From a virus: a DNA stretch of 42,539 nucleotides. The stretch spans positions 1 through 42,539 of IMG/VR virus record IMGVR_UViG_3300006076_000611; one strand, 5' to 3'. The notes below the pieces were generated by a model. It saw only the letters and a program-made list of their open reading frames with translations, was not told the origin of the DNA and made no database searches. This document shows, one piece after another, positions 1-42,539 of this stretch (positions are counted from its first letter, which is position 1; each line of letters opens with the position of its first letter). The translations under genes and the position numbers were made by a program.

Positions 1-333
1 ATGGGTCATGATTGGGATGGCTATATCAATCTCCTTGAGGCGGCGCGGATGAATGATCATTGCCGGATCTATTGCGCGAACCACCGTTGCGACCATGACG
101 GGCAGCTTCAATATCGCCCGTTGATCGATCGGCACGGGCCGCATATCGGGCTGGGCCCGATCCTGCGCAAGCTGCGCTGTGCCCGCTGCGGATTACTTGG
201 CGCATTCCCGATCATGGAACCGGGCACCAAGGAACATCCGGCCAAGCCGATCTATTGCGCCATCCACACCGACCAGCCCCATCCTTGCGACCGCGACGGG
301 GCCTGCAAGGATGGGTGCCGGTTGGCGGGTTAA
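1..333 (+). CDS. Small cysteine-rich zinc-ribbon-like protein
   Basis: A 110-residue protein of unknown function. Cysteines and histidines are spaced as in small zinc-binding proteins: CRIYCANHRC near residue 21, LRCARCG near 58-64, and a C-terminal group (YCAIH, CDRDGACKDGC). The segment DRHGPHIGLGPILRKLRC resembles short zinc-ribbon proteins common in alphaproteobacteria (remembered resemblance). It lies at the extreme left edge, on the opposite strand to the lysis genes, and its TAA overlaps the holin stop codon in a convergent TTAA. It may be the last phage gene or a host gene. Since the window begins at its ATG, an upstream start cannot be excluded. Confidence 0.6.
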   Translation: MGHDWDGYINLLEAARMNDHCRIYCANHRCDHDGQLQYRPLIDRHGPHIGLGPILRKLRCARCGLLGAFPIMEPGTKEHPAKPIYCAIHTDQPHPCDRDGACKDGCRLAG

Positions 334-938
334 GTTGCCGGTGACGAACTTGGTCCAGACTTGCGAAACATCTTGCCGATGCCTTTGGCCATTTTTGACA
401 GCGCAGACATGCCAGCAGGGCTTGCTTCGACGCCTGCCTTCTTTTCACCGGAACGGCGATAGACATAAACACCAAGCACAGCAAGCCCCACTGACCAGAT
501 GGTCGAAAGGTTGACCATGGCCGTGATGACCTCGGCGGCGTATTCCGGGGTGTTGATGATGGTCCAGGCAACAGCCCCCATTTGCAGCCCCCAGGTCAGC
601 GCCATGATATAGCCAAAGGTCGGGCGCATCCGTCGAACATACCAGTCTTCGGATTTTACCTCTGTCTGGATTGTCTGGTTGATGGTCTTCAGCCGTTCAT
701 TCTCGGCACGGTACATCTCGATCGCGCGATCACCGGCCTTTGCCTGAAACTCAAGCAACTTCGCCGGGTCGGCCTCAAGCGCCGCAACAATATCATCCTC
801 GGCATCAAGACCTGTGACCTGACGGCCAACTTCAAGGGCTGCGGTCATGACCTTGTTGGACGTGCTGTCATCGGATGTGAACAGATCAATCAGAGCTGGC
901 GCAAGCCCGATCAGGGCAGGAAGAAAACCTGGCATCAC
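330..938 (-). CDS. Holin, 3TM (GTA-type) family
   Basis: A 202-residue protein that should form inner-membrane lesions letting the endolysin reach the cell wall. It opens with a hydrophobic segment (FLPALIGLAPALIDLF). A charged helical region follows, then the family-typical RMRPTFGYIMALTWG near residues 103-118 and a last membrane helix (IWSVGLAVLGVYVYRR). The tail is basic and Ala/Ser-rich. Length, the WYVRRMRP signature and the final helix match the 3TM holins first described with gene transfer agents. It is the last gene of the late operon, overlapping the endolysin stop by 4 nt. Confidence 0.85.
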   Translation of the reverse strand: MMPGFLPALIGLAPALIDLFTSDDSTSNKVMTAALEVGRQVTGLDAEDDIVAALEADPAKLLEFQAKAGDRAIEMYRAENERLKTINQTIQTEVKSEDWYVRRMRPTFGYIMALTWGLQMGAVAWTIINTPEYAAEVITAMVNLSTIWSVGLAVLGVYVYRRSGEKKAGVEASPAGMSALSKMAKGIGKMFRKSGPSSSPAT

Positions 939-1408
939 GCACCCCCGATATAACGTTCATAGTTCTCGACAAACTCTTGCTGCGTGCCCTTGCCGCGAAC
1001 GGTGTTGTAGTACCGCTTCCAATAGGCCGCCATGCCATGCACGTCATCGGCCTTGGGCAGTGGTTCGGCCCGACGCAGGTAATGCACCCGGCACATCAGC
1101 GCCGCATAGGCCAGATTGACGGTCAGGTTTTCGGCCTTGTCGATCGCACCGATCAGCCAGGCATCAATCGAGCCGCGCAGGTCATCACGATATGACAGGT
1201 AATTGTCATAGATATCATCAAGCGTGCGCGGCTCCATCTGAAAGATGCCGCGCGCCGGGCCGCCCTTGAGCTGCACCACGAACTTGCCGCACGCACTTTC
1301 CTGCGCTGCCGTGCCAAGCACAAGGTTTTCAGCCGCCTGCGACCACAGGCCGGTTGCCGTGAGCACAGGGCGGACGACATCAAGGCGCAGTTGTGTTGCG
1401 TCAATCAT
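935..1408 (-). CDS. Lysozyme-like endolysin (putative transglycosylase)
   Basis: A 157-residue protein next to the holin. The motifs AAQESACG (residues ~33-40) and GPARGIFQMEP (~49-59) have the spacing of lysozyme-fold lytic transglycosylases, where the Glu of the first motif is catalytic and the second resembles G-x-x-Q. The C-terminal half (YLRRAEPLP, AAYWKRYYNT) resembles alphaproteobacterial phage lysins (remembered resemblance). I chose ATG 1408 because it overlaps the upstream stop as ATGA, which suggests translational coupling; an in-frame ATG nine bases upstream is an alternative. No signal peptide is seen, so export should depend on the holin. Confidence 0.7.
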   Translation of the reverse strand: MIDATQLRLDVVRPVLTATGLWSQAAENLVLGTAAQESACGKFVVQLKGGPARGIFQMEPRTLDDIYDNYLSYRDDLRGSIDAWLIGAIDKAENLTVNLAYAALMCRVHYLRRAEPLPKADDVHGMAAYWKRYYNTVRGKGTQQEFVENYERYIGGA

Positions 1409-1575
1409 CGGATCCATCCCACAACAACGGACACCCACACCATGACATAGCCAACGACCGCACCAACAATGGTCAGCGCGACGACAAGCCAAATGGCCGG
1501 GTCGGCCAGCATCGCGATCCCGCCAAACAGCGTACCGCCGATTGTCATGGCGATAATGTGAAGGATAATCATCAT
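1405..1575 (-). CDS. Small two-helix membrane protein of the lysis cassette
   Basis: A 56-residue, almost entirely hydrophobic protein with two predicted membrane helices (MIILHIIAMTIGGTLFGG and AIWLVVALTIVGAVVGYVMV). It is coupled to its neighbours on both sides by 4-nt ATGA overlaps, and an AAGGA ribosome binding site lies upstream of the tandem ATG codons. Its place between the holin/lysin pair and another small membrane protein suggests a lysis role, such as an antiholin or accessory holin. That is inference from position; I do not recognise the family. Confidence 0.6.
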   Translation of the reverse strand: MMIILHIIAMTIGGTLFGGIAMLADPAIWLVVALTIVGAVVGYVMVWVSVVVGWIR

Positions 1576-1796
1576 TCTGGAGATCCTTTCTGCCGACCAC
1601 GCAGCTTGTGAACGATTTCGATACTGGTCAGGAAAAGACGCATTGCCAACAACACCCCAGCACCGATCGCGGCCCACTGCGCGCTTGTCAGCCCGAACAA
1701 GGTAAATGAAGTTGCGACTGCCCCCGCATCAAGCAGGGATTGCTTTGTTTTGACCGCCTCTGACGCTGCAGACGCTATCTGTGTCAGGTTTTGCAT
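1572..1796 (-). CDS. Small membrane protein, possible second holin
   Basis: A 74-residue protein with an amphipathic N-terminus (LTQIASAASEAVKTKQSLLD), a hydrophobic stretch at ~25-52 (AVATSFTLFGLTSAQWAAIG then AGVLLAMRLFL) and a basic tail (HKLRGRQKG). The length, one or two helices and charged C-terminus fit small phage holins, and the lysis position supports this. The stop overlaps the next start as ATGA. No family-specific motif is recognised, so the function is inferred from topology and context. Confidence 0.6.
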   Translation of the reverse strand: MQNLTQIASAASEAVKTKQSLLDAGAVATSFTLFGLTSAQWAAIGAGVLLAMRLFLTSIEIVHKLRGRQKGSPE

Positions 1797-1838
1797 CTCA
1801 CCCCCTGATGCAGGAATTGGCAGGTTACCGGCAGACCA

Positions 1839-2156
1839 TCAGACCCCCGGCCCCTTTAGCTTTTCTTCAAGTTCCTGCCACGCCTCCCCGCTTGCAACAA
1901 CGCAACTTGGCCCGGATGGATAGGAAAACAGGATGGTCCAGGTTGCCCCGTCCGGGGCCTTTAGCACCTCGATCACGCCGCCATTGCGGGTCACCCCAAC
2001 CGCAACCGGTTCCTCGGCATATTTGGCAGACAGGCTATCGATCACGTTGGACCGGTCGCCGCACACCGGACTTGCGTGCGCGGAGATAAGGGGCGACAGC
2101 AACAAAAAAAGGATCGCAGCCAGTGCGATCCCGTACCAAAGCTTGATCTTTTTCAA
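1839..2156 (-). CDS. Secreted hypothetical protein of the lysis/tail border
   Basis: A 105-residue protein with a textbook Sec signal peptide: basic MKKIK, hydrophobic core IALAAILFLLLSPLI, and a likely cleavage site after AHA near residue 28. The mature part has two cysteines (CGDRS and SCVV), likely a disulfide in the periplasm, and the motif ATWTILFSYPSG. It could be a spanin-like or periplasmic accessory lysis factor, but no lipobox or coiled coil supports a spanin. I recognise it only as a conserved hypothetical. Confidence 0.65.
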   Translation of the reverse strand: MKKIKLWYGIALAAILFLLLSPLISAHASPVCGDRSNVIDSLSAKYAEEPVAVGVTRNGGVIEVLKAPDGATWTILFSYPSGPSCVVASGEAWQELEEKLKGPGV

Positions 2157-2168
2157 CGCTTTATCCCC

Positions 2169-2690
2169 CTATTCGGAGGGCGACCAGTATTGATCGTCCT
2201 GATAATCCGCCGGGATCGGGTCCATTGCGATCAGGGCAAAGTAATATTGCCAGATCGCCTGCCGACTGGCGGCACCGGTGTTGATGATATCCATCCATTC
2301 GGTCGGCGATACCGACACCGGCCCGGTATTGGTGACGATGTTGATGGCCGTGCTATCCGACAGCGCAAGCCGCGCCTGCGCGATCGGCATGACTTCCATC
2401 ATCCACGCCGCCATGTCCTTTTCATCGGTGCCAATGGTGTGGACGCCGCGATCATCGCCGAAATCATAGTCAAAGGATGCAGCCGCAAGGCGGCGGTCGC
2501 GTTCGGCTTCGACATCATATACCGAGATAGTCTGACCGCCTGCTACAATCTCCCAGCCATAGCTACGCCAAAAACAGCCTTGGGTTGATCGGTCATATTC
2601 TGGCGCGGCAACGCCCGCGCGCAACATCCATGATGCAGGGCTGTCAGTAGGGATGTGTTCGCCAGTGTATGGGCTATAAAGATCATCCAT
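2169..2690 (-). CDS. DUF4376-like protein, tail-fibre associated
   Basis: A 173-residue protein directly downstream of the receptor-binding protein gene. The central segment AERDRRLAAASFDYDF followed by HTIGTDEKDMAAW has the R-x-x-x-x-x-x-F-D-Y ... TDE pattern of DUF4376. That domain is often found in phage proteins encoded after tail-fibre genes and resembles tail-fibre assembly or cap proteins. The second half (PVSVSPTEWMDIINTG, AIWQYYFALI) also fits. The likely role, as inference, is folding or attachment of the protein encoded just upstream. Confidence 0.7.
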   Translation of the reverse strand: MDDLYSPYTGEHIPTDSPASWMLRAGVAAPEYDRSTQGCFWRSYGWEIVAGGQTISVYDVEAERDRRLAAASFDYDFGDDRGVHTIGTDEKDMAAWMMEVMPIAQARLALSDSTAINIVTNTGPVSVSPTEWMDIINTGAASRQAIWQYYFALIAMDPIPADYQDDQYWSPSE

Positions 2691-2691
2691 T

Positions 2692-4020
2692 TTATCTCAC
2701 CTTCTGCCCAAAATTCAGGTGGTCACCGGCGGCGCGAATTGAAATAGTCCAGATCGAGTAGGACAGCGCAGTGCCGAAGTTCGCGCAGCGCGACCCGGAA
2801 CTCGAGCCATCGCCACGGTTGCCGCCAAGAAGGATTTCACCAGCACCTGCATAGATGCTACCACGCCCCACGCTGGTAAAACTTGAACCGCCGACGCTGT
2901 GGATCGGACCGCCAATGGCGTATTGATGCCCGGTCGCTTGTTCGATACCGATGCGACTTGTGTATCCAGCTTGCCGCGCTGTCGCGGTTATGGTTGACGC
3001 TGGACCACCAAGGCTCTGACTTTCTGTCACACCAAAAGCAAAAGACATGAATTCCTCATATCTCGGTAGACGCAGGCCGAATGACGATACAAGCTCGTTT
3101 GCTTCGAATGTTGAGAGGCGCGAATATTTTGTTACCCCGTCACCGCCCCATGCCGCCGGGATATATGGCAAAACTGTCCCGCTACCGACATTGGTATTGT
3201 AAGCCGACGGGCCATTCGTATCCGGGTCGTCTGACATAAAATAGATAGCTGTCCAAATCTTCATGACCGGATCGAATGCCATTCCACGCTGCTCACCAGC
3301 GCATTTAAACACGTCATCCCAAATCGAAAACTCGTTAATCCCTTTGATCTTGTCTACAGCGGCTTGCGTCCAGCCGAACGAGCCACCAGCAGACGTAACG
3401 CCTGACGTGCTAAAGCCTCCGCCTGCAACGGTTTCGGCCGGGCCGACTAGCCCGTAATGATACCCGCCGACTTTGACCGCACCAGACTGCGGCGCGGTCA
3501 GATCACCCGTCGTTGCAGGACTGCCGTAGGAATCAGCTACAGCTTGGAGCGATCCGTCGGTTTTCAACCAGATTGAATAATCAGTGCCGGACGAATGCGG
3601 CGGCATTGTAACGGCGGTATCGGACGCCCATTCATGAACAGCACCACCCGCCGCAATGCGCGTTCCTGCCGTAATAGAAATCGTTTGAGCCGCGGTCTTT
3701 TTGAATGCCGGAGCCGAAATATCCGCCTTTTGGAAGACGCTGAACCGCGCCGATTGATCAATGCCGCTTAGTTGCGAACCATCCCCGTCGATCCGCAGGA
3801 ATGATTTACCGACTTCACCATGGTCAACCCACCCGGTGTTTGCCGCATTGCGCTGATAAAGGTGGCCGTCACTGGTATTGACATAAGGCATGTAGGAATA
3901 AGTGACGGATGGCGCGGTTGCACCAGAATTCATCGTTGCGACTGCAAGCAGCGCGTCATTGAAATCACCCCGGACAACCGCACCTGATCCATTTGCAGCG
4001 ACGTAATCATGCTGTGCCAT
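2692..4020 (-). CDS. Receptor-binding tail protein with Mtd-like C-type-lectin domain
   Basis: A 442-residue tail protein. The N-terminal ~220 residues look like a fibre/attachment region (VNTSDGHLYQRNAANTGWVD; Gly- and Thr-rich). The C-terminal ~200 residues match, from memory, the lectin fold of Bordetella phage Mtd and other DGR target proteins: MAFDPVMKIWTAIYFMS, GLRLPRYEEFMSFAFGVTES, GYTSRIGIEQATG, and the final block LGGNRGDGSSSGSR ... IRAAGDHL. In such proteins that last block is the variable ligand-binding surface. No reverse transcriptase or template repeat was found in the window. Host-receptor recognition at the tail tip is strongly supported; active diversification is not. Confidence 0.85.
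   Translation of the reverse strand: MAQHDYVAANGSGAVVRGDFNDALLAVATMNSGATAPSVTYSYMPYVNTSDGHLYQRNAANTGWVDHGEVGKSFLRIDGDGSQLSGIDQSARFSVFQKADISAPAFKKTAAQTISITAGTRIAAGGAVHEWASDTAVTMPPHSSGTDYSIWLKTDGSLQAVADSYGSPATTGDLTAPQSGAVKVGGYHYGLVGPAETVAGGGFSTSGVTSAGGSFGWTQAAVDKIKGINEFSIWDDVFKCAGEQRGMAFDPVMKIWTAIYFMSDDPDTNGPSAYNTNVGSGTVLPYIPAAWGGDGVTKYSRLSTFEANELVSSFGLRLPRYEEFMSFAFGVTESQSLGGPASTITATARQAGYTSRIGIEQATGHQYAIGGPIHSVGGSSFTSVGRGSIYAGAGEILLGGNRGDGSSSGSRCANFGTALSYSIWTISIRAAGDHLNFGQKVR
2716..2835 (-). other. Candidate DGR variable-region-like segment (residues ~396-435)
   Basis: This segment encodes the terminal lectin block of the receptor-binding protein. Several positions that are Asn (AAY) in typical DGR templates are occupied here by Gly (GGC), Asp (GAT), Tyr (TAC), Ile (ATC) and Thr (ACT). 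Most of these can be derived from AAC/AAT by changing adenines. Framework residues GSR and DHL are kept, and the 3' end is G+C-rich (GGTGACCACCTG). It could be a fossil or trans-acting variable region, or an ordinary lectin domain of the same fold. Confidence 0.4.
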
Positions 4021-4377
4021 TTACCGCCCCGCCCGTGCTTTGCGTTTGTCATATTCCGCGATCCAGCTTTCTGTCGCGACCGGCAACGTCAGGCCCTCAA
4101 CATCGCGCAGATGGCGGAACCCTTCGATGATTGCCATTTCGGCTTCCACCTTTTCGGACTTGATAAGATCAAACCGGCCAGCCTGCGGGTTCCAGCTATA
4201 ACGACCCGGCTTAAGGTCGCAATCGCCGCCATCAACCCATTCCGGCATGCCATCGGTGACGGTGGCTTTGCTGCCCTCGGGCACATCTTCGTAGCCCGTC
4301 AGCAGACCGGATCGATCCAGCCGCGCAACACGGATGGTTGGCGCGGCCTTTGCCGCACCCTTGGTTTTCTTTGCCAT
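4021..4377 (-). CDS. Hypothetical tail-tip associated protein
   Basis: A 118-residue protein that starts 14 bases after the gpJ-like gene stop and abuts the receptor-binding protein gene. It has a basic Ala/Lys-rich start (MAKKTKGAAKAA), a small beta-rich middle (GYEDVPEGSKATVTDGMP, GRYSWNPQAGRFDL) and a helical end (EMAIIEGFRHLRDVEGL, ESWIAEYDKRKA). I do not recognise the family. Position suggests a connector or chaperone between tail tip and fibre, which is inference. Confidence 0.6.
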   Translation of the reverse strand: MAKKTKGAAKAAPTIRVARLDRSGLLTGYEDVPEGSKATVTDGMPEWVDGGDCDLKPGRYSWNPQAGRFDLIKSEKVEAEMAIIEGFRHLRDVEGLTLPVATESWIAEYDKRKARAGR

Positions 4378-4391
4378 GTTGGAAATCCTGT

Positions 4392-7001
4392 TTAGGCCAG
4401 TTCTTCTGCGGTGATCCGCATGTCACTGACCCGGATGTTGTAGGATTGGTCCGACACTGTCAGGACCGCTTTGGGGTCAACCGCCCGACAGTAAACCTCT
4501 GCACTGTCAAGACGTTGCCATTCCGACCAGGTCGGGGAAACGTTCGGGTCATCATCGGTGGTGCGCACCCAGATAGTGCAATCGCCTTCGCCCGATGCAT
4601 CGCCATCCCAGTCCGGCCAGTCATCAACCGTCCCGACCCTGTCATCGATCAGATCGACAACATTGACGACCTCGACCGTGACAGACGCGGTCAGGCGCAT
4701 GCGACGTTTCGAACCGAAATCAAGGCCAGACCCCCAGTCATATTCGCCGCTGGTCAGAATGCCGCCATAGGCATCAACCGACGACACCGCATCAAAATCA
4801 ATGATGTCATCAACCAACCCGACGCCCTGCAGGGTCAGGTCACCGTCATCATTGACAATCGTGCCATCGTGTGTGCCGTCATAGGCCGTGCTTTCGACAA
4901 CCGTGTCATAGGTCGAATATTCAAGGACCGTCGCACCATCGGTGGTGACAATCGCCGGATCCGACACCGTGCCGACCGCATCAATGAATTGCACAAGATA
5001 CGATCCGGGCTTAAGCGGCAGGACCGCCATGGTATCGCCGCCTGGCACGTCATCCCCGATCGAGGTTGACGTTGCCAAAGTCGCGCCCGTAAGCGCCTGA
5101 CAATGACGGAACCGGACAACACCGCCCTGCGTAACGTCAAGATCCGGCGACCGGTTCCAGCGCAGGAACACAAAGCCGCCCGATACCGAAATCGTCACAC
5201 CGGTTGGCGTGGCGGGTGTATCGCCAAGACCCTGAATTTCACGGCGCACCGTGACGTATTCCGACCCCGGCCCGACGACACTGACCGCCTTGACGCGCCA
5301 GTCGTAAATGCCGGTGGCAACGTCAAACAGTTCAAGGAACGGGCGACCCTTCACACGCGGATATACCGTCCATTCCAGTTCACCGAGCAAGCGGCTTTCG
5401 AACTGGTAATCGGTGACAAAGCCGTCATCGGCCTCGCCCGATTGCAGAACCACCTTGACCTTGACCCCGCCACCATCGCGGGTCGAATATTTGACCTCGG
5501 TGACATCAAGGCCGTCTGGCGGCTCGACATCGCTTGGCGATGGCAGCGTGCTTGCCGCCGATACCGCCACGATCTTTTCATCCTCTGTGGTCCAGTCATA
5601 TCCCTCTGCGCTGGTTTCACGCAGGGTCATGTCGATACCAAGCCGGATCACTTCGCCATCATTGCGCGGCGCGAAGCGCCAGGTGACAACCTCGAACGGT
5701 TTGGCATCAAAGCCATAAGCCGCACGGGTGAAGCCAACCACGTCGCCAACCCGCACTGCCATGCCCTTGAGGTTGCATTGCAGATCAAGCTCGATCTGCT
5801 GCCGGTTCCGGAAAAGCGCCTGCTTCTGCAACCGCTGCCCGGCGGAGGCCGACGGGGTGTACAGATATTCCCGATCATCGGCGATTTCCTTACCCTGATC
5901 CTCGGCAATAAAGACCTCGGATTTCAGGACCGGCAGATCCGTCGGTTGAAAAAGGCTGCTTTTCGCGGCATAGACACCGCGCAAGGTATTGTACAGGTCA
6001 CGCTTTGACTGGCGCGTCCGCATGCGGATCGGCCCGTCTAGCCAGCTTTCATCAACCGTATATTCCGGCGTGCGATAGTATCCGGCATGGACGGCCCATT
6101 CCCCGCCCGTGCGCGTGGCAATACCCGCGCCGGGATTAAGCAACTCTCGCAGGTTGTCACCAACAGGATTGCCGGTATCGACCACACCCGCCACGACGTA
6201 GCGTTTTTCGGTGCCGCCGGCGGCAAGGTCCACATCTTCATCACAGACATTGGCCGACGCGATCAGATCATCCTCATTGATCGCGGCAAAGCTCGCACCG
6301 ATACCGTCTTCAATTGCGACATAATCGGCAACAACCAACGCCCAGTTGTCGGTGTAGCCCGTTGTTTCGGTGCGCGGGTCATAGATATCTTTCTTGCCCT
6401 TGACCAGCGCCTTGATCTGCGGAATGCCGGACGGGTAAATGTCCTGATCCCAAGTCAGTTCGCAATAAAGCTTGGCACAGTCCTTTTGCTTGTGATCAAC
6501 CGTCCATTCGCTGTTGCGCGCCCGCATGGCCGCCAGCAGATCCGCGTCACCATCATCGGTGCCGTCACCCTTCCAGAAGGTCGCATACCCGGCATATTTT
6601 CCGATCGCATTCCCGGTGCCCGACCCCTCGAATACCTTGGTATCGCCAAACCAGATATCACCAATTTCCTCAACCGGGTGCCCGGTGATGGTGATCAGCC
6701 ATTGCAGTTTGCGCTTGCCATCGGTGACATTCATAAACGTCACCGGGCCAGATGCCGCCGTTTGACCATAGATGATCGGGCGCGTTGCGATCGACTGGCG
6801 CACCATCTGCGTGCGATCAGAAAGCCGCGATCCGATACTTAGATCAGGCGTCTTGGGTTTGGTGCTGAAAAATGACGCACCGGCAAAGCTGATAGCCCCG
6901 CCAACAACAGCCCCGGCGATGGATCCCAGAAGGCCGCCCACAACGGAACTTGTCGCGCCGCCGGCCACTGCGGCAACAATCGCAACAGCAGCTTGTGGCA
7001 T
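4392..7001 (-). CDS. Tail tip protein J-like (host specificity/central fibre)
   Basis: An 869-residue protein, the largest in the window, probably the central tip protein analogous to lambda gpJ. It starts with a Gly/Ala-rich hydrophobic segment (GGLLGSIAGAVVGGAISFAG). This is followed by RPIIYGQTAASGPVTFM and LQWLITITGHPVEEIGDIWF, which are typical of phage tail-tip proteins (Phage-tail_3-like). A middle region (~350-470) carries DLQCNLKGMAVRVGDVVGF. Beta-sandwich, fibronectin-III-like segments follow (DWRVKAVSVVGPGSEYVTV; VSGGFVFLRWNRSPDLDV). It lies directly after the NlpC/P60-like gene, the K-I-J order of lambda. Confidence 0.85.
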   Translation of the reverse strand: MPQAAVAIVAAVAGGATSSVVGGLLGSIAGAVVGGAISFAGASFFSTKPKTPDLSIGSRLSDRTQMVRQSIATRPIIYGQTAASGPVTFMNVTDGKRKLQWLITITGHPVEEIGDIWFGDTKVFEGSGTGNAIGKYAGYATFWKGDGTDDGDADLLAAMRARNSEWTVDHKQKDCAKLYCELTWDQDIYPSGIPQIKALVKGKKDIYDPRTETTGYTDNWALVVADYVAIEDGIGASFAAINEDDLIASANVCDEDVDLAAGGTEKRYVVAGVVDTGNPVGDNLRELLNPGAGIATRTGGEWAVHAGYYRTPEYTVDESWLDGPIRMRTRQSKRDLYNTLRGVYAAKSSLFQPTDLPVLKSEVFIAEDQGKEIADDREYLYTPSASAGQRLQKQALFRNRQQIELDLQCNLKGMAVRVGDVVGFTRAAYGFDAKPFEVVTWRFAPRNDGEVIRLGIDMTLRETSAEGYDWTTEDEKIVAVSAASTLPSPSDVEPPDGLDVTEVKYSTRDGGGVKVKVVLQSGEADDGFVTDYQFESRLLGELEWTVYPRVKGRPFLELFDVATGIYDWRVKAVSVVGPGSEYVTVRREIQGLGDTPATPTGVTISVSGGFVFLRWNRSPDLDVTQGGVVRFRHCQALTGATLATSTSIGDDVPGGDTMAVLPLKPGSYLVQFIDAVGTVSDPAIVTTDGATVLEYSTYDTVVESTAYDGTHDGTIVNDDGDLTLQGVGLVDDIIDFDAVSSVDAYGGILTSGEYDWGSGLDFGSKRRMRLTASVTVEVVNVVDLIDDRVGTVDDWPDWDGDASGEGDCTIWVRTTDDDPNVSPTWSEWQRLDSAEVYCRAVDPKAVLTVSDQSYNIRVSDMRITAEELA

Positions 7002-7004
7002 TGG

Positions 7005-7424
7005 CTAGACCCTCCAGGCGCGCAGGCCCGCTTTTATCGACAGGAACACAAGGCCATGCTCTCCCTGTACCGCCCATTTCGGACCAGTGCAGATGGCAAG
7101 CGCCTCGCCAAATTCGGTATCCACCAGACCAACGTCACCGCGCCGGGCGGTCAGGCGCGGCACCTCTGGCCACCCCAGATCACCGGTAATTTTCTCGACC
7201 GTCTCGGCAAGACAACCACCGGCAAACCGTTTGAGCGCCGCGTATGCCCCGCGCTTGGTCCTGTAGTTGCCGCGAAATGACGCCGCCGGATCAATGCCGG
7301 TAATCGCCAAAAGCCCGTCACAGACGGTCAGGCAACAATCCGCTTCACCCCACGAAAAAGGCCGCCCGAAGGCGGCCTTTTGCCAGTCTGCAAATTTGCT
7401 TTCCCAATTGGGCAATCGCTTCAT
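7005..7424 (-). CDS. Tail assembly protein, NlpC/P60-like (DUF6950-type)
   Basis: A 139-residue protein. The segment GRPFSWGEADCCLTVCDGLL (residues ~20-39) has the F-x-W-G-x-x-D-C context where NlpC/P60-type folds place the catalytic Cys. LTARRGDVGLVDT and ALAICTGPKWAVQGEHGLVF follow, as expected for the His-containing strands. Position (lambda K) suggests a tail-tip peptidoglycan hydrolase or assembly factor. The first ATG of the open frame lies inside the upstream gene; I chose ATG 7424, which has GGTGA upstream and a 10-nt gap. A terminator-like hairpin lies inside the 5' part of this gene. Confidence 0.75.
   Translation of the reverse strand: MKRLPNWESKFADWQKAAFGRPFSWGEADCCLTVCDGLLAITGIDPAASFRGNYRTKRGAYAALKRFAGGCLAETVEKITGDLGWPEVPRLTARRGDVGLVDTEFGEALAICTGPKWAVQGEHGLVFLSIKAGLRAWRV
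7356..7381 (-). terminator. Intragenic terminator-like hairpin with UUCG loop
   Basis: The minus strand reads AAAAGGCCGCC-TTCG-GGCGGCCTTTT: an 11-bp perfect stem closed by a UUCG tetraloop and followed by more T. It has every hallmark of a rho-independent terminator, yet lies within codons ~15-24 of the NlpC/P60-like gene. It could trim transcription of the downstream tail-tip, fibre and lysis genes, or be a coding coincidence. The structure is certain; its function is not. Confidence 0.5.
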
Positions 7425-7434
7425 GAAATCACCA

Positions 7435-7998
7435 TCAACCGATCTGACCCCAGGTGATTTCGGCTTCCTGCAGGCCGTTGACGAACTCGAACCCCTTATC
7501 ATCGGGATAGACAGACTTTTGATCTTCGTCGGTCATGCGGCGCACCTTGGCGCGTTCCAGATCGACCATGTCACTTTCAACCGTGACCGAAATCGTCACG
7601 GTTTCCCCGGTATCGTCTACGGTTGGGACATCCGTTGTCCCGGTAAAAACCGGGTACGGATCCCCGATCAGAACACCGTTATCGGCAAGCGCGCCAAGGA
7701 ACAATTCACCGGGCAGTCCTTGGCGCATTTGCGAAATGCTGGTTGCCAAAAGGTCCGTCGGTATGCCTGACATGGTGAAGACAAGTCCGTTTGCCTGCAC
7801 ATCCTCGGTTTCCTCAACCTCGGAAACGCCGACGAACTCACCCCCGCCAAGCCATGTATATCCACCCCAAGTCAGTTCCCCGATCCCGGTCCACATGCGA
7901 ACATCCCCCGCCGCCGTCCCGATCCGCCCGAACAACACCGGGCTGATCTGATCCCCCATCATGTGATTGAGCAGATCCGGATCAATTGGACGGGTCAT
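7435..7998 (-). CDS. Minor tail protein (lambda L-like position)
   Basis: A 187-residue protein, largely beta-strand in character (LTWGGYTWLGGGEFVGVSEV; PYPVFTGTTDVPTV; TVTISVTVESDMVDLERA). The end LERAKVRRMTDEDQ ... DKGFEFVNGLQ resembles alphaproteobacterial phage proteins that hold a tail-tip hub role (remembered resemblance). The start overlaps the upstream stop by 4 nt (ATGA). Sitting between the distal tail protein and the NlpC/P60-like protein, it occupies the place of lambda gpL. The role is inferred from order. Confidence 0.65.
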   Translation of the reverse strand: MTRPIDPDLLNHMMGDQISPVLFGRIGTAAGDVRMWTGIGELTWGGYTWLGGGEFVGVSEVEETEDVQANGLVFTMSGIPTDLLATSISQMRQGLPGELFLGALADNGVLIGDPYPVFTGTTDVPTVDDTGETVTISVTVESDMVDLERAKVRRMTDEDQKSVYPDDKGFEFVNGLQEAEITWGQIG

Positions 7999-8630
7999 AT
8001 GATGTACTCCATCGCCTCGAAAGAAACGCCGTCATAGTAATCACCGGGATTGCCACGCCACCCCGGACGCGACCCCGGCTTCAACCGAAACACGCCTTTC
8101 GGGTTGCGATAGACAACAACCGAACCACTGACCAACGCCGCGCGCGTTGCAGGCCAGATATTGATATCTGCTGCCCCCGTGCCACCGTCGGTAATTTCGG
8201 CGTTATCGGTCACCAGATGCAGACTTGATGACACCCCGCTGCCAAGCTGCAGATAATCGCCAACCCGAAGCGCAAACCCGCCCGGATCGTCTGTCGTCCA
8301 GTTCAGCGTCGATATAGTGCGCACCCGCGCGGCATGATCACCATCAAGCTGTACCGTCACGTCATCGGTGTTCTGTTGCGGATAGGCCGCCAGCGGATCG
8401 TTCAAATAGAACGGGTTAAGAGGCCCGCGCAGCTTCGCAAGGAACCCCTGCAAAGCAGCGATATCTTGCCGACGTTCCGGCGCAAAGTTCATTTGCACGT
8501 CCCATCGTTCGCCCTGGTTGGCTTGCGCCTGCGTCTGAAAGGTGAACCCGGACTGCGCCAAAGCCACAGCATTGACCATGGTGAACGTGATGTCCTGCGG
8601 CACTTTCGGCAGGGCAATCGGATCAGTCAT
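7995..8630 (-). CDS. Distal/minor tail protein (lambda M-like position)
   Basis: A 211-residue protein just after the tape measure gene. It contains WDVQMNFAPERRQDIAALQG, FLAKLRGPLNPFYLNDP and a mid-protein segment FALRVGDYLQLGSG, consistent with a beta-sandwich tail protein in the distal-tail/gpM position. It ends GDYYDGVSFEAMEYII and overlaps the next gene by 4 nt. I recognise it as a common phage tail protein but not a named family with certainty; the function comes from position and fold impression. Confidence 0.65.
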   Translation of the reverse strand: MTDPIALPKVPQDITFTMVNAVALAQSGFTFQTQAQANQGERWDVQMNFAPERRQDIAALQGFLAKLRGPLNPFYLNDPLAAYPQQNTDDVTVQLDGDHAARVRTISTLNWTTDDPGGFALRVGDYLQLGSGVSSSLHLVTDNAEITDGGTGAADINIWPATRAALVSGSVVVYRNPKGVFRLKPGSRPGWRGNPGDYYDGVSFEAMEYII

Positions 8631-8635
8631 AAACC

Positions 8636-10597
8636 CTATCTCCCCCGAATGGCCGCAGAAGCACTACCACCACGTCGCGCAGCATTGCCAACAGCACCGA
8701 CGGCACGCTTATCAAAAGTGCTGTCAAGGCGGCGAATCTCACCACCAAGCACTGTGATCGTGCCCTCAAGACGCGCTATCGCCGCCTGATCGGCACCGCG
8801 TGCATCAATATGGAACACCGGCGACGGCCCGTTTGACTGTGCGGGCATCTTCGGCATGCGGATATCAACCGGAATCTTGCCAGACGGCACCGGCACATAA
8901 GCCTCTGGCACCGACGCTTCACCAAACATCGCGAGCTGCGGCGAATTGGCGATCCCGCCTTCGGAATATTTCCGCAGCGGCAAGGGTCCATTGCCGGTCA
9001 TAATGCCGCCATCGGCAAACCCGAACAGGTCACCCCATTCGATGTCACCAATCGCCCCGGAAAGCGCATCAGCCGCCGGGTCCATGACCGACTTCTGAAA
9101 CACCAGTTCACCGAATGCCTCGGCAAGTCGCAGGACACTACCCCGCGCATCGTCGGCCCAACCGGACACATCAGAAAGGCTGCGCGACAGAACTTGCCCG
9201 ACATCCTTTCCGACTTCACCGACATTCGACTGCGCCTTTGCCATATCGTCAAAGGCTTTGGACGCTGCCCGACCATAGGTTTCCTGACTGATGGCGTTTG
9301 CCGCCAGCAACCCGTCAAGCCGTTCGATTTCGTCGTTGTATTTCTCTTGCGCTGTGCGGTTTGCCTCGGTGACGGAAGCACCTTCATCCATAAGCTTTTG
9401 CTCACGATCGAGCGCGTCATTCAGATCATCGAGACGTTGCTCGTAGTCATAAAGCTCACCCGCAAGATTGCGGATACTTTCCGCCTGCAAGTCAGTGATC
9501 CCCGCGCCGGCACGTCGCAGGGAATTGTTGATAGCCTGCTGGCGCTCAGACATCGAAAGGGCTTGAACCTCGTATTCAAGCGCATCGATCACACCCTGAA
9601 TTTTCTCGGCTTGCCGTCCCGACTCAGATGAAGCCTTGAATTCCTCGTTCTTTTTTATCGCTGCGTTAATCTGGGCCGCTATCTTTCGATAACCAGCCTC
9701 TGCTGCCGCCAGTGCATTGACAAGTTCCTGACGCTCTTCCGGATCAAAAAACTGAACTTTATCACCAGTCAAACCGTCGGTATCGAGATTAAGATCCTTG
9801 GCAGTCTGCTCCGCCAGCTTGACCTGCTCCCGATAAGTCTGCAAAGCAGCGCTCGCCGCCTCGACTCTTGTTTTTGCACTCTCGAGTAGCTCATCACGCT
9901 CATCTCTGAGCAGGCGAGAGCTCTCTTTTGTCTCATCGTTCAGACGCTTGATGAACGTTTCAGCCGACTTGACCGCTTCTTCATATGTTTTCAGAGAATC
10001 AGCCGCTGAATCGGCAGATTCATCAACATCCCAGAACGCAATCGCCAAACCACCGGCAATCGCAGCCGCAGCACCGATAACAGCGCCCCAAGGCCCCATA
10101 ACACCAAGCAACTGGGATGCCTGCTGGGTGAATGCCACCAGCGGATTGCCGCCACTGGCCACCTGCACGGCAAAGTCACCGACCTGATAACCGGCCTGCT
10201 GGGCCACAGCCCCGAAACGCCGGTAGCTTGCCGCGTTGTCATTGGCAGCACGACCAGCACGATTGACCGCCGCGACACTACCGCCAAGACGCGCGGTGTA
10301 ATTCTCGTAATTGGCGTTTAGGCGCGCATAGGTCTGCGCAGCGCGCTCCGCCGAAATCAGGCCCTTGTCCTGGGCTATGCGCACCTTGTCGGTATCACGC
10401 TGCAGCTTTTGTGCCGCGCGCGAAACCGGGTCAAGCGATGCCTCAAGTTGGTTGAACGACTTTGCTGCACGCTTTGTGCTGCGATCCATACCGACCGCCG
10501 TGGTATCCACCAGACGACCGGCCTTTTTCATATTCGCTTCAAGGCGCGAAAGCTCTGCCTCAAGCGATACGGACAGGCCCATTTGTTCGACTGTCAT
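8636..10597 (-). CDS. Tail length tape measure protein
   Basis: A 653-residue protein that sets tail length and probably lines the tube for DNA ejection. The first ~120 residues are helical and charged (LEAELSRLEANMKKAGRLVD; KRAAKSFNQLEASL). A hydrophobic region at ~155-190 (PLVAFTQQASQLLGVMGPWG then AVIGAAAAIAGGLAIAFW) is typical of tape measures, and long coiled-coil stretches follow (~200-480). The end has Gly/Pro-rich segments (GFADGGIMTGNGPLP). At about 0.15 nm per residue (lambda calibration) the tail would be roughly 100 nm. It overlaps the gp10-like gene stop/start by one base. Confidence 0.9.
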   Translation of the reverse strand: MTVEQMGLSVSLEAELSRLEANMKKAGRLVDTTAVGMDRSTKRAAKSFNQLEASLDPVSRAAQKLQRDTDKVRIAQDKGLISAERAAQTYARLNANYENYTARLGGSVAAVNRAGRAANDNAASYRRFGAVAQQAGYQVGDFAVQVASGGNPLVAFTQQASQLLGVMGPWGAVIGAAAAIAGGLAIAFWDVDESADSAADSLKTYEEAVKSAETFIKRLNDETKESSRLLRDERDELLESAKTRVEAASAALQTYREQVKLAEQTAKDLNLDTDGLTGDKVQFFDPEERQELVNALAAAEAGYRKIAAQINAAIKKNEEFKASSESGRQAEKIQGVIDALEYEVQALSMSERQQAINNSLRRAGAGITDLQAESIRNLAGELYDYEQRLDDLNDALDREQKLMDEGASVTEANRTAQEKYNDEIERLDGLLAANAISQETYGRAASKAFDDMAKAQSNVGEVGKDVGQVLSRSLSDVSGWADDARGSVLRLAEAFGELVFQKSVMDPAADALSGAIGDIEWGDLFGFADGGIMTGNGPLPLRKYSEGGIANSPQLAMFGEASVPEAYVPVPSGKIPVDIRMPKMPAQSNGPSPVFHIDARGADQAAIARLEGTITVLGGEIRRLDSTFDKRAVGAVGNAARRGGSASAAIRGR

Positions 10598-11037
10598 TAT
10601 CCCTCGCGCAAGGCTCTGCGGATCGCATCAACGATCAGCCGTTCAATTTCATCGCGGTTGGCATCAAGTGCGCGTTCACGAATGCGCATGGCCGGACGGG
10701 CGGGCACCGTCATCGTGTGGCGCTTGCCATTTCTGGTGTAGCTGACTTCACCGCCCTTGGTCCCACCATCCAGAAACCGGAACCAGAAATATTCCTCGTT
10801 CAGATCATTCGTCGGCAGACCGATATGCGATTTAAGCCCCCCATCATCAAGCATGACAGTCAGACCATCACGCGCATGCGGACCGGGGTTGGAGCCATCA
10901 ATTGGCGTCATGCCCTGCATATCCTGCAGAACGATAAAAGACGCCCGTTGCAGGGCGTCTTCCAGATATTCTCGGATGCGGGCCGGGATCCGCACAGACA
11001 GAGCCGCGACCACCTCTTTTGCTCCGGTCACAGGCAT
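10597..11037 (-). CDS. HK97 gp10-like tail completion protein
   Basis: A 146-residue protein resembling the HK97 gp10 family of head-tail completion proteins. It has an N-terminal helix (AALSVRIPARIREYLEDALQ), TPIDGSNPGPHARDGL, YFWFRFLDGGTKGGEVSY, and a C-terminal PARPAMRIRERALDANRDEI, the 'Pxlrpa' helix of this family. The usual place of such genes is before the tail terminator and tube genes. Here it lies between the chaperone and the tape measure, which is unusual. It starts 3 nt after the frameshift-product stop. Confidence 0.7.
   Translation of the reverse strand: MPVTGAKEVVAALSVRIPARIREYLEDALQRASFIVLQDMQGMTPIDGSNPGPHARDGLTVMLDDGGLKSHIGLPTNDLNEEYFWFRFLDGGTKGGEVSYTRNGKRHTMTVPARPAMRIRERALDANRDEIERLIVDAIRRALREG
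10938..10961 (-). terminator. Intragenic terminator-like hairpin in the gp10-like gene
   Basis: The minus strand reads AAGACGCCC-TGCAAC-GGGCGTCTT followed by TTATCG: a 9-bp perfect stem with a short T-run. It lies around codons 26-33 of the gp10-like gene, the same kind of place as the hairpin in the NlpC/P60-like gene. It may moderate transcription into the tape measure region. Function is inferred only. Confidence 0.35.
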
Positions 11038-11039
11038 GG

Positions 11040-11653
11040 CTACCCCCGTCTTGATGGTGCCCAGTTACGGAATGCCGACCGCAGCTTGTCTGCCACTTCA
11101 TCAGCACTTGGCTTTTCCGGTTCCGGCTCGACCCCGTTGCTTTTGCACATGAAGTCTATTTTGCCATCAAGCGCCAGAAGAATGCGCGGGATCGGCGTTG
11201 TCATCGCCTGATGATCAGGCCACCCAAGCCACCCCGTCGCATACTGGTAGATAAGATCCCACCATTCATCCAGGCTTACGACTTTCCCGGCGTTTCGCCA
11301 TCTTCATCAGCGTCATCACCCAGATCCGGCAAGGCCCGCCCGCCATTGAGCAGAACCGACAGGAAAGCTGTCAGATCGCCGCCAAGCTTGGCCTTGTTTT
11401 CTTCCTGCCAGATGGCCGTGACCAAATCATCGTAATCCTTGCCAGCGACTTCCAGACCCGCACCGGCAATCAGGATTTGCGCCATCGCATCGAAATCGAT
11501 TGCCCGCACACGGTCAAACGCCGGGCGGATGCCGCCGCAGAACGCGGTGATTTTACGAACAGCCGTCAGCGTTGGCGCAAGATAATGCACCTCACCACCA
11601 ACAGTCGCTGTCAACTCCGGCGCCATGACAACCGGCTTTTTCTTAGCAGCCAT
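11040..11653 (-). CDS. Tail assembly chaperone, -1 frameshift product (gpG-T like)
   Basis: Predicted 204-residue fusion made by -1 slippage at the end of the upstream chaperone ORF. The second reading frame opens right after a stop at 11304-11306 and runs to TAG at 11040-11042. It adds about 80 residues including DEWWDLIYQYATGWLGWPDH, TPIPRILLALDGKIDF and a charged tail. Such W/P-rich, TP-containing extensions are typical of the T part of lambda-like chaperones, which bind the tape measure while the G part coats it. The T part has no ribosome binding site of its own that I can see. The order chaperone, then tape measure (after gp10-like) fits. Confidence 0.85.
11276..11653 (-). CDS. Tail assembly chaperone, 0-frame product (gpG like)
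   Basis: A 125-residue protein whose ATG at 11653 follows an AAAGG site; an in-frame ATG 48 bases upstream is less likely. The core (ATVGGEVHYLAPTLTAVRKI, IDFDAMAQILIAGAGL, DYDDLVTAIWQEENKAKLGG) resembles phage tail chaperones of the 'GTA_gp10/DUF-type G' class. It ends DEDGETPGKS*, an acidic tail encoded over the slippery heptamer. It should bind the tape measure protein during tail assembly and be in excess over the frameshift product. It is not itself part of the virion in lambda-like phages. Confidence 0.8.
   Translation of the reverse strand: MAAKKKPVVMAPELTATVGGEVHYLAPTLTAVRKITAFCGGIRPAFDRVRAIDFDAMAQILIAGAGLEVAGKDYDDLVTAIWQEENKAKLGGDLTAFLSVLLNGGRALPDLGDDADEDGETPGKS
11282..11288 (-). 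promoter_or_regulatory. Programmed -1 frameshift slippery site GGGAAAG
   Basis: The minus strand reads, in the 0 frame, CCG GGA AAG TCG TAA, so the heptamer is G-GGA-AAG, a perfect X-XXY-YYZ. GGGAAAG is the same heptamer used by lambda between genes G and T (established knowledge). The 0-frame stop follows two codons later and the -1 frame stays open for 80 codons with a typical chaperone extension. Together these make a programmed shift very likely. Confidence 0.9.
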
Positions 11654-11737
11654 TTCATAACCTTTCGGGGGTTGGGGATGTGGGAAGGATGGCGGACGCA
11701 ATCCCCACAGTTGCGCCCGCCGACCGCGCGGTCATTC

Positions 11738-12199
11738 TTAGGCCGCTGCAACCTCGATCGGGCGGGTATTGATCCCGATATTGCATTGCGCCGTGACGAT
11801 ACTTTCCGGTCCGCCAGGCTGGCGTTTGAACGACATCACACGCCCACGGAAATAGAAGGTGGTCGGGCTGACACCGGCAGAATCATTCAATTCCACCTTG
11901 AAGGCCCATTCATTGTCAGACGCCAGCGCCGTTTTGCACTCTGCCTGCCCGGTATCATCCGGGTCATAGCCAAGCTGCAACTGCAACGAACCGGGATCCT
12001 CTGTGCCCTTGAATTTGCGCACGATACGATCTGAAAGCGACGTGTGGGTAATGGTCGAAAACTCGGCACCAAATTCACCAAGATCAGAGATTTCACCAAC
12101 CTCGATAAAGGTTTCCGCCTCGAACGCCGTCTGGTTCGCTGCCGTCGATGCAGCATCGGAAATAGAAAGCTTACAGCCCGCAGCAGTTTGCACGGTCAT
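11738..12199 (-). CDS. Major tail tube protein
   Basis: A 153-residue protein between the tail terminator and chaperone genes, the canonical place of the siphoviral tube protein. It starts with a compact region (AGCKLSISDA) and includes FIEVGEISDLGEFGAEFSTI, SLQLQLGYDPDD, WAFKVELNDSAGVSPTTFYF and a final strand FKRQPGGPESIVTAQCNIGI. The beta-strand pattern with an 'i..v.s..e..g..' start is typical of gpV/TP901-like tubes. I chose ATG 12199 (AGGAG nine bases upstream) over a TTG two codons earlier. A sizeable spacer separates it from the tail terminator gene. Confidence 0.8.
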   Translation of the reverse strand: MTVQTAAGCKLSISDAASTAANQTAFEAETFIEVGEISDLGEFGAEFSTITHTSLSDRIVRKFKGTEDPGSLQLQLGYDPDDTGQAECKTALASDNEWAFKVELNDSAGVSPTTFYFRGRVMSFKRQPGGPESIVTAQCNIGINTRPIEVAAA

Positions 12200-12229
12200 C
12201 GCCAAGAACTCCTGTTATGTCGTGAAAAA

Positions 12230-12610
12230 TCAGGGGGCGATGATCGCCCGGACGGTCACTTGACCGGTGAAAATACTGTCATCAATGTCACGCCCCGTGC
12301 CTTCGCGCAGGACGAACATGCTTTCAAGCGTGCCACTATCAAGGGCAAGCTTCTGGTTGTGCAGGGTCGCCTTGATGTCCGCCATGATCTCCAGCGCCTC
12401 TTTCTGGCCTGCCCCACGGGTATAGACCGACAGATAAAGCGTCACGGTTTCCCGCGCCCGATTGACCGCCTGCGTATCGACCGCCAACTGGTTATCGATC
12501 ACCACGTAAGGCATTTCAGCCTTGTGCGGGACATTGTCATAAACATCTGCGGCAAGCGCGGCATCAAGTGCGGCGAAAACCGCCTTTTGCAATTCCCAGC
12601 CGACACTCAT
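12230..12610 (-). CDS. Tail terminator/completion protein, DUF3168
   Basis: A 126-residue protein with the DUF3168 layout: WELQKAVFAALDAALAADVY, the 'PYVVIDNQLAVDT' segment (~34-46), TVTLYLSVYTRGAGQKEALE (h-h-h-x-x-a-x-x-x-G) and a final SIFTGQVTVRAII strand. Members cap the tail tube at the head-proximal end (GTA tail terminator, SPP1 gp17 relatives). ATG 12610 is preferred to an upstream TTG. It lies directly downstream of the cargo cassette terminator, so late transcription must read through that cassette to reach it. Confidence 0.8.
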   Translation of the reverse strand: MSVGWELQKAVFAALDAALAADVYDNVPHKAEMPYVVIDNQLAVDTQAVNRARETVTLYLSVYTRGAGQKEALEIMADIKATLHNQKLALDSGTLESMFVLREGTGRDIDDSIFTGQVTVRAIIAP

Positions 12611-12628
12611 ACCCAACCCCTAAACAAA

Positions 12629-12657
12629 AGGCGGCCCGGTTTGCACCAAGGCCGCCT
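12629..12657 (-). terminator. Rho-independent terminator after the cargo BRO-N gene
   Basis: On the minus strand an AGGCGGCC / GGCCGCCT stem with a 13-nt loop is followed by TTTGTTTA. It lies 7 bases beyond the BRO-N gene stop and before the tail terminator gene. It insulates the cargo cassette from the tail genes, and late transcription would have to pass it. Confidence 0.75.
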
Positions 12658-12663
12658 GTTTAT

Positions 12664-13557
12664 TCAATAGCCACACGCCCGTTGAACCGCTGTCAGCGGG
12701 ATGATTACCCCGTGACTGTTATGGTCACCGAACTTCAATGGCCGCTTTGTGCGTCGTGCGCGCGGCACGCCTTCCTGCAGGACACGCGGGAAAATCCCCA
12801 CCCATTCCGTCACCGCATAGACTTCGTTGACAAAGGGGTGATTGATCGACATCACCACATGCCCCGGATACCGGATTTGCGATACCAGAATGCCCTTTGC
12901 TTCCAAGGCCTCGCGCGCATCATCGCGATATTGCGCCGCCGTGATCATATCGGCCACGGTCAGCGTCTTGCTAAACCGTTGCCGCAAAATCCGCCAAAGG
13001 CACAAATCCGCGCGATAGCGCTGGGTTTCCGTGCTGGCCTCTTCGTCGATCACCGATGAAAGGTCTGGCAGGATACCCGTTTGTTCCCATGCCGCCCGTG
13101 CGCCGCGTTCGCCATAGGTCTTGCGCGCCTCGCGCACAACACCCAACGCATAATTGCGCTCCGACACCGGCAACCGCGCGACCGATGGATTGACCTGCAA
13201 CCCGTCATCATCAAGCCCGCCAGGCATTTCATAGCGCCCCGTGGTGCGCAGCGTCGGCAGAACTTCCGCCGTCACCCATTTCTTGAAACGCTTGGCCGCC
13301 GATTTCCGACTGGTCAGAACCAGCGAATACAACCCGCTTTCATTGATGATGGTGTATTCCTGCGGCCCCTTTCCGGCCTGACCGTCGTCATTGCCGACGG
13401 TCATCTTTTCATCGTCGTCAAGACGCTTGGCGGCATGCCGAGAATTCGCGATCTCAAGCACTCTGCAAACGTCTGCCAGCACGAACCAGATGGCACCCAT
13501 AATCCGCATGGTGCGCACATCCGTGCCTTCGAACTGGAATGCAACAGGGAACATCAT
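12664..13557 (-). CDS. BRO-N domain protein (antirepressor-like), cargo gene
   Basis: A 297-residue protein with an N-terminal BRO/antirepressor domain: FEGTDVRTMRIMGAIWFVLA (~9-28), DVCRVLEIANSRHAAKRLDD, then YTIINESGLYSLVLTSRKSA, AKRFKKWVTAEVLPTLRTTG. The N-I-W-F-x-x-x-D-V and S-G-L-Y-x-L-x-x-x-S-R-x-x-x-A motifs define the family. The C-terminal ~180 residues (ERNYALGVVREARKTYGERG; LCLWRILRQRFSK) resemble phage regulatory/DNA-binding C-termini, including Thr/Ile-rich TLTVADMITAAQYRDD. It overlaps the 101-residue gene by ATGA and is the second gene of a two-gene operon. Here it is an accessory gene inside the structural region. Confidence 0.85.
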   Translation of the reverse strand: MMFPVAFQFEGTDVRTMRIMGAIWFVLADVCRVLEIANSRHAAKRLDDDEKMTVGNDDGQAGKGPQEYTIINESGLYSLVLTSRKSAAKRFKKWVTAEVLPTLRTTGRYEMPGGLDDDGLQVNPSVARLPVSERNYALGVVREARKTYGERGARAAWEQTGILPDLSSVIDEEASTETQRYRADLCLWRILRQRFSKTLTVADMITAAQYRDDAREALEAKGILVSQIRYPGHVVMSINHPFVNEVYAVTEWVGIFPRVLQEGVPRARRTKRPLKFGDHNSHGVIIPLTAVQRACGY

Positions 13558-13859
13558 GACGCACCCCCTTGCACCGCAAAAAGCGATATCACATCATCGC
13601 GCACGGAATGGACAAACCGCAGCGCATAGTCGCGCTGATCAGATGCCAAGCCGTCAAATTCTTTCCAAAGATGCTTGCCAAGCAAATCGACCTTGACCAG
13701 CAATTCAGACCCGTCAAGCGATGCCGTTTCAAGCACCCGCTGATCGCGCCATTGTTCAAGAAACCAGTCCGCGTCACCGTCCCCGAAAACCCGCAACGCC
13801 TGATAGGCGATGTTGATCTGGGTGATTGTCACCGGGACTGCAATTGTGTTGTCCGCCAT
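13554..13859 (-). CDS. Cargo protein of unknown function, operon with BRO-N gene
   Basis: A 101-residue acidic, mostly helical protein (INIAYQALRVFGDGDADWFL; LLGKHLWKEFDGLASDQRDY). It has a strong GGAGG ribosome binding site, lies just downstream of the operator palindrome at 13872-13890 and is translationally coupled to the BRO-N gene. I recognise no domain. Its tight operon with BRO-N and the XRE-controlled promoter suggests a two-component regulatory or effector pair, which is inference. Confidence 0.7.
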   Translation of the reverse strand: MADNTIAVPVTITQINIAYQALRVFGDGDADWFLEQWRDQRVLETASLDGSELLVKVDLLGKHLWKEFDGLASDQRDYALRFVHSVRDDVISLFAVQGGAS

Positions 13860-13871
13860 AATTGCACCTCC

Positions 13872-13947
13872 ATTGTGAAAGTTTCACAATGTTGTGCGTA
13901 ATTCCATTTGCCGTCAAGCACAATGTTGTGCAAAATTCACAACATGA
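13872..13947. promoter_or_regulatory. Divergent promoter/operator region of the cargo cassette
   Basis: Contains a 19-bp palindrome ATTGTGAAA-G-TTTCACAAT (13872-13890) just upstream of the BRO-N operon start site. There are two direct copies of CACAATGTTGTG (13885-13896 and 13919-13930) and a further CACAACAT half-site (13938-13945) at the XRE start codon. A minus-strand promoter TTGACG (13912-13917), 17-nt spacer, CAACAT (13889-13894) overlaps the first repeat. The arrangement suggests that the XRE protein represses the leftward operon and itself. The repeats are seen; the binding is inferred. Confidence 0.75.
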
Positions 13948-14156
13948 CACCAGAACAATGCCGTATGGCACGCGCAGCCCTCAATTGGAACCTTGAAAAG
14001 CTGGCCGGAGAATCCGGCGTCAGCCGAAACACTATTTCACGGTTCGAAAGCGGACTTCCTTCAAACAAACCAACTGTTGTGGCGCTTCAAGTCGCCATGG
14101 AAAAGGCCGGTATAGAGCTGATCGGCACCGACGCTGTGCGCCTGCACAAATCCTGA
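13944..14156 (+). CDS. XRE-family HTH regulator of the cargo cassette
   Basis: A 70-residue single-domain helix-turn-helix protein. MTPEQCRMARAALNW opens the domain, followed by LEKLAGESGVSRNTISRFES (the HTH, ~15-36), GLPSNKPTVVALQVAMEKAG and a final GIELIG strand, the usual end of this XRE class. It diverges from the BRO-N operon over a repeat-rich operator region. I chose ATG 13944, where the fold begins; an in-frame ATG at 13923 and a TTG at 13908 are alternatives. No clear Shine-Dalgarno precedes it. It likely controls the cassette in lysogens. Confidence 0.85.
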   Translation: MTPEQCRMARAALNWNLEKLAGESGVSRNTISRFESGLPSNKPTVVALQVAMEKAGIELIGTDAVRLHKS

Positions 14157-14219
14157 AATATTTGACTCCCATCATATGACGGTCGTAGCATTCCACCCCT
14201 GATTGCAAAGGGGTACGCC

Positions 14220-15002
14220 ATGTCCATTCGCGAACTGTTCCGACCAAAGCCGGTACCGTCATTTGATGTCGCCATTTCTGACAATATCGATTTTGACGAT
14301 AGCGAGATCGATCTTCCCTTTTACGAAGACGACGGCACGATTGACGTTGGCGACATCACTATCGCAATCGAGTACCGCGACAGCCGAAACCGCGAAACGA
14401 TGCGCCGTATCACCATGATCAGAGCAGACACCGAACCGCGCTGCTACCGCATCCATGCCATGTGTCATGAACGCAAGAAATACCGTTCGTTTCTAAGCAC
14501 GGGAATCTTGTCTGTTGTCGATCCTGATGGCGTCGTGTTTAACCCGGTCGAATTCTTCCGCAAGGAACTTGCCATCGAAGTAGATCCGGCACGCTTCCCC
14601 AACGCGGCACCCATTGACGCCTCAGCGTTTCCGCCGCCAGCAGGTCAGACCGCGAAAAAGCTTTGCCGTCACGAACTCCGCCTGCTCTCTACCCTGTCGC
14701 ATAGCGACGGCTTCCTGCATGGCGATGAAATCGAGTTCATGGCGCAATATGCTGCCAAGGTCTGCGAACTCGAAGGCTCGCCAATGACGCAAGCAGACAG
14801 ATTTGCCATTATCTCATACCTGCGCCGAATGCATCCGACTGACCTCCAGATCAATGACGCCATCGACGCCATCTGGGAGTTGCCAGACTATCGCATCCGC
14901 ATGTTCATCGACGCATGCAAAGGCGTGATCGAAGCAGACGGCGAAATTCACCCAGACGAAGTCGAAGCGCTGTCAGAACTGGTTGACGAATTCGCATTCT
15001 AG
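14220..15002 (+). CDS. WYL-like/TerB-like two-domain protein, opposite-strand cargo
   Basis: A 260-residue protein. The N-terminal half (ITIAIEYRDSRNRETMRRIT, CYRIHAMCHERKKYRSFLST, then VVDPDGVVFNP, ~47-109) resembles the WYL ligand-sensing fold. The C-terminal half (~145-255) is helical with two acidic motifs, SDGFLHGDE and ADGEIHPDE, spaced like the metal-binding repeats of TerB (tellurite-resistance type) domains. There is no membrane segment. It is convergent with the head genes and sits alone on the plus strand, as expected for a lysogenic-conversion gene. Sensor/stress or anti-phage function is inference; the domain calls are by pattern. Confidence 0.7.
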   Translation: MSIRELFRPKPVPSFDVAISDNIDFDDSEIDLPFYEDDGTIDVGDITIAIEYRDSRNRETMRRITMIRADTEPRCYRIHAMCHERKKYRSFLSTGILSVVDPDGVVFNPVEFFRKELAIEVDPARFPNAAPIDASAFPPPAGQTAKKLCRHELRLLSTLSHSDGFLHGDEIEFMAQYAAKVCELEGSPMTQADRFAIISYLRRMHPTDLQINDAIDAIWELPDYRIRMFIDACKGVIEADGEIHPDEVEALSELVDEFAF

Positions 15003-15007
15003 CGGCG

Positions 15008-15280
15008 CTAACCGTCCATCAAATCCATCCGCTCCCCATCCTCAAACTCAATAGCCTTAACCCGGCGGCATTTCCTCACACCATTATCAATCGGCTGGAC
15101 AAAGAAGGCAGCTTCCCCACTGCATTCAATCTCGACCATCCCGATCTCGATTTTGGCGATGGCAGGCTCATCAACCGCCACACCCCACTCGATCGAAGTG
15201 ATACCCTGCAATTCACGACCATCCAGCGAAACGACCTTGGTTCCGCAAGGCGTACCGTCCGAAGTAATTTTAACGTCCAT
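15008..15280 (-). CDS. Small hypothetical phage protein at the head-tail border
   Basis: A 90-residue beta-rich protein: VVSLDGRELQGITSIEWGVA, then IAKIEIGMVEIE and KCRRVKAIEFEDGER. The 'V-S-L-D-G-x-E-L-x-G' start resembles small phage proteins seen near head-tail genes (remembered resemblance). It follows the head closure gene (15295) by a short gap and is the last gene before the cargo cassette on this strand. Function unknown. Confidence 0.6.
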   Translation of the reverse strand: MDVKITSDGTPCGTKVVSLDGRELQGITSIEWGVAVDEPAIAKIEIGMVEIECSGEAAFFVQPIDNGVRKCRRVKAIEFEDGERMDLMDG

Positions 15281-15294
15281 CTCAAACCTCTCGC

Positions 15295-15618
15295 CTACGG
15301 CGTCACCTTCTCGGCCATGATGGTCATGAAGGCGGCGTTTGTTTCGCTTGGTGCGGAGCGGATCCGCAACACATCCCCGTTGCTGCGCACGATCCGGTCA
15401 GCTTCATTGACATCGGTGCGGCGATACAGCCCGATTTCATACATGGTGCTGCTGCCAACCTGCGCGGCGCGCACCTGTTCATTGCCGCGTACCGGCGTGA
15501 CCTTGGCATAGCTTTTCGGCCCAAGCTGCGCCCAAGCCTCCACCGACCCGCCCCCGGCATTCGTGGTATAGCTGGCCCGCTCAATCGTGATCACTTCATT
15601 CATTTCACCGGGCTGCAT
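15295..15618 (-). CDS. Head closure protein (phage head-tail joining)
   Basis: A 107-residue protein of the SPP1 gp16/HK97 joining family. It has the typical opening (MNEVITIERASYTTNAGGGSV: the 'i-t-i-e-r' strand plus 'G..W' with EAWAQLG), SYAKVTPVRGNEQVRAAQVG and a final RIVRSNGDVLRIRSAPSE. It stops DNA leaking once the capsid is full and provides the tail docking surface. The start at 15618 forms an ATGA overlap with the connector gene upstream. Confidence 0.85.
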   Translation of the reverse strand: MQPGEMNEVITIERASYTTNAGGGSVEAWAQLGPKSYAKVTPVRGNEQVRAAQVGSSTMYEIGLYRRTDVNEADRIVRSNGDVLRIRSAPSETNAAFMTIMAEKVTP

Positions 15619-16205
15619 CAGAACCCCCACTTGCGGGTTGCATTAAACAGCGACGTGAATGTTTCCGGGATGTCATTAACGATGTTGCCAACGTTGATCG
15701 GCACCCGATTGATATACCAATGCGACACCAGAAACAGCACCATCTGGCGCACCTTTTCCGGCAGGTCGGCAGCCGCCCCATACCCGGCGACAAATTCAAC
15801 CGTGATCGCCTGGCGCTGCGCACGCACTGTCGGCCATGTCTTGCCAAACGCCGGAACGATCAGACCGGGTTCAACATTGCTGATGACCTGATATTCGCCA
15901 CTATCGAGCGTTTGCTCAACACCATCGGCATCAATGTATTTGATCGATGACACCGTTTGAAGCGGCGGCAACGGCACTTCGATTTCAGACGGGAATGCAT
16001 CATCAAGCGTCCCCACCCATGTCTGACTGACAAGGGCACGGCCAAGGATACCGTCACGGCCATCGATATAGCTTTCAGCAGCCAGCACCAATGACTCGAT
16101 ATAATCGTCTTCATCGACAAAGGCCGTCGGCACACGCAACTGGGCCTTGGCCTGATCAAGCGTGACAATCCGTTCACCCGGTGCCGTTTTAAGCGATACA
16201 TCCAT
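15618..16205 (-). CDS. Head-tail connector (phi E125 gp8/HK97 gp6-like)
   Basis: A 195-residue connector protein that extends the portal ring. Features of the family: ERIVTLDQAKAQLRVPT near the start (residues ~11-27), EDDYIESLVLAAESYIDGRD (the 'D..i..li.aA...ie' helix), WVGTLDDAFPSEIEVPLPPL followed by SIKYIDADGVEQTL, and VEFVAGYGAAADLPEKVRQM with FLVSHWYINR. I chose ATG 16205 (AGAGG upstream) because the family starts there; an in-frame start exists 18 bases upstream. The end overlaps the head closure start as ATGA. Confidence 0.85.
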   Translation of the reverse strand: MDVSLKTAPGERIVTLDQAKAQLRVPTAFVDEDDYIESLVLAAESYIDGRDGILGRALVSQTWVGTLDDAFPSEIEVPLPPLQTVSSIKYIDADGVEQTLDSGEYQVISNVEPGLIVPAFGKTWPTVRAQRQAITVEFVAGYGAAADLPEKVRQMVLFLVSHWYINRVPINVGNIVNDIPETFTSLFNATRKWGF

Positions 16206-16220
16206 GCCGCGCCTCTTACG

Positions 16221-16250
16221 CAAAAAGGGGCGGTCACCCGCCCCCTTTGT
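16221..16250 (-). terminator. Strong rho-independent terminator after the decoration-like gene
   Basis: The minus strand reads AAAGGGGGCGG-GTGA-CCGCCCCTTTTTG: a long G+C stem with a 4-nt loop and a T5 tail. It lies between the decoration-like gene and the connector gene, inside the late operon. It probably gives extra capsid-gene transcripts over downstream genes unless antitermination acts. Confidence 0.75.
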
Positions 16251-16269
16251 TCAACAGTCGGTTCCGCGA

Positions 16270-16734
16270 TCAGATTTCGCTGGGCGCAGAGAAGATATAA
16301 ACGCCCGACACCTTGGCGGTATCGGTGCCAGATGCCGAAAGATCCGGCGTCTGTTTGAAGCGCACCTGACCATCGGCCTCGGCCAGATTGATATTAAGCT
16401 TGCCGGTGCCGGTTTCGGTCGAACCACCCGAACCACCGGTCAGGGTCAGCAGCGTGGTATCGGTGCCGATTTCGGTCCAGGTACTTCCTTCGTCGTCCGA
16501 ATGTTCCCAGATGCCGGAAACGGTCAGGGTTTCACCCTCGCCAAGGGTCGCGGTCGCCATCACGACGGCAGCGGCACTTGCATGACGGACATTGTCAAAG
16601 GCGGTCAGGCGATCAATCGTCGCCCAGGTCTGTTCAGAATTGTCAGTGCCGGCAGCAGCGGTCAGATCATATTCAGCCGCCGCGAACACCGGGGTCAGAT
16701 AGGCTGCATTGTCGCGGCCAAGTGCGGTATCCAT
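16270..16734 (-). CDS. Capsid decoration-like protein
   Basis: A 154-residue protein rich in Ala, Thr, Gly and Asp, following the major capsid gene. It starts MDTALGRDNAAYLTPVFAAA and ends GVYIFSAPSEI, with a beta-strand pattern (GEGETLTVSGIWEHSDDEGS; TLLTLTGGSGGSTETGTG). Such proteins, often annotated as head decoration/stabilisation or capsid-associated, bind the capsid surface. It is the only gene between two terminator-like hairpins, consistent with high separate expression. The family is not certain. Confidence 0.6.
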   Translation of the reverse strand: MDTALGRDNAAYLTPVFAAAEYDLTAAAGTDNSEQTWATIDRLTAFDNVRHASAAAVVMATATLGEGETLTVSGIWEHSDDEGSTWTEIGTDTTLLTLTGGSGGSTETGTGKLNINLAEADGQVRFKQTPDLSASGTDTAKVSGVYIFSAPSEI

Positions 16735-16762
16735 TGTTTTTCACTCCATTGCAAATGACAAC

Positions 16763-16782
16763 GGGCCGCCCGAAGGCGACCC
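16763..16782 (-). terminator. Hairpin with UUCG tetraloop after the major capsid gene
   Basis: The minus strand reads GGGTCGCC-TTCG-GGCGGCCC: an 8-bp stem (one G-U pair) closed by the very stable C(UUCG)G loop, followed by GTTGTCATTTG. The T tract is weak, so it may act as a partial terminator or as a 3' stabiliser of capsid mRNA. It lies 30 bases beyond the capsid stop. Confidence 0.6.
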
Positions 16783-16812
16783 GATCAGATTGCGGTCAAA
16801 CCGGAAACCGGC

Positions 16813-18171
16813 TTACTGACCCCACTTGACTTTCGAAATCCGCGCGAACGCCTGGTCATAGCGGAACTTGAAATCATGCGACATGTCGAGCTTGATGCCC
16901 AGCATGCCCTGCGCCCACATATTAACCGTGTTGCCATCGGCATCTTTGTAAGACGCCTGATCACTGGTCGAAAGTGACATTGCAACGCTGTCAGCCACCA
17001 TTGCGTAGGAATGGCAACCAAAGAAGATGTCACCACCGGTGCCAGACGGGCCGGTGACCTGTGTGCTGGTATCGACCGGATAGCCCAGCAGAGTCGGATT
17101 GTCACCCTGCAGGGACGGAAACGCCTTCACGTCACCAACCATAAGCTCTTCGAGATAGAGCTTGATGACCGGATGCATGAACCAGCGCGGGTTGGTGCCA
17201 GTCATCGGAACGTTAGCAGTCAGGAACGCTTTCAGAACCTTGTGCAGTTCTGTGATGACTTCATCACGGGTCGGCGCGGTCAGGTTCGCTGCTTCGAAAC
17301 GAAGCGACTTGAGAATAGCGTTGAAGTAACCCAGAACTTCCATCCCAGCGCCAGTACCATACAGGAACTTGCGGTCCTCGAATTCAGACGCGGCGCGCAC
17401 CAGTTCGTCGCGGCAATAGCTTTCAACACCGTAGTTGGCGGCGTTGCGCAGCAGCTTTTTGGAGATCGGCAGGATGGCCGAGATATCTTTCTCGGACATG
17501 GTCAGCGTGCCGAACGTAACGCCAGTTTCTTTGCCCTGCTCGTTTTCGCCGACATAACCAACCGATGCACCGGTTTTGCCTTTGAAGTAGGTCGCATTGC
17601 CCGGAACAACCATCGCATTCTGGCGAACGATGGTATTCGGCCCGAACAGCTTGATGATTTCCGGCATATAGGTCGGCGTGATCAGGAATCCGCCACCCGC
17701 ATTCTCAGATGCCGTCTGCGCACGCTCAAGGTTTTTGACAACGTGGTGACGTTCGCCATAGAGCTTTTCAGCAACCTTCGACGGGTTCGACACGGTGCCG
17801 CTTTCACGCTGGTTGACCTGCGCCAGCGCATAAGAGCGAACGAACATGCCGAATTCATCAGCAAGGTTGCGCTGCTCTACCGGTGCTGCGGCGATTGTCG
17901 GGCGATCGCCGAACGGGTTCTGCGAACGAGTCTGGCCCGCTGCCGCATCGCCCTGACCGTCTTCGTCATCAGCCGGAACCTGCGCGGCAGCTTCGGTGCG
18001 GCGCTGCTCCAGCTTTTTCGCGCGGGTGATATCTTCGTCCAGTTTGCCGATTTCGGCCTCGAGTTCGTCGAACTTGGCGCGGGTTTCGTCGGTTTCTTCC
18101 TGTTTGGCGAGCGCTTCAAGTTCATCGAACTTTGCCGCGCGCAGCTTCATCAATTCCTTAAGGGTCTTCAT
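16813..18171 (-). CDS. HK97-family major capsid protein
   Basis: A 452-residue precursor capsid protein. Residues ~1-70 are a charged coiled coil (LKELMKLRAAKFDELEALAK; ELEAEIGKLDEDITRAKKLE), the delta/scaffolding domain removed by the protease. An acidic linker (ADDEDGQGDAAAG) follows. The HK97 fold is recognisable: GGGFLITPTYMPEIIKLFGP, YVGENEQGKETGVTFGTLTM, then ISAILPISKKLLRNAANYG, FLYGTGAGMEVLGYFNAILK, WFMHPVIKLYLEELM and GDIFFGCHSYAMVADSVAMS. It assembles the icosahedral shell, with protease, portal and terminase genes directly upstream in order. Confidence 0.95.
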   Translation of the reverse strand: MKTLKELMKLRAAKFDELEALAKQEETDETRAKFDELEAEIGKLDEDITRAKKLEQRRTEAAAQVPADDEDGQGDAAAGQTRSQNPFGDRPTIAAAPVEQRNLADEFGMFVRSYALAQVNQRESGTVSNPSKVAEKLYGERHHVVKNLERAQTASENAGGGFLITPTYMPEIIKLFGPNTIVRQNAMVVPGNATYFKGKTGASVGYVGENEQGKETGVTFGTLTMSEKDISAILPISKKLLRNAANYGVESYCRDELVRAASEFEDRKFLYGTGAGMEVLGYFNAILKSLRFEAANLTAPTRDEVITELHKVLKAFLTANVPMTGTNPRWFMHPVIKLYLEELMVGDVKAFPSLQGDNPTLLGYPVDTSTQVTGPSGTGGDIFFGCHSYAMVADSVAMSLSTSDQASYKDADGNTVNMWAQGMLGIKLDMSHDFKFRYDQAFARISKVKWGQ

Positions 18172-18785
18172 AGGTGGTAACCTTTCAGTTTTGCAAGACG
18201 CGCACGCAGCGCAAAGTTGCCCGGCTCGGGCCGGGTTGCCAGTGACCGGACGGCCACGCTGGTTTTCGGATAGGCAGGCATCGAAGTGACCGTGATTTCG
18301 CGCACGTCAACTTCGTCATGCTGAACGCGGATCAGACGCCCGCGATCGTCATATTCGGTCTGGTTCTTGACCGGCAGGAAACCGAAGCTCATACCCGGGT
18401 AATTCTTGTTCCGGATATTCTCATAGGTATCGCGGCCAAGGGTTGTGTCCGGCAGGATCGCCTCGAACGCCAGGCCGCGCTTGTCCTCTGTCAGGGTCAG
18501 CGTGCCGGCACCGGAACGGGCCAGAAGCATGAACGGCATATGCTCAACCAGGAACCGGACATCCTTGCCATCGCCGATCGACTTGGCAAAGCAGCCGGGG
18601 TTCAGCCATTCCTCGAAGGTATGGCCGCCATACATGCGGATCTTGGTTTTGCTGTTGAACATCGCGGCATAGCCCTTGACCATGCGCGCGCTGTCATCTT
18701 CTGCCCGCAGCTCGACATCAAGATTGAACCGCAGTTCAAGTTCAGACGGTGACTTTCCGTCTTCCAGATCAGTCTTGTGCGTCAT
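18168..18785 (-). CDS. HK97-family prohead protease (S78)
   Basis: A 205-residue serine protease that matures the capsid. It has GYAAMFNSKTKIR ... FEEWLNPGCFAKSI near the start, then the catalytic His in VEHMPFMLLARSGAGTLTLT (His ~82), and Ser in PGMSFGF (~133). KRGLAFEAILPDT and VREITVTSMPAYPKTSVAVR follow. I chose ATG 18785; the open frame runs 75 bases further upstream into the portal gene, but homologues start around here. It overlaps the capsid start by 4 nt and the portal stop by 17. Confidence 0.9.
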   Translation of the reverse strand: MTHKTDLEDGKSPSELELRFNLDVELRAEDDSARMVKGYAAMFNSKTKIRMYGGHTFEEWLNPGCFAKSIGDGKDVRFLVEHMPFMLLARSGAGTLTLTEDKRGLAFEAILPDTTLGRDTYENIRNKNYPGMSFGFLPVKNQTEYDDRGRLIRVQHDEVDVREITVTSMPAYPKTSVAVRSLATRPEPGNFALRARLAKLKGYHL

Positions 18786-20019
18786 TCGACTGCCCCTTGT
18801 TTTGCCCGGCCATCGTGATCGGGATGCTGGCGCTGTTGATGAACAGTTCATCACCGCCATCCATCGGCGGAAGGCCGCGTTTGGCGCGTGCTTCGTTTGG
18901 CGTCATCTGCCCGTTCTGGACAGCCTTTTCCAAGACCTCCGCAAACGATTTCTGATCCCCACGCAGCAGCAACGAGTCATCGTGACCAAGTTCGAACTGG
19001 CGGCGTTCATCATCGGTCAGCAGATCCTTGCGCGCCGTCTGTTCAAGATCGATCAGATGCGGCAACAGGCAGTGCTTGTAATGCGCAAGGTCAAGGTGCT
19101 CGACGTTCGAAAACGTCGCCTTTTCCAGGTCATTGATCAGGTGGGCCGACACCCGCAAGATCCCGGCAATGATCGACCGGTCATATTTGCGGGTTTCAAG
19201 GATCTGTCCGTCCTTGTTGGTCTGGCTGTGCGGATAGAACTTGGCCCCGTTGCCAAAGACACCGACGACGCCGTTCTTGTCCGCGCCGCTGTAAGTCTGT
19301 GCAATTTCCTTGCGAAGCTGCGTCGACAGTTCCGGGTTAAGCGCCGTATCGACCGACACATGCCCAGACATGTTCACACCATTTTCGAAGTTGCTTTGCA
19401 CAAACTCCTCAGCCTTTTGGGCCACCTCAATCGTCTTGTCCTGATAGGCATCCCAGACCGACGCACCGCGCAGGCCGTAATTGTCGCCTGATGTGATCGG
19501 CTTGAACTGGACATGAAAGATTTCATCTTCCAGAAACACAGCCTGCAGGCCGCTATACCCGGTCACGCGATAGGCCCGGCGGCGCAATCCGGTTTCGGCT
19601 TCCAGATACCAGAACGGCATCACCCGGCTGTATTCGATCGGGTAAATCTCGGCGATCCGCCCGCGTTCATCAAAGACCTTAAGCGCGAAGTGATCGCCAT
19701 AGTTGAGCTTGTCAAAGAACAACATCTGCAAATACTGAAACGCCGTCATATGCGGGTTCGGACTGAATTGCAGAAGGTCATACAACGGGTGGTCAACCGC
19801 CTCGACCCGCGAACCATCCTGCTTGCGATACAGGATGAAAGGCAGCATGGCGCACCCCTCGGCAATCACATTGATGCAGGAATACACCGTGTGATGGCTA
19901 ATGGGTTGCGACGTGCCCAGATTAAGGAACGGCTCACTGCGCCACAGCCGCGTATTGATTTCCTGTTCGCTGGTCTGCGCGCGTGTCGCCCAGCCGAACA
20001 ATCTTTCTCGCAGCTTCAT
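18769..20019 (-). CDS. HK97-family portal protein
   Basis: A 416-residue protein forming the dodecameric DNA channel at one capsid vertex. Family landmarks: VYSCINVIAEGCAMLPFILY (residues ~45-64), HPLYDLLQFSPNPHMTAFQY, then MLFFDKLNYGDHFALKVFDE with IAEIYPIEYSRVMPFWY. Later parts are DEIFHVQFKPITSGDNYGLRG and the YDRSIIAGILRVSAHLINDL helix. The C-terminus has the common NGQMTPNEARAKRGLPPM. It overlaps the terminase end by 4 nt and the protease start by 17. Adjacent HK97-type genes support the call. Confidence 0.95.
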   Translation of the reverse strand: MKLRERLFGWATRAQTSEQEINTRLWRSEPFLNLGTSQPISHHTVYSCINVIAEGCAMLPFILYRKQDGSRVEAVDHPLYDLLQFSPNPHMTAFQYLQMLFFDKLNYGDHFALKVFDERGRIAEIYPIEYSRVMPFWYLEAETGLRRRAYRVTGYSGLQAVFLEDEIFHVQFKPITSGDNYGLRGASVWDAYQDKTIEVAQKAEEFVQSNFENGVNMSGHVSVDTALNPELSTQLRKEIAQTYSGADKNGVVGVFGNGAKFYPHSQTNKDGQILETRKYDRSIIAGILRVSAHLINDLEKATFSNVEHLDLAHYKHCLLPHLIDLEQTARKDLLTDDERRQFELGHDDSLLLRGDQKSFAEVLEKAVQNGQMTPNEARAKRGLPPMDGGDELFINSASIPITMAGQNKGQSNDAQD

Positions 20020-21806
20020 GCCACACCACCGAATATTGAATCGACTGTTACGATCTGTTCTTCCTCAGCCGAAATCATCCGGCCAATCGCCATCAACATA
20101 GCCACCACACCGTCGATCTTGCGCATATCCTTGCGCGTGTCGGGTTTGATGGGTCGCAGGTTCCCGCTCGGGTCAGACTTGACCGACGTGTTGGCGATCA
20201 TCCAATCCATCACCGGATTACCGTCATGGGCGATTTCAGAATTGAGGATCAGCCGCTCAAGTTCACGACAAGGGGATGCCATACTGACAAACCCCTGACC
20301 GCAGGACACGCAAAGCACGCCCTTTTGCTCAAGATGCTGAATGATCTGACCTGAGAAATACCGGTCATAATCAACCTCTACGATCTCGAATTCGTCTATC
20401 AGGCCGTCTGTTTCCTCGGTCCCGATGACAAAGTTTTCAATCGCGTCATAGTCCGTTGCCGTGCCCTCGGTCTGAAAGATCAGACCTTCCGCAAGCCACT
20501 GCGCATATGGCACAGCCTGGTCAACCCGGCGCTTTTCAATCGTGCCTTCCGGCACCCAGAAAAACGGCAGTATCTTGACCGGCTCCCCCGCCTCGATCGG
20601 CGGGAATACAAGCACGAGTGCCGTGATGTCGCTTACCGCTGCGAAGTCCAGCCCGATATAGCATTTGCGACCGCGAAGCGATGCCCGGTCATAGACCAGT
20701 TCGCACCCGCGCCACTTCTCGATATCAAGCCAGATTTCCGCCGTCTGCGACCAGACATTCAGGTAAAGGCGCTTCTTGGCTGCCAAGGCTGCCGGGCTGC
20801 CCTCTGCCTCTTTGAATTCCGCTTTCAGGCCATCGGGAAAAACCGAAACGCCATAATTCGGGTTGGCCTTCTGCCAGCTTAGTTCATCAAATGGATCATC
20901 ATCCGGATCTATCGAACAGATGAACCCGAACCAGCCATCGTTTTCGAACACGCCATTAAGCACATTGACCGTGTAGTCATGATGCTCGCGGCAGATCGAA
21001 TGCGGGTCTGATCCGGCTGTTGTGATCTCCAATGTCAAAGGCTGCTCACGCGCGCCGGTACCGGTACGCAGAACATCGGTCAGCAACCGGTTAGGGTGCG
21101 CGTGCAGTTCGTCCACCAGATTGCAATGGCTGTTTAAACCGTCCAGACGTTTGCCATCGGCAGAAATGTATTTGAAGACCGAGAACGATTTCGGGTGGTC
21201 CATGTGATGCGCCCGATCACGAACCCGCTTGCGCAGGACCGGACTGGTGCGCACCATCTTGGCCGCTTCATCAAAGATAATCTTGGCCTGATCGGCCTTG
21301 GTCGCAGCCGAGAACACCTGCGCCCCGGCCTCGCCATCCGCCGTCATCATGTACAGGCCGATCGGCGCGATAAATGTTGACTTGCCGTTTTTGCGAGGCA
21401 CCTCGATATAGCCAAGGCGGAACCGGCGCTTGCGCGTCTTTTCCCACAACCAGCCAAACAGGACCGCAACACAAAACGCCTGCCAGTCGGCAAGCTCGAA
21501 TACCTGACCGTACCACTTGCCCGTGGTGTGGCGCAGGTAACCAAAGAACTGTATGACGTGCTTGGCACGCGCGATCGAGAAGTACAACCCGCGCTTTGGC
21601 CCATGCACCAGATCATCAAGGTGACGCTGGCATGCCGCAATGCGAAGCTTGCAGGCCGGTATTTTTCCTTCGACCACATCAAGCGCGTAGACCGTACTGC
21701 GATGGTCGAACACCTCTTTGCACACTGCCTTTTTCAGGACAGCGCGCGTGACCTTGCGCAGCTTTCTTTTACGTCGCTTGGTCCCTTGCGAATTCGTCGA
21801 AGTCAT
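20016..21806 (-). CDS. Terminase large subunit (Terminase_1)
   Basis: A 596-residue packaging ATPase/nuclease. Walker A is EVPRKNGKST (~residues 135-144 from this start), and Walker B NLVDELH (~229-235). Also seen are an adenine-binding region HTTGKWYGQVFELADWQAFC and coupling-type segments (FSAATKADQAKIIFDEAAKM). The nuclease part begins CYIGLDFAAVSDITALVLVF and includes VEVDYDRYFSGQI and a final IDGVVAMLMAIGR. Start MTSTNSQ at 21806 is preferred to another ATG four codons upstream. It overlaps the small terminase gene by 38 nt. Confidence 0.95.
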   Translation of the reverse strand: MTSTNSQGTKRRKRKLRKVTRAVLKKAVCKEVFDHRSTVYALDVVEGKIPACKLRIAACQRHLDDLVHGPKRGLYFSIARAKHVIQFFGYLRHTTGKWYGQVFELADWQAFCVAVLFGWLWEKTRKRRFRLGYIEVPRKNGKSTFIAPIGLYMMTADGEAGAQVFSAATKADQAKIIFDEAAKMVRTSPVLRKRVRDRAHHMDHPKSFSVFKYISADGKRLDGLNSHCNLVDELHAHPNRLLTDVLRTGTGAREQPLTLEITTAGSDPHSICREHHDYTVNVLNGVFENDGWFGFICSIDPDDDPFDELSWQKANPNYGVSVFPDGLKAEFKEAEGSPAALAAKKRLYLNVWSQTAEIWLDIEKWRGCELVYDRASLRGRKCYIGLDFAAVSDITALVLVFPPIEAGEPVKILPFFWVPEGTIEKRRVDQAVPYAQWLAEGLIFQTEGTATDYDAIENFVIGTEETDGLIDEFEIVEVDYDRYFSGQIIQHLEQKGVLCVSCGQGFVSMASPCRELERLILNSEIAHDGNPVMDWMIANTSVKSDPSGNLRPIKPDTRKDMRKIDGVVAMLMAIGRMISAEEEQIVTVDSIFGGVA

Positions 21807-22254
21807 CGAACAAATCACCCTGCCCTACGGCACCGGCCAAGGACCGTGATGCGCTTGGCGTCATGCCGAATTCGGCAAACAGACGCAGCGCCGTGCGGCG
21901 CGTATCATTGAATTGCGCGACCTCTGGTCTGGATTTGATCTGGGTTCCGTTCCGGCCCGAAGCTTCATAGGTCTCACCGGATGCCCGGAACCACTCGCGA
22001 TATTCCTCCATCTTCGCCAGGCAATGGCAAAGCTCGACAACAGGTCGAATAAATAGCGGGTCAAGGCGGCTTTTCTCAGCCAGCGCCACGGCCACTTCAT
22101 CCCAGAACACCGACACATCTTCGGGCAGTCGCTTTGGTTTGAGAGACGCCGCCAACTCCTCGGCTTCCCGACGCCGCGCCTCTGGTCCCAAATCGCGACC
22201 GTCCTTGGTCAGCGGGATGACGTTGTCTTTCACATCAGGCTTGCGTCCGCGCAT
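21769..22254 (-). CDS. Terminase small subunit, P27 family
   Basis: A 161-residue DNA-recognition subunit. P27-type features: MRGRKPDVKDNVIPL start, KPKRLPEDVSVFWDEVAVAL (a 'P..l......w..v...L' helix), RLDPLFIRPVVELCHCLAKM, and the C-terminal LRLFAEFGMTPSASRSLAG ('l....e.GltP.sr..l') that defines the family. It recognises the packaging start site and recruits the large subunit. Its 3' end overlaps the large subunit gene. Confidence 0.9.
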   Translation of the reverse strand: MRGRKPDVKDNVIPLTKDGRDLGPEARRREAEELAASLKPKRLPEDVSVFWDEVAVALAEKSRLDPLFIRPVVELCHCLAKMEEYREWFRASGETYEASGRNGTQIKSRPEVAQFNDTRRTALRLFAEFGMTPSASRSLAGAVGQGDLFDDFDEFARDQAT

Positions 22255-22479
22255 GGCCCTACCTCATTCACATACCCACCGTCATAGGGTTTTATTCCTT
22301 GGGTTTTCTCTTTTCAATTTCTCGCCCATGAACGCGTGACCTCGAACCCGGTCTGTGGCTTCTGGAGCGCAGAGATTGAACCCTCCCCCTCCCCGAACGA
22401 GAACAAAACAGAACCCTGCCGGAACATTAAAAGAACAACCAATTCCTATCCCAGAACTCGTTGCCTTACGCCATATCTA
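22255..22479. other. Intergenic gap between HNH and small terminase, candidate cos region
   Basis: A 225-base non-coding stretch, long for this tightly packed region. It has A+T-rich segments near 22287-22318 and C-rich runs (CCCTCCCCCTCCCCG near 22380-22394). In HK97 and relatives the cos site lies beside the small terminase gene and an HNH protein helps cut it (established knowledge). The location therefore suggests cos; no cohesive-end sequence can be recognised from one copy. Confidence 0.35.
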
Positions 22480-22863
22480 TCAATGGCTTGGCCTGCTTTT
22501 TACCGGGTGACCGAACCCACCGTCATACTTGGCGGTCTTAGTATCGTGACAGGTCTTGCAGCATGAATCCCAGTTGCTCGTGTCCCAGAATAGCTTCTGG
22601 TCACCTTTGTGCGGGATGCGATGGTCAACCACCGTTGCTGCGACCACAAATCCTTTGGCAAGGCAATGAACGCACAGCGGATTTTTTGCCAGATGCGTCT
22701 TGCGCGCCTTCTGCCACTTGGAACCATAGCCACGCTTGGCTGCAGTTCCGCGCCGTTCGTCTTGTCGCTTGCGGTGTTCGGCTTGATGCTTCTCGCAGTA
22801 TCGCTCCCTGGTCAGCGTGCCGCACCGGGCGACAGCGCATGGCTTTGTCGGCAGGTTCGGCAT
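22480..22863 (-). CDS. HNH endonuclease, packaging-associated
   Basis: A 127-residue HNH nuclease. Zinc-binding cysteines appear as ARCG, RYCEKHQAEH and CVHCLAKG, and the HNH motif as VVDHRIPHKGDQ ... DTSNWDSCCKTCHDTKTA. The N-terminal CxxC/CxxH ribbon plus one HNH motif is the architecture of HK97 gp74-like proteins, needed with terminase for specific cos cleavage (established knowledge). ATG 22863 with GGTGGTG upstream is chosen over an upstream in-frame ATG. It is the first gene of the late operon. Confidence 0.9.
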   Translation of the reverse strand: MPNLPTKPCAVARCGTLTRERYCEKHQAEHRKRQDERRGTAAKRGYGSKWQKARKTHLAKNPLCVHCLAKGFVVAATVVDHRIPHKGDQKLFWDTSNWDSCCKTCHDTKTAKYDGGFGHPVKSRPSH

Positions 22864-23042
22864 CACATCACCACCAAAAGACTGCGGCGATGTCCCAGCC
22901 GCCATCATCCACACCAGCATGAGCTGGATAGTCAGGCATGGGGAACATCGCCGCGAGTGCAGCTCGAAAGCTGAGGGAGGAAACGTCCAAGAAACTCAGC
23001 AAGCATCATCAACCGCTGGGAGACAAGAACAGCCCACAAACG

Positions 23043-23073
23043 AAAAACGCCCGCCGCTGGTGAGCGGCAGGCG
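23043..23073 (-). terminator. Strong terminator ending the early operon
   Basis: The minus strand reads CGCCTGCCGC-TCACCA-GCGGCGGGCG-TTTTTCGTTT: a 10-bp stem (one G-U), 6-nt loop and T-rich tail. It lies 49 bases past the last early gene and before the HNH/late genes, marking the early-late boundary. A late promoter or antitermination must operate downstream. Confidence 0.85.
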
Positions 23074-23121
23074 CAGTTCTGTTTATGAGCCTGTTTAGGT
23101 ATCCAGAAACCGCAAAACAAG

Positions 23122-23706
23122 TCAACAAGCTTTTTGAACTTTTTTGCGCGCATTCCATGGAGAGCGCGGAATACTGGGCATTTCGATGGTAATGCCCATG
23201 CTGTCGGATGCCTGCAACCTCGTGCACAAAGCAGCCAGGAGATCCCAGACCAGCAGATAAACCAGCCTCGACTCTTCCACCTGACGACGGGTAAGCGATG
23301 CATCATTGGTCCAGCCACCCGGCATCCAGTCGGGCATATCACCAGACCTTGCCGCCATGACCATCTCGACAACGGGATGACCAGGCAATCTGGCAAGGCA
23401 GCGCTGCATTTGCACTGGCACGTTGGCGCCGACCTCTGCCGCCAACTCACCCTTGCGCCACTGGGCAAACAACAACTCGACGCCTTGCCAGATCCGTTCT
23501 GCATCCGGGTCAAGGTCTGCACCAGAACCGCGCGACACATCCACCATAACGCCAAGCTGGGCCATCTCGATGCCCTTGCCCGTAATGCTGCCCTTGAATG
23601 CACCTGCCTTGCAAAAATGGCTGGCGTTAAACACTTGGTCCGCCTTCTGGTCGCGCACCGCCCATTGCAAGGCTGACCAGATATCCATCACATCCTGCTT
23701 AACCAT
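23122..23706 (-). CDS. Last early gene, unknown function (position of a Q-like regulator)
   Basis: A 194-residue protein I do not recognise. It is mixed helical: WSALQWAVRDQKADQVFNAS, then ISTG-like GSITGKGIEMAQL, DLDPDAERIWQGVELLFAQW, and LVYLLVWDLLAALCTRLQAS, with a basic end (NARKKVQKAC). ATG 23706 overlaps the initiator gene stop by 8 nt. It is the last gene before the early terminator, the place of lambda Q and other late regulators. A late antiterminator/activator role is inference from position only. Confidence 0.65.
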   Translation of the reverse strand: MVKQDVMDIWSALQWAVRDQKADQVFNASHFCKAGAFKGSITGKGIEMAQLGVMVDVSRGSGADLDPDAERIWQGVELLFAQWRKGELAAEVGANVPVQMQRCLARLPGHPVVEMVMAARSGDMPDWMPGGWTNDASLTRRQVEESRLVYLLVWDLLAALCTRLQASDSMGITIEMPSIPRSPWNARKKVQKAC

Positions 23707-24562
23707 CGTTCGCCGCCTTTCTGGCCTGAATGAAATCCTCAATCCGGGGCATCGGCCCCACTTTTCCGCCGTCCTGCCACTTCGTCACGGCCTCGCCATA
23801 GGCCGCAAGCCCCGGATCAGGCGGCGGGATCGACATGAACTTGTCCCGGTTGGAATTGAACAGCTTGGCAATCCATGCCGGCGGTGACCCGACCGTCCTG
23901 GCACGTTCCGGCGGGACAGACCCGGCAGCAGCCTTGAGCGCATGAACCGGCACCCCGTTGCGCAGAAGGTTGAGCATCGGCTCATAGTTCCCCGCCGATA
24001 CCTCGAACCGCAAACGGTCATACCCGCAATCGTCAAGGATCGATTGGCAATCCTTGAATGCCTTGTCCACGTCGAACCGATCAGGCGCGTGCGCTCTCTG
24101 ATCGGTGTTATCTTTATTATCTTTATTATTCTTTGTCCCGCTCCTGTCCCGCTCCTGTCCCGCTCCTGTCCCGGTTGCTGTCCCGGTTGCTGTCCCGGTT
24201 GCTGTCCCGGTTTCTTCTTGCTCTGCTTGATATTTGTCGTAGTTACATATGGTTATAACAAGCTGACCTGTCCCGGTTGCTGTCCTGATCATTGTCTCGG
24301 TTTCAAGACGCTTTATGAATCGTTCCGTTGCGGTTCTACTCCAGCACCATTTCTCGGACATGAAGCGGATTGAATAGGAAAGCTGCCCGCGTTCAAGGTG
24401 AACCATCTTGCCGCCAACATCCTGATCATAGCCAGCATGCGACCAGATCGCGTGCGCGATCATCCAGTCCCACGCATAGCCGCGACAGTACGGCCTCGAC
24501 TTGCTGGCACGAAACAATGGATGGTCGAACCGGTTGCGCCACCCTGCGACAAATCCACTCAT
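23699..24562 (-). CDS. Replication initiator/replisome organiser-like protein with internal iterons
   Basis: A 287-residue protein. The N-terminal ~110 residues look like a winged helix: QLSYSIRFMSEKWCWSRTAT, ERFIKRLETETMI and LVITICNYDKYQ, the phage O/DnaD-like 'replication initiation' pattern including the 'i.icnYd.yq' strand. Residues ~117-152 are a low-complexity linker made of TGTA repeats, encoded by iterons. A C-terminal domain (~165-260: PMLNLLRNGVPVHALKAAAG, PPAWIAKLFNSNRDKFMSIP) may bind the helicase. It lies directly downstream of dnaB, an arrangement like lambda O/P, and overlaps the next gene by 8 nt. Confidence 0.75.
   Translation of the reverse strand: MSGFVAGWRNRFDHPLFRASKSRPYCRGYAWDWMIAHAIWSHAGYDQDVGGKMVHLERGQLSYSIRFMSEKWCWSRTATERFIKRLETETMIRTATGTGQLVITICNYDKYQAEQEETGTATGTATGTATGTGAGQERDRSGTKNNKDNKDNTDQRAHAPDRFDVDKAFKDCQSILDDCGYDRLRFEVSAGNYEPMLNLLRNGVPVHALKAAAGSVPPERARTVGSPPAWIAKLFNSNRDKFMSIPPPDPGLAAYGEAVTKWQDGGKVGPMPRIEDFIQARKAANDG
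24134..24304. repeat. Iteron array, candidate replication origin
   Basis: Direct repeats inside the initiator gene. TGTCCCGCTCC occurs at 24134, 24145 and 24156 (11-base steps). TGTCCCGSTYC-like units start at 24167, 24179, 24191 and 24203 (12-base steps). A second cluster starts at 24269, 24281 and 24293, degenerate but also 12-spaced. A+T-rich tracts lie at ~24108-24133 and ~24229-24261, as expected for an unwinding element. Lambda has its origin iterons inside gene O in the same way. The repeats also encode a simple TGTA linker. Confidence 0.6.
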
Positions 24563-26049
24563 TACGCCACCCGCTCAAGATTGGAGAACCGCTGGCGATG
24601 GCCCAGGAACGCGCAGCGGACCGTGCCGATGCGTGCCCCGCGTGCCTTGCCAACAATGATGTCCGCCGTGCCGTGAACCTCGTTCAAACGGTCCTGCCAT
24701 GCCGCATAGCGTTCACCGAACTTGTCGGTACTTTCGCCTTGCTTTTGCACCGGTTCGGACCGTTCAAGGTAATACTGTTCGCGATAGACGAACATCACAA
24801 CATCAGCATCCTGTTCGATCGATCCGCTTTCGCGCAGATCGGCAAGTTGCGGCCTTTTATCGTCGCGTTTCTCGACCTCGCGCGACAACTGCGAAAGCAC
24901 CAGAACCGGCACATGCAATTCCTTGGCAAGCTGTTTAAGCTGCATGGTGAGCTCAGTAATCAGCGCATAGCGGTCACCGGGCCGAAACGCCCGCCCGCCT
25001 GACATAAGCTGCAGATAATCAATCACCACAAGCTTAAGCCCGCCGGCCTTGCGCGCCACCTTGCGGCATTCGGTCCGCACCCGCGCAATGGTCGCCGCCG
25101 CCCGGTCATCTACATAAAACGGGATCTGGCGCAACTGGTCCTGCGCCCCGACAACCTTTTTGTAGTCCGGGTCCGAAAGCGACCGCCGGTTGATCGCCGT
25201 ATAGTCGATATCCGACACACTCGAAAACAACCGGTCTGTCAGCTCACCCTTGGACATCTCAAGGCTGAAAAACACCACAGCGCCCTTTTTATCGCCGCTC
25301 TGGTCGCGTGCGGCGTTGTACGATAGCGACAGCGCAAGGGCGGTCTTCCCCATCGATGGCCGCCCGGCAAGGATCAGCAATTGCGATCCCTTGAACCCCG
25401 AAAGCAGTTCATCAAGCTTTTTGATCCCGCTGGGCACGCCAACGACCTCGCCCCGGCGATAGGCATCAATCCCCGCACAGATATCCTGCAAACTGTCTTC
25501 GGAAAACTCCGCCATCGACAGCGCCCCGCTGGACGCCTGAACCCCGGTTGCCAGTGAAAAAAGCGCCGCCTCGGCCTCCTCGCGCACCGCATGCGGATCA
25601 TCAAGCATCTCACCCGTGCCGGCATCCTCGGCCAGCATCCGGCCAATGCGGATCAGTTCGCGGCGCTGCCACATATTGACAATGATGCGGGCATATTCCC
25701 GGTTGTTCATGAACGATATGACATCGCACCCGGCAACCTGCACGGCAACGTCATTGCAATCGGGTATGACGCGCTTGAGCGTGACCGGGTTGGCCTTGTC
25801 ACCCTTGACCAGAAGATCGCGCATGGCCCCGAAAATCCGCCCCAGCGCCCCGTCATAGAAATGATCGGGCTCCAGCATGTCGGCGATCTGGTCAAACCCG
25901 TCATTGCGATGCATCAGACTGCACAGCAATTGCACCTCGGCCTCGACATTGTTGGGCTCTTCCTCGGGCGCGAAAAGCCGGTCGAGCCTGCGCGCTTCCC
26001 GGTCATCGTCATTGACCGGTTCAAACAGCTTATCAAGTTCTGATGACAT
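24562..26049 (-). CDS. dnaB: Replicative DNA helicase, DnaB family
   Basis: A 495-residue hexameric helicase. The N-terminal domain has VEAEVQLLCSLMHRNDGFDQ, LEPDHFYDGALGRIFGAMRD and FMNNREYARIIVNMWQRREL. The RecA-like motor has Walker A LAGRPSMGKTALALSL (~228-243), FFSLEMSKGELTDRLFSSV, Walker B LKLVVIDYLQLMSGG and VLVLSQLSREVEKRDDKRP. RESGSIEQDADVVMFVYR closes the domain. ATG 26049 is preferred to a GTG three codons upstream. It overlaps a 56-residue gene by 17 nt. It should unwind the phage origin for theta replication. Confidence 0.95.
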   Translation of the reverse strand: MSSELDKLFEPVNDDDREARRLDRLFAPEEEPNNVEAEVQLLCSLMHRNDGFDQIADMLEPDHFYDGALGRIFGAMRDLLVKGDKANPVTLKRVIPDCNDVAVQVAGCDVISFMNNREYARIIVNMWQRRELIRIGRMLAEDAGTGEMLDDPHAVREEAEAALFSLATGVQASSGALSMAEFSEDSLQDICAGIDAYRRGEVVGVPSGIKKLDELLSGFKGSQLLILAGRPSMGKTALALSLSYNAARDQSGDKKGAVVFFSLEMSKGELTDRLFSSVSDIDYTAINRRSLSDPDYKKVVGAQDQLRQIPFYVDDRAAATIARVRTECRKVARKAGGLKLVVIDYLQLMSGGRAFRPGDRYALITELTMQLKQLAKELHVPVLVLSQLSREVEKRDDKRPQLADLRESGSIEQDADVVMFVYREQYYLERSEPVQKQGESTDKFGERYAAWQDRLNEVHGTADIIVGKARGARIGTVRCAFLGHRQRFSNLERVA

Positions 26050-26203
26050 GTGTTTCACCCTCCCCGCGCGCGATGGCGTGCGCGATATCCTTTTTATTCA
26101 ATTCCTGCCAGGCACGGCGCTTGATCCTGTGCCACTTGGCACTCTTGCGCACGCAATCCGACGAGTCCGCGATATAGGCGGCGATATCTTCGTTGCTTTC
26201 CAT
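26033..26203 (-). CDS. Small basic protein, 56 residues
   Basis: A short gene supported by ATGA coupling to the upstream gene and a 17-nt overlap with dnaB. It begins MESNEDIAAYIADSSDCVR and ends HVIRT, with a basic helix KSAKWHRIKRRAWQELN. Small, coupled and directly before dnaB, it might be a nucleic-acid-binding or helicase-associated factor. No family is recognised. The tight overlaps on both sides argue it is translated. Confidence 0.65.
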   Translation of the reverse strand: MESNEDIAAYIADSSDCVRKSAKWHRIKRRAWQELNKKDIAHAIARGEGETHVIRT

Positions 26204-26601
26204 CACACCACACCCTTGTCATTACCCCAGAAAAGCCAGCCATTCCATGGCCCGGCCTTGACCGCGATCCAACCATAAATCGGGTCGTTATCGACCACCT
26301 CAAGCCGGTGGCATCTTTCATCATCGGGACGCCCTGTCGGCGAGATGAACACACTCAGGCCGTCATGGACCGCAGCACGGAATGCATCCCCGAAGTCGCC
26401 AGACCGCGCCAGCGCAAGAATGCGGTCATTGCTCCCCTGCGCGGTCTGCCAACAGGGCACCAGAAACCCCTCGGCCTCCGGATAGACCAACTCAAAGCCG
26501 CCGGCCTGATGCTCGTAAACCACCCCGGTCGGGTGCGAGATCAGCACCTGAAATTCATCAAATATCGGCAGGGTGACGCGGATTTTCTGTTTGCTGTCCA
26601 T
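26203..26601 (-). CDS. Hypothetical early protein
   Basis: A 132-residue protein. It has beta-rich segments (KIRVTLPIFDEFQVLISHPT, FELVYPEAEGFLV) and a middle GSNDRILALARSGDFGDAF. The end ERCHRLEVVDNDPIYGWIAV is followed by WNGWLFWGND. The chosen start 26601 makes an ATGA overlap with the upstream gene, as in the rest of this chain. An in-frame region upstream lies in the previous gene and is not needed. Function unknown. Confidence 0.65.
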   Translation of the reverse strand: MDSKQKIRVTLPIFDEFQVLISHPTGVVYEHQAGGFELVYPEAEGFLVPCWQTAQGSNDRILALARSGDFGDAFRAAVHDGLSVFISPTGRPDDERCHRLEVVDNDPIYGWIAVKAGPWNGWLFWGNDKGVV

Positions 26602-26936
26602 CACGCACCCCCTTTCAAAGCACCGCTGGCCGCCGCTTCCCACTTTGCAAGGTCGGTCTGGTACTGCATTTCGAACCAGACCAGCAGGCGCGGGCTGTCT
26701 TCCTCTTGCTCGCTCATGCGCTTGGCGCGGGCACACAGATCAAGCCCCTGCGCCAACAGATCGCGCAGGCGTTCGTTCTCGCTCGCACAATCGTTGTGAA
26801 GATCCTCGAACGCGCTGATTTCTTCTTTCGCCTGTTCGATCCCGGCCAGAATGGTGCGCAGATCATCGGTGAATACCCCCTTGGAGCCCTCAAGAACCTG
26901 CTCAACCCGTTGAACGGCTTTCTGAAAATCAGACAT
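26601..26936 (-). CDS. Coiled-coil early protein
   Basis: A 111-residue protein dominated by heptad-like helices (MSDFQKAVQRVEQVLEG; TILAGIEQAKEEISAFEDLH; ENERLRDLLAQGLDLCARAK), suggesting a coiled coil. It begins with an ATGA overlap and ends with another. No enzyme motif is visible. The helical content and place between two small genes suggest a structural or regulatory partner, which is inference. Confidence 0.6.
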   Translation of the reverse strand: MSDFQKAVQRVEQVLEGSKGVFTDDLRTILAGIEQAKEEISAFEDLHNDCASENERLRDLLAQGLDLCARAKRMSEQEEDSPRLLVWFEMQYQTDLAKWEAAASGALKGGA

Positions 26937-27136
26937 CACGCCGCTCCCTTCAATTTGCTGGCTTCGGCGGCGGAAACATAGCAATTGCCATGCCCTTCAC
27001 AGCCAAACTCGGCACACCCGACGCTGTCGCACTTGCGGCGATAGCCAGAACCACCACAGGCCGCGCAATCTAGGTCACGAACCTGCCGGGAACGCCCGGA
27101 ACCCTTGCACCGGTCACATTTGAAAACCTCACTCAT
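26936..27136 (-). CDS. Small DnaJ-type zinc-finger protein
   Basis: A 66-residue protein with the CxxCxGxG pattern of DnaJ zinc-finger repeats: CDRCKGSG at the start, CAACGGSG next, then a C-rich end (KCDSVGCAEFGCEGHGNC). It likely binds one or two zinc ions and could act as a small chaperone-like or RNA/DNA-binding factor. ATG 27136 overlaps the antirepressor stop by 8 nt, and the stop overlaps the coiled-coil gene as ATGA. Confidence 0.75.
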   Translation of the reverse strand: MSEVFKCDRCKGSGRSRQVRDLDCAACGGSGYRRKCDSVGCAEFGCEGHGNCYVSAAEASKLKGAA

Positions 27137-27926
27137 AACAAGCACCCTCCCAAACAACACGGCCAAGAACGGCCCCGACGGGGGTGTACCAGGACACCCC
27201 GGAATCAAACTTTTTGCAGCGGTCAAACTCGGCGCGCACGGGCGGGTCGCCAAGGATCGTCACCACCTTGGGGAATTCGCCGTCTTCCATGCGGATGACA
27301 ACCGCGCGGTCGCCGCGTTTGACGTCAAAATCATTGGTATCGACAATCACCATCCGACTGCCCAGGCGAAACACCGCATGCCCGTCGACCAGGCGCGGCA
27401 TCGGATCGTCCGGCTTGGTCAATGGCGGCATTTTGCGCGGGGCTTGGGCTGCGATCATCGGGCCGATCTTGTCCATGATCAGCGTGACCACATCGCCCAC
27501 CACCTGCTGGCGCAAGGCGGTCAGATCCGGCAGCGCTGCGCCATCCGGGGCAGAGGGTGCCGCCGGGGCCGCCGGGGCCGCTTGTGCTTCGAGCACATCA
27601 AGCACCCAGCGCCGGAACGCCTTGGCCCGGTCCGTCTTCGCCAGCATGGCGATCAACTGCGCCCCGCGTGGGCTAAAGACGCGAACGGCGGCTGGTTGGA
27701 TTTGCCCCCTCAAGCCCAATTTGGTCTTAAGGGCCATTCCATCGGTGAATTCGTCTTTATACCGGTTGAACAGCTTGGAAATCTTGCTGGCATCGGAATA
27801 CCCCAAAGCCCGCGCAATGTCCGGCCCGGTCAGCCACGGCACCCCGTCGCGGTCGATGATCGATAGTTCGGTATCTTGGAAAGTCAGTGTCGCAGGCAGA
27901 TTGCCCGCGTTGTCATGTTTGGTCAT
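27129..27926 (-). CDS. BRO-N antirepressor-like protein
   Basis: A 265-residue regulator. The BRO-N domain spans ~15-105: TFQDTELSIIDRDGVPWLTG (x-D-I-A), ARALGYSDASKISKLFNRYK, AVRVFSPRGAQLIAMLAKTD and AFRRWVLDVLEAQ. A Pro/Ala linker (APAAPAAPSAPDGA) leads to a C-terminal domain with GHAVFRLGSRMVIVDTNDFD and a final strand. That C-terminal half resembles the end of the right-arm regulator at 40227-41036. It is preceded by a 305-base structured leader. It probably inactivates the phage repressor. The frame is open far upstream, but homology starts at ATG 27926. Confidence 0.85.
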   Translation of the reverse strand: MTKHDNAGNLPATLTFQDTELSIIDRDGVPWLTGPDIARALGYSDASKISKLFNRYKDEFTDGMALKTKLGLRGQIQPAAVRVFSPRGAQLIAMLAKTDRAKAFRRWVLDVLEAQAAPAAPAAPSAPDGAALPDLTALRQQVVGDVVTLIMDKIGPMIAAQAPRKMPPLTKPDDPMPRLVDGHAVFRLGSRMVIVDTNDFDVKRGDRAVVIRMEDGEFPKVVTILGDPPVRAEFDRCKKFDSGVSWYTPVGAVLGRVVWEGACYE

Positions 27927-28231
27927 ATCAAAGCCCTCTGTGATGCTTTCAACAGCACCACCAGCGAGGCTTCTGACGACCGCACTGGTGGCGGGAGGTT
28001 CAGAACCTGTCACAGAGGCAGGCGGGTTTATTCCCCCGAAGGGTCTTGTATTCACCGCCCTCCCGCCATAAGCGAGAAGATGCACCCGGAATCCGGGCAC
28101 AAAAATAGCCGTTACTAACGTGACGGCTGACCGTCTGTGCAGGGAGTTCTGACGCCCCCACGGCGGATTTTTCCCGCCGATGGGCATCACCATACGCCCC
28201 CGGCCCGTGACAGTCAATAAAGTTGGATGGG
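27927..28231 (-). ncRNA. Structured leader of the BRO-N gene, possible c4-type RNA
   Basis: No convincing gene, but an array of hairpins on the minus strand: CGGCGG/CCGCCG (28161-28166/28174-28179), AGCCGT/ACGGCT (28107-28112/28123-28128), CCCGG/CCGGG (28085-28097) and CCACCAG/CTGGTGG (27958-27964/27985-27991). There is also the palindrome GGTTCTGAACC near 27997-28007. In P1/P7, c4 antisense RNA in the leader controls an antirepressor (established knowledge). The position before an antirepressor-like gene makes that a good hypothesis. An open frame across it (no good start) is probably incidental or a leader ORF. Confidence 0.45.
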
Positions 28232-28948
28232 TCATGCGGCACCGCCATCAAGGAAGCTTGCCTGCTTCATGGCTGGCGCGTCATCATTGACCGCAAACAG
28301 ATCCTTTTGATCATAAGCGGCATGGACACGCCGGCATGCGATGTCGAAATAAGCAGGATCGCGTTCAATCCCGATGCCCGACATCCCGGCCTTTGCACAG
28401 GCGACCAGCGTTGTGCCGCTTCCCATAAACGGATCAAGCACCGTTTTGGTTGTCTTGGGCAGCTGTTCAAGGCACCACGCCATGACACCTTCCGGCTTTT
28501 GCGTCGGATGTTCGCGAACATCGTTGCCCTTGCGAATCATCCCATTCCAGCGCCAGTAAATCCGCCGGACAGCTTTATCCAGATTTGTCCAGGCAAGCTC
28601 ACAATCGGCAAAGTCGTTTGATCCGTTTTCCTTATCCCAAACCAGCCAGCACGGCGTTGGCCCCAACCCCTCGAAGTAGTTGCCGCCAAAGATAATCTGA
28701 TGCTGGCTGACAGCGCGGATTGCCTTGATGTGATCAAGACTGGCAGGCTGGCTGTCCCATTCGAATGTGCCGTAATCGCGTGGCTTGGCTTTTTTCCCCC
28801 GTGAGGCATTCTTTTTGTGGTTCTCATTGATGCCGTAGGGCGGGTCTGTGACAACCGCATCGACACCCTGCAGATTCGGCATGACTGTCAAGCAGTCCGC
28901 CAAAAACAAGGTGCAATTTCCTATGACTTCTTTGCGCTCAAATTGCAT
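28232..28948 (-). CDS. Site-specific DNA methyltransferase, beta class (N6-A/N4-C)
   Basis: A 238-residue DNA amino-methyltransferase. Motif IV DPPY (residues 35-38) precedes the SAM-binding motif DPFMGSGTT (172-180), the beta-class order also found in CcrM; HPTQKP (147-152) and IGIERDPAYFDIACRRV are typical. It may modify phage DNA against host restriction or alter gene regulation. ATG 28948 overlaps the stop of an 18-codon ORF as TGATG; an in-frame open region continues upstream but is out of homology. No matching restriction enzyme is present. Confidence 0.9.
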   Translation of the reverse strand: MQFERKEVIGNCTLFLADCLTVMPNLQGVDAVVTDPPYGINENHKKNASRGKKAKPRDYGTFEWDSQPASLDHIKAIRAVSQHQIIFGGNYFEGLGPTPCWLVWDKENGSNDFADCELAWTNLDKAVRRIYWRWNGMIRKGNDVREHPTQKPEGVMAWCLEQLPKTTKTVLDPFMGSGTTLVACAKAGMSGIGIERDPAYFDIACRRVHAAYDQKDLFAVNDDAPAMKQASFLDGGAA

Positions 28949-29004
28949 CACCGCACCCTCCAAAGCATCGCCCAGAACATCAGAATTGCGAACGGAACGG
29001 GCAT
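28948..29004 (-). CDS. Possible 18-residue hydrophobic micropeptide
   Basis: An 18-codon ORF (MPVPFAILMFWAMLWRVR) that fills the gap between its neighbours exactly. It begins with TGATG over the upstream stop and ends with TGATG over the methyltransferase start. The peptide would be one membrane-seeking helix. It could be a real microprotein or just a translational bridge carrying ribosomes to the methyltransferase. Evidence is coupling only. Confidence 0.35.
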   Translation of the reverse strand: MPVPFAILMFWAMLWRVR

Positions 29005-29324
29005 CACCGCCCCACCACAAGACCGGTCTTGACACCATCAAGGGTGCGCGACGGGGTTTTGATGCCGATCGGCTCGATCGGCACCGGACCGGAGCCATAG
29101 GGATCGATGATGTTGTCATCATCCGAAGACACCCGCTCGCAATGGATCGCGAAGGGATGATACCCGGCGCCATCGATAAAGCCGGATTCAAGCATCCGGT
29201 ATTTCTGACCGGTGCGCTTGCAGCGGACCGTGGCAACATGGCGCTCCGGGCGTGGGCCGCGCAATGAAGCAATGAACCGTGCCGTCTCGGCATCAGGATC
29301 CCAACCAAGGTTCAAGCGTTTCAT
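29004..29324 (-). CDS. Hypothetical early protein (possible nucleic-acid-binding)
   Basis: A 106-residue protein with an Arg/Lys-rich first half (FIASLRGPRPERHVATVRCK) followed by RTGQKYRMLESGFIDGAG and PFAIHCERVSSDDDNIIDPY. The central strand-rich part is small-barrel-like, but no family is recognised. It starts with ATGA over the DUF4406 stop and ends with TGATG over the micropeptide start. Confidence 0.6.
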   Translation of the reverse strand: MKRLNLGWDPDAETARFIASLRGPRPERHVATVRCKRTGQKYRMLESGFIDGAGYHPFAIHCERVSSDDDNIIDPYGSGPVPIEPIGIKTPSRTLDGVKTGLVVGR

Positions 29325-29671
29325 GCCGCACCCCGCTGTGGTTCGGCGACATTCGCAGCCAATCGGGTGACGTGGTCGGTATCGTCTGACATATCCACGA
29401 CGTTGATCCCGCGCTTGCGGGCATAGGCCAGTTCGGCCTGTGCGCCGTCTGATGCCTGCCAGCCCTTGAGCAGGGCCACGGCCTCGGCATGGCGCACCAT
29501 GGCAAGGCAGATATCCATATAGGCTTCCTCATCCATGCCGATCGGCAGCGCATGCGGGTTCAGCACGATATAGCCCTTGGCGGTCAGGTATTTCGCCATG
29601 GCATCAAAGGCCGGTTTGTTGCCGTCGGTAATGCCCGAAATCGGGCCAGCGATATAGATGATGGTGGTCAT
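29321..29671 (-). CDS. DUF4406 (nucleoside deoxyribosyltransferase-like) protein
   Basis: A 116-residue protein of the DUF4406 family: TTIIYIAGPISGITDGN (the 'i.iaGPisg' start), FDAMAKYLTAKGYIVLNPHA, and WQASDGAQAELAYARKRGI ('gw..S.Ga..E...A'). Members are related to nucleoside 2-deoxyribosyltransferases and probably act on nucleotide-like substrates. In phages they are common early genes of unclear role. It is in the same ATGA-coupled chain as its neighbours. Confidence 0.85.
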   Translation of the reverse strand: MTTIIYIAGPISGITDGNKPAFDAMAKYLTAKGYIVLNPHALPIGMDEEAYMDICLAMVRHAEAVALLKGWQASDGAQAELAYARKRGINVVDMSDDTDHVTRLAANVAEPQRGAA

Positions 29672-29973
29672 TGGGCTTCCTCCGGGATGGTGACATTGAG
29701 ATTGCTGACACCGTTATGATGATTGAGGCTGAACTTGATCTTCGGGTCATCGGGGCTGATAACCCCGGCCTCAATCGCGGCGGCCTCGATCAGGCGAAGG
29801 GCCGCAAGCTGCGGCTCCACCACCTTTTCCCAATGGGCGAAATCTTCCTTGGTCAGAAGGTTGTCACCGCATTTCGGGCATGGCTTGCCGATCATTTCGG
29901 CTTGCAGCTTCGGGATCGATTCAACGTGATCGCAGCCATCCCGGTCACAGCGCAGATATTGTCCGGTTTCCAT
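29668..29973 (-). CDS. Zinc-ribbon early protein
   Basis: A 101-residue protein whose start has two metal-binding pairs, CDRDGCDHVESIP and PCPKCGDNL, forming a zinc ribbon. A helical middle (HWEKVVEPQLAALRLIEAAA) and a short beta-rich end (LNHHNGVSNLNVTIPEE) follow. ATG 29973 (ATGA overlap) is preferred to a GTG one codon earlier. Many phages carry such ribbon proteins, often with nucleic-acid roles; the function here is unknown. Confidence 0.75.
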   Translation of the reverse strand: METGQYLRCDRDGCDHVESIPKLQAEMIGKPCPKCGDNLLTKEDFAHWEKVVEPQLAALRLIEAAAIEAGVISPDDPKIKFSLNHHNGVSNLNVTIPEEAQ

Positions 29974-30407
29974 CACGCCACCTTTCCGATTGACGCACTG
30001 GCGGCAACGGCACCAGCACAGGGAGTTTTGGGGTTGACCACGCGGTAGTGCGGCTGCTTGAGCGACCGGCCTTCGTCATCGAACCAGCCGGATTTGGCCC
30101 GGCCATTCTCGAACCAGGTCACCAGCCAGCCCTTGTGCCCGTGCAGGTCATCGACACTGGCCGACATGGTGTGCGGGCGGGCATCAAAGCTTGCCGCACT
30201 GCCCTTTGGCGGATCCAGAAGCACCTTGAGCGGCAGGTTGTAATCCACCAGTGCGTAGCTGCGTTTGATCGCCCATCCGGCAAGCGCCAGATCGCTGATC
30301 ACACTGTCCACCGTTTCCTCGATCGACCAGTTTTCGTTCGCCGCTTCACGCTGGCAAAGCGCGATGACTTCGGCGAAGCTGCCTTTGGGGTAACGTTGTT
30401 CGGTCAT
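29973..30407 (-). CDS. Hypothetical early protein
   Basis: A 144-residue protein with a helical start (FAEVIALCQREAANENW), an EETVDSVISDLALAGWAIKR segment and a beta-rich middle with a tryptophan pair (GWLVTWFENGRAKSGWFDDE). It ends with an Ala-rich tail. Start and stop are coupled to neighbours by ATGA. The 'W.v.....dG..k.g.f' pattern gives no confident family. Confidence 0.6.
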   Translation of the reverse strand: MTEQRYPKGSFAEVIALCQREAANENWSIEETVDSVISDLALAGWAIKRSYALVDYNLPLKVLLDPPKGSAASFDARPHTMSASVDDLHGHKGWLVTWFENGRAKSGWFDDEGRSLKQPHYRVVNPKTPCAGAVAASASIGKVA

Positions 30408-30751
30408 GCCACACCTCCGCCCATGTCGGCGCGTGTGATGTGGCGGGCGGTGTTGTCGTTGGCACCGGTGATCAAGGCCGACTGGAACTTGGCACCGGGA
30501 TAGTCGATGCGATGGTCAAGCAGTCCGGCGCGTTCAAGCACCGCATTGGCGATATCGACGGCCTGACAGACCATCACCGGGCGGTCATTGATCACGATGA
30601 CGTGACGGGCACCGCCGACATATTTGACACGCCGGTCGATCGCCACCCGGATCACCGCAATCGCCCGCCCGCGCGGGCCATCAATGGTGGTGGTGTGCGC
30701 AGCCGCTATCAGCGAATCACGCAGTTCGGAAGAGATTTCAGGCTTGGTCAT
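30404..30751 (-). CDS. Hypothetical early protein
   Basis: A 115-residue protein. Segments include AAAHTTTIDGPRGRAIAVIR, VKYVGGARHVIVINDRPVMV and CQAVDIANAVLERAGLLDHR, with a predicted alpha/beta fold. ATG 30751 is chosen because the upstream part of the open frame is a structured non-coding stretch. No family is recognised. It ends in an ATGA overlap with the next gene and follows a ~560-base leader region. Confidence 0.6.
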   Translation of the reverse strand: MTKPEISSELRDSLIAAAHTTTIDGPRGRAIAVIRVAIDRRVKYVGGARHVIVINDRPVMVCQAVDIANAVLERAGLLDHRIDYPGAKFQSALITGANDNTARHITRADMGGGVA

Positions 30752-31312
30752 GTCACTCACCCTTTGCATGGCATGATGGAACGTAAAAGGCGGAAGACAG
30801 GGCAGCGATTGTGCGGACAACACGATCAAAAGGAGTCTTGAACAGACCTGTGCCGCCCGGCCTTCCTATTGCCTTAAGCCCGCCCCGGTCTTCAAACCGG
30901 GGTCGGGCTTCTCTGGCATATGAAGGCGTTTTGCCGTGCCACCAGACAGGCCCCTTAGGTCTGCGGTGAAGGCTTGAGGAACCCGCTGGCGGGTCAGATC
31001 CGGCGGCTTGTTCACCGTCCGGGGCGAAGGCGATCACCGACCGTTGCATCAGGCGGGTGATCACCATCAAAATCAGGGCAATTACAATCACATCGTTCCG
31101 CCCTTTCATTTTGCTCGTATCGGCCAAACTCAGCCCAAAGCCGCCCAGTGCGGCTGTTTCCACCCGGAAACCCCGACCCTGCCTTCAAGCGGGGTAACGG
31201 GGTTCTAGGTCTGGTCGCGGCCTCCGAAGGCTTAGGGAGGAGAGGCCCACCGGATGACGGGGTTTTGCTTAATCAGGGCACTCGCCGTCTGATCCCTGTC
31301 TGCCCTATCGGT
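30752..31312 (-). other. Hairpin-rich leader region without a clear gene
   Basis: About 560 bases between the OmpR-like-HTH gene and the 115-residue gene. Two strong hairpins have the same CTTCAA loop (TTGAAG on the minus strand): 30876-30910 (14-bp stem AAGCCCGCCCCGGT) and 31169-31204 (arms AACCCCG/CGGGGTT plus an inner stem). A third, ACCCGC/GCGGGT, lies near 30987. One minus ORF, ATG 31109 to 30753 (118 codons), has a membrane helix (VIVIALILMVITRLM) but a composition unlike a folded protein. It could be a regulatory leader RNA. Confidence 0.4.
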
Positions 31313-31969
31313 TCACACCGCCCCGGCAGCCGGGGTTACTTCGCTGTTCTGGTTGTCGTTGTCGGCATAGGCTTCCGGCGTTGGACGCATCGCACTGAAA
31401 CCGCGCCCCCAATGGGTGACGATGGTGATTTCGGAGCCGATGGATTTAAGGGCCTTGCGCAATTCATGCACACGCACCCGAAGCAAGACACACCAGCCAT
31501 CAGGCATGTCATCCGGATGAGGCCACAAGGATTCAGCGATATCCATCCATTCGCTAACGTGGCGTTCGGCTTTGCCGCACAGCACCATGAGAATGGTCGC
31601 CACTTGCGCCCCGACACGAACTTCCCCGCATGGCCCAACCAGAACCGCGGCGCCATTGCGCTCAAAAATCATGCGCGTGGTCGGGAAGGTGCGCGGACCA
31701 GGTGCCGGTTGCATCTCGACCGGGCAGCCCGGCACACCGGGATTGACGATGGAAAAATCACCATTGATGCGCTCCGTCACCACATCACCAGCAGCGCGCA
31801 GAAACCGGCCATCACGCCCGATGGCCTTCCGACGGACCCAGCCCGCCTTGGTATCGGCTTCGACCACGAACCGGACATCCTTGCCGGTCGCATTGTCGAT
31901 GACGGAAAGATCAAACCAGTTGGTGGGGGTTTCACCGGCCTTGATGTAAGTGACGGGTTGCAGGCTCAT
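31313..31969 (-). CDS. Protein with OmpR-type winged-helix C-terminus
   Basis: A 218-residue protein. The N-terminal part resembles a beta-rich domain (VTYIKAGETPTNWFDLSVID; KDVRFVVEADTKAGWVRR). Near residues 105-195 it has the trans_reg_C pattern: QVATILMVLCGKAERHVSEW, MDIAESLWP, VLLRVRVHELRKALKSIG and ITIVTHWGRGFSAM (the 'i.Tv.g.Gy.' wing). This is a DNA-binding fold like response-regulator effectors but without a visible receiver. ATG 31969 overlaps the upstream stop as ATGA. It is probably an early transcription regulator. Confidence 0.75.
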   Translation of the reverse strand: MSLQPVTYIKAGETPTNWFDLSVIDNATGKDVRFVVEADTKAGWVRRKAIGRDGRFLRAAGDVVTERINGDFSIVNPGVPGCPVEMQPAPGPRTFPTTRMIFERNGAAVLVGPCGEVRVGAQVATILMVLCGKAERHVSEWMDIAESLWPHPDDMPDGWCVLLRVRVHELRKALKSIGSEITIVTHWGRGFSAMRPTPEAYADNDNQNSEVTPAAGAV

Positions 31970-32637
31970 TCCCCGTCCCCCTGATAATCCGGCAGCCACA
32001 GGAACAGGCCGCAGGCCTTGAGCTTGGCAATCACCTTGGGCAGCATCTTGTGCGCCGATGGCTCTATGGCCTGGAACTCGGCACGGTGCATGAGCTGGAT
32101 ATGGCCGAAAACTTCGCCCGCCGATGCTTTAAAATCGGTGGTAAACATGCCCTGCCCGGCATGGCGATCGACCCAGAGCATGAGGAGGAACACCACGGCA
32201 AACACCTTGAGGCTGTGCCAGCCGCCATCACTGCCGACCTGCCAATTGACCAGAATGCCAAGGACGCTATCGGCCCCACGGTCCATTTCACGGCGGAAAT
32301 CGGCCCATTGTGACGGGGCCATGATATCGGCATAGGTCTGCATATCGGCCTGAAAGGCACGCGCCAGCCGGTCGTTATCGGCCTCCCCGGCAAAGTCCGG
32401 CGACACATAAATCGCCCAGAACAGGCGGGGGAAAAGGGCGGCCTCTGCCACGTCAAACTCATTGACGCGGCGGGGGCGCTTGACCTCGACCGCGACAGGC
32501 CGCGACCGGCCATGCGATAAACGCTGGCGCACATCGGCCATGGTCAGCGTGCCACGCGGCAGGAAATCATTGGCCGGGGTCGGAACCTCGCGCGGGGCCG
32601 GATCAGCCAGGGGGATGAATTGTTTTGCGGTGCTCAT
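31966..32637 (-). CDS. Hypothetical protein with possible membrane helix
   Basis: A 223-residue protein. It has a Pro-rich start (IPLADPAPREVPTPANDFLP), a basic patch (SHGRSRPVAVEVKRPRRVNE), a helix-rich middle (AALFPRLFWAIYVSPDF) and a hydrophobic segment HSLKVFAVVFLLMLWVDRHA that may be a membrane helix. The start forms an ATGA overlap with the upstream gene. No domain is recognised. Confidence 0.6.
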   Translation of the reverse strand: MSTAKQFIPLADPAPREVPTPANDFLPRGTLTMADVRQRLSHGRSRPVAVEVKRPRRVNEFDVAEAALFPRLFWAIYVSPDFAGEADNDRLARAFQADMQTYADIMAPSQWADFRREMDRGADSVLGILVNWQVGSDGGWHSLKVFAVVFLLMLWVDRHAGQGMFTTDFKASAGEVFGHIQLMHRAEFQAIEPSAHKMLPKVIAKLKACGLFLWLPDYQGDGE

Positions 32638-33218
32638 ATCTCCACCCCGTCGATATCGCATTCGACCCAGTGACCAGGCTCACCTCGCTTTGTGCTTGGA
32701 TTCCGGAAGAATATCCGCTGGCGCTTGCCTTTTGCGTCGTAGACAGCGCCCTCACAGTCAGACAACCGATACGGATGAAACGGGATGAAGTGTTTTGCCT
32801 CTGCAAAGGTTGTCATGGCAAACCGAGGCGGCTTTGCACCTTTGAGGGCCTCTCTGGCTACCTTGCCGCCATCCCGGACTACCGGACGTGAATCCGCTCT
32901 GGGCTGAACTTGGCCCACCCAGACCCGTTGGTCCGCATAGAACTCAAGCGCGCCGCGCAACCGGCCTATCTCTGCCTGACTGTCATCCGCAACTGTCGCC
33001 GCCTTAATCGCCTGCGCCAGGCGGACACTTGGCGCACCGGCGGGCACGGCCTTTGACTGCGCTTCGGCCTGATCCGGGGTCAGGTCATACAGTTCCATAA
33101 AAAGGCTTACGGCGGTGCGGCCCTGCAAATCCTTTTTCGGGGCCTGCGCATAGACATGGATCATGAAATCCCGTGCCGCGCCGATCAGCTCTGCCAGTTC
33201 CGACTGCGCCTTGCTCAT
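32634..33218 (-). CDS. Hypothetical early protein
   Basis: A 194-residue protein with a helical first half (ELAELIGAARDFMIHVYAQA; VSLFMELYDLTPDQAEAQSK; VRLAQAIKAATVADDSQAEI) and a mostly beta second half (FIPFHPYRLSDCEGAVYDAK; RQRIFFRNPSTKRGEPGHWV). The GHWVECDIDGVEI end is compact. It is coupled to both neighbours by ATGA overlaps. I recognise no family. Confidence 0.6.
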   Translation of the reverse strand: MSKAQSELAELIGAARDFMIHVYAQAPKKDLQGRTAVSLFMELYDLTPDQAEAQSKAVPAGAPSVRLAQAIKAATVADDSQAEIGRLRGALEFYADQRVWVGQVQPRADSRPVVRDGGKVAREALKGAKPPRFAMTTFAEAKHFIPFHPYRLSDCEGAVYDAKGKRQRIFFRNPSTKRGEPGHWVECDIDGVEI

Positions 33219-33751
33219 TGCGCACCTGCCCGTTTTGCCATTTGGGTGACGTTGCTTTTCTTGCCCTTGCCAGCCTTTGTCGCTTCGCGTTCGGCAGCAT
33301 CATGGGCGTGCAACAGGTTATTGAGGTTTTCCGACACCTTGCGCAGAACAGCGATTTCTTGTGCCTTTTCGACATGGTCAATCCGGCCATCGGCCATGTG
33401 ATTGACAAACATGCTGGTGAAATTCGCAGCATCCGACGCCACCAGATGCAAGTCGATGTCCTCTGGTGACATTTTCTTCGCCCCGCCCATGCCGATTTCG
33501 GCAAGCAGACGGTTGGCAAAACGGACCGGCAGCACTTCCATGATCACCATCAGACCATGGGCACGCGGCACAGTTTCCCCGTCGCGATAGCTTTCAAGAC
33601 GGCGCATCGGAATACCGGTCTGATGCGACAATTCGCGCATCGTGACCTTGCCGTCTCCGCCATAGGTGCCAACGCAATCACCAAAAGCCACGCTGAAAGC
33701 AGCCTGAAAGCGATCATCTGAAAGTTGGGCAATTACATCTGCATTCGACAT
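33215..33751 (-). CDS. HTH regulator in the CII position
   Basis: A 178-residue protein. The N-terminal HTH region is SVAFGDCVGTYGGDGKVTMR then ELSHQTGIPMRRLESYRDGE (~19-60), like phage CII/Cro-type HTH proteins. A helical C-terminal part (EEVL-like MVIMEVLPVRFANRLLAEIG; EIAVLRKVSENLNNLLHAHD) could mediate oligomers. It is the second gene of the early operon, where lambda cII lies. ATG 33751 is the first good start after the fold; the open frame runs upstream into poor sequence. An activator of early or lysogeny promoters is inference. Confidence 0.7.
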   Translation of the reverse strand: MSNADVIAQLSDDRFQAAFSVAFGDCVGTYGGDGKVTMRELSHQTGIPMRRLESYRDGETVPRAHGLMVIMEVLPVRFANRLLAEIGMGGAKKMSPEDIDLHLVASDAANFTSMFVNHMADGRIDHVEKAQEIAVLRKVSENLNNLLHAHDAAEREATKAGKGKKSNVTQMAKRAGAQ

Positions 33752-33840
33752 AAAACCGTTCCCCGATCTGTGAGATGGTTGAAAAGTCAGGGATGCGGAA
33801 ACACCCGCCGCACCCGGCATTTGGTCAAAGCCCGAACCTG

Positions 33841-34122
33841 TCAGGCCGCCTGTGTGTGGTCTTCACCCCGATCATTCGGGGCGGCCTGCGGTTCCGATGA
33901 CGCGGCGCTTTGTTCGGCGTTGTCATTGGCCTCGGCCATAAAATCCTGCGGGATGACCGCTTCGCATTTCCGAATGGTTGAAACCGTCGGGTTCCAGTCT
34001 TCATCGGAGAGTTTCCGGAGTGTCGCCTCGTTGACTTTGACCGTTTCCGCGAACGCCAGAAGCGATCCACCAACCTTGAGACGCCAGGCGCGAATGCGCT
34101 TTAGGTTGTCATCAATGTTCAT
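33841..34122 (-). CDS. Cro-like HTH repressor, first gene of the early operon
   Basis: A 93-residue small HTH protein: LKRIRAWRLKVGGSLLAFAE, TVKVNEATLRKLSDEDWNPT and VSTIRKCEAVIPQDF have the helix pattern of Cro/CI-type domains. A disordered acidic tail (EANDNAEQSAASSEPQAAPN) follows. It is divergent from the CI-like gene over palindromic operators, exactly the lambda cro/cI arrangement. It should repress the lysogenic gene and dampen its own promoter in the lytic cycle. Confidence 0.8.
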   Translation of the reverse strand: MNIDDNLKRIRAWRLKVGGSLLAFAETVKVNEATLRKLSDEDWNPTVSTIRKCEAVIPQDFMAEANDNAEQSAASSEPQAAPNDRGEDHTQAA

Positions 34123-34131
34123 GATGCACGT

Positions 34132-34187
34132 ACTCTATTCGTGTTTTAACACGCATGTCAACACGAATTCGCGCAAAAACACCGTGT
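34132..34187. promoter_or_regulatory. Divergent CI/Cro operator region and leftward early promoter
   Basis: The minus strand has TTGACA (34161-34156), an 18-nt spacer and TAGAGT (34137-34132), a good sigma70 promoter for the cro-like operon. Between -35 and -10 lies CGTGTT-TT-AACACG (34140-34153), a perfect palindrome. ATTCGTGTT (34137-34145) is repeated inverted as AACACGAAT (34160-34168), and a further AACACCGTGT copy is near 34178-34187. The half-site AACACG and the overlap with the promoter show how a CI-like protein could silence early genes. Confidence 0.8.
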
Positions 34188-34211
34188 CAACTATCAGAAG
34201 GACTGTGCAGA

Positions 34212-34940
34212 ATGCCCAAAACTCGCCCGGAAAAACGCGGTAAACCGCCCGAAAACGGTCACAGGCTCATGCACGACAACATCGAACAGCAACGCCAGAA
34301 TTTTATTCGCTGGCAGGAATCCACGGGTATGTCGCTGCTCAAGATCGCAACGCGCGCCAATCTTTCCGAAGCGGGCCTGCGCCAGTATAAAAACGGCACG
34401 ACCGACGACATGATGCACAAGAACAAGCTCAAGCTTGCGCAGGCATTCAATACGACGCTGGATGTGATTTTTGGCGGCACAGACGGCAAAACAACACCCC
34501 TTGCCGCCCCCGGCCCGTCACCGGCAACCGGCACAGCCGGGCCGAATGTCCCGGTGCATGGCAAGCTGTCAAAGGGCGCGCTGCACTGGTCAAAGCACCC
34601 CACCGGCTTTGTCGAGGCCCCGGCAGGCATGACGCTTTCGGGTGATGTTTTCGCGATTCGCATGCCAGACACAAGCATGGCCCCGCGCTTCAAACCGCGC
34701 GAGATCCTTTTGTGCGACCCGAACGAGACGCCAACGCTTGGCGATGAATTCGTTTATGTCGATTTATCGGGGGAAACGCCGGTGCATATCATGACCTGCA
34801 CGGGCATGAGCGCCGATGCCGACACCCTTTATGGCATCAATTCCGTTTCGGGCGATGCCCAGGCAAGGCGTGTGGAAGCATCGCGCAGCGCAAGCGATCA
34901 TGTGATCGCGCGCATCGTCGGCCTGTTGATCGGCCATTAA
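34212..34940 (+). CDS. CI-like repressor (XRE + S24-like domain, lysine not seen)
   Basis: A 242-residue repressor. The N-terminal HTH covers ~30-88: NFIRWQESTGMSLLKIATRA, NLSEAGLRQYKNGTTDD and LKLAQAFNTTLDVIF. A Pro/Ala linker leads to an S24 domain: FAIRMPDTSMAPRFKPREIL has the Ser (S155), and GDEFVYVDLSGETPVH is the following strand pair. Where the catalytic Lys normally lies (around residue 194, 'v-K-r-l') the sequence is HIMTC, with no Lys. It maintains lysogeny from the divergent operator region. ATG 34212 has AAGGA upstream; the open frame begins 57 bases earlier. Loss of self-cleavage is inferred. Confidence 0.85.
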   Translation: MPKTRPEKRGKPPENGHRLMHDNIEQQRQNFIRWQESTGMSLLKIATRANLSEAGLRQYKNGTTDDMMHKNKLKLAQAFNTTLDVIFGGTDGKTTPLAAPGPSPATGTAGPNVPVHGKLSKGALHWSKHPTGFVEAPAGMTLSGDVFAIRMPDTSMAPRFKPREILLCDPNETPTLGDEFVYVDLSGETPVHIMTCTGMSADADTLYGINSVSGDAQARRVEASRSASDHVIARIVGLLIGH

Positions 34941-35300
34941 GCCGCACGACCAGACTGGAAAAATTCCAAGGCGCAGAATCCCGCCATTTTCGGCCATTTC
35001 TGACAAAGAAGTATAATCACCCTATCCGGAATAGGGGTCGATAATCATACAACCCTACCCCTTAACACAGTAGAACAAGCCGCGATATTTCGGAAAACTT
35101 ATATCAACCCCCGGCTGTTGTGACTGCACACACCAGATGACAGCAGGCGGGAGGCCGACGGTGCGTCAACACCGTCTAGCAACGCTGCCGTTAACAGCGC
35201 CCGACGTAAAAACGCCGCTCCCTGGCCCGCGCGGGATAGCGCATACAGGCCACACCGGCGAATAAGAAACCATCCCCATTTGCGGGGGAACGGGGGCCTT
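34941..35300 (+). other. Non-coding region after the repressor, with hairpins
   Basis: About 360 bases without a supported gene. It holds CCCTAT/ATAGGG (35021-35037; 6-bp stem), GACGGTG-CGTCAA-CACCGTC (35157-35176; 7-bp perfect stem) and a CGCTG/CAGCG pair near 35182-35198, then a G-rich stretch (GGGGGAACGGGGG) just before the GTG start at 35301. A poor T tract means a standard terminator is not clear. It could be a leader RNA or a promoter region for the S24-like gene. Confidence 0.35.
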
Positions 35301-35636
35301 GTGACAAATTGCAGCCATGCGCTTTCGCGTCTTATTGTCGATACAACCTGCATGTTTCCACGCCTGAAACCGGGCGATGAATTGATATTGAAGCACTTTT
35401 GCCCGGTCCATGACGATCTGGTCAAAGGCGACGATATCGCCTGCGCAACCAGTGATGGCAGGATGATTTTGGCACAGTTTTGCCAGCATACCGCGCGCGG
35501 GCTTCTGGTTCGCCAACTCGCGCGCGAAACCGCCCTGCATATCGATCATTGCCGGGAACCGATTCTCTATCGAATCACCGCGATCAGCCACCCGAAAAAC
35601 GCCACCTTGCGCCCCGCCAAGCGCCTCGGCGCATGA
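35301..35636 (+). CDS. S24-like mini-protein lacking the Ser-Lys dyad
   Basis: A 111-residue protein whose core resembles LexA/S24 domains: TTCMFPRLKPGDELILKHFC matches the 'd-S-M-x-P-x-l-x-p-G-D' strand but with Cys at the nucleophile place. LVKGDDIACATSDGRMILAQ matches the next strand pair with no Lys. There is no DNA-binding domain. I chose GTG 35301, preceded by a G-rich ribosome site; the frame opens at a TTG 21 bases upstream. It could be a decoy dimerisation partner of the CI-like repressor or a modulator; the resemblance is by eye. Confidence 0.5.
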   Translation: MTNCSHALSRLIVDTTCMFPRLKPGDELILKHFCPVHDDLVKGDDIACATSDGRMILAQFCQHTARGLLVRQLARETALHIDHCREPILYRITAISHPKNATLRPAKRLGA

Positions 35637-35642
35637 CAAATC

Positions 35643-35682
35643 ACGAACGCTATTCGTTTTTTATCACGAATATTCGTTGACA
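35643..35682 (+). promoter_or_regulatory. Operator-like palindromes and promoter before the right-arm operon
   Basis: ACGAATATTCGT (35666-35677) is a perfect 12-bp palindrome. Flanking half-sites ATTCGT (35652-35657) and ACGAA (35643-35647) make a cluster. TTGACA follows at 35677-35682, although no good -10 is visible 17 bases on. The half-site ATTCGT is shared with the CI/Cro region (ATTCGTGTT at 34137-34145), so the same repressor may bind here. The operator sequence is seen, the regulator inferred. Confidence 0.6.
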
Positions 35683-35740
35683 AACGCGAAACAAACACGC
35701 ACCCTTTGCGACATCATCAACCGCAAAGGGTGTTATTGCG

Positions 35741-36559
35741 ATGTCCATCACACAGAAACAGGCCGACTTCATCCCGGCCAACCGCCGCATCAGTGTATGC
35801 GCCAAGCGGTTCTATGCCGCGCTACAATTCATCAGCACGGAGCAAACCCGTTATTACCTGAATGGCGTCTTCATCGAACCGCACAAGGATGGCGGGGTGA
35901 TGATGGTAGCAACAAACGGGCACTATCTTGCCGCCGTTCGCGACGCAACCGCCAGGATTGACGGAACCGGCGGATGGATCTGCGGCTTGCCCAAACAACC
36001 ATTCAACACGTTCCTTAAACGCCAGTATGCCGGAACAATGCACTTTGTCGGCAACACTGCATACCTTACCGATGCTGTTATCGGCATTGATGCACGCCTT
36101 CCTGATTTCGACCCAACCAAAATAACGGAACAGCACCTTGCAATCGCCTACGCGCCGCCAATCGACGGCACCTTTCCGGATTGGCGCAGGATCGTCCCGC
36201 AGGACAAGACAAAACAGACCGACCGTTTCGCGATAAATGGCCGCGACTTTGACAAGTTTACCAAGGCCATCGAAACCATTTCGGAAAATAATCAGGCGGC
36301 GCTGAGTATGTCCACACCGCCGGACGGAAGTAGCCCGATCATCATCCAGTCGGGCAACGCGCGCGACTTCTTTGGCATCGTTATGCCGATGCGTGATGAT
36401 TTCGTCGGATCCTTCGCGCCAGATTGGCTCAACCTGCCAGCACCGGACGCCAAACCGGAACCGGCCAACGATCCCAAGCCCGCCAAAGCGGGAAAGAACC
36501 GCCCGGTGCTTGGCCTCACCAAAAAGCCCGTTACCAAACCGGACACGGACGCCGCCTGA
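35741..36559 (+). CDS. DNA sliding clamp-like protein (DnaN-related)
   Basis: A 272-residue protein resembling bacterial beta clamps. RYYLNGVFIEP (38-48) plus GGVMMVATNGHYLAAVRD (51-68) match the 'r-x-y-L-n-G-v-x-i ... m-v-A-T-d-G-H-r-L-a' clamp block. PDWRRIVP (146-153) matches the 'f-P-d-x-x-r-v-i-P' block. FFGIVMPMRDD (210-220) matches the terminal 'x-i-v-M-P-m-r'. It is shorter than the ~366 residues of DnaN and ends in a Lys/Pro/Ala-rich tail (PDAKPEPANDPKPAKAGKNR). It could load polymerase at phage replication sites, or compete with the host clamp. This gene starts the right-arm operon. Confidence 0.75.
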   Translation: MSITQKQADFIPANRRISVCAKRFYAALQFISTEQTRYYLNGVFIEPHKDGGVMMVATNGHYLAAVRDATARIDGTGGWICGLPKQPFNTFLKRQYAGTMHFVGNTAYLTDAVIGIDARLPDFDPTKITEQHLAIAYAPPIDGTFPDWRRIVPQDKTKQTDRFAINGRDFDKFTKAIETISENNQAALSMSTPPDGSSPIIIQSGNARDFFGIVMPMRDDFVGSFAPDWLNLPAPDAKPEPANDPKPAKAGKNRPVLGLTKKPVTKPDTDAA

Positions 36560-36864
36560 TGCCGCGCCCTTCCTCCATTCTGCTGTTTGGCTGTGCTGCC
36601 CTGATGGCCCTTGTGCTCGGGCAGCAGGCCGCCATCAGCCTGCAAGGAAAAGACCCATGGAACAGACCAACATCACGCATATTCCAATCAGAACCAAACC
36701 AGACAGCCCCCGGCCCGTCTGCCCGGCCAATGACGCCGCAACCGGCCCGATCCGGCTCCGCATTCCCAAGGACGTACTGGATGATCACGCCAAGCGCCAC
36801 GCCGCAGGACTGTCCACACGCGCCATCGCCCTGCCCGAACCGGGTGAAACCCTCAACATTCTGA
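36559..36864 (+). CDS. Possible small membrane protein overlapping the next gene
   Basis: A 101-codon ORF starting as TGATG on the clamp-like gene stop. Its first ~25 residues form one good membrane helix (SSILLFGCAALMALVLGQQA), then LQGKDPWNRP. Beyond residue ~35 the composition is poor (Pro/Ser/Thr-rich), and the frame overlaps the next gene by 208 bases, which favours a shorter or absent product. The coupling and helix are the only support. Confidence 0.35.
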   Translation: MPRPSSILLFGCAALMALVLGQQAAISLQGKDPWNRPTSRIFQSEPNQTAPGPSARPMTPQPARSGSAFPRTYWMITPSATPQDCPHAPSPCPNRVKPSTF

Positions 36865-37058
36865 TCGGCCCCAATTGCGGGCAGCGCGCCGACCTTCTTG
36901 GCACCATCAAAACCGCCACCTGCGTTCTGGCGCTCGACCCCGAACGCATTCTGGTCCGCTTCAAATATGTCGAGGCCGACCCCGGCACCAAAGCCGCCTG
37001 GGTGACATTCTCGCAACTCACCTTCCCGGACCGCAACGCAGATTGCGAGGTGGTGTGA
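36657..37058 (+). CDS. Hypothetical right-arm protein
   Basis: A 133-residue protein. It has a short polar start (MEQTNITHIPIRTKPDSP), a middle GPIRLRIPKDVLDDHAKRHA, then ALPEPGETLNILIGPNCGQR and a beta-rich end ILVRFKYVEADPGTKAAWVT. The ATG at 36657 follows AAGGAAAA. The stop overlaps the C5 methylase start as TGATG, showing coupling. No family is recognised. Confidence 0.6.
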   Translation: MEQTNITHIPIRTKPDSPRPVCPANDAATGPIRLRIPKDVLDDHAKRHAAGLSTRAIALPEPGETLNILIGPNCGQRADLLGTIKTATCVLALDPERILVRFKYVEADPGTKAAWVTFSQLTFPDRNADCEVV

Positions 37059-38887
37059 TGGGCAAAATAACCCAGTGGCACCTTGACGATGAACTTGTGC
37101 TGGACTTCTTCGCGGGTGGCGGCGGCGCTTCCACCGGCATTGAAATGGCCCTTGGCCGCCCGGTGAATATCGCAGTGAACCATGATGATAACGCCATCAA
37201 GATGCACACCGCCAACCACCCGCACACGCGCCATCTGTGCGAGGATGTCTTTGCCGTCGATCCGGAATCGGTTTGCAAAGGGCGGCGCGTGGCTCTTGCG
37301 TGGTTCAGCCCGGATTGCACACACCACTCAAAGGCCAAGGGCGGCAAACCCCGGTCAAAGAAGATCCGGGGCCTTGCATGGGTCGTGATCAAATGGATGG
37401 CGCGCGTGCGCCCGCGCGTCGTCTGCCTTGAGAATGTCGAGGAGTTCCGCGACTGGGGGCCACTGACCAAAGACGGGCAGCCCTGCAAGGCCCGCAAAGG
37501 CAAGATTTTCGATCACTGGATCAGCCAGATGGAACGCCTTGGCTACAAGGTCGAATACTGGGTCTTGCGCGGCTGCGACTATGGCGTGCCCACCATCAGA
37601 AAGCGACTTTTCCTAGTCGCACGGTGCGACGGCCTGTCGATCGTCAAGCCAGCGCCAACCCACGGCGACCCTAAATCGGATGCCGTCAAACAGGGCAAAC
37701 TGAAACCATGGCCGGTCGCCGCCGATATCATCGATTGGTCGCTGCCCTGCCCGTCGATTTTCATGGCACCAGACGAAGCCAAGAAACGCGGCCTGAAACG
37801 GCCCTTGGCCGAAAACACCATGAAGCGGATCGCCCGTGGCCTGCAGAAGTTCGTCTTTGATGCCGCCGACCCGTTCGTTGTCACCGTCAATCATGGCGGC
37901 GATACCTTCCGGGGCCAAGGCATTGATCAACCGTTCAACACCGTCACAGCGGCACGGGACGGGCATGGACTGGTGCAACCATTTGTTCAGCACGTTCAAC
38001 ACGCCAGCAGCCAAAATGGCACCATGCCGGTTGATGAACCGCTGCGCACTGTCACCGCCACACCAAAGGGCGGCGGCATGGCGCTGTCATGCGCCTACCT
38101 GGCACAGCACAACAACACATCCGCCGACAGCAGATCAGCAGACGCACCACTTTCGACCGTCACCAACACCGGGTCACAGCAGGGCCTTATCGCAGCCCAC
38201 GTCACAAAGTTTCGCAACGGCGCGACCGGTCACGCCGCAACCGACCCCCTCGCCACTGTCACCAGCGGCGGAAAGATGGCCCGCCCCGGGGGCGCAAATC
38301 CGCTTGGCGTGGTTGCTGTTCACCTTGACCGCCAGTTCGGGGCAAGCAATGGGGCCGATGTAGCAGATCCGGTTGGCACGATTACCGCAGGCGGTGACGG
38401 GAAGACCGCGCTTTGCACGTCCAACCTGATCAAACTGCGCGGCACCTGCCAGCACGGACAGCCCGTGACCGAACCGGTGCCAACCGTCACTGCCGGCGGT
38501 TTCCACCTTGGCGAAGTGCGCGCCTTCCTGATGAAATACTATGGCACCGGCGAAGGACAGGTTTGCGACGACCCTCTTGGCACCGTGACCTCGAAGGAAC
38601 GTTTCGGACTGGTGACCATCAAGGGCGAAGAATATCAGATTGTTGATATTGGCATGCGGATGTTGACGCCGCGCGAACTGTATGCCGCCCAAGGCTTCCC
38701 CGCCGATTACAAGATTGGCGACAACCCGGAGGCCGACGGCTTCAAATTCAGCAAAAGCCAGCAGGTCGCCAAATGCGGCAACTCTGTCTGCCCACCCTTG
38801 GCCGCCGCCATCGTCCGCGCAAACGTCAAGCCAACCTCCCTCTTTGCCCCGGCCAACGATACCGAGAAAAAGGAAACCGCAGCATGA
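37058..38887 (+). CDS. DNA (cytosine-5) methyltransferase, phage type with TVT repeats
   Basis: A 609-residue C5-methyltransferase. Motif I is VLDFFAGGGGASTGIE (14-29). The catalytic PC motif is FSPDCTHHSKAKGG (83-96), an SPDC variant seen in this subfamily. Motif VI is ENVEEF (125-130) and motif VIII GVPTIRKRLFLVA. The long target-recognition region holds seven imperfect repeats with the core P-x-x-T-V-T, for example DEPLRTVTATPKGGG and TEPVPTVTAGGFHLG. Motif X includes GNSVCPPLA. It should protect phage DNA from host restriction or alter expression. The end overlaps the next gene as ATGA. Confidence 0.9.
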   Translation: MGKITQWHLDDELVLDFFAGGGGASTGIEMALGRPVNIAVNHDDNAIKMHTANHPHTRHLCEDVFAVDPESVCKGRRVALAWFSPDCTHHSKAKGGKPRSKKIRGLAWVVIKWMARVRPRVVCLENVEEFRDWGPLTKDGQPCKARKGKIFDHWISQMERLGYKVEYWVLRGCDYGVPTIRKRLFLVARCDGLSIVKPAPTHGDPKSDAVKQGKLKPWPVAADIIDWSLPCPSIFMAPDEAKKRGLKRPLAENTMKRIARGLQKFVFDAADPFVVTVNHGGDTFRGQGIDQPFNTVTAARDGHGLVQPFVQHVQHASSQNGTMPVDEPLRTVTATPKGGGMALSCAYLAQHNNTSADSRSADAPLSTVTNTGSQQGLIAAHVTKFRNGATGHAATDPLATVTSGGKMARPGGANPLGVVAVHLDRQFGASNGADVADPVGTITAGGDGKTALCTSNLIKLRGTCQHGQPVTEPVPTVTAGGFHLGEVRAFLMKYYGTGEGQVCDDPLGTVTSKERFGLVTIKGEEYQIVDIGMRMLTPRELYAAQGFPADYKIGDNPEADGFKFSKSQQVAKCGNSVCPPLAAAIVRANVKPTSLFAPANDTEKKETAA

Positions 38888-39969
38888 GCATGCAAAAACT
38901 GTTTTTTGACAAGCTGGTGAAACCTCGGGTCGATGGTATGAGCCAAGGAATACCGCCACGCAATGACGGCACCATGTCAATTCACGACTCAAGCCTGAGT
39001 GTTTGGGAGGAAGGGCGCGACTTCGACGGCATGACCAATGATGTGCTGTCGCATCTGGTGCGGACCTTGCGCGACCTTGGCTGGGCGGTGCGCGGTGACA
39101 AGAACATCCGGAAGAACTTCCCGATCCTCAAAAGGAACCATCGCTACTGCCGACTTGGACACCTAGAAGCGAAGATCAACCTTGGTGGTCGCCATCTGGA
39201 GCTTAAATTCTTTCAGAACATCGCCAACGTCGAAAACCGAAACGGTGGCGAATATGATTTCGATATCCTTGAGCGCATGCCGTATCTTTTGCGGCTGCAG
39301 ACAATCAACACCATGTCGAAGATAGCCGCGGACCTGCACGCCACGTTCGGCTATACCCTGAAAGACATTAAACCGAGACGCAGCGACTATCGCCCCGGTG
39401 GAGTGACAGCTATGGAGCGGCTTGAACGGTATTACGCCGAAAGCTGGCACACCGACAAGCAACTCGGCTATTCGAGCGGTGCTAATTGCCGCTACAACAA
39501 CACCGGCGCGAACGGCGAAACCATCAAGCACGGCACAACCGTCTGGTTCAAAGACCTCAAGGGTCGCCGATGGATGCGCGGAACAGCCTATTACAACATC
39601 AATAACATGTGGTGGATCGTTACTGACAGATGGTCGATGACCAACATAGGTTCGCACGCCATCTATACAACCCAACCGAATGATCTGCGCGATTGCTCCA
39701 ACAACCAACATCACCGCAGCAGGCTCGAAAAGCAACTGCTTGACGCCATTGCCAACCTTGACTTTGTCCGCGCTGGGGAACTGCGCAAAAAACTGTTCGG
39801 AAGCCAGCCGCTATATCGCATCTGGAACAACGAAAAGCAGGCTTGGTACGCAACGGCAAACTGCGGATACAGCACGGACACCAGCCGCGCAGGACTGTAC
39901 ACCTTCGAGGAGGCGGAGCGATCCGCCAAAGGCGATGAACGCCTGACCGTCCGAAAGGTCGCAGCATGA
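38884..39969 (+). CDS. Hypothetical protein with UVR-like motif
   Basis: A 361-residue protein of unknown function, translated from ATGA over the methylase stop. Mid-region sequence is rich in Arg, Asn and Trp (TVWFKDLKGRRWMRGTAYYN; NMWWIVTDRWSM). Near residues 282-308, LEKQLLDAIANLDFVRAGEL then RKKLFG matches the UVR motif of UvrB/UvrC ('l...m..aa..ldFe.Aa.lR'). It ends with AGLYTFEEAERSAKGDE. A DNA-repair-linked or nucleic-acid role is inference; enzymatic motifs are not visible. Confidence 0.65.
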   Translation: MSMQKLFFDKLVKPRVDGMSQGIPPRNDGTMSIHDSSLSVWEEGRDFDGMTNDVLSHLVRTLRDLGWAVRGDKNIRKNFPILKRNHRYCRLGHLEAKINLGGRHLELKFFQNIANVENRNGGEYDFDILERMPYLLRLQTINTMSKIAADLHATFGYTLKDIKPRRSDYRPGGVTAMERLERYYAESWHTDKQLGYSSGANCRYNNTGANGETIKHGTTVWFKDLKGRRWMRGTAYYNINNMWWIVTDRWSMTNIGSHAIYTTQPNDLRDCSNNQHHRSRLEKQLLDAIANLDFVRAGELRKKLFGSQPLYRIWNNEKQAWYATANCGYSTDTSRAGLYTFEEAERSAKGDERLTVRKVAA

Positions 39970-40226
39970 CATTCTTGACCGCGCAGAAAGATGGGCGTAG
40001 CATCCCGGTTGTCATGGACGCATCCATGACCGGGATTGGCGTCCCGTCTGTCACAAGGCGCTCGAACCGCGCCCAACCTGTTGCTGCGCGGTTTTCTTAT
40101 GGTCGGGCGTGTGGGAGTTCCTTCGGGAACGCCATTCCTTGTGATGGTAACGCCAATCCTGCACGTCCGATCACCAGAGATTGGCGTCTCTGTGGTCGGG
40201 TTGGAACCAATCACAAGGAGGTCGCC
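39970..40226 (+). ncRNA. Structured leader of the antirepressor-like gene
   Basis: A 257-base leader with three strong hairpins on the plus strand. First: ATCCCGG/CCGGGAT plus TCATGGA-CGCA-TCCATGA (40002-40036). Second: AACCGCGC/GCGCGGTT (40065-40072/40086-40093) followed by TTCTTAT, terminator-like. Third: GTTCC-TTCG-GGAAC (40117-40130) with a UUCG loop. Ends GGTTGGAACCAATCAC before AAGGAGG. An open frame runs through it but starts poorly. A cis-acting leader or c4-type antisense RNA could control the downstream gene. Confidence 0.45.
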
Positions 40227-41036
40227 ATGAGCGCACCAACCAACAGCCGGACTCTGTCCGCAGCCGATCTTGATTCCACAGACACCAAAGAGCCCCGCAT
40301 TCAGGACATTCGCATTGGCGAACGTCTTGGGCTTAAGCGACCGCGCGTGATCCGCGAAATGATTGATCGCAACCGGGCCGAACTGGAAAGCTATGGACCA
40401 CTCGCCGTACGGCACGGCAAGTCGCGGGGTCAGGAATTTGAGGAGTTCTGGCTGAATGAGGCGCAGGCTTTATTGGTCTGCACCTTTGCACGCACCGATC
40501 GGGCGGCAGAGGTCCGGCGTGAACTGATCATGGTGTTTCTGGCATGGCGGCGCGGCGGATTGCCAACCCGCCTGCCACGCTGGACCCCGACGCGGGGCGA
40601 AATCCGTGCAATCAATTCGCGCGCCAGCCAGATATTGCAGACCCGCTTTGGCGCGGTGCGTGATGCGCTGATTGCCCAGGTCCGGGCTGACCGGCTGGCG
40701 GGCCATGATCGCCCGCTATCAGACTATGCGATTGAACCGACCGCACTCCTGCCGGCCAATGATCCCGGCTTGCCAAAACTTGACGATGGCCAGGCGCTTT
40801 TTTGCATTGAGGGCCGCATGGTGCTGACGGACATCACCGACGCCCGCCCGAAACCGGGCAGCGACGTGATCGCCATTGCGGTAACTGACGGCACCGGCCC
40901 GGCCCGCTTTGCCATCGAAAGCACCCCGCCCGCGCCAAACTGGTTCGACCGCTGCTTTCTTGCCAGACCAACCGACCCGCGCGACCTTGTCCGCCCCGTC
41001 GTCGTGGTCATCGGCACCGTGATTGAGGAGGGATAA
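40227..41036 (+). CDS. Antirepressor/Rha-like regulator
   Basis: A 269-residue protein with an excellent AAGGAGG ribosome binding site. The N-terminal ~110 residues (RIQDIRIGERLGLKRPRVIR, NRAELESYGPLAVRHGKSRG, EFEEFWLNEAQALLVCTFAR, AAEVRRELIMVFLAWR) match the phage Rha/BRO-like regulatory fold. The C-terminal part (LPKLDDGQALFCIEGRMVLT, WFDRCFLARPTD) shares pattern with the end of the early BRO-N protein (VDGHAVFRLGSRMVI). It probably antagonises the repressor or regulates lysogeny. It sits in a separate transcriptional unit behind a structured leader. Confidence 0.75.
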   Translation: MSAPTNSRTLSAADLDSTDTKEPRIQDIRIGERLGLKRPRVIREMIDRNRAELESYGPLAVRHGKSRGQEFEEFWLNEAQALLVCTFARTDRAAEVRRELIMVFLAWRRGGLPTRLPRWTPTRGEIRAINSRASQILQTRFGAVRDALIAQVRADRLAGHDRPLSDYAIEPTALLPANDPGLPKLDDGQALFCIEGRMVLTDITDARPKPGSDVIAIAVTDGTGPARFAIESTPPAPNWFDRCFLARPTDPRDLVRPVVVVIGTVIEEG

Positions 41037-41038
41037 GG

Positions 41039-41239
41039 ATGGCAAAAAAGGCCGCTGTTACACAGGCAGAGGTCACACGGACCATCAAGGCTGCACGCGC
41101 GTGCGGCCTTGATGTCTGCGAGATCGTGGTGACCGCTGATGGTGTGCGCCTGATTTACAACAAGGTTGACCGGCCCGTCGTAAATGACAATCTTGCTAAA
41201 CCGAAGAAATGGCCGAAGGCGGGCAAATCAGATGAATGA
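41039..41239 (+). CDS. Small conserved protein preceding the integrase
   Basis: A 66-residue protein. MAKKAAVTQAEVTRTIKAAR plus ACGLDVCEIVVTADGVRLIY matches small ORFs that commonly precede integrase genes in alphaproteobacterial prophages (remembered). The helix-strand pattern with an 'i.v..dG.v.i' strand is seen; an excisionase-like or integrase-partner role is inference. It starts 2 bases after the regulator stop and overlaps the next gene by 8 nt. Confidence 0.7.
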   Translation: MAKKAAVTQAEVTRTIKAARACGLDVCEIVVTADGVRLIYNKVDRPVVNDNLAKPKKWPKAGKSDE

Positions 41240-41450
41240 TAAAAAGACACCACCAACAAACGAACTGGAAACCCTGCGGCGCCAGAACGCCGAAATGCTC
41301 CAGCTATTCAAGGTGATCATGGAGAACGGCGCTTGGTATGTCAGCGCCTATGAAATTGACATGTGGCCGGATGGGCCAGATGGCGAAGATATCGGCGAAA
41401 AGATAGAAGCGATTCTTGCCGAGGCCGGGATCAAATGGGAAAGGAAATAG
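41232..41450 (+). CDS. Small hypothetical protein, integrase operon
   Basis: A 72-residue protein. Its first part is a helical, charged region (NELETLRRQNAEMLQLFKVI) that may be a short coiled coil. WYVSAYEIDMWPDGPDGEDI and a final helix IGEKIEAILAEAGIKWERK follow. The ATG at 41232 overlaps the previous gene by 8 nt; an upstream in-frame start is not needed. It abuts the integrase directly, so one mRNA likely carries all three. Function unknown. Confidence 0.65.
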   Translation: MNDKKTPPTNELETLRRQNAEMLQLFKVIMENGAWYVSAYEIDMWPDGPDGEDIGEKIEAILAEAGIKWERK

Positions 41451-42539
41451 ATGGCGAAGCTTGATCTGCCGGGACTGTGCGTTGAACGCAATCGATCGGG
41501 AACGCCTGCATGGCGCGTCCGGGTCGAGGGCGATGCACGCCGCAAGATCACGCTGCCGGTCAATCCCGACCACCCGGAATTCATGGAACTGTATCGCGCA
41601 GCGCGCGCGGGCATAAAGGCGCTGCCACAAGGCAAGCCGGAAGACCGGGTCATGCGGTCATCCCTTGATTGGTTGCGGGTCAAGTATATTGATCACCTGC
41701 AGGCAATGGTCGAGGCGGGGGAGGCATCCGACAAGACGCACAAGCAGCGCAAGGGGCTACTCCAGCGGATGTGCGATATGGTGACAGAGGAAGGCGACCG
41801 GTTCGGTGATTTCGAAATGGAGATGCCAACCCATTTCATCACACGCGCGCGCAACCAGATGGCAAAGACTCCGGGCGCTGCGGCGAACATGGTCAAGGCG
41901 ATCCGGGCGATGTACAAATGGTCCTTCGAAACCGGCATCACCCAGACCAACCCGGCGATCAACATTTCCCCACCCCGACCAAAGGGCAAGGGCGCGATCC
42001 CCTGGACGGTCGAAGACCTTTACCAGTTCCGAGACAAGCACCCGCCGGGCACGATGGCCTATCTTGCGGTGACGCTGTTCATGTTTACATCGTGTCGCAT
42101 CAGCGATGCCTATATGCTCGGACGCAAGAACGAGTTTGAATACAAGGGCCGCACATGGATCGGCTGGCAACCGGTGAAAAAGGGATCAACCTTTGTCGAT
42201 ATCCCGATCCTGCCGCCCTTGATGAAGGCGCTCCGATCGCAAACCGTCGTCGGTGAAACCTATCTGTTAAACGAATACGGCCAACCGTTCGCAAGCCCCG
42301 AAGGACTGCGCAACCGCATGCGAAAATGGTGCGACGAAGCCGGATTACCCCACCTGTCCAGCCATGGCATCCGCAAAGGATCCGGCACGATGATGATTGA
42401 AATGGGCTGTTCGGTGCATGATGTCATGTCTGTCCAGGGACACAGCGATTCAAAAACATCGGACGTCTACACCAAGTCATTCAACCGCCGCCAGCACGCC
42501 GAAAACGCCATGGACAAACTTGCCGGTCTGGACTGGTGA
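41451..42539 (+). CDS. int: Tyrosine-recombinase integrase
   Basis: A 362-residue phage integrase that inserts and excises the phage genome. The core-binding domain (~70-165) is helical. The catalytic domain has Arg in TSCRISDAY (R216), Lys in VKKGSTFVDIP (K243/244), H-x-x-R in SSHGIRKGS (H305, R308), His in QGHSDSKTS (H331) and the nucleophile in DVYTKSF (Y340). All catalytic positions are intact. An AAGGAAA ribosome site precedes ATG 41451, abutting the upstream stop. The gene ends at the last base of the window, so attP/attL must lie just outside. Confidence 0.95.
   Translation: MAKLDLPGLCVERNRSGTPAWRVRVEGDARRKITLPVNPDHPEFMELYRAARAGIKALPQGKPEDRVMRSSLDWLRVKYIDHLQAMVEAGEASDKTHKQRKGLLQRMCDMVTEEGDRFGDFEMEMPTHFITRARNQMAKTPGAAANMVKAIRAMYKWSFETGITQTNPAINISPPRPKGKGAIPWTVEDLYQFRDKHPPGTMAYLAVTLFMFTSCRISDAYMLGRKNEFEYKGRTWIGWQPVKKGSTFVDIPILPPLMKALRSQTVVGETYLLNEYGQPFASPEGLRNRMRKWCDEAGLPHLSSHGIRKGSGTMMIEMGCSVHDVMSVQGHSDSKTSDVYTKSFNRRQHAENAMDKLAGLDW

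Follow-up and report, generated by a model that had tools for sequence, protein, structure and literature searches.

In the DGR of Bordetella phage BPP-1, experiments have established that Avd, the template repeat (TR) and the reverse transcriptase (RT) function in trans; a hairpin is required for efficient homing, and disruption of its stem cuts tropism switching over 1000-fold (PMC3240598). Targets that stand apart from an RT have also been described. The partial DGRs of the DUSEL4 Nanoarchaeota consist of a target with an adenine-mutated variable repeat (VR) and no adjacent RT, and their authors weigh a fossil against remote diversification (PMC4372165). According to a global DGR survey, remote targets would be missed (PMC8144416). 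Among phages, Marinomonas phage P12026 and the Synechococcus phages S-CBS1 and S-CBS3 have an Mtd-type gene but no annotated RT in its vicinity, and the P12026 record contains no RVT_1 match. Mtd genes without an RT and fossil VRs are known already; what appears to be new here is a located template, recurrent loss of the cassette (a novelty judged against part of the literature) and a homogenised tract limited to the VR.

We analysed a stretch of DNA of 42,539 nucleotides from a marine-type bacterial virus (the window), in which an open reading frame on the minus strand (2692-4020) is intact and encodes a protein of 442 aa. Mtd variants of Bordetella phage with solved structures match this protein with E-values between 4e-41 and 8e-38, the best being 1yu4 (Mtd-U1, 4e-41), and Pfam PF21916 mtd_2nd (1.4e-10) and PHROG tail protein 11262 (5e-65) match it as well. 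Residues 94-435 are 34% identical to the BPP-1 mtd product, and the similarity runs across both the second and the C-terminal domain. Judged by these similarities, the product is a true homologue of Mtd and a predicted receptor-binding protein of that family. A C-type-lectin fold is predicted for its C-terminal domain from sequence homology to solved Mtd; the AlphaFold2 model has a mean pLDDT of 51. The gene adjoins tail-tip genes, with a tail fibre or tail-tip J-like protein encoded upstream (4392-7001, minus strand), and a tyrosine integrase at 41451-42539 (plus strand) indicates a temperate phage.

The protein is composed of two parts. The N-terminal adaptor (aa 1-90; 3751-4020, minus strand) is common to Thalassospira-type phages with other, non-Mtd C-terminal parts, some of them inside Thalassospira genomes. 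The Mtd module (aa 91-442; 2695-3750, minus strand) is 83-84% identical to those of three related phages, L001, L002 and L003, and in L002 and L003 it is joined to N-terminal parts unlike that of the window. L001, the closest sister phage, sits in the Thalassospira MAG contig L007, the two being identical over 13,388 bp.

The earlier note had proposed that a template with adenine-specific differences be sought beside an RT in related phages, and L003 (IMGVR_UViG_3300026848_000006) provides it. There, mtd is followed by Avd (Pfam bAvd, 3e-25), the TR and the RT (RVT_1, 2e-16), a complete cassette beside an Mtd module 84% identical to the window's; the N-terminal part and the downstream genes differ from those of the window. 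The L003 TR matches the window at 2722-2826 (minus strand), which places the VR there; it had been guessed at 2716-2835. The 81-nt core of the VR (2743-2823, minus strand) has nine mismatches to the L003 TR, and all nine fall on TR adenines, which occupy 20 of the 81 positions (P=6e-7). Nine VR codons depart from the template codons (AGC, GAC, AAC and AAT) at adenines only, above chance. The GC-rich end of the repeat holds three more differences (GG to AA, T to C); this end and the bases after it (2714-2736, minus strand) are IMH-like, an assignment made by analogy with BPP-1 (PMC3240598). As positive controls, DGR-bearing relatives including BPP-1 were passed through the same scan and gave 7-18 mismatches at template A, with no non-A mismatch in most loci, a single one in a few, and four in L013. 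This pattern, together with the third codon positions described below, shows the window VR to be an adenine-mutagenised product of a DGR whose template was nearly identical to that of L003.

Compared with BPP-1, the window has a homologous protein, a VR in the same C-terminal position, adenine-specific substitutions and an IMH-like GC-rich VR end, but it lacks Avd, TR, RT and the hairpin that follows the VR, and its N-terminal adaptor is different. It resembles the partial, or fossil, DGRs in carrying an adenine-mutated VR in a target gene with no adjacent RT. In contrast to the window, the Nanoarchaeota genome has other DGRs and its targets have no sequence homology to known targets (PMC4372165), whereas the template for the window VR lies in another phage. 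The mtd genes of P12026, S-CBS1 and S-CBS3 are only 32-33% identical to the window's by local tblastn, no template was identified for their VR region, and S-CBS1 and S-CBS3, unlike the window, retain a hairpin after the stop codon.

That the window holds a DGR-type, Mtd-like protein and no RT, as first described from the sequence, was confirmed. The whole record (42.5 kb) gave no RVT_1 match and no match to an Avd or RT of the L003 type. When both strands were scanned with the L003 template, changes at its adenines being tolerated, the VR alone had 0 non-A mismatches; the next-best place in the window template scans had 24 or more (30 with the L003 template). A template inside the window was therefore rejected. 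An RT elsewhere in the window was likewise rejected, as was one in the Thalassospira MAG of L001/L007, where RVT_1 gave no match. In 29 genomes of the host genus we found no close DGR RT, the RT matches there being weak (23-33% identity, in ORFs of 460-566 aa), and no RT above 41% identity was found in 317 genomes of the order. A search of the genus for a template repeat likewise gave none. The VR pattern search also returned two viral contigs, L050 and L053, in which mtd found no match; they were taken as chance hits. Two genomes of the same order, G216 (loci L056 and L058) and G215 (L057), have one or more Mtd-like genes and no L003-type RT match in a search run without a positive control, and these loci were left out of the loss count.

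In DGR-bearing relatives, mtd, Avd, TR and RT are followed by a tail-assembly-like gene with a conserved stretch of about 50 residues at its start (MNDxYSPHTGEHI...), whose ATG mostly overlaps the RT stop. In the window, L001 and L002 this gene comes directly after mtd (TAA-A-ATG; in the window at 2688-2694, minus strand). The window copy (2169-2690, minus strand) has a weak DUF4376 match below the cut-off. Two related phages without Mtd, L004 and L042, share only the later part of the gene, so its first part belongs to the Mtd module. Together, aa 91-442 and the opening ~50 aa of the gene that follows appear to be passed from phage to phage as one unit, without the cassette. At the mtd stop, a hairpin whose loop has four bases (CTGCGC-GGTA-GCGCAG in L003) was visible in 17 of 19 DGR-bearing loci vs 0 of 6 direct-junction loci (P=2e-4). 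The count was made partly by eye, since in several DGR-bearing loci the hairpin contains two internal G-A mismatches and scores weakly in folding. No hairpin or cruciform was found just downstream of the window VR. In two DGR-bearing loci, L011 and L088, neither an Avd match nor a hairpin after mtd was seen; the mtd stop and the template of L011 are only ~100 nt apart.

At several points in the tree, RT-less modules fall within groups of DGR-bearing ones, the cassette being cleanly absent, more than once, between the same two genes. For the window clade, support was too low for trees to speak to a single or a repeated deletion, L003 having no copy of the next gene. The downstream junction looks old in this clade, because 42-54% of third positions differ among the window, L001 and L002 in the first 48 codons of that gene.

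A second clade of RT-less phages, comprising L089 and L090-L092, has a common junction, GGAGATAACATG, and no RVT_1 match in any of the whole records. Measured against the template of L015, a DGR-bearing phage, the VRs of L089 and L090-L092 are changed at 12 and 18 of 23 adenines, with one other mismatch each. In this clade both the mtd stop and the RT stop are followed by GGAG, a short repeat that could have caused the same deletion more than once. L086 is also RT-less. In L090, a 217-bp imperfect direct repeat (831-1047 and 6707-6902) flanks mtd. L021, a record with no RVT_1 match, has an mtd that the tree places as sister to that of BPP-1; past its stop, apparently just the left arm of a hairpin like that of BPP-1 remains and unrelated sequence follows, possibly a breakpoint inside the hairpin. 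In P12026 (L061), a stretch after the RT-less mtd (6831-6953) weakly resembles Avd (39% over 41 aa, E=0.001) and may be a decaying cassette.

Third codon positions set the VR apart from the rest of the module. Outside the VR, 43% of them differ between the window and L003 and 45% between the window and L002, vs 1/27 in the VR core in either comparison, and no upstream stretch of 27 codons is as low. Divergence resumes right after the VR (5/16 third positions for L003, 6/16 for L002; over a longer stretch, 26/64 for L002). At first and second positions of the core, the window and L003 differ in 11 of 20 adenine columns and in none of the 34 others. The L001 core differs at 5-6 of 27 third positions, which would fit an older VR or one written from a different template. 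The same island is present between L089 and L090, where third positions differ by 56% over the 60 codons that precede the VR, at 0/28 inside it and at 13/59 beyond it, with four differences in an 11-codon tail counted by eye. It is also seen between DGR-bearing phages with diverged mtd bodies (L015-L017, 0/27 vs 37%; L014-L036, 2/27 vs 58%). Since these controls share template and VR backbones, the island reveals the template type of the last writer and not, by itself, the time of writing. As proof that the VR was rewritten after the loss it is weakened accordingly, and we retain such rewriting only as a rival explanation.

Overall, we consider it more likely than not that the window VR was written by a DGR whose cassette was later deleted, and that it is now frozen. 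The gene would be the target gene of a BPP-1-type DGR from which the remaining parts were cut away, the deletion having presumably fused the end of mtd directly to the beginning of the tail-assembly-like gene and taken out hairpin, Avd, TR and RT. The receptor-binding tip would since have been inherited as a fixed variant, and the protein would act as a conventional receptor-binding protein of the tail whose single specificity is frozen. The earlier note had left three options, diversification in trans, loss, or a domain that is simply inherited; loss is the best supported, because cassette and hairpin are absent where relatives carry them. Freezing is further favoured by the lack of an RT or template in the genus genomes and by invariance at VR adenines in RT-less groups. 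Against it stands the old-looking junction beside a VR core nearly identical to those of L002 and L003, a combination which implies either that the deletion was repeated with the same product or that the VR was rewritten afterwards.

The second of these possibilities leads to the strongest alternative, namely an old deletion followed by occasional, continuing rewriting of the VR by the RT and template of a co-resident, L003-like DGR phage. We regard this as unlikely, yet deserving of serious consideration. Near-identity limited to the VR between diverged flanks, in both window-L002 and L089-L090, and junctions common to each clade agree with it, since after a single old deletion islands beside diverged flanks would mean that writing came later; moreover, the BPP-1 components act in trans (PMC3240598). 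On the other hand, the hairpin for efficient homing is absent, and neither RT nor template was found in the genus genomes searched. Near-identical RT-less phages also argue against it: the adenine-position variation sought among close isolates was not seen in either of two small groups, L001/L007 and L090/L091/L092, whereas in near-identical DGR-bearing groups 6-13 of 21-23 VR adenine columns vary, with 0-10 differences per ~640 bp of body. This contrast rests on few groups, and one DGR-bearing pair, L003/L028, likewise has no VR difference. If rewriting in trans were true, one DGR would serve a pool of different phages sharing a template type.

More doubtful still is homologous recombination, by which the VR would have been copied from the mtd of a DGR-bearing phage and its adenine pattern would be second-hand. 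Module exchange between phages is evident from the different N-terminal parts, and the RTs of L016 and L017 are almost identical (1% third-position difference) beside mtd bodies 36% different, which shows mtd bodies being swapped independently of the cassette. However, in the window, L002, L089 and L090 alike, the near-identical tract stays inside the borders of TR and VR, and this fits the prediction of retrohoming, not that of general recombination. Finally, although receptor-binding tips generally evolve fast, ordinary diversifying selection on the receptor-binding site with no DGR history is highly improbable and was rejected for the VR core, where every change is on a template adenine and the third positions of changed codons are conserved; a simply inherited domain is thereby dismissed for the VR itself.

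A DGR target, as these findings show, can move between phages and endure in the absence of its diversifier. With the VR of a phage that has no RT now linked to a template in a second, named phage, the choice between a fossil and diversification in trans becomes directly testable, and surveys that require an RT beside the target overlook such genes (PMC8144416). Matches to the C-terminal part of Mtd also turned up in tail fibre gene 17 of two records named Escherichia phage T7 (LR745707.1 and LR745708.1; 34% identity), which is unusual for T7, and these are perhaps engineered or mislabelled records.
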